Assembly (NCBI GenBank): GCA_902571005.1
Contig: CACGAG010000001.1
Coordinates: forward strand, 104,449 to 168,448
Source: an uncultured Pelagibacteraceae bacterium
Lineage (GTDB): Bacteria; Pseudomonadota; Alphaproteobacteria; Pelagibacterales; AG-422-B15
Reading direction: 5' to 3'
DNA length: 64,000 nucleotides
In this document: one piece after another, positions 1-64,000 of the stretch
Layout: each line of letters starts with the position of its first letter
Position numbering within the stretch: position 1 is the stretch's first letter
Position numbers and translations under genes: made by a program
Notes under the pieces: generated by a model
Seen by the model: the letters and a program-made list of their open reading frames with translations, nothing else
Told to the model about the DNA's origin: nothing
The model's database searches: none

Positions 1-1
1 T

Positions 2-457
2 TCTTTAAATAATGACACATCAAAACTTTCAAGTCCGCTTATTGGAAAAAAAGTACCAGAATTTTCATTGCCTAGCCTTTTTGGGCAGGAAGAGCTAACA
101 AATTTAGATTTAAATAGTGAAAATCCAATTTTATTAAATGTGTGGTCTTCTTGGTGCATTCCATGTCGAGCAGAACACGACATATTAATGGTTTTGTCAG
201 AACTTTATGAAGTGGAAATATTTGGTTTAAATTATAAAGATAATAATGAAGAAGCAAAAAATTTCATAAATGATCTTGGAAATCCATTTGTCAAAATTGG
301 TTCTGACAATTCAGGAAGAACAGCTATCGATCTTGGAGTTTACGGAGTTCCAGAGACATATATTATTGCTAACGGCAAAATTATTTATAAACATATTGGT
401 CCAATTCATATGAATGAGATGGAAGAGAAAATTCTCCCAATAATTAGGGATAATTGA
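2..457 (+). CDS. ccmG: Thiol:disulfide interchange protein CcmG/DsbE, 5' truncated by the window edge
   Basis: Periplasmic membrane-anchored thioredoxin that reduces apocytochrome c (or CcmH) before heme attachment. The frame is open from base 2, so the N-terminal signal anchor lies outside the window; the first codons read into a typical DsbE entry segment (SSPLIGKKVPEFSLPSL). The active site WCIPC and the cis-proline segment GVYGVPETY with a following strand are present, and the C-terminus is intact. It lies 3 bases before ccmH, as in standard ccm operons. A TTG at 68 is in frame but lies inside the conserved domain and is not the start. Confidence 0.92.
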   Translation, partial: SLNNDTSKLSSPLIGKKVPEFSLPSLFGQEELTNLDLNSENPILLNVWSSWCIPCRAEHDILMVLSELYEVEIFGLNYKDNNEEAKNFINDLGNPFVKIGSDNSGRTAIDLGVYGVPETYIIANGKIIYKHIGPIHMNEMEEKILPIIRDN

Positions 458-460
458 GGT

Positions 461-817
461 ATGACTAAGATAATTAAGATATTTTTATTCCTTTTTTTGC
501 TGCAGAATAACGCTATAGCTGAAGATCCTAGGGCAATTGAGCTTTTTAAAGAGGTAAGGTGTCTTGTATGTCAGGGCCAAACAATTCATGAGTCTAATGC
601 AGAATTAGCAGAGGATATAAAAAAACTTATTCGTGAAAAAATTAGCCAAGGTGAGACCGATAGCCAAATTAAAGAATACCTAGTAGAAAAGTACGGTGAT
701 TGGATTTTAATGACACCTCCATTTAATAGTCTTACTTATGTATTATGGTCTTTTCCATTCCTCATAATGATAATTGGAGCTTTTGCAATTTATAGACAAA
801 AAAGAGGCCAAGTCTAA
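461..817 (+). CDS. ccmH: Cytochrome c-type biogenesis protein CcmH/CycL
   Basis: Membrane-anchored periplasmic thiol protein that handles the CXXCH heme-binding site of apocytochrome c together with CcmG and CcmF. Length is 118 aa. Residues 1-20 form a signal peptide ending in AIA, the redox motif is RCLVCQGQ (Cys34, Cys37), followed by the family helix and YGDWILMTPP. One membrane segment is near residues 92-111, followed by a basic tail. It is the short CycL-type protein, without the TPR (CcmI) half that is fused in some gammaproteobacteria. It probably ends the ccm operon, since a gap of about 70 bases follows. Confidence 0.93.
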   Translation: MTKIIKIFLFLFLLQNNAIAEDPRAIELFKEVRCLVCQGQTIHESNAELAEDIKKLIREKISQGETDSQIKEYLVEKYGDWILMTPPFNSLTYVLWSFPFLIMIIGAFAIYRQKRGQV

Positions 818-823
818 TTTTTG

Positions 824-854
824 ACAATTTGTAGATATCTTTTAAACAATTTGT
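824..854. promoter_or_regulatory. Two operator-like palindromes upstream of the small secreted protein gene
   Basis: The 9-base odd palindrome ACAATTTGT occurs at 824-832 and again at 846-854, exactly 22 bases apart (about two helical turns); the identity extends to a tenth base. A TTGACA sits at 821-826 overlapping the first copy, and -10-like AT-rich hexamers lie at 860-867. The spacing suggests a tandem dimer-binding site at a promoter, but no regulator is known and short AT-rich repeats can arise by chance. Confidence 0.35.
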
Positions 855-889
855 AATTTTATATTATAGTGCAATTAAAAGAGGTGTTT

Positions 890-1183
890 ATGAAATCAAA
901 AATTTATGCATTTTTACTATTTTTCTTCCTAGGCCTGAATTTCACTTTAGCAGGTGGAATTGAAGATGAAACAAAAGATTATGAGGATGTCGAGCTTACA
1001 ACAAGAGAAGATATTTCTGAATTTCAAGAGTTACAAGAACCATTATATGAAAAACTAGACGAAATTGTGGCAGATGGATGCACCGCAGGACAGAGGATAG
1101 TTAAATATTCTAAGGGATGTGTAACGTGGTCTGGTGGCTATATTTCTGAGGGTGAAGAACCAGATTATTTTGTTAGATATTAA
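890..1183 (+). CDS. Small secreted protein of unknown function with two cysteines
   Basis: Not recognised as a named family. From the ATG at 890, which has GAGGTG just upstream, the product is 97 aa with a clear signal peptide (residues 1-21) and a strongly acidic mature N-terminus (EDETKDYEDVE). The C-terminal third carries Cys64 and Cys77 in DGCTAGQRI...KGCVTWSGG, which could form a disulfide in the periplasm. An in-frame GTG at 869 gives a longer form but spoils the signal peptide. It is 9 bases before the PagL-like gene, so the two are probably co-transcribed. The envelope location is inferred from the signal peptide; the function is unknown. Confidence 0.65.
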   Translation: MKSKIYAFLLFFFLGLNFTLAGGIEDETKDYEDVELTTREDISEFQELQEPLYEKLDEIVADGCTAGQRIVKYSKGCVTWSGGYISEGEEPDYFVRY

Positions 1184-1192
1184 TTTTGTACA

Positions 1193-1684
1193 ATGAAAAT
1201 AATTGGATCAATTCTATCATTACTAATTTTAGTGCTTTATGGGTTTAGTGCTCAATCTAATGAAGAAAATATGTGGTCTTTTTCATTAGGTCAATTTGAT
1301 ATAAACGACACTGTTGATTCATCTGAAATAAGATTTGAATATTTGTACGCGAATAACTTTTTAAAAAATAATTACGATCTTAAACCTTTCTTAGGTGCTA
1401 TGAGAAACGGAGATAACGGTAAATATATTTATTCGGGTTTAAGAAAAGATATTGGAATTTCAGAAAAATGGTTTTTTACTCCAAGCTTTGCGTTGGGATA
1501 TTATGATCGAGGAGATAGTAAAGATTTAGGATATAATCTTGAATTTAGAAGTCAGATTGAGTTTTCATATAAACTTAAATCAAGTCGAATAGGATTCAAT
1601 TTAAATCACATATCCAATGCAAGCATTGGTGATACGAATCCTGGGACTGAAAGTGCAACGATCTCACTCATAAGACCTTTTTAA
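1193..1684 (+). CDS. PagL-like acyloxyacyl hydrolase / lipid A 3-O-deacylase
   Basis: Predicted outer-membrane beta-barrel esterase that removes the 3-O acyl chain from lipid A. The 163-aa product has a signal peptide (about 1-20), alternating beta-strands and a C-terminal Phe. The family signature is near the end: HISNASIGDTNPGTES contains His139 and Ser141 and, 14 residues after the His, Glu153. This is the His-Ser-Glu spacing of the PagL catalytic triad. Its stop overlaps the ftsY stop by four bases (TTAA). The family assignment is good; substrate specificity is inferred. Confidence 0.8.
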   Translation: MKIIGSILSLLILVLYGFSAQSNEENMWSFSLGQFDINDTVDSSEIRFEYLYANNFLKNNYDLKPFLGAMRNGDNGKYIYSGLRKDIGISEKWFFTPSFALGYYDRGDSKDLGYNLEFRSQIEFSYKLKSSRIGFNLNHISNASIGDTNPGTESATISLIRPF

Positions 1685-2553
1685 TTTTTAATAAAATTAT
1701 CGGTAAATTGATCAGGATCAAAATCAATAAGATCGCTGATTTGTTCACCACTACCAATTGCTAAAATTGGTATTTTTGTTTTGTTGGAAATTGATACCAG
1801 TGTTCCTCCTGCTGCATTGGAGTCAAATTTTGTCATAATAATGCCAGTAATTTTCGTAAATTTATTAAATTCTTCCACTTGTTTTAAGGCATTTTGCCCT
1901 GTTGTGGCATCAATCGATATTATTGAATCATGAGGAAGTGTTTCATCGTGTTTTTTAAGCACTCGGTCAATTTTACCTAATTGATCCATTAAATCAGTTT
2001 TGTTCTGAAGCCTTCCAGCTGTATCAATTATAACTACGTCAATTTTATTTTTAATTGCATATTCAATTGACTTAAATACTACAGTTGCTGGGTCAGACTT
2101 GTCAGCATCTCTTATAAAGTCTGTTCCTATTTTATCTGCCCATTCATTCAATTGTTCCACAGCCGCTGCTCTAAAAGTATCAGCAGCAACCAACAGAATA
2201 TTTTTTCCCTCTTTTTGAAATTGTTTTGCCAGTTTTGCAATTGTTGTAGTTTTACCTGAACCATTTACTCCAACCATTAATATAACGTACGGTTTTGTGT
2301 TATTTTTATAGTCAATTTTTTTTATATTTGTTGATACAATTTCATTTATAATTTTACTAAGAGACGATTGAATTTCTTCCAGCGAAGGTACATTAGAAAA
2401 TTTTTCATTTCCTAATTTTGCTGTAATAAGTTCTGATGTTTCAACATCAACGTCAGAAGTAATGAGAAGATCTTCAAAATTCTGTATTGTATTTTGATCA
2501 ATTTTTTGATTTGCAAATACTTTTGCGAGGCCAGATTTTAAACTCTTAAACAA
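1681..2553 (-). CDS. ftsY: Signal recognition particle receptor FtsY
   Basis: SRP-family GTPase that docks ribosome-SRP complexes at the inner membrane. At 290 aa it is a short form that lacks the long acidic A domain of E. coli FtsY and starts close to the NG domain. P-loop GVNGSGKT is at 95-102, DTFRAAA at 125-131, DTAGR at 177-181, and the TKFDSNAAGG segment follows. The gene overlaps mtaB by 8 bases and shares its stop region with the convergent PagL-like gene. Its partner ffh lies about 2.6 kb away on the other strand. Confidence 0.97.
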   Translation of the reverse strand: MFKSLKSGLAKVFANQKIDQNTIQNFEDLLITSDVDVETSELITAKLGNEKFSNVPSLEEIQSSLSKIINEIVSTNIKKIDYKNNTKPYVILMVGVNGSGKTTTIAKLAKQFQKEGKNILLVAADTFRAAAVEQLNEWADKIGTDFIRDADKSDPATVVFKSIEYAIKNKIDVVIIDTAGRLQNKTDLMDQLGKIDRVLKKHDETLPHDSIISIDATTGQNALKQVEEFNKFTKITGIIMTKFDSNAAGGTLVSISNKTKIPILAIGSGEQISDLIDFDPDQFTDNFIKN

Positions 2554-3802
2554 TTATATTTCCAATTAAACCTTCTTGACGCTTTCCAGTGACAAGCATT
2601 TTCATTATTTTACCCGCTTCAAAATTATCATCGAGAAAGACTTTTGCAAATGTGTCTGATCTACCTTGATTTTGACTCTCAACAATAAGGTTAATCTCTT
2701 TATTCTTAAGCTTATCGTAGTGTTCGGTAATCTTTCGCTCACCAATATTTCTGAGTATTTTTGCTCTTTTTTTTATAATTTCTCGATCTAATTGAGGCAT
2801 TCTAGCGGCGGGCGTTCCATCTCTTGGTGAAAATGGAAATACGTGCAAAAAAGTAATATTGCATTCATCTATAAGACGCACTGAATTTAGAAACATTTCC
2901 TCTGTTTCTGTTGGAAATCCAGCAATTAAATCTGCACCAAATACAATATCAGGTCTAACAGCTCTGATGCGCTCTATTGCATTAATTGCATTTTCTCTTG
3001 AATGCCTTCTTTTCATTCTTTTTAAAATCATATTATCGCCAGCCTGCAGAGATAAATGAATATGAGGAAGTAAACGTTTCTCACTACCGTAAAGATTTAT
3101 TAATTCATCATCTATTTCTGCGATATCAAGTGATGAAAGTCTCAATCTGTTAAGTTGAGGCAACTTATTGAGAATAGTTTTTACTAACTTTGACAATGAA
3201 ATTTTTTTCTCAAAATCACTACCGTAGCTTGTGAGATCAACGCCAGTTAGCACTATCTCCTTGTAGTTCTTCTCTAGAAGTAACTTTATTTGTTTTATAA
3301 TATTTTTTGGATCTACACTTCTTGAATTTCCTCGTCCATATGGAATAATACAAAATGTACACCTATGATCACATCCATTTTGTATTTGTACAAATCCTCT
3401 TATTCTGTTTTTAACTTTACTTATAATCGGCGAAATTGCCTGTTCATTTTCGAATATATCTCCTACTAAATTTACGGGCTTATTACTTTCTCTTATAGTT
3501 TTATAGGTTGAGGACTCTAATTTTTCTTTATTTCCAATGATGGAGTCAACTTCGCTCATTGCTTCAAAATCTTTTTTATGAATCTGTGCAGCACAACCAG
3601 TAAGAACGATTTGGCTTTGTTGATTTTCTTTTTTTACTTTTCTAATTTCATTTTTCAGATCAGCGATAGTTTTATTTGTAACAGCGCAACTATTAATAAA
3701 AATATGGTTCTGAAGATTCTTATCTTTTGCGTATTTTCTTATAACTTCAGACTCATAAAAATTCAGTCTACATCCGTAAGTTTTAATTTCTGGATCTTTC
3801 AT
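2546..3802 (-). CDS. mtaB: tRNA t6A37 methylthiotransferase MtaB
   Basis: Radical-SAM methylthiotransferase that converts t6A37 of ANN-decoding tRNAs to ms2t6A. The 418-aa protein has an N-terminal UPF0004 domain with Cys11, Cys39 and Cys70 (auxiliary 4Fe-4S cluster), the radical-SAM motif CDHRCTFC (Cys144, Cys148, Cys151), and a short TRAM-like C-terminus. The phrase QNGCDHRCTFCIIPYGRG points to MtaB rather than MiaB or RimO. It overlaps ftsY by 8 bases downstream and the DCC gene by 20 bases upstream, so it is part of a dapF-DCC-mtaB-ftsY operon. Confidence 0.94.
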   Translation of the reverse strand: MKDPEIKTYGCRLNFYESEVIRKYAKDKNLQNHIFINSCAVTNKTIADLKNEIRKVKKENQQSQIVLTGCAAQIHKKDFEAMSEVDSIIGNKEKLESSTYKTIRESNKPVNLVGDIFENEQAISPIISKVKNRIRGFVQIQNGCDHRCTFCIIPYGRGNSRSVDPKNIIKQIKLLLEKNYKEIVLTGVDLTSYGSDFEKKISLSKLVKTILNKLPQLNRLRLSSLDIAEIDDELINLYGSEKRLLPHIHLSLQAGDNMILKRMKRRHSRENAINAIERIRAVRPDIVFGADLIAGFPTETEEMFLNSVRLIDECNITFLHVFPFSPRDGTPAARMPQLDREIIKKRAKILRNIGERKITEHYDKLKNKEINLIVESQNQGRSDTFAKVFLDDNFEAGKIMKMLVTGKRQEGLIGNIIV

Positions 3803-4169
3803 TACTTATTTGATTTCGATTTTTTAAATATAGAGCAAATGCAAGAACTTCATACAATATATGACTCATATGATAGATAAGAGGCAATTTAATAAAATTA
3901 TAAAGCCATTTATACCTTGGAAGTTGAGACCATATCAGTAAAAAGGCATCGATTCCTTCTAATATCTTTCCATCATGTTTAGCATGAAGACGTCTTATCA
4001 ATTGACTTTGTTCTTTTGAGGTTTCCTTTTCAGCAACTTTATTTTGAGTAACATCGACCCAATCAATAACATTATTAAGTTTCTTATAGTGGTTTATTTC
4101 AAACCTACAGATACTGCATGAGTTATTGAAGTATATTTTAGTATTTTTTTTAGAATTTTTATTTCTCAC
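3783..4169 (-). CDS. DCC family (DUF393) thiol-disulfide oxidoreductase-like protein
   Basis: Small 128-aa protein of the YuxK/DCC family. It has a beta-strand IYFNNSCSICRFEI with the CXXC pair Cys18/Cys21 where the family usually reads DGxCxxC, followed by the family's GIDAFLLIW segment, a basic patch and a hydrophobic C-terminal helix. No substrate is established. It starts with GTG in a GTGA overlap with the dapF stop, suggesting translational coupling, and runs 20 bases into mtaB. An oxidoreductase activity rests only on the CXXC. Confidence 0.75.
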   Translation of the reverse strand: MRNKNSKKNTKIYFNNSCSICRFEINHYKKLNNVIDWVDVTQNKVAEKETSKEQSQLIRRLHAKHDGKILEGIDAFLLIWSQLPRYKWLYNFIKLPLIYHMSHILYEVLAFALYLKNRNQISNERSRN

Positions 4170-4990
4170 AGCTTATATTTATCAGTAAAATTTATCTCAG
4201 TTGGACCCGTCATAATAATATTGTCACCACTTTTGTAATATATTTCTAAATCACCCCCTGGCAATGTTACTGTCACCTTATTTTTTATCAATCCCATTTC
4301 AACACCTGCTACAGCTGTTGCACAAGCAGCTGTACCACAAGCATTTGTTTTTCCTGCACCCCTTTCCCATACATTTAGTAAAATGTGATGATCACTTTTT
4401 AACTTTGCAAAACTCACATTTATTTTTTCAGGAAATAAATTATCATTTTCAATTAAAGATCCAAAACTTTCAACATCATATTTTTCGATTTCATCATCAA
4501 AAAAAATAATATGTGGATTACCAATGTTAACTAAAAATGGTTTTTTTAGAGTAAAGTCTCTGATTGAAAAATTTATATCCATTGGATTGATATCTTTAGT
4601 CAGAGGGATTTCGTTCCATTCGAATTTTGGCTTACCCATATTTACACTAACAGTGACATCATCAATCTTTTCACATTTAATTGTTCTTTCACGCGTAGTT
4701 AAGTTTATTTTATCACTCTTTGTTTCTTTCATTAAAAAGTTTGCAACACAACGCGAACCATTTCCGCAAGCATCTATTTCAGTTCCATCTGAATTAAAAA
4801 ATTTAATCATTGGATTCCTGTTATCATGTGACTTCCTAATCATGATTAGTTGATCGCAGCCAACCCCGTCTGTTCTGTTACAAATTAATTTTATTTGTTT
4901 TTCTGATAAATCAAATTCAGATACCCTTTGGTCAATAACAATAAAATCATTTCCTAGGCCATTCATCTTTACGAACTTAAACTCGTGCAT
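4166..4990 (-). CDS. dapF: Diaminopimelate epimerase
   Basis: Converts LL- to meso-diaminopimelate in lysine and peptidoglycan synthesis, with no cofactor and two catalytic cysteines. Both are present: Cys75 in DACGNGSRC and the second in TNACGTAAC. The N-terminal KMNGLGNDFIVID is typical. I start at the ATG at 4990 (MHEFKF, 274 aa); a TTG at 5011 would add seven residues with no obvious gain. It is the first gene of a four-gene minus-strand operon. The next lysine gene, lysA, is in the same window near 61 kb. Confidence 0.95.
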   Translation of the reverse strand: MHEFKFVKMNGLGNDFIVIDQRVSEFDLSEKQIKLICNRTDGVGCDQLIMIRKSHDNRNPMIKFFNSDGTEIDACGNGSRCVANFLMKETKSDKINLTTRERTIKCEKIDDVTVSVNMGKPKFEWNEIPLTKDINPMDINFSIRDFTLKKPFLVNIGNPHIIFFDDEIEKYDVESFGSLIENDNLFPEKINVSFAKLKSDHHILLNVWERGAGKTNACGTAACATAVAGVEMGLIKNKVTVTLPGGDLEIYYKSGDNIIMTGPTEINFTDKYKL

Positions 4991-5048
4991 AAACACTTTA
5001 TATTGAGCCAATTTTGATTTTTCCAGTAAATAAGAAATTAAATGAATC

Positions 5049-5077
5049 TTGACATTAACTTACTGAAGTAATAAAAA
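5049..5077 (+). promoter_or_regulatory. Predicted sigma-70 promoter of ffh
   Basis: A perfect -35 TTGACA (5049-5054) is followed after 17 bases by TAAAAA (5072-5077; 4 of 6 matches to TATAAT). Initiation near 5084 would put the folded leader below at the 5' end of the ffh transcript. Supported by sequence only. Confidence 0.5.
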
Positions 5078-5088
5078 ACTCACGTTTT

Positions 5089-5180
5089 CCGTCAGAAATA
5101 TTATTTCTGCGGTGCCATAAATAAAGGTATCGACACCAGTCAGCGAGTTTCGCCCATTGGTGCATTACCTGCTGAAGGAG
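5089..5180 (+). ncRNA. Structured leader RNA of ffh (candidate ffh motif)
   Basis: Two stem-loops fill the ffh 5' leader. Hairpin 1 pairs CCG-CAGAAAT (5089-5099, one bulged T) with ATTTCTG-CGG (5103-5112) across a 3-base loop. Hairpin 2 pairs GGTA (5126-5129) with TACC (5166-5169), CACCA (5134-5138) with TGGTG (5158-5162), and GCGA (5143-5146) with TCGC (5150-5153). The segment is richer in G+C than its surroundings and ends at the AAGGAG ribosome site. A conserved cis-regulatory ffh motif was reported from Pelagibacter and marine metagenomes; membership is inferred from position and character, not from an alignment. It does not show the conserved SRP RNA apical loop (GGAAGCAGC type). Confidence 0.6.
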
Positions 5181-5188
5181 AGTTTATT

Positions 5189-6571
5189 TTGTTTGAAAAC
5201 CTTAGTAATCGGTTTGAGGAAATATTTAAGAGTTTAAAAAAGACAGGTTCTATTGATGAAGTTTCTCTCGATAGTGCAATGAGAGATATTCGAAGAGCTC
5301 TTCTTGAAGCTGATGTTGCATTGCCAATTGCAAAAAAATTCATAGAGGATGTCAAAAAAGAGGCAATCGGAAAGGAAATTATTCGATCAATAACGCCTTC
5401 GCAAATGATAACAAAAATTGTAAATGATCAATTAATTCAAATTTTAGGGTCAGCTTCACCCGAATTCCAAATAAATGATAATCAAATTTCATCTTATTTA
5501 TTTGCAGGACTTCAAGGTTCTGGCAAGACAACGACTGTTGGTAAAATCGGTAATTATCTCAAAAGTAATTACGATAAGAAGATTTTATTTGTTTCATTAG
5601 ATACCACAAGACCAGCTGCTTTTGATCAGCTAAAAAAACTTTCTGAGTTAATTGATGTAACAATTTTACCCAAACTCGAAAATCAAATGCCTATTGATAT
5701 TGTATCAAGAGCAAAACAATTTGCTGAATTACAGGAAATTGATTGTGTTTTATATGATACAGCGGGGAGAATGAATGTTGAAGAAGGGCTAATGAGCGAA
5801 TTGAGTTTGCTGGAAAAAGAAATTAACCCTCTAGAAACGATACTTGTTTTAGACAGCCTAACTGGCCAAGAGGCAGTGAATGTTGTAAGCGATTTTGCAA
5901 AAGCAATCAATATCACTGGCTCTATTCTTACTAGGATTGATGGCGATGCTCGAGGTGGGGCCGCATTAAGCATGAAGTACATTACTGATTGTCCAATTAA
6001 ATTTATGGGAGTTGGGGAACAAGTCGATGACCTTGAAAAATTTCACCCAGAGCGAATTGCCAATCGTATTCTTGGAATGGGAGATATTGTAACCTTAGTT
6101 GAAAAAGCTGCTGAAACTGTTGATCAAGAAGATGCCCAAGAAATGGCCAAAAAATTACAAAAAGGAGAATTTGATCTCGACGATTTGCTTAGTCAAATCA
6201 GACAGATGAAAAAAATGGGTGGCATTTCGGGTATGATGAAATTCATTCCTGGACTAAGTAATCTGAGCGATAAGATCCCACAAAATACTAATCCTGACAA
6301 TTCAATCGCTCAACAAGAAGCAATTATTCTCTCAATGACAAAATACGAGCGAAGCAAGCCAAAGATAATTAATGGATCAAGAAAAAAAAGAATAGCGGCA
6401 GGGTCAGGGACTTCAGTATCTGAAATAAATAAAATTCTAAAACAACATAGAAAGATGTCAGACATGATGAAGAAGTTATCTAGAAAAGGGGGAGGATCAA
6501 TTGATCCAAATATGTTAGCAGGCCAACTTGGAAGTGGTATGCCGAGTGATTTTTTTAAAAATAAATTTTAA
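5189..6571 (+). CDS. ffh: Signal recognition particle protein Ffh
   Basis: GTPase that, with 4.5S RNA, binds signal sequences of nascent membrane proteins and delivers them to FtsY. It is 460 aa long. N domain about 1-85; G domain with P-loop GLQGSGKT (107-114), DTTRPAA and DTAGR; Met-rich M domain at the end with the RNA-binding helix segment SGTSVSEINKIL. The start is TTG at 5189, supported by AAGGAG (5175-5180) at 8-base spacing and by the family N-terminus MFENLSNRF. It is followed 26 bases later by rpsP. Confidence 0.97.
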   Translation: MFENLSNRFEEIFKSLKKTGSIDEVSLDSAMRDIRRALLEADVALPIAKKFIEDVKKEAIGKEIIRSITPSQMITKIVNDQLIQILGSASPEFQINDNQISSYLFAGLQGSGKTTTVGKIGNYLKSNYDKKILFVSLDTTRPAAFDQLKKLSELIDVTILPKLENQMPIDIVSRAKQFAELQEIDCVLYDTAGRMNVEEGLMSELSLLEKEINPLETILVLDSLTGQEAVNVVSDFAKAINITGSILTRIDGDARGGAALSMKYITDCPIKFMGVGEQVDDLEKFHPERIANRILGMGDIVTLVEKAAETVDQEDAQEMAKKLQKGEFDLDDLLSQIRQMKKMGGISGMMKFIPGLSNLSDKIPQNTNPDNSIAQQEAIILSMTKYERSKPKIINGSRKKRIAAGSGTSVSEINKILKQHRKMSDMMKKLSRKGGGSIDPNMLAGQLGSGMPSDFFKNKF

Positions 6572-6597
6572 TTATTAACAAATAAAAGGAGAATAAA

Positions 6598-7071
6598 ATG
6601 GCGTTAAAAATAAGACTATCGAGAGCAGGTTCAAAAAAAAGGCCTGTATACAGAGTTGTAGTTGCAGATTCAAGAAGTCCACGAGATGGTAGATTTATTG
6701 AAAAGGTAGGATTATACAATCCTCTTTTACAAAAAGATAATAAGGATAGGATCCAACTAAACTTAGAGTCAATAAAAGAGTGGATTTCTAAAGGAGCAAA
6801 ACCAACAGATAAGGTTGCAAGATTTTTGGGAGAAGCCGGCATAATACCAATGCCAGCACAAGGCAATAATCCTAAAAAAGCTCAGCCAAAAAAGAAAGCA
6901 CAAGAAAGATTAGCCGCAGCTGAGGAAGCAAAGAGTCAGCCTACTCCTGAAGCTCCAGCAGAAGAGACTGCAGCAGAGGAAGCTCCAGCAGCAGAAGCAA
7001 AAACTGATGAAGCTCCAGCAGAAGAGACTGCAGCAGAGGAAGCTCCAGCAGAAGAGGAGAAAAAAGACTAA
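6598..7071 (+). CDS. rpsP: 30S ribosomal protein S16 with an acidic C-terminal extension
   Basis: Assembly protein of the 30S 5' domain. The conserved S16 core is at residues 1 to about 85 ([32 protein letters not shown]). The remaining 70 or so residues begin with a basic stretch and then turn into a Glu/Ala/Pro-rich, surely disordered tail built on repeats of [11 protein letters not shown]16 is commonly about 80-90 aa, so this form (157 aa) is nearly double. A good AAGGAG precedes the ATG. First gene of the rpsP-rimM-trmD-rplS unit. Confidence 0.97.
6948..7051 (+). repeat. 44-base direct repeat (period 60) inside the rpsP tail
   Basis: Bases 6948-6991 and 7008-7051 are identical and 60 bases apart, so the repeat stays in frame and duplicates the peptide [15 protein letters not shown] further partial unit follows. 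Identity at the nucleotide level means the duplication is recent or is kept uniform by slippage/recombination. Confidence 0.9.
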
Positions 7072-7082
7072 GCTTATTAATT

Positions 7083-7589
7083 ATGTCCCAATTGATAGTT
7101 ATTGGAGAAGTAAGAGCAGTTCACGGTTTGAAGGGTCATTTCAAGATTACATCATATACAGAAACGCCAGACGATGTATTTAGATATGGCCCCTGTAGAC
7201 TTGGGAAAAAATATTCAAATATCACTCTTAAAAAATTGAAAGAGTTAAAAACTGGTTATATTGCTAGTTGTGAACAAATTAAAACAAGGGAGTTGGCTGA
7301 AAAAATTGTAGGGCTTACAATAGAAATCGATCAATCGTATTTACCAGCTATAAAAAAATTAAACCAATACTATTACCATCAATTAATTAATTTAATTGTA
7401 AAAACTAATGATGGAAAAAATATTGGAAAAGTAATATCTGTTCAGAATTACGGTTCATCAGATTTACTAGAAATAAGAAAAAAAAATGCCAAAGATTACT
7501 TTATTCCAATAAGTGAAAACACAATAAAAAAAATTGATCTTATAAAAAAAATTATTATTACAAAAAATATCAATGATTATATAGGCTAG
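7083..7589 (+). CDS. rimM: Ribosome maturation factor RimM
   Basis: 16S rRNA processing factor that binds S19 and helps 30S head assembly. The 168-aa product has the N-terminal barrel (IGEVRAVHGLKGHFKITSYT) and a C-terminal PRC-barrel (IGKVISVQNYGSSDLLEI, then DYFIPI). Located between rpsP and trmD as in most bacteria. Strikingly lysine- and isoleucine-rich, in line with the AT bias. Confidence 0.95.
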   Translation: MSQLIVIGEVRAVHGLKGHFKITSYTETPDDVFRYGPCRLGKKYSNITLKKLKELKTGYIASCEQIKTRELAEKIVGLTIEIDQSYLPAIKKLNQYYYHQLINLIVKTNDGKNIGKVISVQNYGSSDLLEIRKKNAKDYFIPISENTIKKIDLIKKIIITKNINDYIG

Positions 7590-7591
7590 TA

Positions 7592-8308
7592 ATGTATCGA
7601 GTAAAAATTATCACACTTTTTCCAAATAGTTTTCCTGGACTTTTAAATACAGGAGTCGTGGGTAAGGCATTAAAGAAAAAAATATGGTCATTAAAAACAA
7701 TTGATCCGAGAAAATATTCAAAAGGTAATTACAAAAAAGTAGATGACACCACAGCTGGTGGCGGTCCTGGTATGATTTTAAAAGCAGATATAATCGGGAA
7801 GTCTATTGATGCTTGTTACAAGAATATAAAATCTAAAGATAGTTATCCAATGATATATTTAAGTCCTCGCGGTACTCCTTTAACTCAAAGTAAAGTTATT
7901 AATTTTTCAATGATGAAAGGAATTAATATTCTCTGTGGTAGATATGAAGGCATTGATCAACGTATACTTGATTTCTATCCTATTGAGGAAATAAGTATTG
8001 GAGATTATATACTAGCGGGTGGTGAAATAGCTTCCCAGGTTTTAGTGGAATCAATAGTGAGACTGTTGCCAGGAACACTTGGTGACATGAAGTCTGCTAG
8101 TTCAGAGACCTTCTCAAAAGACCTTCTTGAATACCCTCAGTATACAAGGCCTAAAAAATGGAAAAATTTGACAATTCCAGACATATTGCTCTCTGGGAAT
8201 CACAGAAATATTAGTGAGTGGCGCATAAAACAATCTGAAAAACTGACCCAGAAAGTTAGGCCAGATTTATGGAAAAACTACAAAAAAAGCAAGACAAGGA
8301 AGAAATAA
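7592..8308 (+). CDS. trmD: tRNA (guanine-37-N1)-methyltransferase TrmD
   Basis: SPOUT-class SAM-dependent methyltransferase that makes m1G37 and prevents +1 frameshifting. Knot motifs are intact: TAGGGPGM, LSPRGTPL, CGRYEGIDQR, IGDYILAGGE and the C-terminal dimer segment with SGNHRNISEWR. Length is 238 aa. It starts two bases after the rimM stop. Confidence 0.96.
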   Translation: MYRVKIITLFPNSFPGLLNTGVVGKALKKKIWSLKTIDPRKYSKGNYKKVDDTTAGGGPGMILKADIIGKSIDACYKNIKSKDSYPMIYLSPRGTPLTQSKVINFSMMKGINILCGRYEGIDQRILDFYPIEEISIGDYILAGGEIASQVLVESIVRLLPGTLGDMKSASSETFSKDLLEYPQYTRPKKWKNLTIPDILLSGNHRNISEWRIKQSEKLTQKVRPDLWKNYKKSKTRKK

Positions 8309-8335
8309 AGTATTAAAACACGGTGCGAGGCTACC

Positions 8336-8920
8336 ATGAACATCATAGAACAATTCGAAAAAGACCAGATAAAGTCACTAGTCAAAGGTAAGAAAATACC
8401 ACAATTCCATCCAGGAGATACAGTAAGAGTGAATGTTAAGGTACGCGAGGGTACACGTGAGAGAATACAGGCATTCGAGGGCGTTTGTATCAGAAAGAAA
8501 AATAGAGGTCTAAGTTCTTCATTTACAGTTAGAAAAATTTCTTTCGGTGAGGGCGTAGAAAGAGTCTTTCCAATCTTTAGTCCGTCTATTGACTCCATCT
8601 CGATTGTAAGAAGTGGACAAGTCAGAAGAGCTAAGCTTTACTATCTTAGAGATCTAACCGGTAAGAAAGCAAGAATTGTTGAGAGAATTCGAAAGAAGCA
8701 ACCAGATCTTGCTAGTTTATATATTGATGAGAGTGAAGAAGTTGTAGAAGAAGAAATTATTGCTTCTGATGAGCCTGCTCAAGATGAGAGTGTTGAAGTT
8801 GCAGCTGATGCTTCTCAAGCCGAGGAAAAAACAGAATCTGAAGTTGATGAGATTGCTCAAGAACAAGTTTCCGAAGATAATGCTGAAAGTTCAGAAGAAT
8901 CAGAAACAACAAAAGAATAA
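8336..8920 (+). CDS. rplS: 50S ribosomal protein L19 with an acidic C-terminal extension
   Basis: L19 at the 30S-50S interface. The core is at residues 1 to about 125 ([51 protein letters not shown]). The last 70 residues or so are almost only Glu, Asp, Ser, Ala, Gln and Val, an unstructured acidic tail. Typical L19 is about 115-130 aa; this one is 194 aa. The S16 gene of the same operon carries a similar tail. Confidence 0.97.
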
Positions 8921-8959
8921 TTACTTCTTTCTCGTTTTTTTTGTTAATCAAAGTTATTT

Positions 8960-10363
8960 ATGAGTACTCCAAAGACATTATACGATAAAATATGGAATGA
9001 TCATTTAGTTTCAGAAAATGAAGATGGAACATCAATCATTTATATTGACAGACATCTTGTTCATGAAGTTACGAGTCCCCAAGCATTTGAAGGACTAAAA
9101 ATTGCAAACAGATCAGTTAGAAAACCTAATTTTACATTAGCCACTGCTGATCACAATATTCCTACAACAAATAGAGATGAAGGAATATCAGATCCAGAGT
9201 CTAAGTTACAGGTAGATACTCTTGAAGAGAATTGTAAAGAGCACGGAATTACTTTTCTTTCTATGTCTGATAAAAGACAGGGCATAGTTCATATTATCGG
9301 ACCGGAGCAAGGTTTCACACAACCAGGAATGACTATCGTTTGTGGTGATAGCCATACGTCAACACACGGTGCCTTCGGTGCTCTTGCATGGGGAATTGGA
9401 ACTTCTGAAGTAGAACATGTTCTTGCAACTCAAACATTGGTACAAACTAAAGCTAAGAATATGCAAATAAATATACAAGGTGAACTGCCATTGGGTGTCA
9501 CAGCAAAAGATATTGTTTTAAAGATTATTCAAACAATTGGAACTGCTGGAGGTACTGGATATGTTATTGAATACACAGGTGATGCGATCAAATCCCTAAC
9601 AATGGAGGGAAGAATGACTGTCTGTAACATGTCAATTGAAGCGGGAGCAAGAGCTGGTTTAATCAGTCCTGATGAAAAAACAATTGAATACTTAAAGGGA
9701 AGACCATTTTCTCCAGCAGAAAATGAATATCAATCAGCATCAGATTATTGGTTGTCGCTAGCTACTGATGAAGGTGCAGCTTATGACAAAACAGTAAATA
9801 TTGATGCAAGCGATATCATTCCGCAAGTCACATGGGGCACAAGTCCTGAGGATGTCGTTTCGATTGATGGATTGGTTCCAAACCCTGAGGACGAAAGCGA
9901 TGAGACAAAGAAAAAATCAATGATTAGAGCTTTGGAATACATGGGTCTTGTTCCGAACACACCACTTAAAGAGGTGAAAGTAGATAAGGTATTTATTGGT
10001 TCATGCACTAATGGACGGATTGAAGACTTGAGAGCTGCATCAAAAATTGCAAAGGATAGAAAAGTTGCGGACCATGTAAATGCAATAATCGTTCCTGGGT
10101 CCGGTTTAGTTAAACAGCAGGCAGAAGAGGAGGGTTTGGATAAAATATTTATTGAGTCAGGCTTTGAATGGAGAGAGCCCGGATGTTCAATGTGTCTTGC
10201 AATGAATGCTGATAAACTTAAACCTCAAGAAAGATGTGCTTCCACTTCAAACAGAAACTTTGAAGGTAGGCAAGGAAGAGGAGGTCGTACTCATTTAATG
10301 AGTCCAGCTATGGCTGCTGCCGCGGCTATCAATGGAAAACTATCAGACTGTAGAGAGATATAA
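8960..10363 (+). CDS. leuC: 3-isopropylmalate dehydratase large subunit
   Basis: Aconitase-family [4Fe-4S] subunit that isomerises 2- to 3-isopropylmalate in leucine synthesis with LeuD. The 467-aa product contains [20 protein letters not shown], the first cluster ligand in [11 protein letters not shown] and the other two in [10 protein letters not shown]. Its stop overlaps the leuD start by one base. leuA is not in this window. Confidence 0.97.
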
Positions 10364-10989
10364 TGGAAAAATTTAAAAAAATAGAAAGTAATGCAATTCC
10401 TTTACCAATGGTGAATGTTGATACTGATATGATTATTCCAAAACAATTTCTCAAAACAATTAAGCGAACAGGTTTAGGTAAAAATTTATTTTATGAATTA
10501 AGATATGATGAAAAAGATGCACCCATAGATTCGTTTGTCCTTAATCAAGATAAATACAAAGACTCTCAAATTTTAATTACTGGTAAAAATTTTGGCTGTG
10601 GGTCATCTCGTGAACATGCTCCTTGGTCAATCTTAGATTATGGTATTAAATGCATCATCGCTTCGAGCTTTGCGGATATCTTTTATAATAATTGTTTCAA
10701 GAATGGTATTCTTCCAATCAAATTGGATGAGTCTGAAGTAACTAAATTACAAAAAGCAGCGGAAAACAGTCTTAGTTTTACAATTGATTTAGAAAATCAG
10801 AAGATTTCTTATTTTGATAAAAATATAAATCATGAGGTAAGTTTTGAACTTGATAAAGCCAAAAAAACTAGCCTATTAGAGGGTTTAGATGATATTGGAT
10901 TGACACTAGCTAAAGTTAATCATATTTCTGATTTTGAAAATAAGCAAAAGTCAACAACACCCTGGTTGTATAGCCAACAAATAAAATGA
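10363..10989 (+). CDS. leuD: 3-isopropylmalate dehydratase small subunit
   Basis: Swivel-domain partner of LeuC, 208 aa. It has [13 protein letters not shown] at the N-terminus and the [17 protein letters not shown] substrate loop, then a C-terminal helix ending near PWLYSQQIK. The gene overlaps leuB by four bases (ATGA), consistent with coupled translation of leuC-leuD-leuB. Confidence 0.97.
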
Positions 10990-12095
10990 GCAATTCTTAT
11001 AAATTATTAGTCTTACCTGGCGACGGTATAGGGCCTGAAGTAATGAAGGAGGTCATAAAGGTTGCTAAGAGTATTGGTGAACTTAGTAAAGTTAAATTTG
11101 AGATAGAAGAGGACGATATTGGTGGATCTGCATATGATCACTATGGCACCCCTCTATCTAATGAGACTCTTGAAAAAGCTAAAAACTCTCACGCAGTTTT
11201 ACTTGGTGCTGTGGGTGGAGAAAAATGGGATAATTTAGATTTTTCTCTTAAACCTGAACAAGGCCTTTTGAGAATCAGAAAAGAATTAGACTTGTTTGCA
11301 AACTTAAGGCCTGCTCTATGTTTTGAGTCAATGGTTGACGCCTCTTCTCTTAAACCAGACTTAGTATCAGGTCTCGATATATTAATTGTTAGAGAGCTTA
11401 CCGGTGGTATTTATTTTGGTGAACCAAGAGGTATTGAAGATAAAGGTAACGGAAATCGTATTGGAATTAACACTCAATCCTATAGCACTGATGAAGTTAG
11501 AAGAGTTGCACGAATAGCATTTGAACTTGCAAGCAAAAGAGGTAACAGGGTTACTTCATGTGAAAAATCAAATGTGATGGAGTCTGGAATATTGTGGAGG
11601 GAAGAAGTCTCTTATGTGCACGAAAATGAATATCCAAATGTTGAGTTATCTCACATGTATGCAGATAATTGTGCGATGCAATTAGTTAGAAACCCTAAAC
11701 AGTTTGATGTTATTGTTACTGATAATTTATTTGGAGACATTCTGTCAGATGAGGCGGCTATGCTCACAGGTTCGCTTGGAATGTTGCCCTCTGCTTCTTT
11801 GGGTGCAGTCGATAGTAATAATTTTAGAAAGTCTTTATACGAGCCAGTTCATGGGTCTGCGCCAGACATAGCTGGCAAAGGAATAGCAAACCCAATTGCA
11901 TCTATTCTAAGTTTTGCGATGTGTTTAAAGTACTCATTCAATATGGACAAGGAATCAGATCTTATAAATATGGCTGTTAATAATGTACTTGCCAGTGGCT
12001 TTAAAACTGCGGATTTAATAGGTGATGATAACAAAAACCTATCAACAGTTGAAATGGGTGATCAAATATTAAATCAATTAAAAGAAAACTTTTAA
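10986..12095 (+). CDS. leuB: 3-isopropylmalate dehydrogenase
   Basis: NAD-dependent oxidative decarboxylase that makes 2-oxoisocaproate, the third leucine step. The 369-aa protein has [20 protein letters not shown], the metal-binding [12 protein letters not shown] and [18 protein letters not shown]. It follows leuCD directly and is three bases before asd. Confidence 0.97.
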
Positions 12096-12098
12096 ATT

Positions 12099-13115
12099 AT
12101 GAATTTTAATATTGCTATAGTGGGTGCCACAGGAAATGTCGGAAGAGAAATGTTAAATATTCTCTCTGAAAAAAAATATGATGCGTCAAAAATATTTCCT
12201 GTAGCTTCTAGTAGAAGTGAAGGCATGGAAATTGAATTCGGGGAGGATAAACTAATTGTAGAATCTATTGAAAAGTTTGATCCTTCAAAAGTAGAATTGG
12301 CACTCTTCTCTGCAGGAGCTAGTACCTCAAAGGAATGGGCACCAAAGTTTGCAGAAAAAAACTGTATTGTTATAGATAACTCTAGTCATTTTAGAATGGA
12401 AGAAGATATCCCTCTGGTCGTACCTGAGGTTAACCCAAGTGATCTAAATAATTATAAAAAAAGAAATATAATTGCTAATCCAAACTGCTCAACAATTCAA
12501 TTGGTGGTTGCCTTAAAACCATTGCACGAAATTTCAAAAATAAAAAAAGTTATTGTATCAACTTATCAATCTGTTTCGGGTGCAGGTAAGGCTGGTATGG
12601 ACGAGTTGTTTGAGCAAACAAAAAATATGTTCTCTGATGATATTAAAGATAATGTTGAGTTTACCAAACCAATTGCCTTTAATGTCATACCTCATATTGA
12701 TAAATTCATGGATGATGGATACACAAAAGAAGAATTAAAAATGAGACAAGAAACTCATAAAATTTTAAGTAGTGAGATTAGCTTTAGCGCTACATGTGTT
12801 CGCGTTCCTGTATTTATTGGTCACTCTGAAGCTGTAAATATTGAGTTTGAAAACAAAATTTCAGTAGAAGAAGCACGTGAAGCTATTAAAAATGCTCCTG
12901 GGTGTACACTACTTGATGAAAGAGTTGATGGAGGTTATGTAACTCCAAAAGAGTGTGCTGGAAATGATGACACGTATATATCGCGAATTCGAGAGGACAC
13001 GTCTACAAAAAATGGATTATCTATTTGGGTAGTTTCTGATAATTTAAGGAAAGGTGCTGCTTTAAATACAATCCAAATCGCTGAAACACTAATTGAGGAA
13101 TATTTATCTAAATGA
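12099..13115 (+). CDS. asd: Aspartate-semialdehyde dehydrogenase
   Basis: NADPH-dependent reduction of aspartyl phosphate, the branch point to lysine/DAP, threonine and methionine. The 338-aa protein starts IAIVGATGNVGRE, carries the catalytic Cys in NPNCSTIQ, the SVSGAGKAG loop and a later active-site His in GHSEAVN. It overlaps the next gene by four bases (ATGA). Together with dapF and lysA it shows the DAP branch is complete at both ends here. Confidence 0.96.
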   Translation: MNFNIAIVGATGNVGREMLNILSEKKYDASKIFPVASSRSEGMEIEFGEDKLIVESIEKFDPSKVELALFSAGASTSKEWAPKFAEKNCIVIDNSSHFRMEEDIPLVVPEVNPSDLNNYKKRNIIANPNCSTIQLVVALKPLHEISKIKKVIVSTYQSVSGAGKAGMDELFEQTKNMFSDDIKDNVEFTKPIAFNVIPHIDKFMDDGYTKEELKMRQETHKILSSEISFSATCVRVPVFIGHSEAVNIEFENKISVEEAREAIKNAPGCTLLDERVDGGYVTPKECAGNDDTYISRIREDTSTKNGLSIWVVSDNLRKGAALNTIQIAETLIEEYLSK

Positions 13116-15070
13116 GACAAGATGTAAGAAAACCAAGAAGAAGCGTGCTTTATGTTCCTGGATCTAATCCAAAAGCATTAAAAAAAAGTAGTACGCTTGA
13201 TGTAGATGCAATTATTTATGACTTAGAAGACTCGGTAGCTACAAATGCCAGAAATGATGCACGCACAGCAATTATCGAAATTATAAATTCTGGTGTAAAC
13301 AAAAATAAGGAACAGGTGATAAGAGTAAATGCTTTGGATACTGATGATGGTAAAATAGATATTAAGGTCTTGGACAAATGTAATCCCGATGCAATATTAA
13401 TTCCTAAAGTAAATGAAGCTAAAGATGTTAAAGCTTTTGAAAAATATCTTAAAAATAAAGAAACTAAAATTTGGGTTATGATGGAAACAGCTTTATCCAT
13501 TGTAAACGCATATGATATTGCAAAATCATCAAAATACTTAAAATGTTTTGTAATGGGAACTAATGACTTGTCTGCAGAGTTGGGTATAGAGGAAGAACTA
13601 AAAAGAACTGCATTAGTCACAAGTTTTGAGAAATGTATGATGGCAACAAAAGCCTACAAATTATCACTACTTGATGGAGTTTTCAATGACATCAGAGACG
13701 CTAATGGCTTTGAAGAAGAGTGCATCTATAGTCATGGTCTCGGATTTGATGGTAAAACCTTAATACACCCCGGACAAATACAAATATGCAATAAAATATT
13801 TACCCCTACGGCTGAACAACTAGACAAAGCAAAACGAATTGTTGCAGCCTTTGAGGATGCAAGAAAAAAGGACCCAAATGTTGGAGTAATTACGTTTGAA
13901 GGCAGTCAGATAGAGGAATTGCACGTAAATCATGCAAAACGAATTATAGAAGCAGAATTGCTTGTTTCAAAAGTTACAGAACTAGATCAATCAGAAGTTA
14001 TACAAACTTCTTCAAGTAAATATAAAATTGGTAACTTTTTTGAAAATTTTAAGCTAGGACAAAAAATAATACACGCAACTCCACGAACAATAACATATGG
14101 AGATTGTGCACTTTATACAGCTTTATACGGGTCAAGGTACGCCCTGCACTGCTCAGATGAGTTTGCAAAAAAACTCTCATTAGAAAAATCACCAATTGAC
14201 GATTTTCTTTTATTTAACATAGCTTTTGGTAAAACTGTCCCAGATATTTCTTTAAATGCAATTGCCAATTTAGGTTACGCAGAGTGTAAGTTTTTAAAAC
14301 CAGCTTATCCAGGAGATACAATTAGTTCAACTTCAGAAGTGATTGGCATTAAAGAGAATTCAAGTGGAGAAAATGGAGTAGTCTATGTCCACTCTGTAGG
14401 TACTAACCAGCATGACGAACCAGTTATTGATTATAAAAGATGGGTTATGGTTAGAAAAAAAAATAGAAACCTAAATAAAGCGGAACCGTCTATACCGGAA
14501 TTAAATAAAGAGCTTACAAGTGAGGAGGTTGTAGAAATTGCAAAAAAATATGATTTTGATTGTACAGGATATGATTATAAAGCCTCAGGCTCTGATCTTT
14601 GTTATGAGGATTATTCTATTAACGAAAAAATAAATCATATTGATGGTATGACAGTTGAAGAGGCTGAACATATGATGGCAACAAAATTATACCAGAACAA
14701 TGCAAAAGTTCACTTTAACCATTTTGTTGAAAAAGGTGGCAGGTTTGGAAAAAGAATTGTTTACGGTGGTCACGTTATAAGTTTAACAAGAGCTTTATCG
14801 TTTAATGGACTTTCAAATGCTTTTAAAATTATTGCGATCAACGGTGGAACCCACGCATCACCATGTTTTGCAGGAACAACTGTTTTTGCTTGGAGTCTGA
14901 TTTTAGACAAAGTCGAAGTATCAGAATCATTAGGTGCTATTCGAGTCAGAACAAATGGAATTGGTGATGCGCAGGCTTATCAGTTTCAACACCAAGATAG
15001 TAACAAGCGTTTTGATCCGTCCGTTTTGTTAAGTCTTGATTATTGGGCTTTAATTCCAAGAAAAAAATAA
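13112..15070 (+). CDS. Fusion of a CitE-like malyl-CoA lyase/thioesterase and mesaconyl-CoA hydratase
   Basis: One 652-aa reading frame joins two enzymes. Residues 1 to about 290 are a HpcH/HpaI-CitE barrel (RRSVLYVPGSN, YDLEDSV, Arg71 in IRVNALD, metal ligands Glu125 and Asp152 in META and GTNDL, GFDGKTLIHPGQ), closest by eye to the alphaproteobacterial (3S)-malyl-CoA thioesterase Mcl2. Residues about 305-652 are a double hot-dog MaoC-type hydratase like Mch (INGGTHASPCFAGTTVFAWS). In Rhodobacter-like genomes these are separate genes near sdh and suc, the same neighbourhood. The fused enzyme could hydrate mesaconyl-CoA and cleave or hydrolyse methylmalyl/malyl-CoA. There is no frameshift or stop at the junction. 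Which lyase activity applies is inference. Confidence 0.85.
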   Translation: MRQDVRKPRRSVLYVPGSNPKALKKSSTLDVDAIIYDLEDSVATNARNDARTAIIEIINSGVNKNKEQVIRVNALDTDDGKIDIKVLDKCNPDAILIPKVNEAKDVKAFEKYLKNKETKIWVMMETALSIVNAYDIAKSSKYLKCFVMGTNDLSAELGIEEELKRTALVTSFEKCMMATKAYKLSLLDGVFNDIRDANGFEEECIYSHGLGFDGKTLIHPGQIQICNKIFTPTAEQLDKAKRIVAAFEDARKKDPNVGVITFEGSQIEELHVNHAKRIIEAELLVSKVTELDQSEVIQTSSSKYKIGNFFENFKLGQKIIHATPRTITYGDCALYTALYGSRYALHCSDEFAKKLSLEKSPIDDFLLFNIAFGKTVPDISLNAIANLGYAECKFLKPAYPGDTISSTSEVIGIKENSSGENGVVYVHSVGTNQHDEPVIDYKRWVMVRKKNRNLNKAEPSIPELNKELTSEEVVEIAKKYDFDCTGYDYKASGSDLCYEDYSINEKINHIDGMTVEEAEHMMATKLYQNNAKVHFNHFVEKGGRFGKRIVYGGHVISLTRALSFNGLSNAFKIIAINGGTHASPCFAGTTVFAWSLILDKVEVSESLGAIRVRTNGIGDAQAYQFQHQDSNKRFDPSVLLSLDYWALIPRKK

Positions 15071-15118
15071 TTTACTGTCGTTTAATCACCGGCAATTTGG
15101 TATATATAAATATTACTA

Positions 15119-15496
15119 ATGAGCAGTCCCTTATCACCACATTTGCAAGTTTATAGATGGCAAATTACATCGATACTATCAATTCTTCATAGAATAACGG
15201 GTATAGTTTCATCATTAGGTGTAATCATATTAATAATATTTTTATATTCAATTAGCGCTGGTGAAGAAACTTTCCAATTTATAATTTCCTTATCAGAAAA
15301 TATTTTTATAAGAGCAATATTAATAGGTCTTACGTTTTCATATTTGTTTTATTTTTTAAACTGCTTAAGGCACTTATTCTGGGACGTTGGTATTGGGCTC
15401 GAATTAAATACTGCCAAATTGACAGGTTGGATTACTATTTTGTTTACTGTTTTGCTCACTGTTCTATTTTGGGTTTTAATTATGATTGGATATTAA
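15119..15496 (+). CDS. sdhC: Succinate dehydrogenase cytochrome b556 subunit
   Basis: Membrane anchor subunit of complex II that binds heme b and quinone. It is 125 aa with SPHLQVYRWQ at the N-terminus, SILHRITG in helix 1, the likely axial heme ligand His85 in NCLRHLFWD, and three membrane helices (about 22-44, 62-84, 103-124). No clear Shine-Dalgarno precedes the ATG. It follows the lyase-hydratase fusion by 48 bases and precedes sdhD by three. Confidence 0.94.
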   Translation: MSSPLSPHLQVYRWQITSILSILHRITGIVSSLGVIILIIFLYSISAGEETFQFIISLSENIFIRAILIGLTFSYLFYFLNCLRHLFWDVGIGLELNTAKLTGWITILFTVLLTVLFWVLIMIGY

Positions 15497-15499
15497 TTT

Positions 15500-15829
15500 A
15501 TGTCTGCCAAAAATACTTGGAAACTTCATCGATGGAGCACGATTTTACTACTACCACTCATTGTTTATTTATTTATAAAAATAATACACCTTTCCACTCT
15601 GCCATATCATTTAATTTTGAGCGAATTAAGCAACTTATGGGGCGTAGGGTTTATATTGATTTTCACGGTCTTAGGATTAGTTCATATGAATACAGGTGTG
15701 CATGAAATCCTTGATGATTACGTTCACTCTGATGTGGTTAAAAGGATATTAAATGTAATAATTTCAATATTTTTTTTACTAGTACTAATTTTTGTTTGTT
15801 TGTCTCTACTACTAATTTTTATAGGTTAA
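15500..15829 (+). CDS. sdhD: Succinate dehydrogenase membrane anchor subunit
   Basis: Second membrane anchor of complex II, 109 aa with three predicted helices. It has the N-terminal [19 protein letters not shown] and the family segment [18 protein letters not shown] (quinone/heme region) ahead of the last helix. It sits between sdhC and sdhA as in other alphaproteobacteria. Confidence 0.92.
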
Positions 15830-15833
15830 CTTA

Positions 15834-17609
15834 ATGAATTACGAAATTGAATATCACGATTACGATGTAGTTGTTGTTGGTGCTGGTGGATCTGGTTTGA
15901 GAGCGACAGTAGGTGCTGTTGAGAATGGTTACAAGACTGCTTGTATTTCAAAAGTATTCCCAACCAGAAGTCATACGGTTGCAGCACAGGGAGGCATCTC
16001 TGCTGCACTTGGAAATATGGGTGATGATGATTGGAGATGGCACATGTATGATACCGTGAAAGGCTCTGATTGGCTCGGGGATCAGGATGCAATTGAGTAT
16101 TTGTGCAAAAATGCACCAAAAGCTGTTTTAGAATTAGAGAACTATGGAGTTCCATTTAGTCGAACAGAGGACGGAAAAATTTATCAAAGAGCCTTTGGAG
16201 GGATGACCAAAAATTATGGTGAAGGTACTGCACAAAGAACATGTGCTGCTGCTGATCGAACTGGCCATGCAATAATTCATACTTTATACGGGCAATCATT
16301 AAAACACGACGTTGACTATTATATTGAATATTTTGTTTTGGACTTATTAATGGTTGAGGGTGAATGCAGGGGTGTTGTTGCATGGTGTTTAGAGGACGGT
16401 AAATTACATGTATTTAATTCTAAACAAACAATACTAGCATCTGGTGGATATGGCCGTGTTTATTTTTCTGCAACTTCAGCTCACACCTGCACAGGCGATG
16501 GTAACGCTATGGTTTTAAGAGCTGGCCTACCTTTACAAGATATGGAATTTGTTCAATTTCATCCAACAGGTATTTATGGCGTTGGTTGTCTTATAACAGA
16601 GGGCGCAAGAGGAGAAGGCGGTTATTTAGTAAACAGTGAAGGTGAACGTTTCATGGAGAGATACGCACCATCAGCGAAAGACTTAGCTTCAAGAGATGTT
16701 GTGTCTCGTTCTATAACAAAAGAAATTTTAGAGGGTAGAGGCGTTGGCAAAGATAAGGATCATGCTTATCTTCATCTTGATCACATAGACTCAGATATAT
16801 TGGAAGAAAGATTGCCTGGTATTTCAGAGTCCGCAAAAGTTTTCGCAGGAGTTGATGTTACTAAAGAGCCAATTCCAATTATACCTACAGTTCATTATAA
16901 TATGGGTGGAATTCCAACAAATTTTCATGGAGAGGTAATGAACCTCGAAAAGGGAAATGAAACAGTCGTACAGGGTTTGATGGCAGTTGGTGAAGCTGCT
17001 TGTGTGAGTGTTCATGGTGCAAATAGACTCGGATCAAATTCCCTAATTGATTTAGTGGTTTTTGGCAAAGCAGCAGCAGATAGAATAAATGACACGGTAA
17101 ATAAAGATGAGCCCAATAAGGAAATTCCAAGCCATGTAATCGATGAAGTCATTGCAAGGTTTGATAGTACACGATCTTCTGATGGGGATATTTCAACTTC
17201 AGAATTAAGGTCTCAAATGCAGAGAGTTATGCAGAAACACTGCGCTGTTTTTAGAGATGATGAGATTATGTCTGAAGGAAAAAAACTCATCGAAGAAACT
17301 TGGTTAAACTCAGAAAATATTAAAATTAAAGACAAATCACTTATATGGAATACTGATTTGTTAGAAACACTTGAATATAAAAACCTAATTTCACAAGCTG
17401 TAGTTACAATGAACTCCGCACTAAATAGAAAAGAAAGTAGAGGGGCTCACGCTCGAGAAGACTATAAGGAAAGAGATGATAAAAATTGGATGAAGCATAC
17501 AATGTCATGGCTGAACGATAAGAGTTGTGAATTGGATTATAGATCAGTTCACGAATACACATTATCAAACGAAGTTAAATATATTGCGCCAAAGGCCAGA
17601 GTTTATTAA
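15834..17609 (+). CDS. sdhA: Succinate dehydrogenase flavoprotein subunit
   Basis: Oxidises succinate to fumarate with covalent FAD. The 591-aa protein has the dinucleotide fold [11 protein letters not shown], the flavinylated His47 in SHTVAAQGG, the HPTGIYG and GARGEGG loops, NMGGIPTN, and the conserved tail with REDYKERDD and HTMSW. The stop codon shares one base with the sdhB start (TAATG). Confidence 0.98.
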
Positions 17610-18385
17610 TGGTTCAGTTTAATCTTCCCGACAATTCTAAATTAACAGACGGTGATTATTACAAGTCTGAAAAAAGCAATGGGAATACTAAAAAATTCAA
17701 AATCTACCGTTGGTCTCCCGACGATGAGAAAAACCCAAGGATGGACACTTATGAAGTTGATCTAGACGATTGTGGTCCGATGGTATTGGACGCAGTTATG
17801 AAAATCAAAAGTGAAATTGATACTTCATTAACCTTTAGACGATCATGTCGCGAGGGCATATGTGGTTCTTGTGCAATGAATATTGATGGGACAAATACAC
17901 TCGCTTGTACCAAAGCAATTAGTGATGTGAAAGGTGACATAAAAATTTATCCTCTGCCTCACATGCCAGTTATAAAAGACTTAGTTACAAATTTAAAAAC
18001 ACTCTATAAGCAATTAAAGTCCATCAAGCCATGGCTTATGAATAAGAAACAAAACGCAAACGATACTGAAAATATTCAATCAAGAAATGACCGTGAAAAA
18101 TTAGATGGCTTGTATGAATGTATCTTGTGTGCATGTTGCTCAACTTCATGCCCAAGTTATTGGTGGAACAGTGACAAATATTTGGGCCCTGCAGTCCTGC
18201 TTCAGTCATATCGCTGGTTACAGGATAGCCGTGATGAGGAAAGAAAAGAGAGATTAAAAGAATTAGATGATACGTTTAAAGTTTATAGATGCCATACAAT
18301 AATGAACTGCACTCAAGCTTGTCCAAAAGGTCTCAACCCCGCAAAGGCTATTGCTGGTATCAAACAAATGATTGCACAGCAGTAA
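17609..18385 (+). CDS. sdhB: Succinate dehydrogenase iron-sulfur subunit
   Basis: Electron relay between SdhA and the quinone site. Cluster ligands are visible: [2Fe-2S] in CREGICGSC with a later Cys in LACTKA; [4Fe-4S] in [12 protein letters not shown]; [3Fe-4S] in [14 protein letters not shown]. Length is 258 aa. The last codons overlap a 15-base perfect palindrome (18381-18395). It ends the sdhCDAB operon, and an unusually long gap follows. Confidence 0.98.
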
Positions 18386-18455
18386 TTAAATTACTGTAAA
18401 ATCAAATATTATACTTACCAGCAGAACTGAAATAATAATTGTAACTACGATAAAA

Positions 18456-18563
18456 TAATTAACCACTATAAATCTCAATGGCGGGCAGTTGATTAGGGGA
18501 TTTTATGAAAATATTACATACCCACCATTGAGTCATACATATAAGTGTAAAACTTTCTAATTA
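18456..18563. ncRNA. Candidate structured element in the sdhB-smr gap
   Basis: The gap 18386-18600 holds a nested inverted repeat. CTCAATGG (18474-18481) pairs exactly with CCATTGAG (18525-18532), GGG (18483-18485) with CCC (18521-18523), and ATTTT (18500-18504) with AAAAT (18508-18512) inside the loop. Outside it, CACTATA (18464-18470) can pair with TATAaGTG (18540-18547), and TAATTA pairs with itself at 18456-18461 and 18558-18563. The result is a rod about 108 bases long with internal loops. No T-run follows on either strand, so it is not a classic terminator. The RNA family and strand are unknown; a 6S-like rod is one untested possibility. Confidence 0.4.
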
Positions 18564-18600
18564 AACTCTAATAAGTTTGCCAAAATGACAGAGCTTGATT

Positions 18601-18834
18601 TCAATATTTCCTCTGGATTTTGACAACAAAACTGCCTTCATGCCAACTCTGTTCAATGTACTGTATTTGGTGACTGCTTTCTGCCCAATGAGGAAATTCT
18701 TTTCTGATTTGCCCACTTTTACCTGTTATGATCTCTACTTTGGGTATACTTCCTTGGTAAGCTTCGTAAATAAAGTCAGTGAATTCTTGATAAGCATCCT
18801 CAAGTGTAAATCCATGAAGGTCAAGTTTTCTCAT
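18601..18834 (-). CDS. Stand-alone Smr-domain protein
   Basis: A 77-aa protein that is essentially one Smr (small MutS-related) domain: LDLHG at residues 4-8, the amphipathic helix, KVEIITGKSG (family TGxG position) and a C-terminal strand GSFVVKIQRK. Such domains bind or nick nucleic acid, but this minimal version has no partner domain. The ATG at 18834 is preferred over an in-frame TTG at 18843. It is divergent from the SDR gene with 50 bases between starts and convergent with sdhB. Confidence 0.75.
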   Translation of the reverse strand: MRKLDLHGFTLEDAYQEFTDFIYEAYQGSIPKVEIITGKSGQIRKEFPHWAESSHQIQYIEQSWHEGSFVVKIQRKY

Positions 18835-18884
18835 AATTTTCAAACATTGCCATTAGTTGTATTTAATCTAGAATATTTCATTAT

Positions 18885-19892
18885 ATGAAAAATTCTTATA
18901 CTAAACCTAATCTCGATACTAAGTATTTTGATGATTTATTCAACTCACTACCTTCAATGGAGAATAAAACAGTTGCTATAACAGGCACAACTTCTGGGCT
19001 TGGATTTTATGCTGCTGAGTCAGTAGCTAAGCTTGGTGCTAAAGTCCTACTATTGAATCGTCCTTCAACTAGAGCCGAGTCATCTTTAAATTTACTTAGA
19101 CAAAATTGTGCAAATGGAAATTTTCACAGAGTGGATTGTGATCTACAAAGTTTTGACTCGGTAAAAACTGCATTTCCAAAAATTAATGAAATATGTAGCG
19201 ATGGCCTTGATGTATTATGCAATAATGCGGGCGTAATGGCTCTTAAAGATAAAGCCACAATCGACGGCTTTGATGTACAAATGCAAACTAATCACTTGTC
19301 CCATTTTCTTCTAACTAAATTATGTATGCCCTTACTAGAAAAAGCATCACAATTAAGGGATGAAGCAAGAATAGTTAATCATTCTAGTATTGCACGCTTT
19401 CAAACAAAAAGACTTAAAGAAAAGTTTCTTGAAAAAAAAGGTGGCAACTTAGGTGGAGATGGAGGTAATTTGATGTTTGGTGGTGGCCGATGGGAGCGTT
19501 ATGCCCAGACAAAGCTCGCTAATGCTGCATTCACTGCATGTTTGCATGAAAAGTTGCAAAAAAATAATTCAAAAATTAGAGCGATGGTTGCTCATCCGGG
19601 TCTTGCAGAAAGTGATTTACAATCTACAACAGTAGAGGATGGCGGAATGGGCAGTTTTTTTACAAAATATTTAATGAAGTTTGGGCAGTCTGAAAAAGAT
19701 GGAACTTTGGGTCTCCTAAGATGTATTGCAGATCCTAAAATTAATTCAGGCTCAATGGTAGGGCCTGGTTTAAAAGGAATGAAAGGTAAAGCAAAATCTT
19801 TTTCACTTGAGTCTTTTTATGATAATCCTGAAGTCAAGAGCATGCTGTGGGCCAAAAGCTGTGAGGCTATAGGCGAAAGTTTTGAAATCTAG
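18885..19892 (+). CDS. Short-chain dehydrogenase/reductase (retinol dehydrogenase-like)
   Basis: NAD(P)-binding SDR of 335 aa. Rossmann motif TGTTSGLG, NNAG in LCNNAGVMAL, catalytic Ser in NHSSIA and YAQTK as the YxxxK pair are all present. The long C-terminal part and the N-terminal lead of about 25 residues resemble the retinol/protochlorophyllide-reductase-like branch. The substrate cannot be told from sequence. It lies 9 bases before mmsA and is probably co-transcribed with it. Confidence 0.85.
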   Translation: MKNSYTKPNLDTKYFDDLFNSLPSMENKTVAITGTTSGLGFYAAESVAKLGAKVLLLNRPSTRAESSLNLLRQNCANGNFHRVDCDLQSFDSVKTAFPKINEICSDGLDVLCNNAGVMALKDKATIDGFDVQMQTNHLSHFLLTKLCMPLLEKASQLRDEARIVNHSSIARFQTKRLKEKFLEKKGGNLGGDGGNLMFGGGRWERYAQTKLANAAFTACLHEKLQKNNSKIRAMVAHPGLAESDLQSTTVEDGGMGSFFTKYLMKFGQSEKDGTLGLLRCIADPKINSGSMVGPGLKGMKGKAKSFSLESFYDNPEVKSMLWAKSCEAIGESFEI

Positions 19893-19901
19893 GTAATTTA
19901 G

Positions 19902-21395
19902 ATGAATATTGTTAATCATTTTATTAATGGTAAAGAGTACGTGAGTAAGTCAGATAGATTTGGTGACGTATATAACCCTGCAAATGGAGAAAAAATAAGA
20001 GAAGTTAACTTTGCTAACAAAGAAGATGTATCCGTGGCAATAAGTTGTGCAGTCAAAGCAGGTAAAGAATGGGCTGCTACGCCATCACTGACTAGATCTC
20101 GAGTTTTATTTAAATTCAAAGATTTAATTCTCAGAGATATGGACAAATTAGCTCTTGAATTAACAACAGAGCACGGAAAAATTTTATCAGACTCAGTTGG
20201 CTCAATAACAAGAGGCATGGAAGTAGTTGAGTTTGCTTGTGGTATTCCTCATTTGCTTAAAGGAGAATATTCTGAAAACGTTGGATCAAATATCGACAGC
20301 TGGAGTATGCGACAGCCTCTTGGGGTTTGTGTGGGAATTTCACCTTTCAATTTTCCTGCTATGGTTCCAATGTGGATGTTTGTTATGTCTATTGCATGCG
20401 GTAATTCATTTATTTTAAAACCGAGTGAAAAAGATCCAATGGTTCCATACATGATGGGAGATTTACTTAAAGAAGCAGGGTTGCCAGATGGTGTTTTCAA
20501 TGTGGTTAACGGCGATAAAGAAGCAGTAGATCTTCTGATCACCGATCCTGAAGTTGCATCAGTTAGTTTTGTTGGCTCGACTCCAGTTGCTGAGTACATT
20601 TATCATACATCTTCTAAACACAATAAGCGCGTCCAGTCATTAGGCGGTGCAAAAAATCATATGGTTGTAATGCCTGATGCCGATTTAGACCAAGTTGTTG
20701 ATGGTCTGATCGGCGCAGGGTATGGATCTGCAGGAGAGCGATGCATGGCTCTCTCTGTTGCTGTAGCTGTTGGTGATGTGGGTGATAAATTAATTGAAAA
20801 GCTTACCCCTCGCGTTCAGGGACTTAAAGTTGGCCCCGGAACAGATCCAGAAGTTGAAATGGGTCCACTCATCAGTGATGTACATTTATCAAAAGTAAAA
20901 AGCTATGTTGACTCTGGAGTTGCTGAAGGAGCTGATCTTATAGTGGATGGAAGATCAATATCTCTTCAAGGTTATGAAAATGGATACTTCATAGGAGGCT
21001 GTTTATTTGATCATGTTAAGGAAGATATGAAGATATATAGAGAAGAAATATTTGGACCTGTATTATCTGTTGTACGTCAACCTACTTTTGACGATGCTTT
21101 AAAAATGGTTAACGATCATGAATTCGGAAACGGCACCACTATTTATACTCGTGATGGTGATACTGCTAGAGCTTTTGCCAATCAATGCAAAATTGGAATG
21201 GTTGGAGTGAATGTTCCCATACCAGTACCCATGGCTTTTCATAGTTTTGGTGGTTGGAAAAGATCCTTATTTGGGGATCATGCAATGCATGGTATGGACG
21301 GAGTAAGGTTCTTTACGCGTCTGAAAACTGTTACTTCGAGATGGCCAACTGGTATTAGAAAAGGTGCTGAATTTACCATTCCAACAATGAAGTAA
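19902..21395 (+). CDS. mmsA: CoA-acylating methylmalonate-semialdehyde dehydrogenase
   Basis: NAD- and CoA-dependent aldehyde dehydrogenase that turns methylmalonate (or malonate) semialdehyde into propionyl-CoA (or acetyl-CoA) in valine, inositol or beta-alanine breakdown. The 497-aa product has [15 protein letters not shown], the [14 protein letters not shown] segment typical of MmsA/IolA, the catalytic Cys in [10 protein letters not shown] and EEIFGPVL. It would deliver propionyl-CoA close to the TCA genes. No other valine-catabolic gene is in the window. Confidence 0.93.
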
Positions 21396-21456
21396 ATATT
21401 TAATTTATCTTGATTTTAATCGCTATCTAGTTAGTTTACCGAGCTATAAACTTATC

Positions 21457-22419
21457 ATGACAAGTAAAAAAATATCACTTATAGGAGCTGGACAAATTGG
21501 AGGTACACTTGCTCATTTAGCTGCCATGAAAGAGCTTGGAGATGTAGTTCTTTTTGATCTGATGTCTGGACTGGCAAAAGGTAAAGCTCTTGATATAGCG
21601 CAGTCCTCAGCCATAGATGGTTTTAATGTTTCCTTGTCTGGTACTGATAATTATGAGGATACAAGTGACTCTGATGTTATAATTATAACAGCTGGAGTTC
21701 CTCGAAAACCAGGAATGACTAGAGACGACCTTTTGGGAACAAACTTAAAAATTATCAAGCAAGTAGCTGAAGGTATAAAATCAACTTCTCCTAATGCCTT
21801 CGTTATTTGTATTACAAATCCATTGGATGTAATCGTTATGGCTCTTCAAAAATATTCAGGACTTCCAAAAAATAAAGTTGTTGGTATGGCTGGAGTTTTA
21901 GATACTTCACGTTTTAAATATTTCTTATCACAAGAATTGAACGTTCCAATTAGCGAAGTAGACTCATTTGTTCTTGGTGGCCATGGTGATACAATGGTAC
22001 CAGTTCCAAATAGAACTATGGTTAGTGGTGAAAACCTGACTGATTTAGTGAATAAAGGAAAAATTTCAAAGGCTAGGCTTGACGAGATTATTGATAGGAC
22101 GAGAAAAGGTGGAGCCGAAGTTGTAAAGTTATTGGAAACCGGATCCGCTTTTTATGGGCCTGCAGCATCAGGAATTGAAATGGCCGACTCATATCTAAAT
22201 GATAAGAAAAAAACGTTACCATGCGCAGCATATTTAAATGGTGAATATGGTGTTTCAGATTTATATGTTGGAGTTCCCGTTGTTATTGGCTCAGCTGGAA
22301 TTGAAAAAGTTGTTGAACTTGATTTAGACGAGGAAGAAAAAAAATTTTTTAAAACTTCAATCGAAGCAGTCAGTGAGCTATTTGAGGCTGCAAAAAATAT
22401 TGATGCTTCACTTAAATAA
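21457..22419 (+). CDS. mdh: Malate dehydrogenase
   Basis: NAD-dependent malate-oxaloacetate interconversion. The 320-aa protein is of the LDH-like type common in alphaproteobacteria: [10 protein letters not shown] nucleotide fold, [13 protein letters not shown] with the substrate arginines, and the catalytic His in GGHGDTMVP. It abuts sucC with no spacing, so mdh-sucCDAB-lpd looks like one transcript. Confidence 0.97.
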
Positions 22420-23577
22420 ATGAATATACACGAACATCAAGCAAAGGAATTATTTGACGGTTATGATATACCTGTGTCCAAAGGAAGCGTTGCATATGAA
22501 AAAAGTCAGATAAATGAAGCAGTAGGAAAAGTTAAGGGTCCAATTTGGGTTGTTAAAGCACAAATTCATGCAGGTGGCAGAGGTAAAGGTGGAGGCGTCA
22601 AAGTAGTTTCTTCAAAAGAAGAAGCTGTAAATGAGGCTGAAAAAATGTTTGGCATGAATTTAATAACACCTCAAACAGGCCCAGCAGGAAAAGAAGTAAA
22701 ACGTATCTACATTGAAAATGGGTCGGATATTAAAAAAGAATTATACCTTTCTTGTTTATTAGACAGAGCGACAAGCAAAGTTGCCTTTATTGTATCTAAG
22801 ATGGGAGGTATGGACATTGAAGCAGTTGCAAAAGATACCCCAGAAAATATAACAACAGTTAAAATAGAGCCTTCAATAGGTGTTACTGAAAATGATATAA
22901 ATACAATTAGTAAAGCTTTTGAACTCAAAAAAGATCTTGAGGGCCAACTTTCTGATCTTATAAAAAATATGTATAAATTTTTTTTAGAAAAAGATGCTAG
23001 TCTAGTTGAAGTTAATCCTTTGATTATAACTGAGACTGACAAACTATTGTGTCTCGATGCTAAAGTTAATTTTGATGATAATGCTTTATACCGCCATCCA
23101 GAAATTGAGGATTTAAGGGATGAGAATGAAGAGGATGAATATGAAAGAGAGGCATCAAAATATGATCTCGCATATATAAAATTGGATGGGAATATAGGCT
23201 GTATGGTCAATGGCGCAGGCTTGGCAATGGCTAGCTTAGATATTATTAAAATGTATGGTGGTGAGCCCGCTAACTTTCTTGATGTTGGTGGTGGAGCTTC
23301 TAAAGAAAAGGTTTCGAGTGCATTTAAAATTATTCTTTCTGATAAAGGTGTAAAAGGCATCTTAGTTAATATCTTTGGTGGAATCATGAGATGTGACATC
23401 ATTGCTGAAGGAATTGTTGCTGCTGCAAAAGAATTAGAAATCTCTGTACCGCTTGTAGTTAGACTTGAAGGCACAAATGTTGATGAAGGTAAAAAAATTC
23501 TTGATAATTCAAGTATCGAAATTATTTCTGCCAATGATTTAGATGATGCAGCAAAAAAAATAGTCAAGTTAGTTTAA
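22420..23577 (+). CDS. sucC: Succinyl-CoA ligase beta subunit
   Basis: ATP-grasp subunit of succinyl-CoA synthetase (ADP/GDP forming). The 385-aa product has [12 protein letters not shown], the [12 protein letters not shown] nucleotide loop, LVEVNPL, and the CoA-ligase domain with [10 protein letters not shown]. It overlaps sucD by one base (TAATG). Confidence 0.97.
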
Positions 23578-24458
23578 TGTCAGTAATAGTTAACAAAGAT
23601 ACAAAAGTTATTTGTCAGGGTTTCACCGGATCACAAGGTACCTTTCATTCAGAACAGGCAATTAAATATGGCACTAACATGGTTGGTGGAGTTACTCCAA
23701 AAAAAGGGGGAACTGAGCACTTAGGGTTACCAGTATTTAATACAGTAAAAGAAGCTAAAGATAAAACGGAAGCAAATGCCACTGTAATTTATGTTCCTCC
23801 CCCATTTGCCGCAAAAGCAATTTTAGAAGCAATAGATAGTGAGATGGAGCTAATAGTTTGTATAACAGAGGGAATCCCTGTTATGGATATGCTAGAGGTC
23901 AAAGATAAATTAAGATCTTCCAAATCACGCCTCATTGGCCCCAATTGTCCGGGAGTCATAACTCCTGATGAGTGTAAGATTGGTATAATGCCAGCGCATA
24001 TTCATCAAAAGGGAAACGTAGGAATTGTATCTAGGTCTGGAACACTAACGTATGAAGCAGTTTATCAAACAACAGTGGAAGGTCTTGGACAATCCACCTG
24101 TATTGGAATAGGGGGCGATCCAGTGAATGGAACAAACTTTATTGATTGTTTGGAACTTTTCTTATCTGATCCGGAAACTGAATCGATAATTATGATTGGT
24201 GAAATTGGTGGTTCAGCTGAGGAAGAAGCAGCTGAATTTTTGAGAAAAGAAAAGGTAAAAAAGCCAACGGTTGGATTTATTGCAGGAACGTCTGCCCCTC
24301 CAGGAAGAAGAATGGGACACGCTGGAGCAATTGTATCTGGAGGGAAAGGTGGAGCAGAAGATAAAATTGAAGCCATGAAGAGTGCTGGGATTAAAATTTC
24401 AAATTCTCCAGCAGCTTTAGGATCAACTTTACTTGAGGTATTAAAGAATCAAAACTAA
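23577..24458 (+). CDS. sucD: Succinyl-CoA ligase alpha subunit
   Basis: CoA-binding, phosphohistidine-bearing subunit. The 293-aa product contains [33 protein letters not shown] and the active-site His in [11 protein letters not shown]. It is translated directly after sucC and precedes sucA by 14 bases. Confidence 0.97.
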
Positions 24459-24472
24459 AATTAATCTGCTTA

Positions 24473-27433
24473 ATGACAAAGTCATCCATAAACGATATTT
24501 TTGATAAAACATCTTTCCTGCACGGTGCAAACGCAGTTTATATCGAACAAATGTTCGAAAGATTTCAAAATAATCCCGCTGACATTCCAGATGATTGGAG
24601 AACTTTTTTTTCTGGCATTACAGATAACCTAAATCAACAAAATATTCTTCGTGCTAGTTGGGCATCTCAAAATGTAGAAACTAATAATGAAGAAGATACT
24701 TTAGAAAATATTAATGAGAGTGAAATCAAAATAGAGTCCCAAATATTAAATAAAGATAACATTGTTACGAGTGAAGTATTTAAAGAACAGGTTTTTGACT
24801 CAATAAGGGCAATAAGACTTATCAGAGCTTATAGAGTTAATGGTCATCTTGCATCAAATCTGGATCCACTAAATTTAAAAGAAATTAAAACATATTCTGA
24901 ACTTGATTATAGAAATTATGGTTTCAAAGAAAATGACCTTGATAAAGAAATTTTTATTGACGGAAGTCTTGGTCTAAACTTTGCTAAACTCAGAAATATA
25001 ATTGACATACTTAAGGAAACTTATTGCGGATCTATAGGTGTTGAATTTGTTCATATTCAAGATGCCGATCAAAAGCAATGGGTTCAAGAAAGAATAGAGG
25101 AAGTTAGAAATAAAACGCAGTTTACCTCAAACGGTAAGAAAGCAATATTCAAACGTTTGCTTGAAGCTGAAATGTTCGAGCAATTCCTTGATAAAAAATT
25201 TATAGGCACCAAAAGGTTTGGGCTCGTTGGCAGTGAGTCGACTGTCCCAGGTATTGAGCAAATAATTAAACAAAGCTGCTTAGCAGGAGTCGAGGACATA
25301 TATATAGGAACCGCACACCGTGGGAGATTAACCCTTCTTTCATCTGTTATGGAAGTTCCCTTGCGATCAATTATGGCAAAATTTGAGGGTGGAGGAGAGG
25401 ATCCCAATGAAGTTTTAGGATCCGGGGACGTGAAGTACCATTTAGGGATTTCAAGTGATAGAGAGTTTGATGATAAAAAAATTCATCTTTCTTTGACGCC
25501 AAACCCATCACATTTGGAGGCAGTGGATCCCGTAGTGATAGGAAAAGTTAGAGCTGAGCAAACATTGCTTCAAGATAAAACAAACGACAGAGTAATAGGA
25601 CTATTAATTCATGGTGATGCCGCAATGGCTGGGCAAGGTGTTGTTGCAGAAACTTTTGCGATGTCGCAATTACGGGGTTTTCGCACAGGAGGTACAATTC
25701 ATTTTGTTATTAACAATCAAATAGGTTTCACCACAATGCCCCATTATGGTCGTTCAGCTCCATACTGTACCGAAATAGCAAAAATCATACAGGCGCCGAT
25801 ATTTCATGTTAATGGAGATGATGTTGAAGCAGTCGTTCATGTATGTAGACTAGCAGTTGAATTTAGAAATAAATTTAAAACTGACGTTGTAGTAGATATG
25901 TTTTGTTATCGTCGATCTGGCCATAATGAAATGGATTTACCAGAATTTACACAGCCGCTAATGTATCAAAAAATTAAATCTCACCCGTCTACTCTTAAAA
26001 TTTACGAAAAAAAACTTATTGAAGAAGGTGTTTTAACTAATGATGATGTTGAAAATGAAAGATCAATTTACGCCAGTAAATTGAATGAAGAGTTAAAATT
26101 TGCAAAGTCGTATAAGCCAAATAAAGCTGACTGGCTTGAAGGTTCATGGAAAGGTATAACGGTAGCGTCAATCGATGCAAGAAGAGGTAAAACTGCTATT
26201 ACTGAAAATGAGCTTTTAAAAATTGGGGAAGAAATACATACCATTCCAGAAAACTTTAACCCGCATAGAAGAATAAAAAAAATTTATGATGATAGATTAT
26301 CAAGTATACAAACAGGTAATGGAATTGACTGGGCAACTGCTGAGTCTCTTGCATTTGCTTCATTGCTATCAGAAGGTTATGGAGTAAGGCTTTCAGGTCA
26401 AGACTCGGGCAGAGGCACTTTTAGTCAAAGACATGCAGTTCTTTACGATCAAGTAAGCGAGAAAAGATTTGTTCCATTGAGACATTTTAGAGAAAAACAA
26501 GGATTTTTTGAAATCATTGATAGTTTTTTATCTGAGTATGGTGTTTTGGGTTTCGAATATGGTTATTCACAAGTTGATCCAAGAACTCTGGTGCTTTGGG
26601 AGGGTCAATTTGGTGACTTTGCAAACAATGCTCAGACAATAATTGACCAATTTATAACTACTGGTGAGAGAAAATGGTTAAGAATGTCAGGTCTGACATT
26701 GCTTTTGCCACACGGCCATGAAGGCCAGGGCCCTGAACACACAAGTGGAAGATTAGAGAGATTTTTACAAATGTGTGCCGAGGACAATATTCAAGTTGTT
26801 AATTGTACTTCACCCGCAAATTATTTTCATGCTCTTAGAAGACAGCTTCATAGAGATTTCAGAAAACCACTGGTTATCATGACACCTAAGTCTACATTAA
26901 GGCACAAAAAAAATACATCTAGCATTGAAGAATTTACAAATGGATCAACCTTTCATCGAATTTTAAGAAAAGAACTGACTTCAGATCAAAAATCAAAAGT
27001 AAATAGATTACTTTTATGTTCTGGAAAAATATTTTTTGAGCTTGATGACCATCTTGAAAAATTAAAAAAAGATAATGTACACATTTTAAGATTTGATCAA
27101 TTGTATCCATTTCCTTATGAAGTTTTAAAAGAAGAAGTGTTACAGTTTCCAAATGCTGAAATAATTTGGGTTCAAGAAGAGCCATCAAATATGGGAGCAT
27201 TCAGATTTGTTAAACATCGTATTGAGTCAGTATTACAGGTAATAACAGGAAAATATAAAGAACTACTATTTATAGGTAGAAAGGCATCCGCATCTCCTGC
27301 TACTGGTATAGCTAATCGTCATGCAGAAAACCAAGCCAATATTATAAAGCTGGCTGTAGAGAGCGATATAAATGAAATTAAAAAACACAAGGATGGCGTA
27401 TCATTAGTTAAATTTAAACTGCCGATTGAATAA
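24473..27433 (+). CDS. sucA: 2-oxoglutarate dehydrogenase E1 component
   Basis: Thiamine-diphosphate decarboxylase of the 2-oxoglutarate dehydrogenase complex, 986 aa, the normal length. It begins with the SucB-interacting segment (FLHGANAVYIEQMFERF, DWRTFF), and has GTAHRGRLTLL, IHGDAAMAGQGVV, the ThDP-binding region after GDDVEAV, and LLPHGHEGQGPEHTS in the second half. Gene order sucA-sucB-lpd gives the whole complex in one block. Confidence 0.98.
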   Translation: MTKSSINDIFDKTSFLHGANAVYIEQMFERFQNNPADIPDDWRTFFSGITDNLNQQNILRASWASQNVETNNEEDTLENINESEIKIESQILNKDNIVTSEVFKEQVFDSIRAIRLIRAYRVNGHLASNLDPLNLKEIKTYSELDYRNYGFKENDLDKEIFIDGSLGLNFAKLRNIIDILKETYCGSIGVEFVHIQDADQKQWVQERIEEVRNKTQFTSNGKKAIFKRLLEAEMFEQFLDKKFIGTKRFGLVGSESTVPGIEQIIKQSCLAGVEDIYIGTAHRGRLTLLSSVMEVPLRSIMAKFEGGGEDPNEVLGSGDVKYHLGISSDREFDDKKIHLSLTPNPSHLEAVDPVVIGKVRAEQTLLQDKTNDRVIGLLIHGDAAMAGQGVVAETFAMSQLRGFRTGGTIHFVINNQIGFTTMPHYGRSAPYCTEIAKIIQAPIFHVNGDDVEAVVHVCRLAVEFRNKFKTDVVVDMFCYRRSGHNEMDLPEFTQPLMYQKIKSHPSTLKIYEKKLIEEGVLTNDDVENERSIYASKLNEELKFAKSYKPNKADWLEGSWKGITVASIDARRGKTAITENELLKIGEEIHTIPENFNPHRRIKKIYDDRLSSIQTGNGIDWATAESLAFASLLSEGYGVRLSGQDSGRGTFSQRHAVLYDQVSEKRFVPLRHFREKQGFFEIIDSFLSEYGVLGFEYGYSQVDPRTLVLWEGQFGDFANNAQTIIDQFITTGERKWLRMSGLTLLLPHGHEGQGPEHTSGRLERFLQMCAEDNIQVVNCTSPANYFHALRRQLHRDFRKPLVIMTPKSTLRHKKNTSSIEEFTNGSTFHRILRKELTSDQKSKVNRLLLCSGKIFFELDDHLEKLKKDNVHILRFDQLYPFPYEVLKEEVLQFPNAEIIWVQEEPSNMGAFRFVKHRIESVLQVITGKYKELLFIGRKASASPATGIANRHAENQANIIKLAVESDINEIKKHKDGVSLVKFKLPIE

Positions 27434-27459
27434 TAATCTTAAAGTGTTAAATATTAAAT

Positions 27460-28698
27460 ATGTCTGTTGAAATCAAAGTTCCCTCTCTCGGAGAAAGCGT
27501 TGTAGAAGCAACGGTAGCAAAATGGTATAAGAATGAAGGTGACTCTGTATCCGTCGATGAACCACTGCTTGAGCTTGAAACAGATAAAGTAACTCTTGAA
27601 GTTCCTTGTCCATCAAATGGCTGTATACAAAAAATCAACGCAGAAGAAGGTTCAACTGTTGAAGTTGGTGCAATCTTAGGGTCTATTGATGAAAATGCTT
27701 CTATAGAACAAAAAGTTAAACAGTCAGAACCAGTAAATGAAAAATCAGTTACGACTCCAGAAAAAATTATTCCTGAGGAAGTAAAGTCTTCACCAAAAGA
27801 AGAGATGCCCATTCAAATTGATAATTTAAATAATCAAAAATTATCCCCTGCTGTAAGAAAAATTGCTACTGAAAAGAATATAAATATTAATACTGTCACC
27901 TCTTCAAGAGAGGATGGTAGAATTACTAAATCTGACGTCATAAATTATCAAAATATAGAAAAACAAGAAAATACTCCTCAAACAATTAGACAAACCGATA
28001 AAAGAGAAGAACGAGTGCCCATGTCGCGTTTAAGGCAAACCATAGCGAAACGTCTAAAGGATGCTCAGAATAATGCTGCTATGCTCACAACATTTAATGA
28101 GGTTGATATGAGTGAGCTTATTAAGACACGTAATGATCATAAATCAGAATTTGAAAAAAAGTATGGCGTGAAATTAGGCTTCATGTCTTTTTTCGTGAAA
28201 GCATGTATAACTGCGCTGAGAGATATTCCTGAAGTAAACGCAGAAATTGAAAACAACGACGTCATTTATAAAAATTTTTACAATATTGGTGTTGCTGTTG
28301 GAACTGATCAAGGTCTTGTCGTACCCGTTGTTAAAGACGCCGATAAAAAATCTCTTGTTGAAGTAGAAAAAGAAATCTATCAACTGGGACAGAAAGCTCG
28401 TTCTGGCCAATTAAGTATTGAAGATATGCAGGGTGGTACATTTACAATATCCAATGGTGGTGTTTATGGATCTTTAATGTCAACTCCAATATTAAATCCA
28501 CCTCAATCAGGAATATTGGGAATGCATAAAATAGAAGAAAGACCGATAGCTATTGATGGTGAAATAAAAATTAGACCCATGATGTATCTTGCCCTTTCAT
28601 ACGATCATAGAATAGTAGACGGTAAAGGAGCCGTAACTTTTTTAGTCAGAGTTAAAGAGGGTCTTGAGGATCCAAGTAGACTATTGTTAGGAGTTTAA
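27460..28698 (+). CDS. sucB: 2-oxoglutarate dehydrogenase E2 (dihydrolipoyl succinyltransferase)
   Basis: Core succinyltransferase of the complex. The 412-aa protein has one lipoyl domain with Lys43 in [10 protein letters not shown], a flexible linker, an E1/E3-binding domain near 127-163 ([21 protein letters not shown]), and the catalytic domain with His383 and Asp387 in SYDHRIVDG. Confidence 0.97.
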
Positions 28699-28699
28699 T

Positions 28700-30091
28700 T
28701 TGGAACAATTTGATATCACAGTGATTGGTAGCGGGCCTGCTGGTTACGTTTGTGCAATTAGGGCATCACAACTTGGATACAAAGTTTGTTGTATCGAAAA
28801 GGGACAAACGCTTGGCGGTACCTGCTTAAATATTGGATGTATTCCCTCAAAATCCCTATTGCATTCTTCTCATTTATTTCATCAAGCTTCAGAACTTAAT
28901 CAATTAGGCATTAATTTTGATAACGTATCGTTTGATCTAAATAAAATAATGAAATCTAAAAATGAAAGCGTCGAGTCACTTACAAATGGTATCGAATTTC
29001 TTTTTAAAAAAAATAAAGTTATAAGAAAATTGGGATTTGCCAAGTTCATTAATAATGAGCAAATTGAGATTTTAACTGGCGATAGCTCTGAGGTTATTAA
29101 ATCATCTAAAACAATTATTGCTACAGGTTCAGAAGTTGTTTCACCTGAGGGAGTGATCATTGATGAAATTGATATCTTATCATCCACTGGAGCTTTAAGT
29201 TTGTCGTCTGTTCCAAAGCACTTAATGGTTATTGGCGCAGGTTACATTGGCTTGGAAATGGGATCTGTTTGGTCAAGATTAGGATCAAAGGTAACAGTTA
29301 TTGAATATGCTGATCGAATACTTCCTGGAATGGACCAAGAAATTTCTGATGCTTTTCAAAAAATACTCATTAAACAAGGATTTGATTTTAAGCTTTCTAC
29401 TGCTCTAAGAAAGGTAAATAAAAGCAATGGCTCGCTTTCTGTTTCGGTTGAAAACAATGGTCAAACTCTTGATATGGATTGTGACAAAGTTTTAATATCA
29501 ACTGGTCGAAAACCTTACACTTTTGGTCTGAACTTAGAGAAGATAGGAGTAAAAACGAATGATAAAGGCTTTATTGAGACTAATCAGCATTTTAATACTT
29601 CGATTGAAAATATTTATGCAATCGGTGATTGTAAAGTAGGACCAATGCTTGCCCATAAAGCTTCAGAAGAAGGTACTGCTGCAGCTGAGATTATTGACGG
29701 TCAGGCTGGACACGTTAACTATAATACAATTCCATCGGTTATTTATACTGCCCCAGAAGTTGCATCAGTTGGAAAAACAGAGGAAGAATTAAAGAAAAAC
29801 AACATCACATACAAAATAGGTAAATTTCCGTTTTCAGCAAATGGTAAAGCTAAAGTGATGAATGAAACAAGCGGGTTTGTGAAGATCTTATCTGATAAAA
29901 ATACAGATGAAGTATTAGGTGTTCATATTATTGGAGCAGACGCTGGCAACCTTATTGGCGAACTTACAATTGCAATGGAATTTGGAGCATCAGCTGAAGA
30001 TATTGCAAGAACGTGTCACGCACATCCAACTCTAACAGAATCAATAAAAGAAGCTGCGTTAAACGTGGATAATCAAGCTATTCATATTTAG
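28700..30091 (+). CDS. lpd: Dihydrolipoyl dehydrogenase (E3)
   Basis: FAD-dependent disulfide reductase that reoxidises lipoamide, 463 aa. It shows VIGSGPAGYV, the redox pair Cys42/Cys47 in GGTCLNIGCIPSKS, a second GAGYIGLEMG fold and the C-terminal HAHPTLTE with the active-site His. The start is TTG, with TTAGGAG seven bases upstream. Its 3' end overlaps the convergent membrane-protein gene by 14 bases. Confidence 0.97.
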   Translation: MEQFDITVIGSGPAGYVCAIRASQLGYKVCCIEKGQTLGGTCLNIGCIPSKSLLHSSHLFHQASELNQLGINFDNVSFDLNKIMKSKNESVESLTNGIEFLFKKNKVIRKLGFAKFINNEQIEILTGDSSEVIKSSKTIIATGSEVVSPEGVIIDEIDILSSTGALSLSSVPKHLMVIGAGYIGLEMGSVWSRLGSKVTVIEYADRILPGMDQEISDAFQKILIKQGFDFKLSTALRKVNKSNGSLSVSVENNGQTLDMDCDKVLISTGRKPYTFGLNLEKIGVKTNDKGFIETNQHFNTSIENIYAIGDCKVGPMLAHKASEEGTAAAEIIDGQAGHVNYNTIPSVIYTAPEVASVGKTEEELKKNNITYKIGKFPFSANGKAKVMNETSGFVKILSDKNTDEVLGVHIIGADAGNLIGELTIAMEFGASAEDIARTCHAHPTLTESIKEAALNVDNQAIHI

Positions 30092-30668
30092 CTTCCTTTT
30101 TTGTTATTAATAAAGTCATCAAGTACAGCCAGACTGCTACAACTACATGATAAAAATGCCAGCTGAGATTTGGTTCAAACAGCTGAACCTGTCTAATAAT
30201 AAAATTAACCAGTATTATTGAAAAAATGAAGCTTGATACGAAACGAGAAGAAATTTTTTCTCTTGGTATCAAAAAAGAAAAAATTATTCCAAGAACAAGC
30301 CACATAACAGCATACATAATGATTAAACTTTTTGCTTGAAAGAAAATATATATACTTATCAATGCCATTATCAGTGCAAAAATTAAAATTATCTTTTCAT
30401 TAATGAACTGACTTCTTTTAATGACGTCTATCGTGATGAGGGGTACTCCGAATAGGAGTGATAGAGCTGTGAACAATTGATGTGAAGACTTCAGCCCGGT
30501 ATACATGTTTAAGCCAAACCTAAGGGTTGCTAAAAAAGCTGCGACTGCTAGTACTAAAACTCCAGCAGCAGCAAAGTTTAGCTTATGTTGCAAAAAGACT
30601 CTTATTGAGTATGCACCAGCTATTACAATCAGTATTTCAGAAAGAGCAAAATGAGCTGGAGGTGTCAT
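30078..30668 (-). CDS. Polytopic membrane protein next to the AGMO-like hydroxylase
   Basis: A 196-aa protein with about six or seven hydrophobic helices and few charges outside the ends; I do not recognise a named family. Its start overlaps the stop of the hydroxylase gene by one base (TAATG), a sign of coupled translation. Eukaryotic alkylglycerol monooxygenase has a membrane-helical C-terminal part after the fatty-acid-hydroxylase domain, so this gene could encode a separated equivalent. That is a hypothesis from position and hydrophobicity only. Confidence 0.6.
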   Translation of the reverse strand: MTPPAHFALSEILIVIAGAYSIRVFLQHKLNFAAAGVLVLAVAAFLATLRFGLNMYTGLKSSHQLFTALSLLFGVPLITIDVIKRSQFINEKIILIFALIMALISIYIFFQAKSLIIMYAVMWLVLGIIFSFLIPREKISSRFVSSFIFSIILVNFIIRQVQLFEPNLSWHFYHVVVAVWLYLMTLLITKKEAKYE

Positions 30669-31588
30669 TAATGACTTTTAATCGCCCTGATATAGTCTTC
30701 TTTAATTTGAGTTGAAGTTTTTCGGGTTCCGTCATGCGACCATCCAGGAGGGCCGAAAAGATACATAAATCTATCTTTAAGCGAAATACCGCGCATTGAA
30801 ATGTCTTTAAATATATTTGCATATTCTTCAAATAATATCCTGAGAGGATTCAAAGATGTCATCGGAACCACCAATCCATAGTCACAAGGTTCTTTTGGAT
30901 CTTCAGCAACAAATGTTCCAAACATTCTATCCCAAACCATTAGTGTTCCAGCATAATTTGCATCAAGGTATTTCGGATTTCTTGCATGATGAACTCTATG
31001 GTGTGAAGGTGTGTTAAATAAATACTCATACCAGCGTGGTAACTTATATATAGTTTGAGTATGGCATAAATATTGGTAGTAACCGTTTATAAACACACAG
31101 AATAAAACCATTACTGGATCAAAGCCAATGATTACAAGTGGTATTTTGAGCATTCGAGTTCCAGTGAAGTGTTTTGTAAATGGTTGTCTTGCACCAACAT
31201 CGATGCCCATTCTTTCTGAAGAGTGGTGAGTTCGATGCAGCCCCCAGCCCCATCGCCATCGATGACAAATTCTGTGATGTAGATAAAAAGTTAAATCATC
31301 AAGTATGAAGCATAAAACTAAAGCGCTTAAAGTAAATGGGAATGTATAAATCTGAAATTCCTTAGCCCAAAATAAAGCTCCTAGTGTTATAAACGCAAAT
31401 ATTCCATTAACAGGGTAACTTAAAACTCCCATGGACATATTTAATATCCACTCTTTAAAATCATTTTTACCTTTCAATTTAAAGAAATATATAGCTAATG
31501 TTTCTACAACTGCTATTCCAATTAAAATTGGTACCAATAACCAAAAAAGCTCTAGAGCGGAATATTGGAACAAAAAATCAACTGACAT
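30668..31588 (-). CDS. Fatty acid hydroxylase superfamily (alkylglycerol-monooxygenase/sterol-desaturase-like)
   Basis: Membrane-bound di-iron oxygenase of 306 aa. The eight-His pattern is visible: HHRICH (104-109), HRTHH (118-122), His176, and HHRVHH (196-201). Hydrophobic helices cover about 12-32, 55-75 and 83-100. The run PRWYEYLFNTPSHHRVHH and the following NYAGTLMVWDRMFGTF resemble AGMO-type enzymes, which cleave ether lipids, more than sterol C5 desaturases. It overlaps the upstream NTF2-like gene by 11 bases. The substrate is unknown; a membrane lipid is likely. Confidence 0.8.
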   Translation of the reverse strand: MSVDFLFQYSALELFWLLVPILIGIAVVETLAIYFFKLKGKNDFKEWILNMSMGVLSYPVNGIFAFITLGALFWAKEFQIYTFPFTLSALVLCFILDDLTFYLHHRICHRWRWGWGLHRTHHSSERMGIDVGARQPFTKHFTGTRMLKIPLVIIGFDPVMVLFCVFINGYYQYLCHTQTIYKLPRWYEYLFNTPSHHRVHHARNPKYLDANYAGTLMVWDRMFGTFVAEDPKEPCDYGLVVPMTSLNPLRILFEEYANIFKDISMRGISLKDRFMYLFGPPGWSHDGTRKTSTQIKEDYIRAIKSH

Positions 31589-31973
31589 TTTTAAAACTCT
31601 CTAACATGTTACCCATCATCTTATGTATTATATTAACACCCTGGAGTGGTCTGATAAATACTTTAAATTCAGTAATAAGTCCAGCTTCATTCCATGTGAT
31701 GAGGTCGATTCCATTAATATCAGTATCTTCAATAGTCAAAGTAAATTCAAGGCTTGCGTTTGTTTTTCCAATTATTTCTTTATGATATTTAAAATTCGAT
31801 GCATTAAATACTTCTGATGCAGCCATTAAATATTTTAATGTGATATCTTTTCCTCGCTGAGGTGTGTACACAACTGGAGAATAAAAAATAACATGCTCAT
31901 CTAATATCTCTGTCAAAGCATTGTAGTCTCGAAGATTAACTACATCATGCCATTTTGATATTGGGTTTTGCAT
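31578..31973 (-). CDS. SnoaL/NTF2-like small protein
   Basis: A 131-aa cone-shaped-barrel (NTF2-like) protein: an N-terminal helix ISKWHDVVNLRDYNALTEILDEHVIFYSP followed by strands ending in EFKVFIRPLQG. Members serve as small isomerases, hydrolases or ligand carriers, so no reaction can be assigned. It is the first of three tightly packed genes (NTF2-like, hydroxylase, membrane protein), 21 bases after xerC. Confidence 0.7.
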   Translation of the reverse strand: MQNPISKWHDVVNLRDYNALTEILDEHVIFYSPVVYTPQRGKDITLKYLMAASEVFNASNFKYHKEIIGKTNASLEFTLTIEDTDINGIDLITWNEAGLITEFKVFIRPLQGVNIIHKMMGNMLESFKNVS

Positions 31974-31994
31974 ATATATTAATATATAATTTAT

Positions 31995-32912
31995 TTATTT
32001 CTTAGCAAGCGGATGGGTTTTTGAATATGCTTCATATAGTCGCTCAGTCTCAACTTTGGTATATCTTTGAGTTGTGGAAAGACTGCTATGTCCCAATAAT
32101 TCCTGAATTGTTCTCAAGTCTCCACCTGAGTCCAGCAAATGTGTAGCAAAACTATGTCTCAACGCATGAGGGGTTGCAGTTTCAGGTAAAGACAAATTAT
32201 GTCTAATTTTTTCCAAAGTATATTGAATAATTCTCGGACTAAGACGGTTCATTCTTTTACCTAAAAAAAGTGGATCACCATTTTCAAAACCTTTTGGACA
32301 CTCTTTTATATATTCTTTTATTTCGCGCTTAATAAATTCCATTAAAGGCACGAGTCTTTCTTTGTTACCTTTTCCTCTAATAACCAGATATTCATTTTCA
32401 TTAATATCATCATAATTTAAATTTAATGCCTCAGATATTCTCAATCCACATCCATATAGAAGCATAAGGATTGACTTATTTCGTAATCCTACCCATTTCT
32501 CTTTTTCAATTTCTTGAGAATATTTAATAGCTTCAATTGCAAGATCAGCTGAAATTGGTCTGGGCAAAGACTTTTTTGCTTTAGGAGATTTTAAGGATTG
32601 TATCGTACTATTTTTTATTTTTTCATTCTTTACTAAGAAATTAAAAAAAGATTTTAATGATGATATCACTCGTGCAATTGATGTAGTTCCAATACCTTGA
32701 TTTCTTAAAAAGGATAAGAAACTTCTGAAGTCAGAAATTTGCATACTATCAAGATCACTCATTGATAAACTGCCCCCAAAATGATCCTTTGAAAAAATTA
32801 AAAATTTTTCAATGTCATTTTTGTAGCTTATAAGCGTGTTATCACTTAAGTTTCTTACTTTCTGTAAATTCTCAATCCAATCGTGAAAGCATTCTTTAAC
32901 TTGATTATTCAC
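31995..32912 (-). CDS. xerC: Tyrosine recombinase XerC/XerD family
   Basis: Site-specific recombinase of 305 aa that resolves chromosome dimers at dif. It has an N-terminal SAM-like core-binding domain, then Arg in CGLRISEALNL, the beta-hairpin Lys in RGKGNKERLVPL, HALRHSFATHLL, LGHSSLSTTQRYT and the Tyr nucleophile near the end. TTQRYT and the priA-fsa-xerC neighbourhood favour XerC; XerD would be the alternative. The start is GTG, three bases after the fsa stop. No mobile-element context is seen. Confidence 0.88.
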   Translation of the reverse strand: MNNQVKECFHDWIENLQKVRNLSDNTLISYKNDIEKFLIFSKDHFGGSLSMSDLDSMQISDFRSFLSFLRNQGIGTTSIARVISSLKSFFNFLVKNEKIKNSTIQSLKSPKAKKSLPRPISADLAIEAIKYSQEIEKEKWVGLRNKSILMLLYGCGLRISEALNLNYDDINENEYLVIRGKGNKERLVPLMEFIKREIKEYIKECPKGFENGDPLFLGKRMNRLSPRIIQYTLEKIRHNLSLPETATPHALRHSFATHLLDSGGDLRTIQELLGHSSLSTTQRYTKVETERLYEAYSKTHPLAKK

Positions 32913-32915
32913 ACA

Positions 32916-33572
32916 CTAAAGAATTTTTTGATTCGTTTTTTTCCAATCATCGAGAAAAGCTTTTAAACCCTTATCTGTTAAGGGATGCTTATATAACTTT
33001 TCAAGCGTTGCAGGTGGCAAGGTGACTACGTCAGCACCAATCATTCCAGACTCAATAACATGATCAACTGTTCTAACTGAAGCAACTAATATTTTTGTTT
33101 TAATATTTTTATAATTTGAATATATCGCTTTGATTTCTCTAATTAGGTTCATTCCATTTTCACCTATATCATCTAATCGTCCAACAAATGGAGATATATA
33201 TGTTGCTCCACATTTAGCGGCAATTAATGCCTGTGCAGCTGAAAAACATAGGGTTACATTGGTTTTGATCTTTTTGCTGCTTAGTATTTTACAAGCTTTA
33301 AGTCCTTCTTCTGTTAAAGGTAACTTAATAACAATATTTTTAGATATTTTTGATAGTATTTTTGCTTCCGCAATCATTCCCTTGCATTCAATGGCCGTAA
33401 CTTCAGCACTAATCGGCCCTTTTATCATTTTTGAAATTTCTTTAAGTATTTTTTTAAAATCTTTTCCTGATTTGGCCACTAATGATGGATTGGTTGTAAT
33501 TCCATTAATCAAGCCGGTTTCTTTAAATTCTCTAATTACTTCCACATCTGCTGTATCTAAAAAGAATTCCAT
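32916..33572 (-). CDS. fsa: Fructose-6-phosphate aldolase / small transaldolase
   Basis: Class I aldolase of the TalC/FSA subfamily (218 aa). It has [26 protein letters not shown], the Schiff-base Lys in [13 protein letters not shown], and [11 protein letters not shown]. The short form may act as transaldolase or as F6P aldolase; sequence alone does not decide. In alphaproteobacteria it commonly neighbours priA, as here (divergent). Confidence 0.92.
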
Positions 33573-33590
33573 AACAAATAATATTTTGAC

Positions 33591-33606
33591 TGATATATTT
33601 ATATCA
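33591..33606. repeat. 16-base perfect palindrome between fsa and priA
   Basis: TGATATA-TT-TATATCA lies in the 58-base divergent gap, overlapping a TTGACT hexamer. It has the form of a dimeric repressor site that could serve both genes, though AT-only palindromes of this size can occur by chance in such AT-rich DNA. Confidence 0.4.
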
Positions 33607-33630
33607 TAGTTAGAGATTCAAACAAAATTT

Positions 33631-35625
33631 ATGAATAAAATTATTTACTATATAGATGTCTTATTAGCTCACAATGTAAGTGAAGAATTTACCTATAAAC
33701 ATGAAACGATTGAAAAACCTAGAGTTGGAACGATTGTTTTAGCTCCTTTGCGCTCAGGAGAAAAAGTTGGAATTATCACCAAAGTTAACAGTGTTTTAAA
33801 TGATTCAAAAATAAAGATGAAATTTATAAAAGAAATTTCACCCGAGTATAGACTGAATTCAAAAATGATAAAGTTTTTAAATTGGGTTAGTAATTACAAT
33901 TTAATTGATAGAGGGTTAGTTCTCAAAATGATTTTGTCGCATAGTAAATTTTATTTTAAAAAGAAAAAAACAAAAGAACTCACTTCGAATATTAAAAAAA
34001 ATGTTAAGACAATAAAGCTAAGTTTGGAGCAAAAAAGGGCTTCTCAAGATATACTAAAAATTTTTCAACAACGAAATTTTAAGCCTGTCCTACTTGATGG
34101 TGTCCCTGGATCTGGAAAAACAGAAGTTTATTTTGATGTTATAAAAAATTTTGTTAAAGATGGTGAACAAGTTTTAATTATGTTTCCAGAAGTTTCACTG
34201 ACACGAGATTTTGTAAATAGAATTGAAGAAAGATTTGGGTTTTCACCAATAGTTTGGCACTCAAAGATAAGTACTGCTAATAAAACAAAAGTATTAAAGA
34301 GCATTATTGATGGCACTTCTCAAATTATTGTTGGTGCTCGTTCCTCTTTATTTCTACCATACAAAAACCTATCAATGATTGTCTTAGATGAAGAGCATGA
34401 CAGCTCTTATAAACAAGAAGAACAAGGTATATACCACGCACGGGATATGTCAGTCGTTAAGAGTTCAATAGAAGATATTCCAATTATTTTAGCTAGCGCT
34501 ACCCCATCACTCGAGACAATTTTTAATGTGATGAATAAAAAATATAATAAAGTTTCGATCAAAAATAAGTATTTTAATCAAGAAGAAAATGAAATTTTCA
34601 TAGTTAATATGAAAAAAGAAAAATTAAAAAAAGATCAATGGTTATCTGAAAGACTCATTAAAGAAATCAGTCAGACATTGAAAAATAAACATCAGACATT
34701 GCTTTATATCAACAAAAGAGGATATGCACCCGTAATTATTTGTAAGTCATGTGGGCATAAAATAACATGTAAAAACTGTTCAAGTTACTTAGTAGAACAT
34801 TTAAATAATAAAAAATTACTATGTCATCACTGTGGTCATAGTATTTTAACTAAGGGCTTAGAATGTCCTTCATGTCGAAATAATGATAGCCACTTTATTG
34901 ATTATGGAGCCGGCATTGAAAAAATATTTACAGAAATTTCAAAAACTTTTCCCTTGGCAAAGATATGCCTATTCTCTAGTGATCATATCAAATCGCAAGA
35001 TGAATTAGAAATTAAGGTAAAACAAATTAAAGATCATGAATATGATATTATTATCGGAACTCAACTTATAACTAAAGGTTATCACTTTCCTAACCTTGCA
35101 TGTGTTGGAATAATTGATGCGGATATGACATTGAAAGGTGGTGATCTGAGAGCTTCTGAAAAAACTTATCAGGCCTTATACCAAGTATCTGGAAGAGCGG
35201 GACGGGCTCAAATAAAAGGAAGAGTGATTATTCAAACATATTATCCTGAAAACGAAACTATTCAGTCTCTAGCACAATTAAATCGAGATACATTTTATGA
35301 AAATGAAATATATTATCGCAAGCTTAATAACCTTCCACCTTCAGGAAAAATGGCGGCAATAATTGTTAGTGGAAATAATATTGCCAAGGTGAGGGAGCAA
35401 TGCAGTATCATGTTTGGTTCTATTCCAAATATTTCAGAACTTGAAATATATGGTCCTGCGCCAGCCCCATTATCCAAGTTAAAAGGACGCCACAGACAGA
35501 GATTTTTGATACATGACAAAAAAGCCAGAAATATGCAAAAAATAGTCAATGCTTGGCTCAAGAATTCTAAATCATTATCTAGCGTAAACATATCTGTGGA
35601 TATCGACCCATTCAGCTTTGTATAA
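33631..35625 (+). CDS. priA: Primosomal replication protein PriA (3'-5' helicase)
   Basis: Replication-restart helicase that reloads DnaB at stalled forks. The 664-aa protein has Walker A GVPGSGKT (157-164), DEEHD Walker B, eight Cys for two zinc sites (CKSCGHKITCKNC, then CHHCG and CPSC), and the helicase C-terminal motif QVSGRAGR. The N-terminal fork-binding domain is short, which is common in small alphaproteobacterial genomes. Confidence 0.96.
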   Translation: MNKIIYYIDVLLAHNVSEEFTYKHETIEKPRVGTIVLAPLRSGEKVGIITKVNSVLNDSKIKMKFIKEISPEYRLNSKMIKFLNWVSNYNLIDRGLVLKMILSHSKFYFKKKKTKELTSNIKKNVKTIKLSLEQKRASQDILKIFQQRNFKPVLLDGVPGSGKTEVYFDVIKNFVKDGEQVLIMFPEVSLTRDFVNRIEERFGFSPIVWHSKISTANKTKVLKSIIDGTSQIIVGARSSLFLPYKNLSMIVLDEEHDSSYKQEEQGIYHARDMSVVKSSIEDIPIILASATPSLETIFNVMNKKYNKVSIKNKYFNQEENEIFIVNMKKEKLKKDQWLSERLIKEISQTLKNKHQTLLYINKRGYAPVIICKSCGHKITCKNCSSYLVEHLNNKKLLCHHCGHSILTKGLECPSCRNNDSHFIDYGAGIEKIFTEISKTFPLAKICLFSSDHIKSQDELEIKVKQIKDHEYDIIIGTQLITKGYHFPNLACVGIIDADMTLKGGDLRASEKTYQALYQVSGRAGRAQIKGRVIIQTYYPENETIQSLAQLNRDTFYENEIYYRKLNNLPPSGKMAAIIVSGNNIAKVREQCSIMFGSIPNISELEIYGPAPAPLSKLKGRHRQRFLIHDKKARNMQKIVNAWLKNSKSLSSVNISVDIDPFSFV

Positions 35626-35709
35626 AATTCGAATTGCGACATTCCAATACTTGAAAAATACGAGAGTTAATGGTACGGAAAGAGTGAATTTTTAAGGAAT
35701 TTCCTCATA

Positions 35710-36270
35710 ATGGCTAACGCAAGTACAAGACAAATCGCATCAGTTGATAGATATGCTAATGCATTATTTCAGCTGGCAAAAGAGGCCAAAGTACTCGAAA
35801 CTGTTTCCAGTGAACTTTTAAATTTAAAAAAAATATTGAATGAAGATGATACTTTATTATCCATGGTTAAAAACCCTTCAATCAGCAAATCTAATAAATT
35901 TAATTTTTTTAATTCACTTTCTGAGAAAATTGAGATGTCTAAGTTGGCAAAAAATTTTATTGGAGTAATAATTAATAAAAACCGAATTAACTACTTAATG
36001 GATATAATTAATTCATTTGAAAAACTAATGTCTGGACTTAAGGGTGAGATGTCAGCAACAATTACTTCAGCTAAAGTTCTAAAAGAAGAAGAATTAAAGC
36101 ATATTAAAGATAAACTCAAAGATAAGTTTAGTTCAGAATTTAATATTAACACTATAGTTGATGAGACTTTAATAGGTGGTCTTAAAATACAAGTTGGCAG
36201 TCAAATGATTGATAGCAGTATTAAAAATCAACTCCAAACATTAAAAGAAAAAATGAAAGAGGTCGCTTAA
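35710..36270 (+). CDS. atpH: ATP synthase F1 delta subunit
   Basis: Peripheral-stalk connector (OSCP-type), 186 aa. It has [14 protein letters not shown] at the N-terminus and the C-terminal [31 protein letters not shown] lies just upstream. First gene of an F1-only operon atpHAGDC; F0 genes are elsewhere, the usual alphaproteobacterial split. Confidence 0.96.
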
Positions 36271-37796
36271 TGGACATTCAACCATCAGAAATATCAAAAA
36301 TACTCAAAGAAGAAATTAAAAATTTTGGATCTGACTCTGAAATTACAGAAGTTGGTCAAGTTCTTTCAATTGGAGATGGTATCGCAAGAATTTATGGACT
36401 TGATAATGTTCAGGCCGGTGAAATGGTAATGTTTGACGATGGTACAAGAGGAATGGCCCTTAACCTGGAGGATGATAATGTAGGTGTTGTACTATTTGGA
36501 AGTGATGCAAATATTAAAGAAGGTGATACGGTTAAAAGGACAAATTCTATTGTTGATGTTCCTGTAGGTAAGGAGTTGCTTGGAAGAGTTGTAGATGCAC
36601 TTGGAAATCCAATAGATGGAAAAGGAAACATTGAGTCACATAATAGAAGTCGTATTGAAGTTAAAGCGCCAGGTATAATACCAAGAAAATCAGTATCTGA
36701 ACCAATGCAAACAGGTCTTAAAGCGATCGACAGCTTGATTCCAATTGGCAGAGGACAACGTGAATTAATTATCGGTGACAGACAAACTGGGAAAACAGCA
36801 ATTGCTATTGATACTATTATAAATCAAAAATCTATTAATGAGTCTGGCGATGAATCTAAGAAACTTTATTGTATTTATGTCGGTATAGGTCAAAAAAGAT
36901 CTTCAATTGCTCAAACAGTGAAAGCCTTAGAAGACGCTGGTGCTATGGAATATACTACAGTTGTTGCAGCAACAGCAAGTGACGCTGCTCCACTACAATT
37001 TCTTGCTCCTTATACTGGTTGTTCAATGGGTGAATATTTTCGTGATAATGGAATGCATGCTCTAATAATTTATGACGATTTATCAAAACAAGCAGTAGCT
37101 TATAGACAAATGTCATTACTTCTTAGAAGACCTCCAGGACGTGAAGCATTTCCTGGAGACGTATTTTATCTTCACAGCAGATTGCTTGAGAGAGCAGCCA
37201 AGATGAATGATGAAAATGGAGGCGGTTCATTAACAGCCTTGCCTGTAATTGAAACTCAAGCAAATGATGTTAGTGCATTTATTCCGACAAACGTGATTTC
37301 GATCACTGATGGTCAAATTTTTCTAGAAACTGAATTGTTTAACCAAGGTATCAGACCAGCAGTTAATGTAGGTTTAAGTGTGTCCCGAGTTGGTTCTGCA
37401 GCACAAACCAAGGCGATGAAGAAGGTAGCAGGCTCGATAAAACTTGAACTGGCCCAGTACCGTGAAATGGCAGCATTTGCCCAATTTGGTTCAGACCTAG
37501 ATGCCTCAACTCAAAAGCTATTAAATAGAGGTTCAAAACTTACAGAACTATTAAAACAAAACCAGTATTCACCGATGACAATTGCAGAGCAAGTTGTTTC
37601 AATTTTTACCGGTGTGAATGGCTATTTAGATGATCTGGAGTTGAATCAGATAAGGGATTTTGAAAAAGATCTATTTGAACTTATAAAATCATCTCATTCA
37701 GATATAATTGAGTCTATCAATTCATCTGGAGACTTAAATGACGACATTTCCAGTAAATTAACATCAATAATTGAAGAGTTTAAAAAAAATAGGTAA
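36270..37796 (+). CDS. atpA: ATP synthase F1 alpha subunit
   Basis: Non-catalytic nucleotide-binding subunit of 508 aa. P-loop GDRQTGKT at 169-176, [26 protein letters not shown] region and [13 protein letters not shown] are present. It overlaps atpH by one base (TAATG) and precedes atpG directly. Confidence 0.98.
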
Positions 37797-38681
37797 ATGC
37801 CAAGTTTAGACGATCTAAAAAAACGAATTGGTAGCGTTAAGTCTACTCAAAAAATAACTAAAGCCATGAAAATGGTTGCAGCTGCAAAATTACGGCGTGC
37901 CCAAGAATCTGCTGAGTCAAGTCGTCCTTATTCTGAGACCATGGAGGATCTTATATCATCTATATCATCTGGGTACTCTCCAACTTCAAATGAAAGAAAT
38001 TTATTAACCGGAGATAATAAGGACTCAATTCATATGTTGATCCTCTTTACATCTGAGAGAGGACTGTGTGGTGGATTTAATTCAATTGTCACTAAATCAC
38101 TTCGAGATAAAGTAGCAAGTCTTGAGGAGACAGGCAAACAAGTAAAAATTATTTGTGTCGGAAAAAAGGGTTATGACATTATTAAAAGACAGCATGAAGA
38201 AAAAATTGTCGAAGTTGTTGATATGAGATCTGTTAAGTCTGCTTCTTATCAGGATGCAAAAAATATAGCTGACAAAATAATAAAAATGTATTTCGACGAA
38301 GAATTTGATAAATGTTCTATCTTTTATAATAAGTTTAAATCAGTAATATCTCAGATTCCAACTGAACAACAAATTGTTCCAATTGATATTCCTGAAAACG
38401 AGTCAGATACAACAAAAAATGATAAAACTTTTTTTGAATTTGAACCCGGTGAGAGTGAAATACTCGATGAACTACTCCCGCTGAACTTTACAATACAAAT
38501 ATTTAAAGCTTTACTAGAAAGTGCGGCCAGCGAACAAGGTGCTAGAATGAGCGCTATGGATAATGCATCAAGAAACGCGTCTGATATGATTGATAATTTA
38601 ACACTATTTTATAACCGTTCCAGACAAGCTGTTATTACTAAAGAGCTTATTGAGATAATTTCTGGAGCAGAAGCAGTTTAA
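37797..38681 (+). CDS. atpG: ATP synthase F1 gamma subunit
   Basis: Central rotor shaft, 294 aa. Both signature ends are present: LKKRIGSVKSTQKITKAMKMVAAAKL at the N-terminus (quoted in part) and ASEQGARMSAMDNASRNA with YNRSRQAVITKELIEI at the C-terminus. Confidence 0.97.
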   Translation: MPSLDDLKKRIGSVKSTQKITKAMKMVAAAKLRRAQESAESSRPYSETMEDLISSISSGYSPTSNERNLLTGDNKDSIHMLILFTSERGLCGGFNSIVTKSLRDKVASLEETGKQVKIICVGKKGYDIIKRQHEEKIVEVVDMRSVKSASYQDAKNIADKIIKMYFDEEFDKCSIFYNKFKSVISQIPTEQQIVPIDIPENESDTTKNDKTFFEFEPGESEILDELLPLNFTIQIFKALLESAASEQGARMSAMDNASRNASDMIDNLTLFYNRSRQAVITKELIEIISGAEAV

Positions 38682-38685
38682 TTAA

Positions 38686-40122
<1,437 letters not shown>

Positions 40123-40127
40123 CTTGA

Positions 40128-40514
40128 ATGCCTGATCAATTCAACTATAAATTAGTAACGCCTGAAAAAATATACCTTGAGGGTGTTGCTCAAATGGTTG
40201 TCTTACCTGGTGCGGAAGGTGATCTTGGAGTGCTTCCAAATCACTCAAATATTATTACCTCTCTTAGGCCAGGAATCATAAAAGTAACTAATTCAGATCA
40301 AACAAAATCATTGTTTGTTGAAGAGGGCTTTATTAAATTCTCTAACAACGAGCTACTTGTTATAGCTGTGGGTTTGGATGAAGAAGCTGCTTTAAATAAT
40401 GACTTTATTAATGATAAAATTGAGAATTATTCTTCGGCTCTTGAGACCGCTGATGAGACTCAAAAAATGAAAATTCAGAAAAAAATTGATAGTTTAAAAC
40501 TACTTTTAAATTAA
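40128..40514 (+). CDS. atpC: ATP synthase F1 epsilon subunit
   Basis: Rotor subunit and intrinsic inhibitor, 128 aa. It shows the N-terminal beta-sandwich with LPGAEGDLGVLPNHSNIITSL and a C-terminal helical hairpin. Its TAA shares TTAA with the convergent rppH stop. Confidence 0.95.
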   Translation: MPDQFNYKLVTPEKIYLEGVAQMVVLPGAEGDLGVLPNHSNIITSLRPGIIKVTNSDQTKSLFVEEGFIKFSNNELLVIAVGLDEEAALNNDFINDKIENYSSALETADETQKMKIQKKIDSLKLLLN

Positions 40515-40981
40515 ATATCAATATTATTAATTTCTTTAAATATGTTTGTATAAAGTCTTCTTTTAAAGGGAACGATTTTTTTAAGTATTTTATCTTGTGT
40601 AGACCATTCCCATTTCTTAAATTCTGGTTTCTTTGTTTTAATATTTATATCTTCATCTTTTCCGGTAAAACTTATTATAAACCATTTTTGTTTTTGACCA
40701 ATAAATCTACCTTTCCAAAGTTTTTTTCTTAAATAAGAAGGAAGTTTATAAAAATACCAAGTTTTACTTTCATATATAATTTTATAATTTTTTTTAATTC
40801 CAGTTTCCTCTTTCATTTCTCGTATAACAGCTTTTGCAGGGCTTTCTCCTTTATCAATTCCACCTTGTGGCATCTGCCAAGCTGATTTATCTTTATCAAA
40901 TCTTTGTCCAATAAAAATTTGATTCTTAGAGTTGAGAATGATCATTCCAACTCCTCTTCTATACCTTGGTTTTTGATCCAT
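40511..40981 (-). CDS. rppH: RNA pyrophosphohydrolase RppH
   Basis: Nudix hydrolase that removes pyrophosphate from mRNA 5' ends and starts RNase E-dependent decay. The 156-aa protein opens YRRGVGMIILN, has the Nudix box from GGIDKGES to REMKEETGI, and WQMPQGG. It lies downstream of ctpA in a long minus-strand cluster, as in other alphaproteobacteria. Confidence 0.95.
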   Translation of the reverse strand: MDQKPRYRRGVGMIILNSKNQIFIGQRFDKDKSAWQMPQGGIDKGESPAKAVIREMKEETGIKKNYKIIYESKTWYFYKLPSYLRKKLWKGRFIGQKQKWFIISFTGKDEDINIKTKKPEFKKWEWSTQDKILKKIVPFKRRLYTNIFKEINNIDI

Positions 40982-41008
40982 TCTGTTCTGTTGCTGAAAA
41001 TATTAATT

Positions 41009-42157
41009 TTATTCAACCATCTTTTCTTTATCAAAAAGATCTAGAGCATAATTTAATTGATTATCGGTTTCTTCGTCCTCATCGTAAATATATTCAACTT
41101 CAATATCTGGAGTTATTCCAACTCTATGAATAGAGTCACCAGAGGGCGTATAATAAAGCGCTGTTGTCATTCTGATGGCACTAGAGTCTTTTAATGGAAA
41201 GATCGTTTGAACTGACCCCTTTCCGTATGATTGTTCTCCAAGAATAATTGCGCGTTTATGATCTTGAAGCGCACCCGCAACAATTTCGGAGGCTGATGCG
41301 GATCCCTGATTTATAAGAACAATAATTGGCTTATCGTTAGCAATGTCCCCACCTGACGCTGTAAATCTTGATATATCATTTTTATCTCTTCCCTTTATTG
41401 ATACAATTTCACCAGATTTTAGGAAGTTATTTGTAACTTTTGCTGATTGATCCAATAAGCCACCAGGATTATTCCTTAAATCAATTATATAGCCTTCAAT
41501 ATTATTTTTTCCGATACTGTTTGATAATTCTTTTACAGCATTTCTAATGCCTTTATCGGCTTGTTCGCTGAATGATATTAATCTTATGTATCCAATGTTA
41601 CCCTCAGCCTTAAATTTAACTGCTTGTACAGTTATAACCGCCCTTTTTAATGTCACATCTATGGGGTCTTCTTCTCCGATTCTAACCACTTTTATTGTTA
41701 ATGATTTACCTACAGGCCCTCGTAAAAGTTCAACGGCTTCACTTAGTGTTAATCCAAGCACGTCAATTTCATCAATATGTGTAATATAGTCACCAGGGCG
41801 CATTCCTGCTCTCGCAGCCGGAGTGTCATCAATTGGGGAAATTACTTTTACATACCCGTTTTCCATTGTTACCTCAATTCCAAGTCCCCCAAATTCGCCT
41901 TTAGTTTCTTCTTGCATATCAGTATAAATTTCTGAATCCATATAGCTTGAAAATGGATCCAATGATTGAAGCATACCGTTAATTGCGTATTCAATTACCT
42001 TCTCGTCATCTATATCCTCGACATAATTACTTTTTATTATGTCAAAAACATCCCCAAAGACATCCAATTTTTTATAAAGGTCTTGGTTATTTGCAGAGAT
42101 ATAACTAAAGCTAAAAAGTGATATAACAAACGATAGCGTAATAAACAAAATTCTCAT
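41009..42157 (-). CDS. ctpA: Carboxyl-terminal processing protease CtpA (S41)
   Basis: Periplasmic serine protease of 382 aa with a signal peptide (1-22), a PDZ domain near 85-165 (GGLGIEV, AGMRPGDYI), and the S41 catalytic domain. The Ser/Lys dyad is Ser288 in GSASASEI and Lys313 in SYGKGSVQ, spaced 25 residues as in Prc. It trims envelope proteins and may act on peptidoglycan enzymes. It is three bases after rlmH. Confidence 0.95.
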   Translation of the reverse strand: MRILFITLSFVISLFSFSYISANNQDLYKKLDVFGDVFDIIKSNYVEDIDDEKVIEYAINGMLQSLDPFSSYMDSEIYTDMQEETKGEFGGLGIEVTMENGYVKVISPIDDTPAARAGMRPGDYITHIDEIDVLGLTLSEAVELLRGPVGKSLTIKVVRIGEEDPIDVTLKRAVITVQAVKFKAEGNIGYIRLISFSEQADKGIRNAVKELSNSIGKNNIEGYIIDLRNNPGGLLDQSAKVTNNFLKSGEIVSIKGRDKNDISRFTASGGDIANDKPIIVLINQGSASASEIVAGALQDHKRAIILGEQSYGKGSVQTIFPLKDSSAIRMTTALYYTPSGDSIHRVGITPDIEVEYIYDEDEETDNQLNYALDLFDKEKMVE

Positions 42158-42159
42158 TT

Positions 42160-42594
42160 TTAAACTCTATGATATGGATGATTAGATACAATAGTAGCAG
42201 ATCTATATATTTGTTCTAATAAAATTATTAGTGCAAATGAGTGCGTTAATGTCATTTTACTCAAGGAAATAACCTTATTACTTTTTTCTAGTATGCCTTT
42301 CTGAATACCGTCAGTACTGCCAACAATAAATTTCAAGTTTTTGAAATTATTATTAAATAAAAATACTTTTAAGTCTTCAGTTGAAAAATGCTCACCTTTC
42401 TCGTCAAGGCTTACAAAATACTCATTGGCCTTCTTTTTAACAATTCTATTTTCAATTCCTTTATTATTAATTTTTACTGTTTTTATATCAGTTATAATGT
42501 TTCTAAACTGTGAAATACGTTTTATATAAATATCATGAAGTTGTTCTTCATGATCAAATTTAAATTTATCAAAATGTAGAATTTCAATTTTCAT
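42160..42594 (-). CDS. rlmH: 23S rRNA pseudouridine-1915 N3-methyltransferase RlmH
   Basis: SPOUT methyltransferase that modifies helix 69 of 23S rRNA in 70S ribosomes. It is 144 aa; the C-terminal half carries FIVGSTDGIQKGI, LSKMTLTHSFALIILLEQIYRS and the terminal NHPYHRV. Gene order rsfS-rlmH is standard. Confidence 0.94.
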   Translation of the reverse strand: MKIEILHFDKFKFDHEEQLHDIYIKRISQFRNIITDIKTVKINNKGIENRIVKKKANEYFVSLDEKGEHFSTEDLKVFLFNNNFKNLKFIVGSTDGIQKGILEKSNKVISLSKMTLTHSFALIILLEQIYRSATIVSNHPYHRV

Positions 42595-42605
42595 TAAAGG
42601 ATCAA

Positions 42606-42929
42606 TTATTCAATTTCTGCGGACCACATATTTTCTAAGTTATAAAATTTTCTAATTTCATCTTTGAATAAATGTATAATAACGTCACCACTATCAATTA
42701 CTATCCAACCACTGTCTTGATTTCCTTCAATTGATGGCAGTGTAATATTTAGACTTTTAAGCATTTTATGAACTGATTGGGAAATCGCGTTTATATGTCT
42801 ATTTGATGTTCCTGTTGCAAATACTAGGTGGTCAGCTAGTGAGGTTTTTTTTGATATATCAATTGAGACTATATCCAGAGCCTTATTATCCTCTAAATCA
42901 CTTAATATTTTTATTAGTATTTGCGTCAT
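42606..42929 (-). CDS. rsfS: Ribosomal silencing factor RsfS
   Basis: Binds L14 on the 50S subunit and blocks subunit joining under starvation. The 107-aa product shows DIVSIDISKKTSLADHLVFATGTSNRH and QDSGWIVIDSGDVIIHLF (in parts). It overlaps nadD by four bases. Confidence 0.95.
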   Translation of the reverse strand: MTQILIKILSDLEDNKALDIVSIDISKKTSLADHLVFATGTSNRHINAISQSVHKMLKSLNITLPSIEGNQDSGWIVIDSGDVIIHLFKDEIRKFYNLENMWSAEIE

Positions 42930-43483
42930 TTATTATTTCTAATGGCAGTTGACGACTCGCTTACATTGAAGTCACGAATAAATATCCAAGCAGGTGATTT
43001 GGTAAATATCAACTTTGCATCAGATAATTGTATTTGGTTATTTTTAAATTTTTCCGCAGCTATGGAAGTAAGTGGATTATATAATTTTTCATTACGATTA
43101 AAAACAGCAATAGGCATTTGATCAAAAATATCTAAATAATTTTTCCATTTATCCATTTCTTCAAAAGAGTCACTACCCATTAAAAATATGAACTCATCCT
43201 CAGTAAAGCTAGATTTGATATGTTTCAAATTATCAATTAAATAATTTGAGTTAGTAATATCCTCAAAAAATTTCAGTTTAATATTGTTGTTGCCTATTAA
43301 TTTTTTTGCTTGATTACTTCTGTCTTCAAATGACATATAATCATTTTTTTCCTTCAATGGATTTTGCTTTGTGATCATCCACCAGACTTCATCAAGATCA
43401 AAAATTTGAATTGCCTTATCTGATAATTTTAAATGTCCTAAATGTGCTGGATTAAATGAACTTCCTAAAATGCCAATTTTCAT
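42926..43483 (-). CDS. nadD: Nicotinate-nucleotide adenylyltransferase
   Basis: Makes nicotinate adenine dinucleotide in NAD synthesis. The 185-aa nucleotidyltransferase fold has GILGSSFNPAHLGHL (HxGH) and FIFLMGSDSF; the ISSTxIR-like motif appears as SESSTAIRNNK at the very end. It directly follows proA. Confidence 0.93.
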   Translation of the reverse strand: MKIGILGSSFNPAHLGHLKLSDKAIQIFDLDEVWWMITKQNPLKEKNDYMSFEDRSNQAKKLIGNNNIKLKFFEDITNSNYLIDNLKHIKSSFTEDEFIFLMGSDSFEEMDKWKNYLDIFDQMPIAVFNRNEKLYNPLTSIAAEKFKNNQIQLSDAKLIFTKSPAWIFIRDFNVSESSTAIRNNK

Positions 43484-44740
43484 TTACGGTCTAACCTGTC
43501 CATTTCCTCTCACTATATATTTATAAGTTGTCAGCCCTTCTAATCCAACTGGCCCTCTGGCGTGCAATTTGCCGGTAGCGATTCCTATTTCAGCACCTAA
43601 ACCAAATTCACCTCCATCTGCAAATTGGGTTGAGGTGTTATGCATTACAATTGCACTACCTACGGTATTTAAAAACTTTTCAACTTTCTCTTTATCTTCA
43701 GAAATAATACTCTCTGTATGACCTGATCCATATGTAGCAATATGTTCTATTGCTTCATCTACCCCTTTAACAGTCTTTATAGATATTATTGCATCTAAAT
43801 ATTCTGTACCCCAATCTTCTTCGGATGCTTTTAGAACTTTGTCTGAAATTTTCATACATACGTTATCTCCTCTTACTTCACAGCCCCCATTAATTAAATC
43901 AGTAATAATTTTTGGTAAATGAGTATCGATACAGTTTTCATCAATCAATATAGTTTCAGCTGCACCACAAATTCCAGTTCTTCTCAATTTTGCATTTTCT
44001 ATGATTTTGCTTGCTATTTCTGTATCCGATGTTTCATCAACATATAAATGACATATTCCATCGAGATGTCCAATAACAGGTATTTTTGCGGTGTCTTGAA
44101 CTTTTTTTACTAAACCTTTCCCGCCTCTAGGTACTACAACATCAATATATTTTCCCATTTTAGCAAGCATGTAATCTACTGCCGCTCTATCTGTGGTGCT
44201 AACATATTGAACAATATGTTCACTAACAGAATTTTCCTTTAAAGCCCCTTGTATAGATTTTACCATTTCTGAGTTAGTATTAAAACACTCAGATCCTCCT
44301 CTTAGTATTACGCTATTGCCAGCTTTTAGACATAAAACTGTCGCATCAACTGTAACGTTTGGTCTGCTTTCATAAATAATTCCAATAACTCCAAGAGGAA
44401 CAGACACTCTTTCAACTAACATTCCATTTGGCCGTTTATTAGAATAAAGTTTGTTTCCAACCGGATCTTCTAAAGAAATAACATTTTCAATTGACGACAA
44501 TATTCCATCAAATCGTTCGTCATCTAGCATAAGTCGATCAACCATTGCTTTTGAAAGATTATTTTCAGAGTTACTAATATCTAATGAATTAGCATCTAGA
44601 ATATTTTTTTTATTCTTTTCTAAACTTACTATAATTGATTTTAAAATATTATTTTTATCTCTTTCGTTCAAAGACCTAATGTCTTTTGAGGCCCTAACAC
44701 TGTTCTTGCCCATCTTTTCTAATTCTAATTCAATGCTCAT
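43484..44740 (-). CDS. proA: Gamma-glutamyl phosphate reductase
   Basis: NADPH-dependent aldehyde-dehydrogenase-fold enzyme, second step of proline synthesis, 418 aa. It contains IGIIYESRPNVTVDA, the catalytic Cys in RRTGICGAAETIL, and the C-terminal ARGPVGLEGLTTYKY. It overlaps proB by four bases. Confidence 0.96.
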   Translation of the reverse strand: MSIELELEKMGKNSVRASKDIRSLNERDKNNILKSIIVSLEKNKKNILDANSLDISNSENNLSKAMVDRLMLDDERFDGILSSIENVISLEDPVGNKLYSNKRPNGMLVERVSVPLGVIGIIYESRPNVTVDATVLCLKAGNSVILRGGSECFNTNSEMVKSIQGALKENSVSEHIVQYVSTTDRAAVDYMLAKMGKYIDVVVPRGGKGLVKKVQDTAKIPVIGHLDGICHLYVDETSDTEIASKIIENAKLRRTGICGAAETILIDENCIDTHLPKIITDLINGGCEVRGDNVCMKISDKVLKASEEDWGTEYLDAIISIKTVKGVDEAIEHIATYGSGHTESIISEDKEKVEKFLNTVGSAIVMHNTSTQFADGGEFGLGAEIGIATGKLHARGPVGLEGLTTYKYIVRGNGQVRP

Positions 44741-45846
44741 ATCAAAACTAAATCGTCCTTATGTATCATTTCTTCTCTGTAAGAGTAACTTAGAATGTTA
44801 GCTATTTCATCACTTTTGTGTCCCATAATTTTAATACTTTCTTCAGCAGAGTAACCTGCTAACCCTATACCTATTTTATTTTGGTTAGACGACAATACTT
44901 CAATAACATCTCCTCTCTCAAAGTTTCCCTCTACTGACTTTACACCAGCTGGTAAGAGACTGCTTCCTTTTTTAAGCGCATCAACAGCTCCATCATCAAT
45001 TATTATTTTACCTACGGGCTTCATCGTTCCCGCAATCCATTGCTTGCGTGCTGCCAAGGGGGTCTTAGTTGGCTCAAACCATGTACATGGACGTCCCTCA
45101 AATAAGGACTTTACAGGTCTCATTATAGAACCATTAGTAATTGCTAAGTGACAGCCTGATAGCATAGCTGTCTTTGCGGCTTGAATTTTTGTCTTCATTC
45201 CACCTTTTCCGTAATCCGAAATTGATTGCCCAATCATTTTTTCAATATCTTTATCAATTTCACTTACCTTGTTTATCAATTTTACATCCTCATCAATACT
45301 AGGATCAGCAGAATACAGGCCATTAATATTAGATAATAAAATAAGACAATCTGCACTTGTTATTTGAGCCACTCTTGATGCAAGTCTATCATTGTCCCCA
45401 TATCTTATTTCACTTGTCGCAATCGTATCATTTTCATTAACGACTGGAACAATACCCAATTTTAATAATGTATCTATTGTTCTTCTGGCATTTATTGATC
45501 TTCTTCTTTGTTCAGTATCATCTAAGGTAAGAAGAATTTGGGAAATTTTAATTTCATTTTTTTCAAAGGCACTCTTAAATGAGCCCATCAAATGTATTTG
45601 GCCTACAGCAGATACAGCTTGATTCATATCCATCTTCATATTTTTCATATCAAGATCTAAATCTTTTGCACCCATCGCAATTGCTCCAGAAGAAACAATT
45701 ATAACCTCTTTATCATTTTCTCTTAGATATTTAACATCTTCAGCAAGACTATTAAGCCATTCTTTATTAAGACTTCCTGAAGTTTCATTGAATAGAAGTG
45801 CAGATCCAATTTTGATAATAATTCTATTTGTTTGTTCTAATTTCAT
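44737..45846 (-). CDS. proB: Glutamate 5-kinase
   Basis: First step of proline synthesis and its feedback-controlled point. The 369-aa protein has the amino-acid kinase domain (KIGSALLF, VSSGAIAMG, NENDTIAT, YGKGGMKTK) followed by a C-terminal PUA domain from about residue 280. It starts directly after obgE. Confidence 0.96.
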   Translation of the reverse strand: MKLEQTNRIIIKIGSALLFNETSGSLNKEWLNSLAEDVKYLRENDKEVIIVSSGAIAMGAKDLDLDMKNMKMDMNQAVSAVGQIHLMGSFKSAFEKNEIKISQILLTLDDTEQRRRSINARRTIDTLLKLGIVPVVNENDTIATSEIRYGDNDRLASRVAQITSADCLILLSNINGLYSADPSIDEDVKLINKVSEIDKDIEKMIGQSISDYGKGGMKTKIQAAKTAMLSGCHLAITNGSIMRPVKSLFEGRPCTWFEPTKTPLAARKQWIAGTMKPVGKIIIDDGAVDALKKGSSLLPAGVKSVEGNFERGDVIEVLSSNQNKIGIGLAGYSAEESIKIMGHKSDEIANILSYSYREEMIHKDDLVLI

Positions 45847-46836
<990 letters not shown>

Positions 46837-46855
46837 TTAGAAAAAAGATTTAGAT

Positions 46856-47113
46856 TTACTGTTTGGGAACAACAGAAATAAATGTTTTTCCGTTTTTTTT
46901 CTTACCAAACTTTACAAAGCCATCAACAAGCGAAAAAATTGTATGATCTTTTCCAAGGCCTACATTATCACCTGGGTGCCATTTAGTACCCCTTTGTCTA
47001 GCTATGATGTTACCAGGTATTACAGTTTGACCACTGTATTTCTTTATACCTAATCTTCTTCCAGCTGAGTCTCTTCCGTTTCTCGATGAGCCGCCAGCTT
47101 TTTTAGTTGCCAT
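46856..47113 (-). CDS. rpmA: 50S ribosomal protein L27
   Basis: Its N-terminal tail reaches the peptidyl-transferase centre. 85 aa: [43 protein letters not shown]. It follows rplU by two bases. Confidence 0.97.
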
Positions 47114-47115
47114 TA

Positions 47116-47550
47116 TTAGCTATCCTTTTTTTTCACAGTTTTCTTTTTAACTGTAGTTTTCTTTTTTGTAACTGTTTTCTTTTCAGTTTCTAACTTCGTA
47201 TCACTTGCTTTCTTCACAGCTTTTTTTGGAGTAAATCCAGGTATATCAAGTGAATTAATTTTTAAAAAAGTTATATCCTGTCTGTGACCATTAAGTCTTC
47301 GATAGTTTTTTCTTCTTTTCTTCTTAAATACTAAAATTTTTCTATCTCTGTCTTGTTTAACAATTTCAGCATTAACTTTCGCGCCACTGATTTGTGGAGA
47401 TCCCACAGAAAATTGTTCTTTATCACAAGCGAAAAGGACATCATCGATAGTGATCTTGTCACCATCTTTGCCATCAATTTTGCTCACACTCAACATAGTG
47501 TTTTCGCTAACTTTATACTGCTTTCCGCCAGTTGAAATAATCGCAAACAT
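47116..47550 (-). CDS. rplU: 50S ribosomal protein L21 with a basic C-terminal extension
   Basis: L21 core at residues 1-103 ([36 protein letters not shown], with the terminal KI). The last 40 residues are a low-complexity Lys/Thr/Val tail ([10 protein letters not shown] type), likely disordered and rRNA- or DNA-like binding. Total length is 144 aa. First gene of the minus-strand rplU-rpmA-obgE run. Confidence 0.96.
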
Positions 47551-47585
47551 AATAGAAATTACTATTTGATATTAAAAGTGGCCTG

Positions 47586-47613
47586 AATATAAACGTCACT
47601 TTTCTTATGTCAA
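47586..47613 (-). promoter_or_regulatory. Predicted promoter of rplU-rpmA-obgE
   Basis: On the minus strand, a perfect TTGACA (47608-47613) is followed after 16 bases by TATATT (47586-47591; 5 of 6). Transcription from near 47579 would give a leader of about 30 bases. A 7-base inverted repeat, AAAAGTG (47574-47580) and CACTTTT (47597-47603), brackets the -10 element. Confidence 0.6.
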
Positions 47614-47715
47614 TAGCCATAATTTCAGATAAAAAAACTTAAAATCTGCGAGATTTATGCATAAAATATACATATAAATACCCTACTTAATCAGCGTTTT
47701 ATCAAATAAATAAAT

Positions 47716-48930
47716 ATGACCTTATCAATAAAACCATTCAAAGCCTTTAGGCCTTTACAGAAAAGAGTAGAGGAAGTGGTATTGCCAACTTTTGATAATT
47801 TAACGAATAAACAGCTAAATAAAATTTTAAAAGAGTCAGAATATAATTTCTTAAACGTAGTTAGCCCAAAAGCATTTTACCCTAACATTACCAAAAAAAA
47901 TTCAAAAAAGCACGCATACGAGCACTTAGAGTCTATGATTAAGAATAATATTATTTTTCAGGAGAAGGAAGAATGTTTTTATGTATATTGTTTAGATAAA
48001 TATAATAAGAAGCAGTTTGGTATAGTTGCATCAATAGAGTTCGAGGAAGGGAATAATAAAATTCTGAAACATGAAGCAATATTCAAAGCACGATCGAATT
48101 CTATCATGGAAACAATTGAACACACAAAAATGCAAATAGGTCCAGTTTATTTGTCCTATAAAAATCAAAATAGCAGACCCATTGATTTTAAAAAATACGA
48201 AAGAAAAAAACCTCTTTATAAATTTAAGTCGCCAGGCGGTACAACCAGATCTCTTTGGAAAGTAAGTGAAAAAAATGGAATTCGATCTTTGAGAAAGAAA
48301 TTATCAAAAATTCAAAAATTTTATATTGCTGATGGGCATCACAGGTACTCCGCTATTGAAAATTTAAACAAAAAGAAAAATCTTAATAAAAATAAAAAAG
48401 AAAAAATAAACCTTCTTGCGGCAATATTTGATGAGCATTCTGTCAATATATTAAGCTTTCATCGACTAGCTAAATTTAAAAATTTTAATCAACAAAAAAT
48501 AATTCAGGCCTTAAAGAAAAAGTTTAAGCTAGAAAAAAAATTAAAATTTAAAAATCCGTGTGACCCAGGCAGAGTGATGATATATTTAAATAAAACTTGG
48601 TACAATGTTTCACTCACATCAAATAAAAAACTCTATACTAAATATGAAACTGACACTGACATAGTTGAGAAAATAATGATAAATAGTATCATTAAAAAAC
48701 AATGCAATTGTTCTTTAGTAAATTTGACTAATATTCCTGGTAAATTTGATCATAAAAAATTAGCAAATGAAGTGGATAAAGGTGTGGCAGATATAGGATT
48801 TTTTATTTGCCCTTTACCGATGAAAAAGATAATGTCCATCGCAGACAAAGGTAAGATTGTCCCTAAAAAGTCAACTTACTTTGATCCGAAGCCTGCTGAT
48901 GGCTTGGTTAATTTGCTTATGGATATTTAA
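47716..48930 (+). CDS. DUF1015 family protein
   Basis: A 404-aa cytosolic protein of the DUF1015 family: IKPFKAFRPL at the N-terminus, the conserved ADGHHRYSAI, and a C-terminal AxxGxxMPxKSTYFxPKP form read here as GKIVPKKSTYFDPKP. The activity is not established, although the family frequently neighbours serC and serA, as it does here. It is very lysine-rich. It overlaps nothing and ends 4 bases before serC. Confidence 0.88.
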   Translation: MTLSIKPFKAFRPLQKRVEEVVLPTFDNLTNKQLNKILKESEYNFLNVVSPKAFYPNITKKNSKKHAYEHLESMIKNNIIFQEKEECFYVYCLDKYNKKQFGIVASIEFEEGNNKILKHEAIFKARSNSIMETIEHTKMQIGPVYLSYKNQNSRPIDFKKYERKKPLYKFKSPGGTTRSLWKVSEKNGIRSLRKKLSKIQKFYIADGHHRYSAIENLNKKKNLNKNKKEKINLLAAIFDEHSVNILSFHRLAKFKNFNQQKIIQALKKKFKLEKKLKFKNPCDPGRVMIYLNKTWYNVSLTSNKKLYTKYETDTDIVEKIMINSIIKKQCNCSLVNLTNIPGKFDHKKLANEVDKGVADIGFFICPLPMKKIMSIADKGKIVPKKSTYFDPKPADGLVNLLMDI

Positions 48931-48934
48931 TTTA

Positions 48935-50095
48935 ATGGAAAAGCCTGCTCAGAAGCCTCATTATCCTTATTTTTCATCTGGTCCCTGCGCCAAACCTCCA
49001 GGATGGTCGTTTGATAATTTAAAAAATGCAGCTCTTTCAAGGTCTCACAGATCTGGCGCAGCTGTTAAAAAACTTCAAGAGGTAATTGATAAGTCAAGAC
49101 AACTGTTGGAAATTCCTGATGACTACTTAATTGGTATTGTTCCCGCGTCTGATACTGGTGCTGTTGAAATGGCTATGTGGTGTATGCTTGGTCAAAGAGG
49201 AGTTGAAGTCTATTCATGGGAAAATTTTGGTCATGACTGGAATATAGACGCAGGAGAACAATTACCTTTAAAAGATAAAAAGTTAATTAAAGCTGAATAT
49301 GGGGAACTTCCTGATTTTTCTAATAGCAATCCTGACAACGATATTGTTTTTACATGGAATGGCACTACCGCGGGGGTAAGAATAAAAAATACTGATTGGA
49401 TAAGTGATCAAAGAAAAGGGTTAACGATATGTGATGCCACATCTGCAGTATTTTCAATGCACATGGATTGGCATAAATTAGATGTGATTACTTACTCATG
49501 GCAAAAAGTTTTAGGAAGCGAAGCTGCCCATGGTATGTTGATTTTATCACCTCGTGCAGTTGAACGACTTGAAACTTTTACTCCACCATGGCCCATCCCA
49601 AAAATATTTCGTCTAGCAAATAATCAAAAATTAATTTCAGGAATATTTTCTGGAGCAACAATAAACACTCCATCCATGATCAGTGTTGAAGATGTTTTAA
49701 ATTCCCTTAACTGGGGCTTAGAGTTAGGCGGTTTAAATAAATTAATTGATATATCAGAAACAAATTTAAAATTAGTTAATAATTGGATTGATAAGCATGA
49801 TAATTTTGAATTTCTAGCTAAAGATCCAGAGACCAGATCTTGTACTTCAATTTGTATACTTCCAAAGGATGAGTGGTTTAAATCTATTAATGACGAAGAC
49901 AAAGTAAATTTTATGAAGGAAGTTTGTTCATTGCTTGAAAGCAATGAAGCAGGATATGATCTAAACTCCTATAAAACGGCACCACCAGGAATTAGAATAT
50001 GGGGCGGTTCAACAGTTGAAAATAAAAATGTTGAACTTGTTTTACCTTGGATTGACTGGGCTTATTTAACAACTAAAGAAGCCTTTAAAAAGTGA
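48935..50095 (+). CDS. serC: Phosphoserine aminotransferase
   Basis: PLP-dependent transamination of 3-phosphohydroxypyruvate in serine synthesis. The ATG at 48935 gives 386 aa beginning MEKPAQKPHYPYFSSGPCAK, the alphaproteobacterial SerC form. PLP Lys is in TYSWQKVLGSEAAHG; the end APPGIRIWGG is also typical. The frame extends upstream to a TTG inside DUF1015, which is not used. It overlaps serA by four bases (GTGA). Confidence 0.95.
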   Translation: MEKPAQKPHYPYFSSGPCAKPPGWSFDNLKNAALSRSHRSGAAVKKLQEVIDKSRQLLEIPDDYLIGIVPASDTGAVEMAMWCMLGQRGVEVYSWENFGHDWNIDAGEQLPLKDKKLIKAEYGELPDFSNSNPDNDIVFTWNGTTAGVRIKNTDWISDQRKGLTICDATSAVFSMHMDWHKLDVITYSWQKVLGSEAAHGMLILSPRAVERLETFTPPWPIPKIFRLANNQKLISGIFSGATINTPSMISVEDVLNSLNWGLELGGLNKLIDISETNLKLVNNWIDKHDNFEFLAKDPETRSCTSICILPKDEWFKSINDEDKVNFMKEVCSLLESNEAGYDLNSYKTAPPGIRIWGGSTVENKNVELVLPWIDWAYLTTKEAFKK

Positions 50096-51033
50096 ATAAA
50101 GTACTAATTGCAGATAATGTTTCTGACGCTGTTTTTAGAGTATTTGATGAAAATAACATTGAATATGTTCAGAAAACAGGTCTTAGTGAAGACGAGCTTT
50201 CTAGAGAAATCGTAGATTATGCCGGGTTAGTAATTAGATCAGCAGTCACTGTAACTGATAAAATAATAAGCAGCGCTAAAAATCTGAAAGTTATTGGTAG
50301 GCCAGGCGTAGGTGTTGACAATGTTGACCTTGATTCAGCTACCAAAAATAACATCGTAGTCATGAACACTCCTCTTGGAAATGTTCAAGCAACAGCCGAA
50401 CTTACATTTTCTATTATACATGCATTAATGAGAAAAATTACAGAGGCAAATGAGTCAATGCACAGTAAAAAATGGGAGAAAAAGAATTTCATTGGATTTG
50501 AGATGTTGGGCAAAACTATTGGCATCGTAGGATTTGGGAATATAGGAAAAAAAATTTCTGAAATATCACACGCATATGGAATGAATGTTCTTGTTCATAG
50601 TGCTTCATTAAGTGATACAGAACAAAAAAAATATAAAGTTGAAAAAGTATCTTTTGAAGAAATTTTGTTACGCTCAGATATTATAACTTTTCATAATAAA
50701 CTATCAGATAAATCAAAATATATGATTAATAAAGACACCCTTAAAACAATAAAAAAAACAGCAATTATTATTAATTGTGCGAGAGGTGGAATTGTAAATG
50801 AAAATGATGTTAAGAATGCAATTGATAAAAATGGTTTAGGAGGATATGGCTGCGATGTTTACGAGGAAGAGCCACAAACTGATAGTATATTCTCTGGTAT
50901 GAAAAAAGTTGTAATGACGCCTCACATCGGCGCCAGTACTGCAGAGGCGCAAGAAAAAGTTGCCATACAAATCGCAGAGCAAATGGTCGATTATCTTTTA
51001 AATAATAATGTAGTTAACCAAGTAAACAAATAA
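50092..51033 (+). CDS. serA: D-3-phosphoglycerate dehydrogenase, short form without ACT domain
   Basis: First serine-pathway step, NAD-dependent. The 313-aa protein has the GRPGVGVDNVD loop, nucleotide motif GFGNIG (147-152), catalytic Arg in NCARGGIVNE and His in TPHIGAST. It ends soon after the catalytic domain, so the roughly 200-residue regulatory part (ASB plus ACT) of the usual alphaproteobacterial enzyme is absent, and serine feedback through ACT would be lost. GTG start coupled to serC. The downstream base sequence starts gpmA immediately, so the short end is not a window or frame artefact. Role inferred partly from serC. Confidence 0.88.
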   Translation: MNKVLIADNVSDAVFRVFDENNIEYVQKTGLSEDELSREIVDYAGLVIRSAVTVTDKIISSAKNLKVIGRPGVGVDNVDLDSATKNNIVVMNTPLGNVQATAELTFSIIHALMRKITEANESMHSKKWEKKNFIGFEMLGKTIGIVGFGNIGKKISEISHAYGMNVLVHSASLSDTEQKKYKVEKVSFEEILLRSDIITFHNKLSDKSKYMINKDTLKTIKKTAIIINCARGGIVNENDVKNAIDKNGLGGYGCDVYEEEPQTDSIFSGMKKVVMTPHIGASTAEAQEKVAIQIAEQMVDYLLNNNVVNQVNK

Positions 51034-51753
51034 ATGTCTAATACACTGATATTAATCAGACACGGTAAAAGTGTTTGGAACGTAAAAAATATTTTTACCG
51101 GATGGGTTGATGTAGAATTAGATGACTTAGGAAAAAAAGAGGCATTAAAGTCAGCATTGTTACTCAAAGAAGCTGAAATAGTTCCTTCATTTGCATTTAC
51201 ATCATTTTTAAAAAGGGCACAAAATACACTTCAAATAATTCTTGAAGAACTAAATATATATAATCTTGATACAGAAACGGCCTGGGAATTAAATGAAAGA
51301 CACTATGGAGCTCTGCAAGGATTAAACAAAGATGAAGTCAAAAAAAAATATGGTGAAGATCAGTTTTTAAAATGGAGGAGAGGCTACAGTACGCCACCAC
51401 CCGCACTACCAATTGAAAGTGAAATGAATCCCAATAAAGACGATTTATATAAAGGAATAAATAATTTACCTCTAACGGAATGTTTAGAAGATACGTATGC
51501 AAGAGTAATTCCTTATTGGGAAAATTCTATAAAACCTTTAGTACTAAAAAATACCACTATTATTTCAGCACATGGAAACAGCCTAAGAGCTCTATGTAAG
51601 TACTTGTTTAATGTATCTGATGAAGACATAACAAGCTTAGAAATACCAACTGCAAATCCACTTGTTATCAGCCTAAATAATAGTTGCAAAATTCACTCCG
51701 CAAGTTATCTTGATGCCTCCAGAGCACAAAAATTGCCAATAATTGGAGAATAA
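51034..51753 (+). CDS. gpmA: 2,3-bisphosphoglycerate-dependent phosphoglycerate mutase
   Basis: Interconverts 3- and 2-phosphoglycerate through a phosphohistidine. The 239-aa product has LIRHGKSVWN, ERHYGALQG, and SAHGNSLRAL. Its ATG follows the serA stop with no gap, which links glycolysis and the serine branch in one transcript. Confidence 0.95.
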   Translation: MSNTLILIRHGKSVWNVKNIFTGWVDVELDDLGKKEALKSALLLKEAEIVPSFAFTSFLKRAQNTLQIILEELNIYNLDTETAWELNERHYGALQGLNKDEVKKKYGEDQFLKWRRGYSTPPPALPIESEMNPNKDDLYKGINNLPLTECLEDTYARVIPYWENSIKPLVLKNTTIISAHGNSLRALCKYLFNVSDEDITSLEIPTANPLVISLNNSCKIHSASYLDASRAQKLPIIGE

Positions 51754-51765
51754 AAAGGGAAAGTT

Positions 51766-52938
51766 ATGAGTGAAGTATTTATTACATCTGCCGTTAGAAC
51801 AGCCGTTGGTTCTTTTAATGGATCTTTATCGGGTATGCCAGCACACGATTTAGGCACAATAGTTATAAAAGAAACGCTTGATAGATCAGGCATTGAAGGT
51901 GGTGATGTACATGAGGTGATACTTGGACAAGTACTAACTGCAGCAACCGGTCAAAACCCTGCTAGACAAGCATCAATAAATGCTGGCTTGAATAAAGAAA
52001 CCCCAGCATGGCTAGTTAATCAAGTTTGTGGATCTGGCTTACGAAGTGTTGCTTTGGCTTACCAATCTATAATGAATGGCGATGCAAATATTATTATTGC
52101 TGGTGGACAAGAAAGTATGAGTCAATCCCCGCACTGTATGCACCTAAGAAATGGTACCAAAATGGGCGATGATAAGATGATCGACTCAATGATCAAAGAT
52201 GGTTTGTGGGATGCTTTTAATGGATATCACATGGGAACAACTGCTGAAAATGTTGCACAACAATGGCAAATTACTAGAGATCAACAAGATGAATTTGCTT
52301 TTAACTCACAACAGAAAGCAAGTAAGGCTAAAGCAGATGGAGTATTTAAGGATGAAATTGTTCCAGTTGAAGTCCCATCAAGAAAAGAGACAGTACTTTT
52401 TGATAGTGATGAATATATTAAAGACAATGTTCAATTAGAAAAAATCTCATCTTTAAGACCTGCATTTGCAAAAGAGGGAACAGTTACAGCAGCAAATGCA
52501 AGTGGTATAAACGATGGCGCAGCTGCTTTGGCAGTAATGTCCTCAGATGAAATGAAAAAAAGAAACCTTGAGCCTATGGCAAGAATTGTATCCTGGTCAA
52601 GTGCTGGGGTTGATCCATCTGTGATGGGTACAGGACCTATACCTGCAAGCAGAAAAGCTCTTGATAAAGCAGGGTGGGATGTTTCTGATTTAGATTTAAT
52701 TGAGTCAAATGAAGCATTTGCTGCTCAATCTTGTGCAGTAAACAAAGAAATGGGATGGGATGTTTCAAAAGTTAATGTTAACGGGGGAGCGATTGCTATA
52801 GGACATCCAATTGGTGCGTCAGGAGCTAGAATTCTTGTAACATTATTAAATCAAATGAAAAGACAGGACGCTAAAAAAGGACTTGCCACATTATGCATTG
52901 GTGGAGGCATGGGCGTCGCTTTGTGCGTCGAACGATAG
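51766..52938 (+). CDS. phaA: Acetyl-CoA acetyltransferase (thiolase)
   Basis: Condenses two acetyl-CoA to acetoacetyl-CoA or works in reverse. The 390-aa thiolase has the nucleophile Cys in QVCGSGLRSVAL, His in AIGHPIGASG and the second Cys in LCIGGGMGVALCVE. Paired with phaB ten bases downstream, so named phaA; atoB would also fit. Confidence 0.93.
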   Translation: MSEVFITSAVRTAVGSFNGSLSGMPAHDLGTIVIKETLDRSGIEGGDVHEVILGQVLTAATGQNPARQASINAGLNKETPAWLVNQVCGSGLRSVALAYQSIMNGDANIIIAGGQESMSQSPHCMHLRNGTKMGDDKMIDSMIKDGLWDAFNGYHMGTTAENVAQQWQITRDQQDEFAFNSQQKASKAKADGVFKDEIVPVEVPSRKETVLFDSDEYIKDNVQLEKISSLRPAFAKEGTVTAANASGINDGAAALAVMSSDEMKKRNLEPMARIVSWSSAGVDPSVMGTGPIPASRKALDKAGWDVSDLDLIESNEAFAAQSCAVNKEMGWDVSKVNVNGGAIAIGHPIGASGARILVTLLNQMKRQDAKKGLATLCIGGGMGVALCVER

Positions 52939-52947
52939 GAGAAAATT

Positions 52948-53670
52948 ATGTCTAAATTAGCGTTAGTAACTGGAGGAACAAGGGGAATAGGTGCTGCAAT
53001 ATCTCTTGCTTTAAAAAAGGAGGGGTGCAATGTTGCTGCAACCTATAGTTCAAATTCAGATGCGGCAAATAAGTTTTCTTCCGAAAACGGTATTGAGGTA
53101 TTTCAATGGAATGTTGCTGATGCAGCTGCATGCGAAGCGGGCGTAAAGCAAGTTGCTGATAAGATGGGTACTGTTGACATTTTAGTGAATAATGCCGGCA
53201 TTTCTAAAGCTTCAATGGCGCATAAAATGTCAGTTGAACAATGGGATGATGTAATAAGAACTGACTTAGATTCAGTTTTTTATATGACAAGATGTGTACT
53301 TGAAGGCATGAGAGAAAAATCTTTTGGAAGAATAATCAGCATTTCTTCTATTAACGGTCAAAAAGGTGAGATGGGTCTGATAAATTATAGTGCGGCAAAA
53401 GCTGGTTTACTAGGTTTTACCAAAGCCTTAGCGCAAGAAACTGCTAGAAAGAATATTACAGTTAACGCTATTGCACCTGGTTATATCGATACTGAAATTC
53501 TAGCGGATGCCTCCGAGGATTTTATGAAAAGTTTAATTGGAAAAATTCCTGTAGGAAGGCTTGGAACAGTTGATGAGGTTTCACGAATAGTTACATTCCT
53601 TGCCAGTGATGAAGCGGGCTTTATAACAGGTTCTACGATATCTGCAAACGGTGGACAATATTTTACTTAA
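52948..53670 (+). CDS. phaB: Acetoacetyl-CoA reductase
   Basis: NADPH-dependent SDR that makes (R)-3-hydroxybutyryl-CoA. The 240-aa protein has TGGTRGIG, NNAG, YSAAK, and the PhaB-typical SSINGQKGEMG and end ISANGGQY that separate it from FabG. AGGAG precedes the ATG. No PHA synthase is in the window, so the product may feed storage polymer or a crotonyl-CoA route. Confidence 0.9.
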   Translation: MSKLALVTGGTRGIGAAISLALKKEGCNVAATYSSNSDAANKFSSENGIEVFQWNVADAAACEAGVKQVADKMGTVDILVNNAGISKASMAHKMSVEQWDDVIRTDLDSVFYMTRCVLEGMREKSFGRIISISSINGQKGEMGLINYSAAKAGLLGFTKALAQETARKNITVNAIAPGYIDTEILADASEDFMKSLIGKIPVGRLGTVDEVSRIVTFLASDEAGFITGSTISANGGQYFT

Positions 53671-54425
53671 AAGGAATCTTTCAGATTTCTTATATGACCG
53701 AATACTTCTTCTGGACTTTTCCCCGTAAGCCCCAGTGAGTTGATCAAATCTTCATCATCTGCCTTTAAGAAAATATTTAATCTCTTTTCGTCCCCAATTG
53801 TTGATGGAATAGATGGTATGTTTTGTTTATCTAGGCTTTTCAGACGGTCTATTTTTGAGTCTATTTCATCCGAAGGGTAAATAGAGCTTATAAAATTTCC
53901 ATTACTTAAAGTATATTCATGGCCACAGTAAATTTTTGTTTCATCAGGTAGATCCCTTAATTTTGAAAGAGATTTCCACATCATTTCTGGTGAACCTTCA
54001 AAAAGTCTACCACATCCAAGTGAAAATAGCGTGTCACCTGTAAAAACAAGTTTTAGGGATTCAAAATAAAAAGCAATGTGGCCCGTAGTATGCCCAGGTA
54101 TTTCAATTATCTGAGCATTGTGTTCATCAAAATTCCAAATATCACCCTCTGAAACCTGTATATCAATTCCTGGTATTCTCTCAAAATCTTTTTTGCTGCC
54201 AACTATTTTGCATTCATACTTTTCTTTAAGTTCAAAATTTCCACCTACATGATCAAAATGATGATGAGTATTTAGTATGAATTTTAAATTAAGTCTGTGT
54301 TTATTTAGAACATCAATTACAGGACCTGCTTCAGAAGGATCAACAACAAATGCATCCCCTTTTTTATTTGAGTATATATAAGCATAATTATCGCTTAAGC
54401 ATTTAACAATTAGTATTTCAGTCAT
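53667..54425 (-). CDS. gloB: Hydroxyacylglutathione hydrolase (glyoxalase II)
   Basis: Zinc metallo-beta-lactamase-fold thioesterase that completes methylglyoxal removal. The 252-aa protein has THHHFDHVGG, GHTTGHIAF, TGDTLFSLGCGRLFEG and CGHEYTLSN. It follows metW by two bases, the common alphaproteobacterial metX-metW-gloB order. Confidence 0.94.
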   Translation of the reverse strand: MTEILIVKCLSDNYAYIYSNKKGDAFVVDPSEAGPVIDVLNKHRLNLKFILNTHHHFDHVGGNFELKEKYECKIVGSKKDFERIPGIDIQVSEGDIWNFDEHNAQIIEIPGHTTGHIAFYFESLKLVFTGDTLFSLGCGRLFEGSPEMMWKSLSKLRDLPDETKIYCGHEYTLSNGNFISSIYPSDEIDSKIDRLKSLDKQNIPSIPSTIGDEKRLNIFLKADDEDLINSLGLTGKSPEEVFGHIRNLKDSF

Positions 54426-54427
54426 AT

Positions 54428-55039
54428 TTAATCCTTTGAAACTAAAAAAAGTCCGACTTCATTAAAGTAGCTATCAAGAAAATTTTTTCCACTAAAATTG
54501 GAAAGTTTTTTATTAGAAAGATCACCTTTCTTTTCAATTTTGATTTCTAACTCCTCACATAAATCAATAAAATCATTGATTGTACAAAAATGTAGATTTG
54601 GAGTTTCATGCCATGAATAACTTAGTTTCTCGCTTACTGGCATTTTTCTATTCAACAATAAACTAGCGCCAATCTTCCAGTGGCCAAAATTCGGAAAGGA
54701 TATAATTGCTTTTTTAGAAATTCTCACCAATTGCTGCATAACTGTTTTAGGACTTTTTGTAGCTTGTAACGTATAAGTAAGTATTGAATAATCAAATAAC
54801 TTATCTGGATAATCATACAAATCAGTATCTGCATCTCCTTCAATTACTGAAATGCCTTTTGCTAAACAAAGCTGAACCTTTTTTTGATCGATTTCCATCC
54901 CGCGACCATCAATATTTTTATACTCTCTCAAATACTCCAACAAAGACCCATCATTGCACCCAACATCAATAACAGAAGCGTTGTTAGGAATTAGCTTAGC
55001 AATTACCCCAAAATCTTTGTTCTCGTTTATTAAGCTCAT
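54428..55039 (-). CDS. metW: Methionine biosynthesis protein MetW
   Basis: SAM-fold methyltransferase-like protein that works with MetX in homoserine acylation. 203 aa with VIDVGCNDGSLLEYL, GMEIDQ, FPNFGHWK and SYSWHETPNLHFCT. It overlaps metX by four bases. Confidence 0.94.
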   Translation of the reverse strand: MSLINENKDFGVIAKLIPNNASVIDVGCNDGSLLEYLREYKNIDGRGMEIDQKKVQLCLAKGISVIEGDADTDLYDYPDKLFDYSILTYTLQATKSPKTVMQQLVRISKKAIISFPNFGHWKIGASLLLNRKMPVSEKLSYSWHETPNLHFCTINDFIDLCEELEIKIEKKGDLSNKKLSNFSGKNFLDSYFNEVGLFLVSKD

Positions 55040-56151
55040 AAATTTTCAAATGTTGAATTAATGAACCCTTTTAGCGCCTCAAAAAACTTAGGTTCATCCA
55101 ATAGGAATGAGTCATGACCGTTTTCAGTTTCAATTTCAATAAAACTGACATTAAGCCCAAGAGAGTTGAAAACTTTTACAATTTTTTTGTTTTCAGATGT
55201 CGGGTATAGCCAATCACTGGTAAATGACACACAAAGAATTTTAGATTGTGTTTTTTTAAAGGCCTCTATTAAGGAGCCATTATTTGCTGAGGAAACATCA
55301 AAATAATCCATTGCCCGAGTGATATACAGATAGCTGTTTGCATCAAAGCGATCAACAAAAGTAAATCCTTGATGTCTTAAGTAACTTTCAATTTGAAAAT
55401 CGGCATCAAAAGAATAATCCAAGCTATTTTTATCTTGGAGATTTCTTCCAAACTTACTTTGTAGAGCTTCTTTAGATAGATATGAAATATGTGCTGCCAT
55501 TCTAGCTACTGAAAGCCCTTTCATGGGTTTTTTGTCAGAATGATAGTAATTCCCCGATTGCCAGTTTGGATCAGCCATTATGGACTGCCTAGCAAGCTCA
55601 TTTAATGCAATGTTTTGAGCCGAATGGTTTGTTGCAGTTGCAATAGGAACTGCTGAATGTACCATTTCAGGAAACTTTGAAAGCCATTCGAGTACCAACA
55701 TGCCCCCCATCGATCCGCCAGTAACACAGAATATTTTTTCAATTCCCAAATAATCAATTAATAATTTTTGAGCTCTGACCATATCTGCAATTGTAATTAC
55801 AGGAAAATCAGTCGCGAATTCTTTACCGTTTTCAGGATTTATTTCTTTTGGACCCGTTGATCCCATGCATCCACCAATAACATTAGGACAAATGACGAAG
55901 AACTTGTTCGTATCAATTGGTTTATCGGGCCCTACAACCATCGACCACCAGCCATTTTTTTTTGTAATGGGATGATCACTTGCTACATATTGATCGCCAG
56001 TCAAGGCATGACAAACTAGGATTGAATTATTTTTTTTATCGTTAAGTTTGCCATATGTGGTATATGCAGTTTTAAATTTAGATAAACTTCCACCTCCATC
56101 CAAATTTAATGGTTCATCTTCTGCCAAAGTAACAATTTTATTTTCACTCAT
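55036..56151 (-). CDS. metX: Homoserine O-acyltransferase MetX
   Basis: Activates homoserine for methionine synthesis. Alpha/beta hydrolase, 371 aa from the ATG at 56151: CHALTGDQY, nucleophile Ser147 in TGGSMGGM, Asp in FTSDWLYP and His in NGHDSFLL. Acetyl versus succinyl donor is not decided here. The frame is open further upstream, but that part translates the terminator. Controlled by the SAM-II element upstream. Confidence 0.95.
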   Translation of the reverse strand: MSENKIVTLAEDEPLNLDGGGSLSKFKTAYTTYGKLNDKKNNSILVCHALTGDQYVASDHPITKKNGWWSMVVGPDKPIDTNKFFVICPNVIGGCMGSTGPKEINPENGKEFATDFPVITIADMVRAQKLLIDYLGIEKIFCVTGGSMGGMLVLEWLSKFPEMVHSAVPIATATNHSAQNIALNELARQSIMADPNWQSGNYYHSDKKPMKGLSVARMAAHISYLSKEALQSKFGRNLQDKNSLDYSFDADFQIESYLRHQGFTFVDRFDANSYLYITRAMDYFDVSSANNGSLIEAFKKTQSKILCVSFTSDWLYPTSENKKIVKVFNSLGLNVSFIEIETENGHDSFLLDEPKFFEALKGFINSTFENL

Positions 56152-56160
56152 AATTTTTTC

Positions 56161-56197
56161 CAAAAAAAAACCGCCCAACAACTAAGTTTGGCGGTTT
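56161..56197 (-). terminator. Rho-independent terminator in the metX leader
   Basis: On the minus strand AACCGCC (56190-56196 complement) pairs with GGCGGTT (56169-56175 complement), with a further AAC/GTT pair inside, followed by a run of T residues reaching 56162. It lies between the SAM-II aptamer and the metX ATG, so it can end transcription when the aptamer is in its SAM-bound form. Confidence 0.85.
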
Positions 56198-56202
56198 CAA
56201 CT

Positions 56203-56255
56203 ACCTCTTTAGCTGCATTTTTATTGCGCCCGCAAGCTGTGCTCAAATCGGCGCA
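56203..56255 (-). ncRNA. SAM-II riboswitch aptamer of metX
   Basis: The minus-strand sequence fits the SAM-II consensus: TGCGCC (56250-56255) followed by GATTTGA, the CTTGC segment, the closing GGCGCA, then the AATAAAAATG stretch and the 3' pseudoknot strand GCTAAAGAGG (56204-56213). SAM-II typically precedes metX/metA in alphaproteobacteria, and marine metagenomic forms are known. High SAM should lower metX-metW expression. Confidence 0.9.
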
Positions 56256-56263
56256 ATTCATGT

Positions 56264-56290
56264 ATTATATATTCAATAGGATATTGTCAA
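56264..56290 (-). promoter_or_regulatory. Predicted promoter of metX
   Basis: On the minus strand TTGACA (56285-56290) and TATAAT (56264-56269) are both perfect, spaced 15 bases (shorter than the usual 16-18). Initiation near 56257 would begin the transcript right at the aptamer. Confidence 0.65.
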
Positions 56291-56364
56291 ATTAGAAGAT
56301 TTATTTATTTCAAAGATTTTCTTTCAAATTTAGCGATATTCACCTATTTATAGCCAATTGAAAT

Positions 56365-57429
56365 ATGAAAAAACTTAAAAATATAAAGCTTTACGAAGGG
56401 GGTATTTCATCAATTCCTGGCAAAAAGCAAGTTATTAAGGTGTCCTCTAATGAGTCGCCATTTGGTCCGAGCTTGCGAGTACAAAAGGCGATATCAACGG
56501 CCAAATCAAAAACTCACAAATATCCTGACGGGAATAGTCTGGAATTAAAAAATGCCTTATCAAAAAAAACCAAATTAAATATCAACAACCTCTTCGTTGG
56601 GAATGGGTCAGACGAGATACTAGGCCTGGCTTGTCAACTTTTTCTAAATAAAGGAGACGAAGTTATTATTCCTAAACACAGTTTTTTAATGTTTGAAATT
56701 TACTCTAAAATCAGTGGAGGCGTTGTTAAACGTTCGTCAACAAAGAATTTACGTTTTGATGTAAAAAGTATTTTAAATAAAATCACAAAAAAAACTAAAA
56801 TTATATTTATTGCGCAGCCCAATAATCCAACAGGATTTTATCTATCCAAAAAAGAATTAAGATTGCTTATCTCACGTGTCCCTAAGAAGATATTTATAAT
56901 TATTGATTCCGCCTATGCAGAATATGTAACTGATAAAGATTATTCTAATGGCATTAATTTTGCCAAAAAATATAAAAATATCATTGTCACTAGAACTTTC
57001 TCAAAAATTTATGGTCTGGCATCCTTAAGATTGGGTTGGTGCTATGCTCATACAGATATAATAAAATTAATGAATAAAGTGAGAGGGCCATTTAATGTAA
57101 ATCAAATTGCTCAACTTGCTGGCGTTGAGGCATTAAAAGATAAAAAGTATGAAAAAAATGCAATAAACCATAACAAATTTTGGCTAAAAAAAATGAATAG
57201 TGAACTAAGTAGATTGCCAGTGCTTGTTTATGATAGCAGAGCAAATTTCCTACTCATTAATGTAGGCAAATCTGTAAAAAAACTAAATCAGTATTTATTG
57301 TCAAAATCAATTATTGTAAGGTTAATGGATAAGTATAATCTTCCAGATTGCATTAGGTTATCTATTGGTAAATCTACAGAAAATAGAAAAGTCCTTAAAG
57401 CTATGAAAGAGTTTTATAATGCCAAGTAA
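56365..57429 (+). CDS. hisC: Histidinol-phosphate / aromatic aminotransferase
   Basis: Class I/II PLP aminotransferase, 354 aa: SSNESPFGPS, KYPDG, QPNNPTG, PLP Lys214 in TRTFSKIYGLASLRLGW. It lies next to tyrA and overlaps it by 11 bases, so it may also serve tyrosine/phenylalanine synthesis. No other his gene is nearby. Confidence 0.92.
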   Translation: MKKLKNIKLYEGGISSIPGKKQVIKVSSNESPFGPSLRVQKAISTAKSKTHKYPDGNSLELKNALSKKTKLNINNLFVGNGSDEILGLACQLFLNKGDEVIIPKHSFLMFEIYSKISGGVVKRSSTKNLRFDVKSILNKITKKTKIIFIAQPNNPTGFYLSKKELRLLISRVPKKIFIIIDSAYAEYVTDKDYSNGINFAKKYKNIIVTRTFSKIYGLASLRLGWCYAHTDIIKLMNKVRGPFNVNQIAQLAGVEALKDKKYEKNAINHNKFWLKKMNSELSRLPVLVYDSRANFLLINVGKSVKKLNQYLLSKSIIVRLMDKYNLPDCIRLSIGKSTENRKVLKAMKEFYNAK

Positions 57430-58345
57430 GAAGAGACCATTTAAAAAAATTAGTATAATTGGTTTGGGTTTAATAGGTTCTTCTATTGCCTTAGCTATAA
57501 AAAAGAAAAAACTAGCAGAAATTACCTCTGGTTACTCCAGGTCTTTAAAAACAAGAACTATCGCGAAAAAACTTAAATTAACAAGTGAAATAAAAAATAA
57601 TATATCCGACTGTGTAAAGAATTCAGATTTGGTTATTATTTGTACTCACTTAAGCAGTTACAAAAGTATTTTTAAAAAGATATCACCACATCTTACTAAA
57701 GATGCCATTGTAACAGATGTCGGGTCTGCGAAAGAGTCTTCAATTTCAGAAGTCGAGAGTTTAATTAAAAAAAAGATAAATTTTGTACCTGCCCATCCTA
57801 TTGCTGGTACTGAAAAAAGTGGGCCTAAAGCTGGCTTTGCTGAACTATTCGAAGAAAGATGGTGCATAATTACACCTTTAAAAGGCAATAAAACCAGAGA
57901 CATAAATAAAGTAAAAACTTTTTGGAGGAAATTGGGAAGCAAAGTAGAAATTATGACTCCTTCTAGACATGACAAAGTAATGGCAGTGACTTCTCATTTG
58001 CCCCATCTAATTGCTTATAATATGGTCCATACAGCAGCTGATTTAGAAAACTTTACAAAATCAGATATTGTGAAGTATAGCGCGAGTGGATTTAGAGATT
58101 TCACAAGAATTGCTTCCTCAGATCCTACTATGTGGAGAGATGTAATTTTGGCAAACAGAGAAGCTGTATTAGAAATGATTGGTAGATTTTCTGAAGACCT
58201 GAGTGCTATACAAAAGTCAATACGATGGGAAGACGGAGATAGTTTGCATAAGTTATTTTCAAAAACAAGAATTGTGCGTGAGAAAATAATTAAAGCAGGT
58301 CAAGACACTTCTGATGCCGATTTTGGTAGATCAAAAAGAAAATAA
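57419..58345 (+). CDS. tyrA: Prephenate/arogenate dehydrogenase
   Basis: NAD(P)-dependent oxidative decarboxylation in tyrosine synthesis. 308 aa with IGLGLIGSSIAL, TDVGSAKESS, HPIAGTEKSGP and SHLPHLIAY. It is a stand-alone dehydrogenase (no chorismate mutase or ACT). Its 3' end overlaps the convergent DUF2125 gene by 15 bases. Confidence 0.94.
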   Translation: MPSKKRPFKKISIIGLGLIGSSIALAIKKKKLAEITSGYSRSLKTRTIAKKLKLTSEIKNNISDCVKNSDLVIICTHLSSYKSIFKKISPHLTKDAIVTDVGSAKESSISEVESLIKKKINFVPAHPIAGTEKSGPKAGFAELFEERWCIITPLKGNKTRDINKVKTFWRKLGSKVEIMTPSRHDKVMAVTSHLPHLIAYNMVHTAADLENFTKSDIVKYSASGFRDFTRIASSDPTMWRDVILANREAVLEMIGRFSEDLSAIQKSIRWEDGDSLHKLFSKTRIVREKIIKAGQDTSDADFGRSKRK

Positions 58346-59065
58346 TTCCTTTAAATCGATTAAAGGGATGAAAAGCACAGAAATAATTCCATTTTTAATT
58401 ACCAAAGGCGTACTAAACAAATTATCATTGTTTTCAACATTTGATACGTCTAGTTGAATATTGCCATTTAAATTTGTACTTAAATCAGAAATTTTTCCCT
58501 CTAGCAAAATTCTTGTTTCATTTTTAAATGAGTCTAAAACATTTGACGCAACGGCTGTAAAAAAAACGCGATAGCCATTCTCATTAACTTTATTCATTTT
58601 AAAAATAATTTTTCTTATATTCTCTATATTGTAATCACCTATGTTCAGACTCATATCATTTGAAATTGAATAAATCTCATTAATTTGTCCTTTATCCATC
58701 GTTAATCTGAGCTGAATATCATTTAAAAAAAAATTTAAAGAGTCGTCTTCATTAAAAAAAATATTAATTTTATCCGTTCTGATCATTAGTTTACTTATAT
58801 CGAAAGGATTCATATCAATTTTTATATTTCCTATTTCTATATTAGATAGGCTATCTGATCTGTTGAGATTAGGATTTACAATCAAACCTGATATTCTGTA
58901 AGGATACCCTGTCATCCTCAAGTCGTTATACTCAATGTTGTATCTTTCAAGGTTACTTGATAATTGGGATTTCAACTGAAAAGAAATAAACACCCAATAA
59001 ATTGAATAAAAGACCAAAATAGCCAATACCAAAACGATTATTCTATTAAATGAAAATATCTTCAT
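58331..59065 (-). CDS. DUF2125-like membrane-anchored envelope protein
   Basis: A 244-aa protein with one N-terminal membrane segment (about 8-28) and a long beta-rich exterior part. The segment YNDLRMTGYPYRISGLIVNPN matches what I recall of the alphaproteobacterial DUF2125 family (GYPYR/GFPWR). Position beside tyrA and plsC also fits. Function unknown. It overlaps plsC by four bases. Confidence 0.65.
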   Translation of the reverse strand: MKIFSFNRIIVLVLAILVFYSIYWVFISFQLKSQLSSNLERYNIEYNDLRMTGYPYRISGLIVNPNLNRSDSLSNIEIGNIKIDMNPFDISKLMIRTDKINIFFNEDDSLNFFLNDIQLRLTMDKGQINEIYSISNDMSLNIGDYNIENIRKIIFKMNKVNENGYRVFFTAVASNVLDSFKNETRILLEGKISDLSTNLNGNIQLDVSNVENNDNLFSTPLVIKNGIISVLFIPLIDLKELFSF

Positions 59066-59796
59066 TTTGGATATTTAATCTTGGCCTCTTCAAGCAGTTT
59101 GTCAGACTGATTTTCAATAGAATTATATAATTTTTCTGTAAATTCAGTTTTATTAAGTCCTGGCTCAATTGGTTTTAAAAATTCAATTACCATTTTACCA
59201 GGATAACGAAGAAATCGTCTCCTTGACCAAAAGTAGCCACAATTAATTGCAACTGGTAGACAAGGAATTTTGAGACCATCGTACAAAGCTGTAACGCCAT
59301 ACTTATATGGGCGACGTTCACCAACAGGTGTTCTGGTCCCTTCAGGAAAAATTAATAAAGGACGTGGATCATCGTCCATACTTCTTTTTGCAGAATTCAC
59401 CATTGCCTGAATATTTGTTTCCCCTTTTCTTCTATCGACATATATGAAGTTGGCTTTCTTAAAACAAAGTCCAACAATTGGTATGAATAATAATTGTTTT
59501 TTTGCAATTATTGATGGTGTTTCAATCGCTTCATTAAGAAAAATAGCCTCTGCAAGAGATTGATGTTTAGCAGCTATGAGATATTTTCGAGTGCTTGGAA
59601 TGTTTTCTAACCCACGGTACTCAACTTCTAGATTTGCAAATAGCTTAAGGCTTAATTTTGTATGTGTTGATTGAAAACGTATGATGCCAAGCATATGTAT
59701 TTTAGGTAAGAAAAAAAGTATAGGCGCAAAAAAAATACAAATTAATAATACAATATAAAATGCTAAATTTGCTAAAAGAGATCTTACATAAATCAT
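59062..59796 (-). CDS. plsC: 1-acyl-sn-glycerol-3-phosphate acyltransferase
   Basis: Makes phosphatidic acid. The 244-aa protein has two N-terminal hydrophobic segments, the acyltransferase motif KHQSLAEAI (HX4E variant common in alphaproteobacteria instead of HX4D), and FPEGTRTPVG. Starts three bases after the YdcF-like gene. Confidence 0.93.
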   Translation of the reverse strand: MIYVRSLLANLAFYIVLLICIFFAPILFFLPKIHMLGIIRFQSTHTKLSLKLFANLEVEYRGLENIPSTRKYLIAAKHQSLAEAIFLNEAIETPSIIAKKQLLFIPIVGLCFKKANFIYVDRRKGETNIQAMVNSAKRSMDDDPRPLLIFPEGTRTPVGERRPYKYGVTALYDGLKIPCLPVAINCGYFWSRRRFLRYPGKMVIEFLKPIEPGLNKTEFTEKLYNSIENQSDKLLEEAKIKYPK

Positions 59797-59799
59797 AAT

Positions 59800-60378
59800 T
59801 TAAAGTCCTATACTCAAACTTATTTTTGTCCTTAAATATTTTATATACTCTACAATTAATTTCTTCATACGAATATTTATTTTTTGATTGTCATATTTTA
59901 CACCATAATAGAAAGTTTCTTTATCTAATAAAAGTCGATTTACCTCGAGTTCAACTCTTGGTAGATGGTAATCAGACGTTATTAATAAAATATTTTTAAT
60001 ATTATTATTCTTTTTCCAAAAAAAAATTTCTCTAACATTTTCGAAGGTATTTGTTGAAATGCTCTCAAGTTCAACACAACAATTAAACAGCTGATTGAAT
60101 TTTGGAAATTCTTTTTTTATTTCCCCAATAGAAATTTCTTTATTAACTCCTGATATTAAAAGTTTGTACCCAATCTCACTGTTAAGTATTTTAAGTCCCT
60201 CTAATATTCTAAATTTATCGCCAGTTAGTACGACTATTCCGTCAATTTCTTTTTTATTGAGGTCTGTATTTTTATAGCTTTGAATGTTGAAGAGAAAGAA
60301 ATTAAATTGTAAGAGTATGATAATTACAAATAAAAGTAGAGAAAAATGAATGTAATGTGATTTTAATTCATTAATCAT
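59800..60378 (-). CDS. YdcF/ElyC-like DUF218 protein
   Basis: A 192-aa protein with one N-terminal membrane helix (about 12-31) and a DUF218 domain: GIVVLTGDKFRILEGLKIL, LLISGVN, SISTNTFENV and LLITSDYHLPRVELE. Relatives affect envelope polysaccharide metabolism; a specific reaction is not assigned. In other alphaproteobacteria ftsE-ftsX often sits upstream of this gene, but here a zinc-ribbon gene is divergent instead. Confidence 0.85.
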   Translation of the reverse strand: MINELKSHYIHFSLLLFVIIILLQFNFFLFNIQSYKNTDLNKKEIDGIVVLTGDKFRILEGLKILNSEIGYKLLISGVNKEISIGEIKKEFPKFNQLFNCCVELESISTNTFENVREIFFWKKNNNIKNILLITSDYHLPRVELEVNRLLLDKETFYYGVKYDNQKINIRMKKLIVEYIKYLRTKISLSIGL

Positions 60379-60438
60379 TTTAAATAAGTTACACTATTTT
60401 ACTGCTAATAATTACAATTAATAAAATTAAGTAAGACT

Positions 60439-60828
60439 ATGATAATATCCTGTCCATCATGTTCGGCAAAGTATCTAGTAAATATAGAGGATATTGGCTT
60501 TGGCAGACAGGTTAAATGTACAAGATGCAACCATTCTTGGTTTCATGAAAATAAGAATTATGAAAATGATAAAAAGTTACAAATAGAGGAAATTGTTAAT
60601 ACGTACGCAGAACGGGATCATTCAAAGGATCAGAATTTACCAGTTGTTTATGAAAAAAACAAAACAAGTATTCCTCTCCCATTTCTACTTTTATTGACCC
60701 CAGTAATTTTCATATCAATCGATGCGGTTATACAAAACTCAAATGTAAATGCATTTGAATTGAGCAGGTCAATTAACAGTTATATTGATTATATATTAGA
60801 ACAAATAAGATCCTTCTTTTCTTATTAA
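60439..60828 (+). CDS. MJ0042-type zinc-ribbon membrane protein
   Basis: A 129-aa protein with an N-terminal zinc ribbon (CPSCSAKY and CTRCNHSWFHE, four Cys) and one membrane segment near 79-98. The family is common in alphaproteobacteria and its role is unknown. The stop shares TTAA with the convergent lysA stop. Confidence 0.85.
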   Translation: MIISCPSCSAKYLVNIEDIGFGRQVKCTRCNHSWFHENKNYENDKKLQIEEIVNTYAERDHSKDQNLPVVYEKNKTSIPLPFLLLLTPVIFISIDAVIQNSNVNAFELSRSINSYIDYILEQIRSFFSY

Positions 60829-62057
60829 ATTTCATTTTTAATAAAGTCTTCGTATGACTGAGTTTTTCTAATTATTCTTATTTGAGATCCATCTACCATG
60901 AGCTCTTCAATAAGTGGTCGAGCATTATAGTTTGAACTCATCGTTGAACCATATGCCCCAACATCTTTTAATATGACATATTGACCACTCTTTACTTTAT
61001 TAAATTTTTGAATATTAAGAAATACATCAGAACTCTCACATATTGGACCAACTATATCTGTATTTATTTCATCATATTCACTTGTCTTGACATCTGGCAT
61101 TATTTCGTGATGAGCATCGTATAATGCAGGTCTCATCATATCGTTCATACCTGCGTCGATAATGACAAATTTTTTTCCAGTGATATTCTTTGTATAAAGT
61201 ACTTTTGATACTAATATTCCTGCATTTGCAGCTATAAGCCTACCTGGTTCAAAGATAAATTTAAGATTTTTTGTATCAAAATATTTTACGATTAAGTTTC
61301 TATAGTCTTCAAAAGTAAAATTTCTTTTTTCAGGACTAATTCCCCCACCAACATCAACGGTATTTATTTTTTTTGTTTCACTATTTATTTTAGCAACCAA
61401 TTCACCAATAATTTCAAATGTTCTTTGAAATGGTGTTAGGTCTTTAATATTGCTACCTATATGAAAAGCGATAGATGAAATCTCTAAATTTGTATAATTT
61501 TGTCGATTCTGAAAAATTTCGTAAGTTTGTTCTATACTGATTCCAAATTTATCCTCGAGACTGCCTGTGCTAATTTTTTTGTGCGTTTCTGATTGGATAT
61601 CTGGATTAATTCTAATTCCTACTTTCTGAATTTTTCCCGACACAGAAGCTATTCGATTTATATGATCAAGTTCATCGAGTGATTCTGCATTGATTTGTAA
61701 ACAATTATTACTGATCGCAAATTGTATATCGCTAGCAGTTTTGCCAATACCTGAAAAAACTATTTTATTTGGCTTCATCCCTGCTTGTAATGCTTTTCTC
61801 ATTTCCCACTCAGAAACAACATCTCCTCCCGCTTCGAGTTCGGTTAGAGTTCTTAGTATTGTTAGATTTGAATTTGATTTGAGAGAAAAACACACTGTTG
61901 CATCAAGTGAAGTAAGTGAATCTGAAAACTCTCTAAAATTATTTGTGAGAGTTTGCTTGCTATAACAGTAGAATGGTGTAGCTCTACCTTCAGCAATTTC
62001 TCTTATTGAGATATCCTCAAATTTAAGGATATCATTTTCATATTTAAGAAAGGACAT
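60825..62057 (-). CDS. lysA: Diaminopimelate decarboxylase
   Basis: Last lysine step, PLP fold-type III. The 410-aa protein has PLP Lys60 in CFSLKSNSN, HIGSNI, VDVGGGI, EPGRLIAANAG, and ICESSDVF. Begins two bases after the lptM stop in the conserved argH-lptM-lysA order. Confidence 0.96.
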   Translation of the reverse strand: MSFLKYENDILKFEDISIREIAEGRATPFYCYSKQTLTNNFREFSDSLTSLDATVCFSLKSNSNLTILRTLTELEAGGDVVSEWEMRKALQAGMKPNKIVFSGIGKTASDIQFAISNNCLQINAESLDELDHINRIASVSGKIQKVGIRINPDIQSETHKKISTGSLEDKFGISIEQTYEIFQNRQNYTNLEISSIAFHIGSNIKDLTPFQRTFEIIGELVAKINSETKKINTVDVGGGISPEKRNFTFEDYRNLIVKYFDTKNLKFIFEPGRLIAANAGILVSKVLYTKNITGKKFVIIDAGMNDMMRPALYDAHHEIMPDVKTSEYDEINTDIVGPICESSDVFLNIQKFNKVKSGQYVILKDVGAYGSTMSSNYNARPLIEELMVDGSQIRIIRKTQSYEDFIKNEI

Positions 62058-62059
62058 TT

Positions 62060-62182
62060 TTAAGCCTTATAGATCTCTATTTTATAATTGCTTTTTGATT
62101 CTGTTGGGGGAAATTCAAGAGAGCCTTTTTTCCCACAACCAAGAATACATAAGAAAATAATCAAAATACTAATATTTTTCAT
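62060..62182 (-). CDS. lptM: Small lipoprotein LptM-like (40 aa)
   Basis: A 40-codon reading frame starting at the ATG at 62182: a short hydrophobic leader, lipobox ILGCGKKGSLEFPP with the acylated Cys at residue 16, and a charged tail ending KIEIYKA. This is the pattern of the LptM/YifL family (CGxKGxLxxP), which associates with the LptD-LptE LPS translocon in E. coli. It overlaps the argH end by 14 bases and is two bases before lysA, the usual place in proteobacteria. Very short, so easily missed. Confidence 0.88.
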   Translation of the reverse strand: MKNISILIIFLCILGCGKKGSLEFPPTESKSNYKIEIYKA

Positions 62183-63566
62183 TACTTAATTCTTTCCTAG
62201 CTTGACTAATCATTTTTCTTATCCCAGATATTGCTGTTCCGCCATAGCTTTTTTTATTGTTAATACTATTTTTCAAATCTAAAAATCCATACACAGATTT
62301 GTCTATATTTTTATCAAATTTTTTATAATCCTTCATCGATATCTTATTTAAACTTATTTTCTTTTTTTCTGCAAAGTTGACAATTTTAGCGGTTAAATTG
62401 TGCGCACTTCTAAAAGAATAACCAAGGTTTATAACTAGCCAATCTGCTAAATCAGTTGCATTGGCAAAAGAAGATTTAAGCTTTTTCTCGATGTTTGATT
62501 TTTCAATTTTAATTGTAGAGATTATTTCGATCATACAATCAAGACAAAGATGAATGTTTTTACTTGTTGAGGTCACAAGCGCTTTATCTTCCTGAAGGTC
62601 TTTGCTGTAAGCTAGTGGAAGAGATTTAAGCAAGTTAAGCATAGATGATAGATTTCCTGAAATTGTCGAAGATTTTGCTCTAATTAATTCAGCGCCATCA
62701 GGATTTTTTTTCTGAGGCATAATTGAAGAACTCGACATTAATTGGTCTCCGATTTTAAAGAAACCCACTAAATCGGAATTATAAAGAGTAATTTCCTCGG
62801 CTAACCTTGATAAGTGAACAGCCATTAAGGATGAACTAGATAAAAAATCTACCACAAAATCTCGATCAGAAACTGTATCCAATGAGTTTTTTGTAGGTTT
62901 TTTAAAGTCAAGCATTTTTGTTGTTTTGTTTCTATTAATTGGAAAATTAGTTCCCGCTAAGGCTCCTGCACCAAGCGGATTTTCGTTCATTCTTCTAAAA
63001 GAGTCGCTGAATCGATTTGTATCCCTGTTAAACATTTCAAAGTACGCCATAAAAAAATGTCCAACTGATATTGGCTGGGCAGTTTGTAGGTGAGTAAGGC
63101 CTGGAAACGTAATCAAAATATTTTTACTTGCAACCTGTAGTAACGCAGATTTCAGTTTTTTTAATTTTTTTGAAATCAGTATATTATCTTTTTTCATCCA
63201 CAATTTTAAATCTGTTACAACTTGATCATTTCTAGATCTACCAGTATGTAACCTTTCAGCGGCATCACCAATAAGCTCTTCCAGTCTACTTTCAATGTTC
63301 ATGTGGATATCTTCAAGATTATCATCAAATATAAATTTACTATTTTTAATTTCAGTCCTAATTTTTTTTAATCCGGAAATAATTTTTTTTGAGTCTTTAT
63401 TAGAAATTATTTTTTGAGACGAGAGCATTGTAGCGTGTGCAATCGATGCTTCAATATCCTCTTCAAATAAAAATTTGTCATTTTCCAAAGACGAATTAAT
63501 ATTTATAAAAGACTCACTCGATTTTTTATTAAATCTATCTCTTAACTTATTTTTTTTAATGGACAT
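62169..63566 (-). CDS. argH: Argininosuccinate lyase
   Basis: Final arginine step, fumarase superfamily. 465 aa with HTGRSRNDQV, TAQPISVGHF and the signature SSSIMPQKKNPDGAE. The ATG at 63566 is divergent from the thioredoxin gene with under 30 bases between. Confidence 0.96.
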   Translation of the reverse strand: MSIKKNKLRDRFNKKSSESFININSSLENDKFLFEEDIEASIAHATMLSSQKIISNKDSKKIISGLKKIRTEIKNSKFIFDDNLEDIHMNIESRLEELIGDAAERLHTGRSRNDQVVTDLKLWMKKDNILISKKLKKLKSALLQVASKNILITFPGLTHLQTAQPISVGHFFMAYFEMFNRDTNRFSDSFRRMNENPLGAGALAGTNFPINRNKTTKMLDFKKPTKNSLDTVSDRDFVVDFLSSSSLMAVHLSRLAEEITLYNSDLVGFFKIGDQLMSSSSIMPQKKNPDGAELIRAKSSTISGNLSSMLNLLKSLPLAYSKDLQEDKALVTSTSKNIHLCLDCMIEIISTIKIEKSNIEKKLKSSFANATDLADWLVINLGYSFRSAHNLTAKIVNFAEKKKISLNKISMKDYKKFDKNIDKSVYGFLDLKNSINNKKSYGGTAISGIRKMISQARKELSNEKY

Positions 63567-63594
63567 TTTACTAAAACTATTTATTTCTCAAATA

Positions 63595-64000
63595 ATGATG
63601 ATTTCTTTATGCAGTAGATTTATAATTTTGATGGTATATGCCACAATCCTTATCTTTTGCAACAGTTTATATACTTCAAATTCATACGCGAATGAGTTGA
63701 TAATAGAAAAAAAACAAGGTTTTTTAAGTAAATTCGAAGATATCAATAGCAATGATGTCACTTTAAATGATTTTAATGGCAAGTTGCTTTTAATTAATCT
63801 CTGGGCAACATGGTGTGAACCTTGCAAAGAAGAAATGCCATCACTCGATAGATTGCAACAAAAATATGATAAACAAGATTTTCAGATACTTGCAATAAGT
63901 GTTGATCGTGGGCCGAAGAAAAAGTCAGTAAATTTTTTTAATGAATACGAAATCCTAAATATAGATTTATTCTTTGACGATAAAAATAATATACCACGAG
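63595..64000 (+). CDS. TlpA-like thiol:disulfide protein, 3' truncated by the window edge
   Basis: The frame is open to the end of the window. From the ATG at 63595 the product has a hydrophobic leader (SRFIILMVYATILIF), a short lead, then the thioredoxin fold with active site WATWCEPCKEEMPSL and AISVDRGP. It is a periplasmic membrane-anchored reductase of the TlpA/ResA group, probably for cytochrome or oxidase maturation. ATGs at 63559 and 63598 are in frame alternatives; no clear ribosome site decides. Divergent from argH, a conserved alphaproteobacterial arrangement. Confidence 0.88.
   Translation, partial: MMISLCSRFIILMVYATILIFCNSLYTSNSYANELIIEKKQGFLSKFEDINSNDVTLNDFNGKLLLINLWATWCEPCKEEMPSLDRLQQKYDKQDFQILAISVDRGPKKKSVNFFNEYEILNIDLFFDDKNNIPR

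Follow-up and report, generated by a model that had tools for sequence, protein, structure and literature searches.

The stretch of DNA analysed here, the window, comprises 64,000 nucleotides from an uncultured Pelagibacteraceae bacterium and contains a gap of 215 bases between two convergent genes. On one side lies sdhB on the plus strand (17609–18385; NF004616, 367 bits against a cut-off of 228), and on the other, on the minus strand, a gene for an Smr-domain protein (18601–18843; PF01713, 45.2 bits against a cut-off of 25.7). An earlier reading of the letters without database searches (the sequence-only reading) had singled out this gap for its length and as the only non-overlapping convergent junction of the window. 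Both observations hold: sdhB ends at 18385 and the Smr-domain ORF at 18601, and the other six of the seven convergent junctions, counted by reading the window's mechanical ORF lists, overlap by 4–15 bases. Read on the minus strand from the Smr gene, which lies upstream on the same strand and is the constant neighbour of the element described here, the gap holds a 13-bp partly palindromic box (TGTCATTTTGGCA, 18578–18590), a −10-like element, TATATG (18538–18543), a stem (18474–18532) that encloses a 31-nt loop, and a small ORF (18386–18466) whose stop abuts that of sdhB. The gap does not look non-coding, given this conserved 26-codon ORF; sdhB, the convergent neighbour, lies outside the element.

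Using the Smr protein as an anchor, we obtained matches in 80 of 97 genomes, drawn from the window's family and, weakly, from a sister family. Of the 53 genomes in the window's family, 41 gave a gap sequence: in 39 of them sdhB is adjacent, and in G044 and G046 the hairpin remains beside the Smr gene and sdhB is more than 3 kb away. These loci belong to 'Pelagibacteraceae bacterium AG-422-B15' and similar single-cell or metagenome-assembled genomes. The 12 family genomes without a gap reading are G017, whose contigs end at the locus, and 11 without an SdhB match. Neither an Smr nor an SdhB match was found in G001, G002, G010, G013, G021, G028, G029, G030, G032, G035 and G047; these 11 genomes may represent a subclade without the locus or a shared assembly gap, and one of them, G032, is 94% complete. 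A model of the element, R2, finds it once per genome in 37 of the 53 family genomes (E 0.1) and misses it in four genomes of genus g2 (G043, G049, G051 and G052) in which direct reading finds it. No credible copy was found by R2 in 104 sister-family genomes, its single match (G066, E 0.07) having been dropped because it overlaps a tRNA-Lys gene. Nor was a counterpart gap seen in the four of eight sister-family loci that lay in a readable orientation, where the next same-strand gene directly follows sdhB; in L106, the sole one tested, that gene encodes methylmalonate-semialdehyde dehydrogenase.

Hairpin structure and strand

Nested inverted repeats had suggested a long rod to the sequence-only reading. 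Its stem, CTCAATGG-C-GGG / CCC-A-CCATTGAG at 18474–18532, is present as described, and is the part of the gap that is conserved between lineages; the rod is not borne out by folding of the whole gap, which gives z −0.31 as a plus-strand RNA (71 of 200 shuffles as good) and z −1.79, modestly better than shuffles, as a minus-strand RNA (11 of 200 as good). On the minus strand the 5′ arm (CUCAAUGGUGGGUA, 18519–18532) and the 3′ arm (UGCCCGCCAUUGAG, 18474–18487) form 14 continuous pairs, G–U allowed. The position first taken for a mismatch is a G–U pair on this strand; read on the plus strand, the stem is interrupted by C–A pairs, the counterparts of minus-strand G–U pairs. The loop (18488–18518) contains CCCC at 18496–18499, a motif present at this loop position in 41 of 41 sequences (39 distinct gaps plus two). 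A T-run is absent after the stem on either strand, as had been noted, and no intrinsic terminator for the minus-strand element was seen by eye.

A stem of 10–17 pairs occurs in 38 of the 39 distinct sequences; for the remaining one, L069, the script chose a different, shorter pairing. When stem length was compared with shuffles one sequence at a time, between 0 and 115 of 200 shuffles were as good (17 sequences), a test that is weak for AT-rich sequences, and the case for structure is therefore carried by covariation. The sequence-only reading had proposed to look for covariation in an alignment of relatives, and there the pairing is indeed kept while the stem letters differ between lineages. 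The alignment used, A5, consists of 26 distinct sequences realigned to model R1 (built from the 13 sequences of A2), a fitting that leans toward the model; the stems are also visible without it. In A5, the outer helix is 98.6% paired, and 9 of its 11 pairs have changes on both sides. Covariation over the whole structure amounts to 0.440, the shuffled mean being 0.172, and none of 500 shuffles comes as high; 1 of 500 reached the observed value for pairs changed on both sides, and 4 of 500 did so for further pair types. Displacing the partner by 1–3 columns lowers pairing from 90% to 21–57%. The outer helix, with compensatory changes beyond both the shuffled and the slid controls, behaves as a conserved structured RNA. 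A separate alignment, A1 (MAFFT, 28 sequences), puts the arms out of register, and L064, L067, L069, L070 and L071, which were searched and lie above the E cut-off used, are outside the covariation count.

The direction of transcription can be sought in the wobble pairs, as an A–C cell on the minus strand would be G–U on the plus strand. Read on the minus strand, the outer helix has 15 G–U cells, no A–C cells and four other unpaired cells, the G–U cells stemming from at least L030, L023, L062, L063, L065 and the window clade. The inner helix gives 1 G–U against 19 A–C cells on the minus strand, mostly in columns common to the window clade, and would favour the plus strand; it has changes on both sides in two of seven pairs and is not supported. 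We do not rely on it, because its pairing reaches just 75% and its strand signal is opposite.

No Rfam family attains its gathering score, whether in the gap itself or in any of six relatives. A 6S-like rod, one idea of the sequence-only reading, accordingly finds no match: a relaxed scan of the gap, with 6S sought up to E 10, gave two matches far under their gathering scores, neither of them 6S. Two other long gaps of the window do have Rfam matches, an ffh RNA motif (5119–5170, plus strand) and an alphaproteobacterial SAM riboswitch (56188–56264, minus strand).

Promoter block, nitrogen box and candidate regulator

Upstream of the stem on the minus strand, a TGTCANNNTGGCA-like box, a putative nitrogen-regulator site, stands at the same place in 41 of 41 gaps; it is exact in genera g1, g3 and g4 and carries one- to three-letter variants in most of g2. 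A TATA, searched 25–50 bp from the box, follows it in 40 of 41 sequences. The distance is 34 bp in all g1 (as for TATATG in the window) and g3 sequences, 33 in g4 and 41–44 in four g2 sequences, among them L067, where the TATA at 44 was taken and a second one lies at 32. G046 (g2) has only TAGTAA, at 40 bp from the box.

The exact box has 33 matches in six family genomes, against three for a reversed control pattern; in six sister-family genomes there are five matches against three, and the matches lie in open frames. All 33 family sites were inspected. The 26 intergenic ones stand before the hairpin (5), amt (7), glnB (6), urtA (1), a CP-ATPgrasp gene (3), rpoH (3) and one other, and two of the three rpoH sites, at contig ends with identical flanks, may be one site. 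Gene names come from family searches of representatives, further copies being named by eye from similar sequence; the marine ammonium transporter, UrtA, sigma-32 and CP_ATPgrasp_2 (circularly permuted ATP-grasp) exceeded their cut-offs, and P-II and GlnII are best matches under theirs. The gene-linked boxes inspected, including those of glnB and amt, run in the same orientation, TGTCA to TGGCA toward the gene, and the hairpin box shares the orientation of the boxes before amt, glnB, urtA, the CP-ATPgrasp gene and rpoH. The element carries the same operator-like box as nitrogen genes, which aligns it with an NtrX regulon as regards the shared site, as distinct from binding, and the box outlines a putative small nitrogen regulon for the window's family.

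Several box copies deserve mention in their own right. Four of the seven coding sites are one site in sdhC: in the window the exact box lies inside the sdhC coding sequence at 15412–15424 (G000:C1:119860-119872), as it does in a total of four g1 genomes, and this copy may merely reflect the conserved protein stretch TAKLTG. The box before rpoH (sigma-32) occurs in a g2 and a g4 genome, one each (L148, L174), where it would tie the heat-shock sigma factor to nitrogen control. G019 has two nitrogen boxes 31 bp apart before an amt gene (L176), and in G000 (L270), G040 (L251) and G045 (L254) glnB, glnII and glnA stand in a row behind one nitrogen box.

NtrX is the likely regulator of the element, because ntrY–ntrX is present, the box is that of nitrogen genes and no sigma-54 exceeds the cut-off. 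The window genome has ntrY–ntrX–trkA (trkA recognized by eye), NtrX being a best NCBIfam match only, at 521 bits under a cut-off of 600. This genome, 91% complete, yields two HTH_8 matches, one of them RegA-like; the other, NtrX, is the only one of the two that is a full-length regulator of the NtrC type. Among the 53 family genomes no sigma-54 match exceeded the cut-off, and the three weak matches (E about 4e-4) lie inside long frames. A point against NtrX is the form of the box, the core of which is at best CAA-N-TTG, and CATTTTG in the window; the NtrX sites described in PMC9223101 are CAAN2-5TTG and GCAN9TGC.

An Hfq-dependent sRNA would call for Hfq in the genome, and the search for it gave no match in any of the 53 family genomes (0/53); the same search was positive in 5 of 14 control genomes, including E. 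coli and Caulobacter. In alphaproteobacteria hfq often sits in the hflX neighbourhood, between aminotransferase-like and hflX-like genes. At L179 the gap between two such genes, recognized by eye (7974–8046), lacks hfq.

The small ORF and candidate targets

The ORF at 18386–18466 starts with GTG and encodes a hydrophobic peptide of 26 residues (VVNYFIVVTIIISVLLVSIIFDFTVI). Similar ORFs of 20–26 codons lie at the same place, between the stem and the sdhB stop, in four genera. Judged by reading the gap sequences, a clear ORF is present in 24 of 41 genomes: 13 from the window clade, G018, G026, G009, G005, three of g2, one of g3 and three of g4. In G046 it is plausible if TTG serves as its start, in G052 it has no start codon, and 15 genomes (14 of one subclade, and G019) lack it. 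Its pN/pS values in five groups, 0.39, 0.09, 0, 0.30 and 0.20, the smaller groups having few differences, indicate that it is under purifying selection. The nine peptides examined are hydrophobic, with 19-residue hydropathy maxima of 2.05–2.84, except for the short G046 version among them, which reaches 1.28. The window-clade ORFs, with their GTG start, have no clear Shine–Dalgarno site, and five peptides compared with Pfam matched no families. We rejected as a gene a mini-ORF (AGGGGNNNNNATGAAA...) that most of genus g1 carries in the loop on the plus strand: its C-terminus changes, and there is no such ATG in g4, g2 and G019.

Where the ORF is missing, the hairpin persists. Among 13 distinct sequences of the ORF-less subclade, the loop is invariant at 36 of 37 positions, versus 1 of 20 just downstream; L026 of the same subclade, with a loop insertion and one changed letter, was left out of this count. 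The RNA itself therefore seems to matter, and the hairpin appears to be selected independently of the peptide.

The window loop AUCCCCUAAU offers a candidate partner, with 10 bases fully complementary to the glnA ribosome-binding site AUUAGGGGAU (glnA type I, over its family cut-off). At −19.2 kcal/mol, glnA ranks first of 437 start regions, drawn from ~31% of the genome and from three nitrogen loci. The margin over shuffled loops is small, their best matches having a mean of −17.3 and a minimum of −21.4; the observed top-ten mean is reached by 1 of 20 shuffled loops. In G045 (g4) a changed loop and a changed glnA leader again match over 10 bases; the 10-base match within the own genome is found in L270 (G000), L251 (G040) and L254 (G045). 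Elsewhere the match spans 7 bases in G048 and G050, 6–8 in four genomes of the ORF-less subclade, 5 in G019 and 4–7 in three g2 genomes, and a comparison of own with swapped loops across 10 lineage types gives P 0.075 for energy and 0.16 for length. We regard glnA as a weak candidate target, a lead and not a result. The second-best loop match in the window genome is a 230-aa ORF with an AAGGGGA leader (L249, 13599–14288, minus strand; G000:C3), which reads like proteorhodopsin by eye and has no NCBIfam match.

A putative nitrogen-stress RNA and its known counterparts

The element is on the minus strand, and it resembles neither an sdhCDAB 3′ UTR nor a 6S RNA. The idea of a small RNA gene, also raised by the sequence-only reading, fares better, as covariation of the stem extends across genera and a conserved promoter-like block of its own precedes it. 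We consider that the gap probably contains a self-contained minus-strand gene for a nitrogen-regulated small transcript, most plausibly under NtrX, that combines a regulatory hairpin with a membrane peptide. The sequences themselves show conserved pairing, an outer stem that prefers the minus strand, a promoter geometry that hardly varies, a box in common with nitrogen genes and selection on the peptide; we infer transcription, control by NtrX, induction by nitrogen shortage, base-pairing and the place and role of the peptide in the membrane. A nitrogen-responsive activator, most likely NtrX, would bind the box and drive transcription from the −10 element, the transcript starting near the foot of the stem at about 18531. 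The hairpin would expose its C-rich loop, and the RNA would then, in most lineages, code for a membrane peptide some 26 residues long. Most likely the hairpin would pair, without Hfq, with G-rich ribosome-binding sites; it should have a job of its own, because it is kept where the peptide is lost.

The strongest competitor is a plain small mRNA, in which the hairpin is a cis-acting 5′ leader that controls the stability or translation of the membrane peptide and has no role in trans. It accommodates the position of the hairpin, which in each of the four genera with the ORF comes just before its start, as well as the purifying selection on the ORF; against it stands the conservation of stem and loop in the ORF-less subclade of 14 genomes, and we regard it as unlikely. 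In a further reading, improbable in our judgement, the element would belong to the plus strand and form a hairpin with a GGGG(A) loop at the 3′ end of the sdhCDAB mRNA, where it would perhaps serve as a protein site or, as the sequence-only reading had it, as a stability element. The inner helix, if real, would favour it by 19 cells to 1, and the plus-strand loop is AGGGGA in many members, yet the outer helix is biased 15 to 0 toward the minus strand, the conserved block (box and TATA) extends upstream on that strand and not toward sdhB, and the hairpin is apart from sdhB in G044 and G046. A DNA-level inverted repeat or terminator without specific RNA function would suit the convergent position and the near-universal stem, and is very improbable given the missing T-run, the near-fixed promoter geometry, the coding selection on the adjacent ORF and the fact that stem letters change whereas those of the loop stay fixed within clades, contrary to what a protein that recognizes the arms by sequence would leave behind.

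The preferred reading, a regulated minus-strand hairpin with a peptide, admits a bolder version, which we offer tentatively and hold to be somewhat doubtful: a dual-function RNA of nitrogen stress in streamlined SAR11 relatives, driven by sigma-70 and NtrX and independent of Hfq, whose CCCC loop pairs with start regions such as that of glnA and whose 26-residue peptide acts in the membrane. One subclade would have shed the peptide and kept a pure sRNA, a dual-function RNA caught splitting. This natural loss of the peptide separates the role of the RNA from that of the peptide. SAR11-type cells have few transcription regulators and have been hypothesized to rely on non-transcriptional control (PMC13198564). 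The conserved hairpin with its nitrogen box and micro-protein would be a concrete, testable regulator of that kind, and if the reading is true, stripped-down ocean cells related to SAR11 may possess a nitrogen-stress regulator that has stayed hidden.

Among the open-licence papers found by literature searches, titles and the opening lines of abstracts mention neither the element itself nor an NtrX-controlled small RNA. NsiR4 of cyanobacteria reportedly answers to a different regulator than the one proposed here and carries no peptide. Its likeness is that of a small RNA in the control of nitrogen assimilation (PMC5069720). GlnZ of Enterobacteriaceae is likewise a small RNA linked to nitrogen limitation and the TCA cycle; it is freed by RNase E from the glnA 3′ UTR and depends on Hfq, whereas the element has a separate putative promoter and a peptide ORF (PMC9731577). 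Structured RNAs of Pelagibacter ubique resemble it as conserved hairpins in small intergenic regions of a SAR11 bacterium; that text does not mention sdh or succinate, and R2 has no credible copy in the 104 sister-family genomes (PMC2704228). The NtrYX regulons of other alphaproteobacteria share the regulator family and palindromic CA-Nx-TG sites, but the TGTCA-N3-TGGCA box differs in spacing and flanks from the NtrX sites described there (PMC9223101, PMC7240162). The closest working analogue, compared by plan and not by sequence, is VcdRP of Vibrio cholerae, a short RNA that combines a 29-aa protein with a base-pairing part that requires four consecutive cytosines, and that controls central metabolism (PMC8672173). 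VcdR requires Hfq, and its gene is repressed by CRP, whereas here no Hfq was found and the box is of nitrogen type; VcdR pairs through a site in its 3′ part, whereas here CCCC lies in the loop of a 5′ hairpin and the peptide is hydrophobic (PMC8672173). What the two appear to share, a short RNA with a small protein, here a 26-aa ORF, and a four-cytosine stretch, here the CCCC loop, is a likeness of plan and not membership (PMC8672173).
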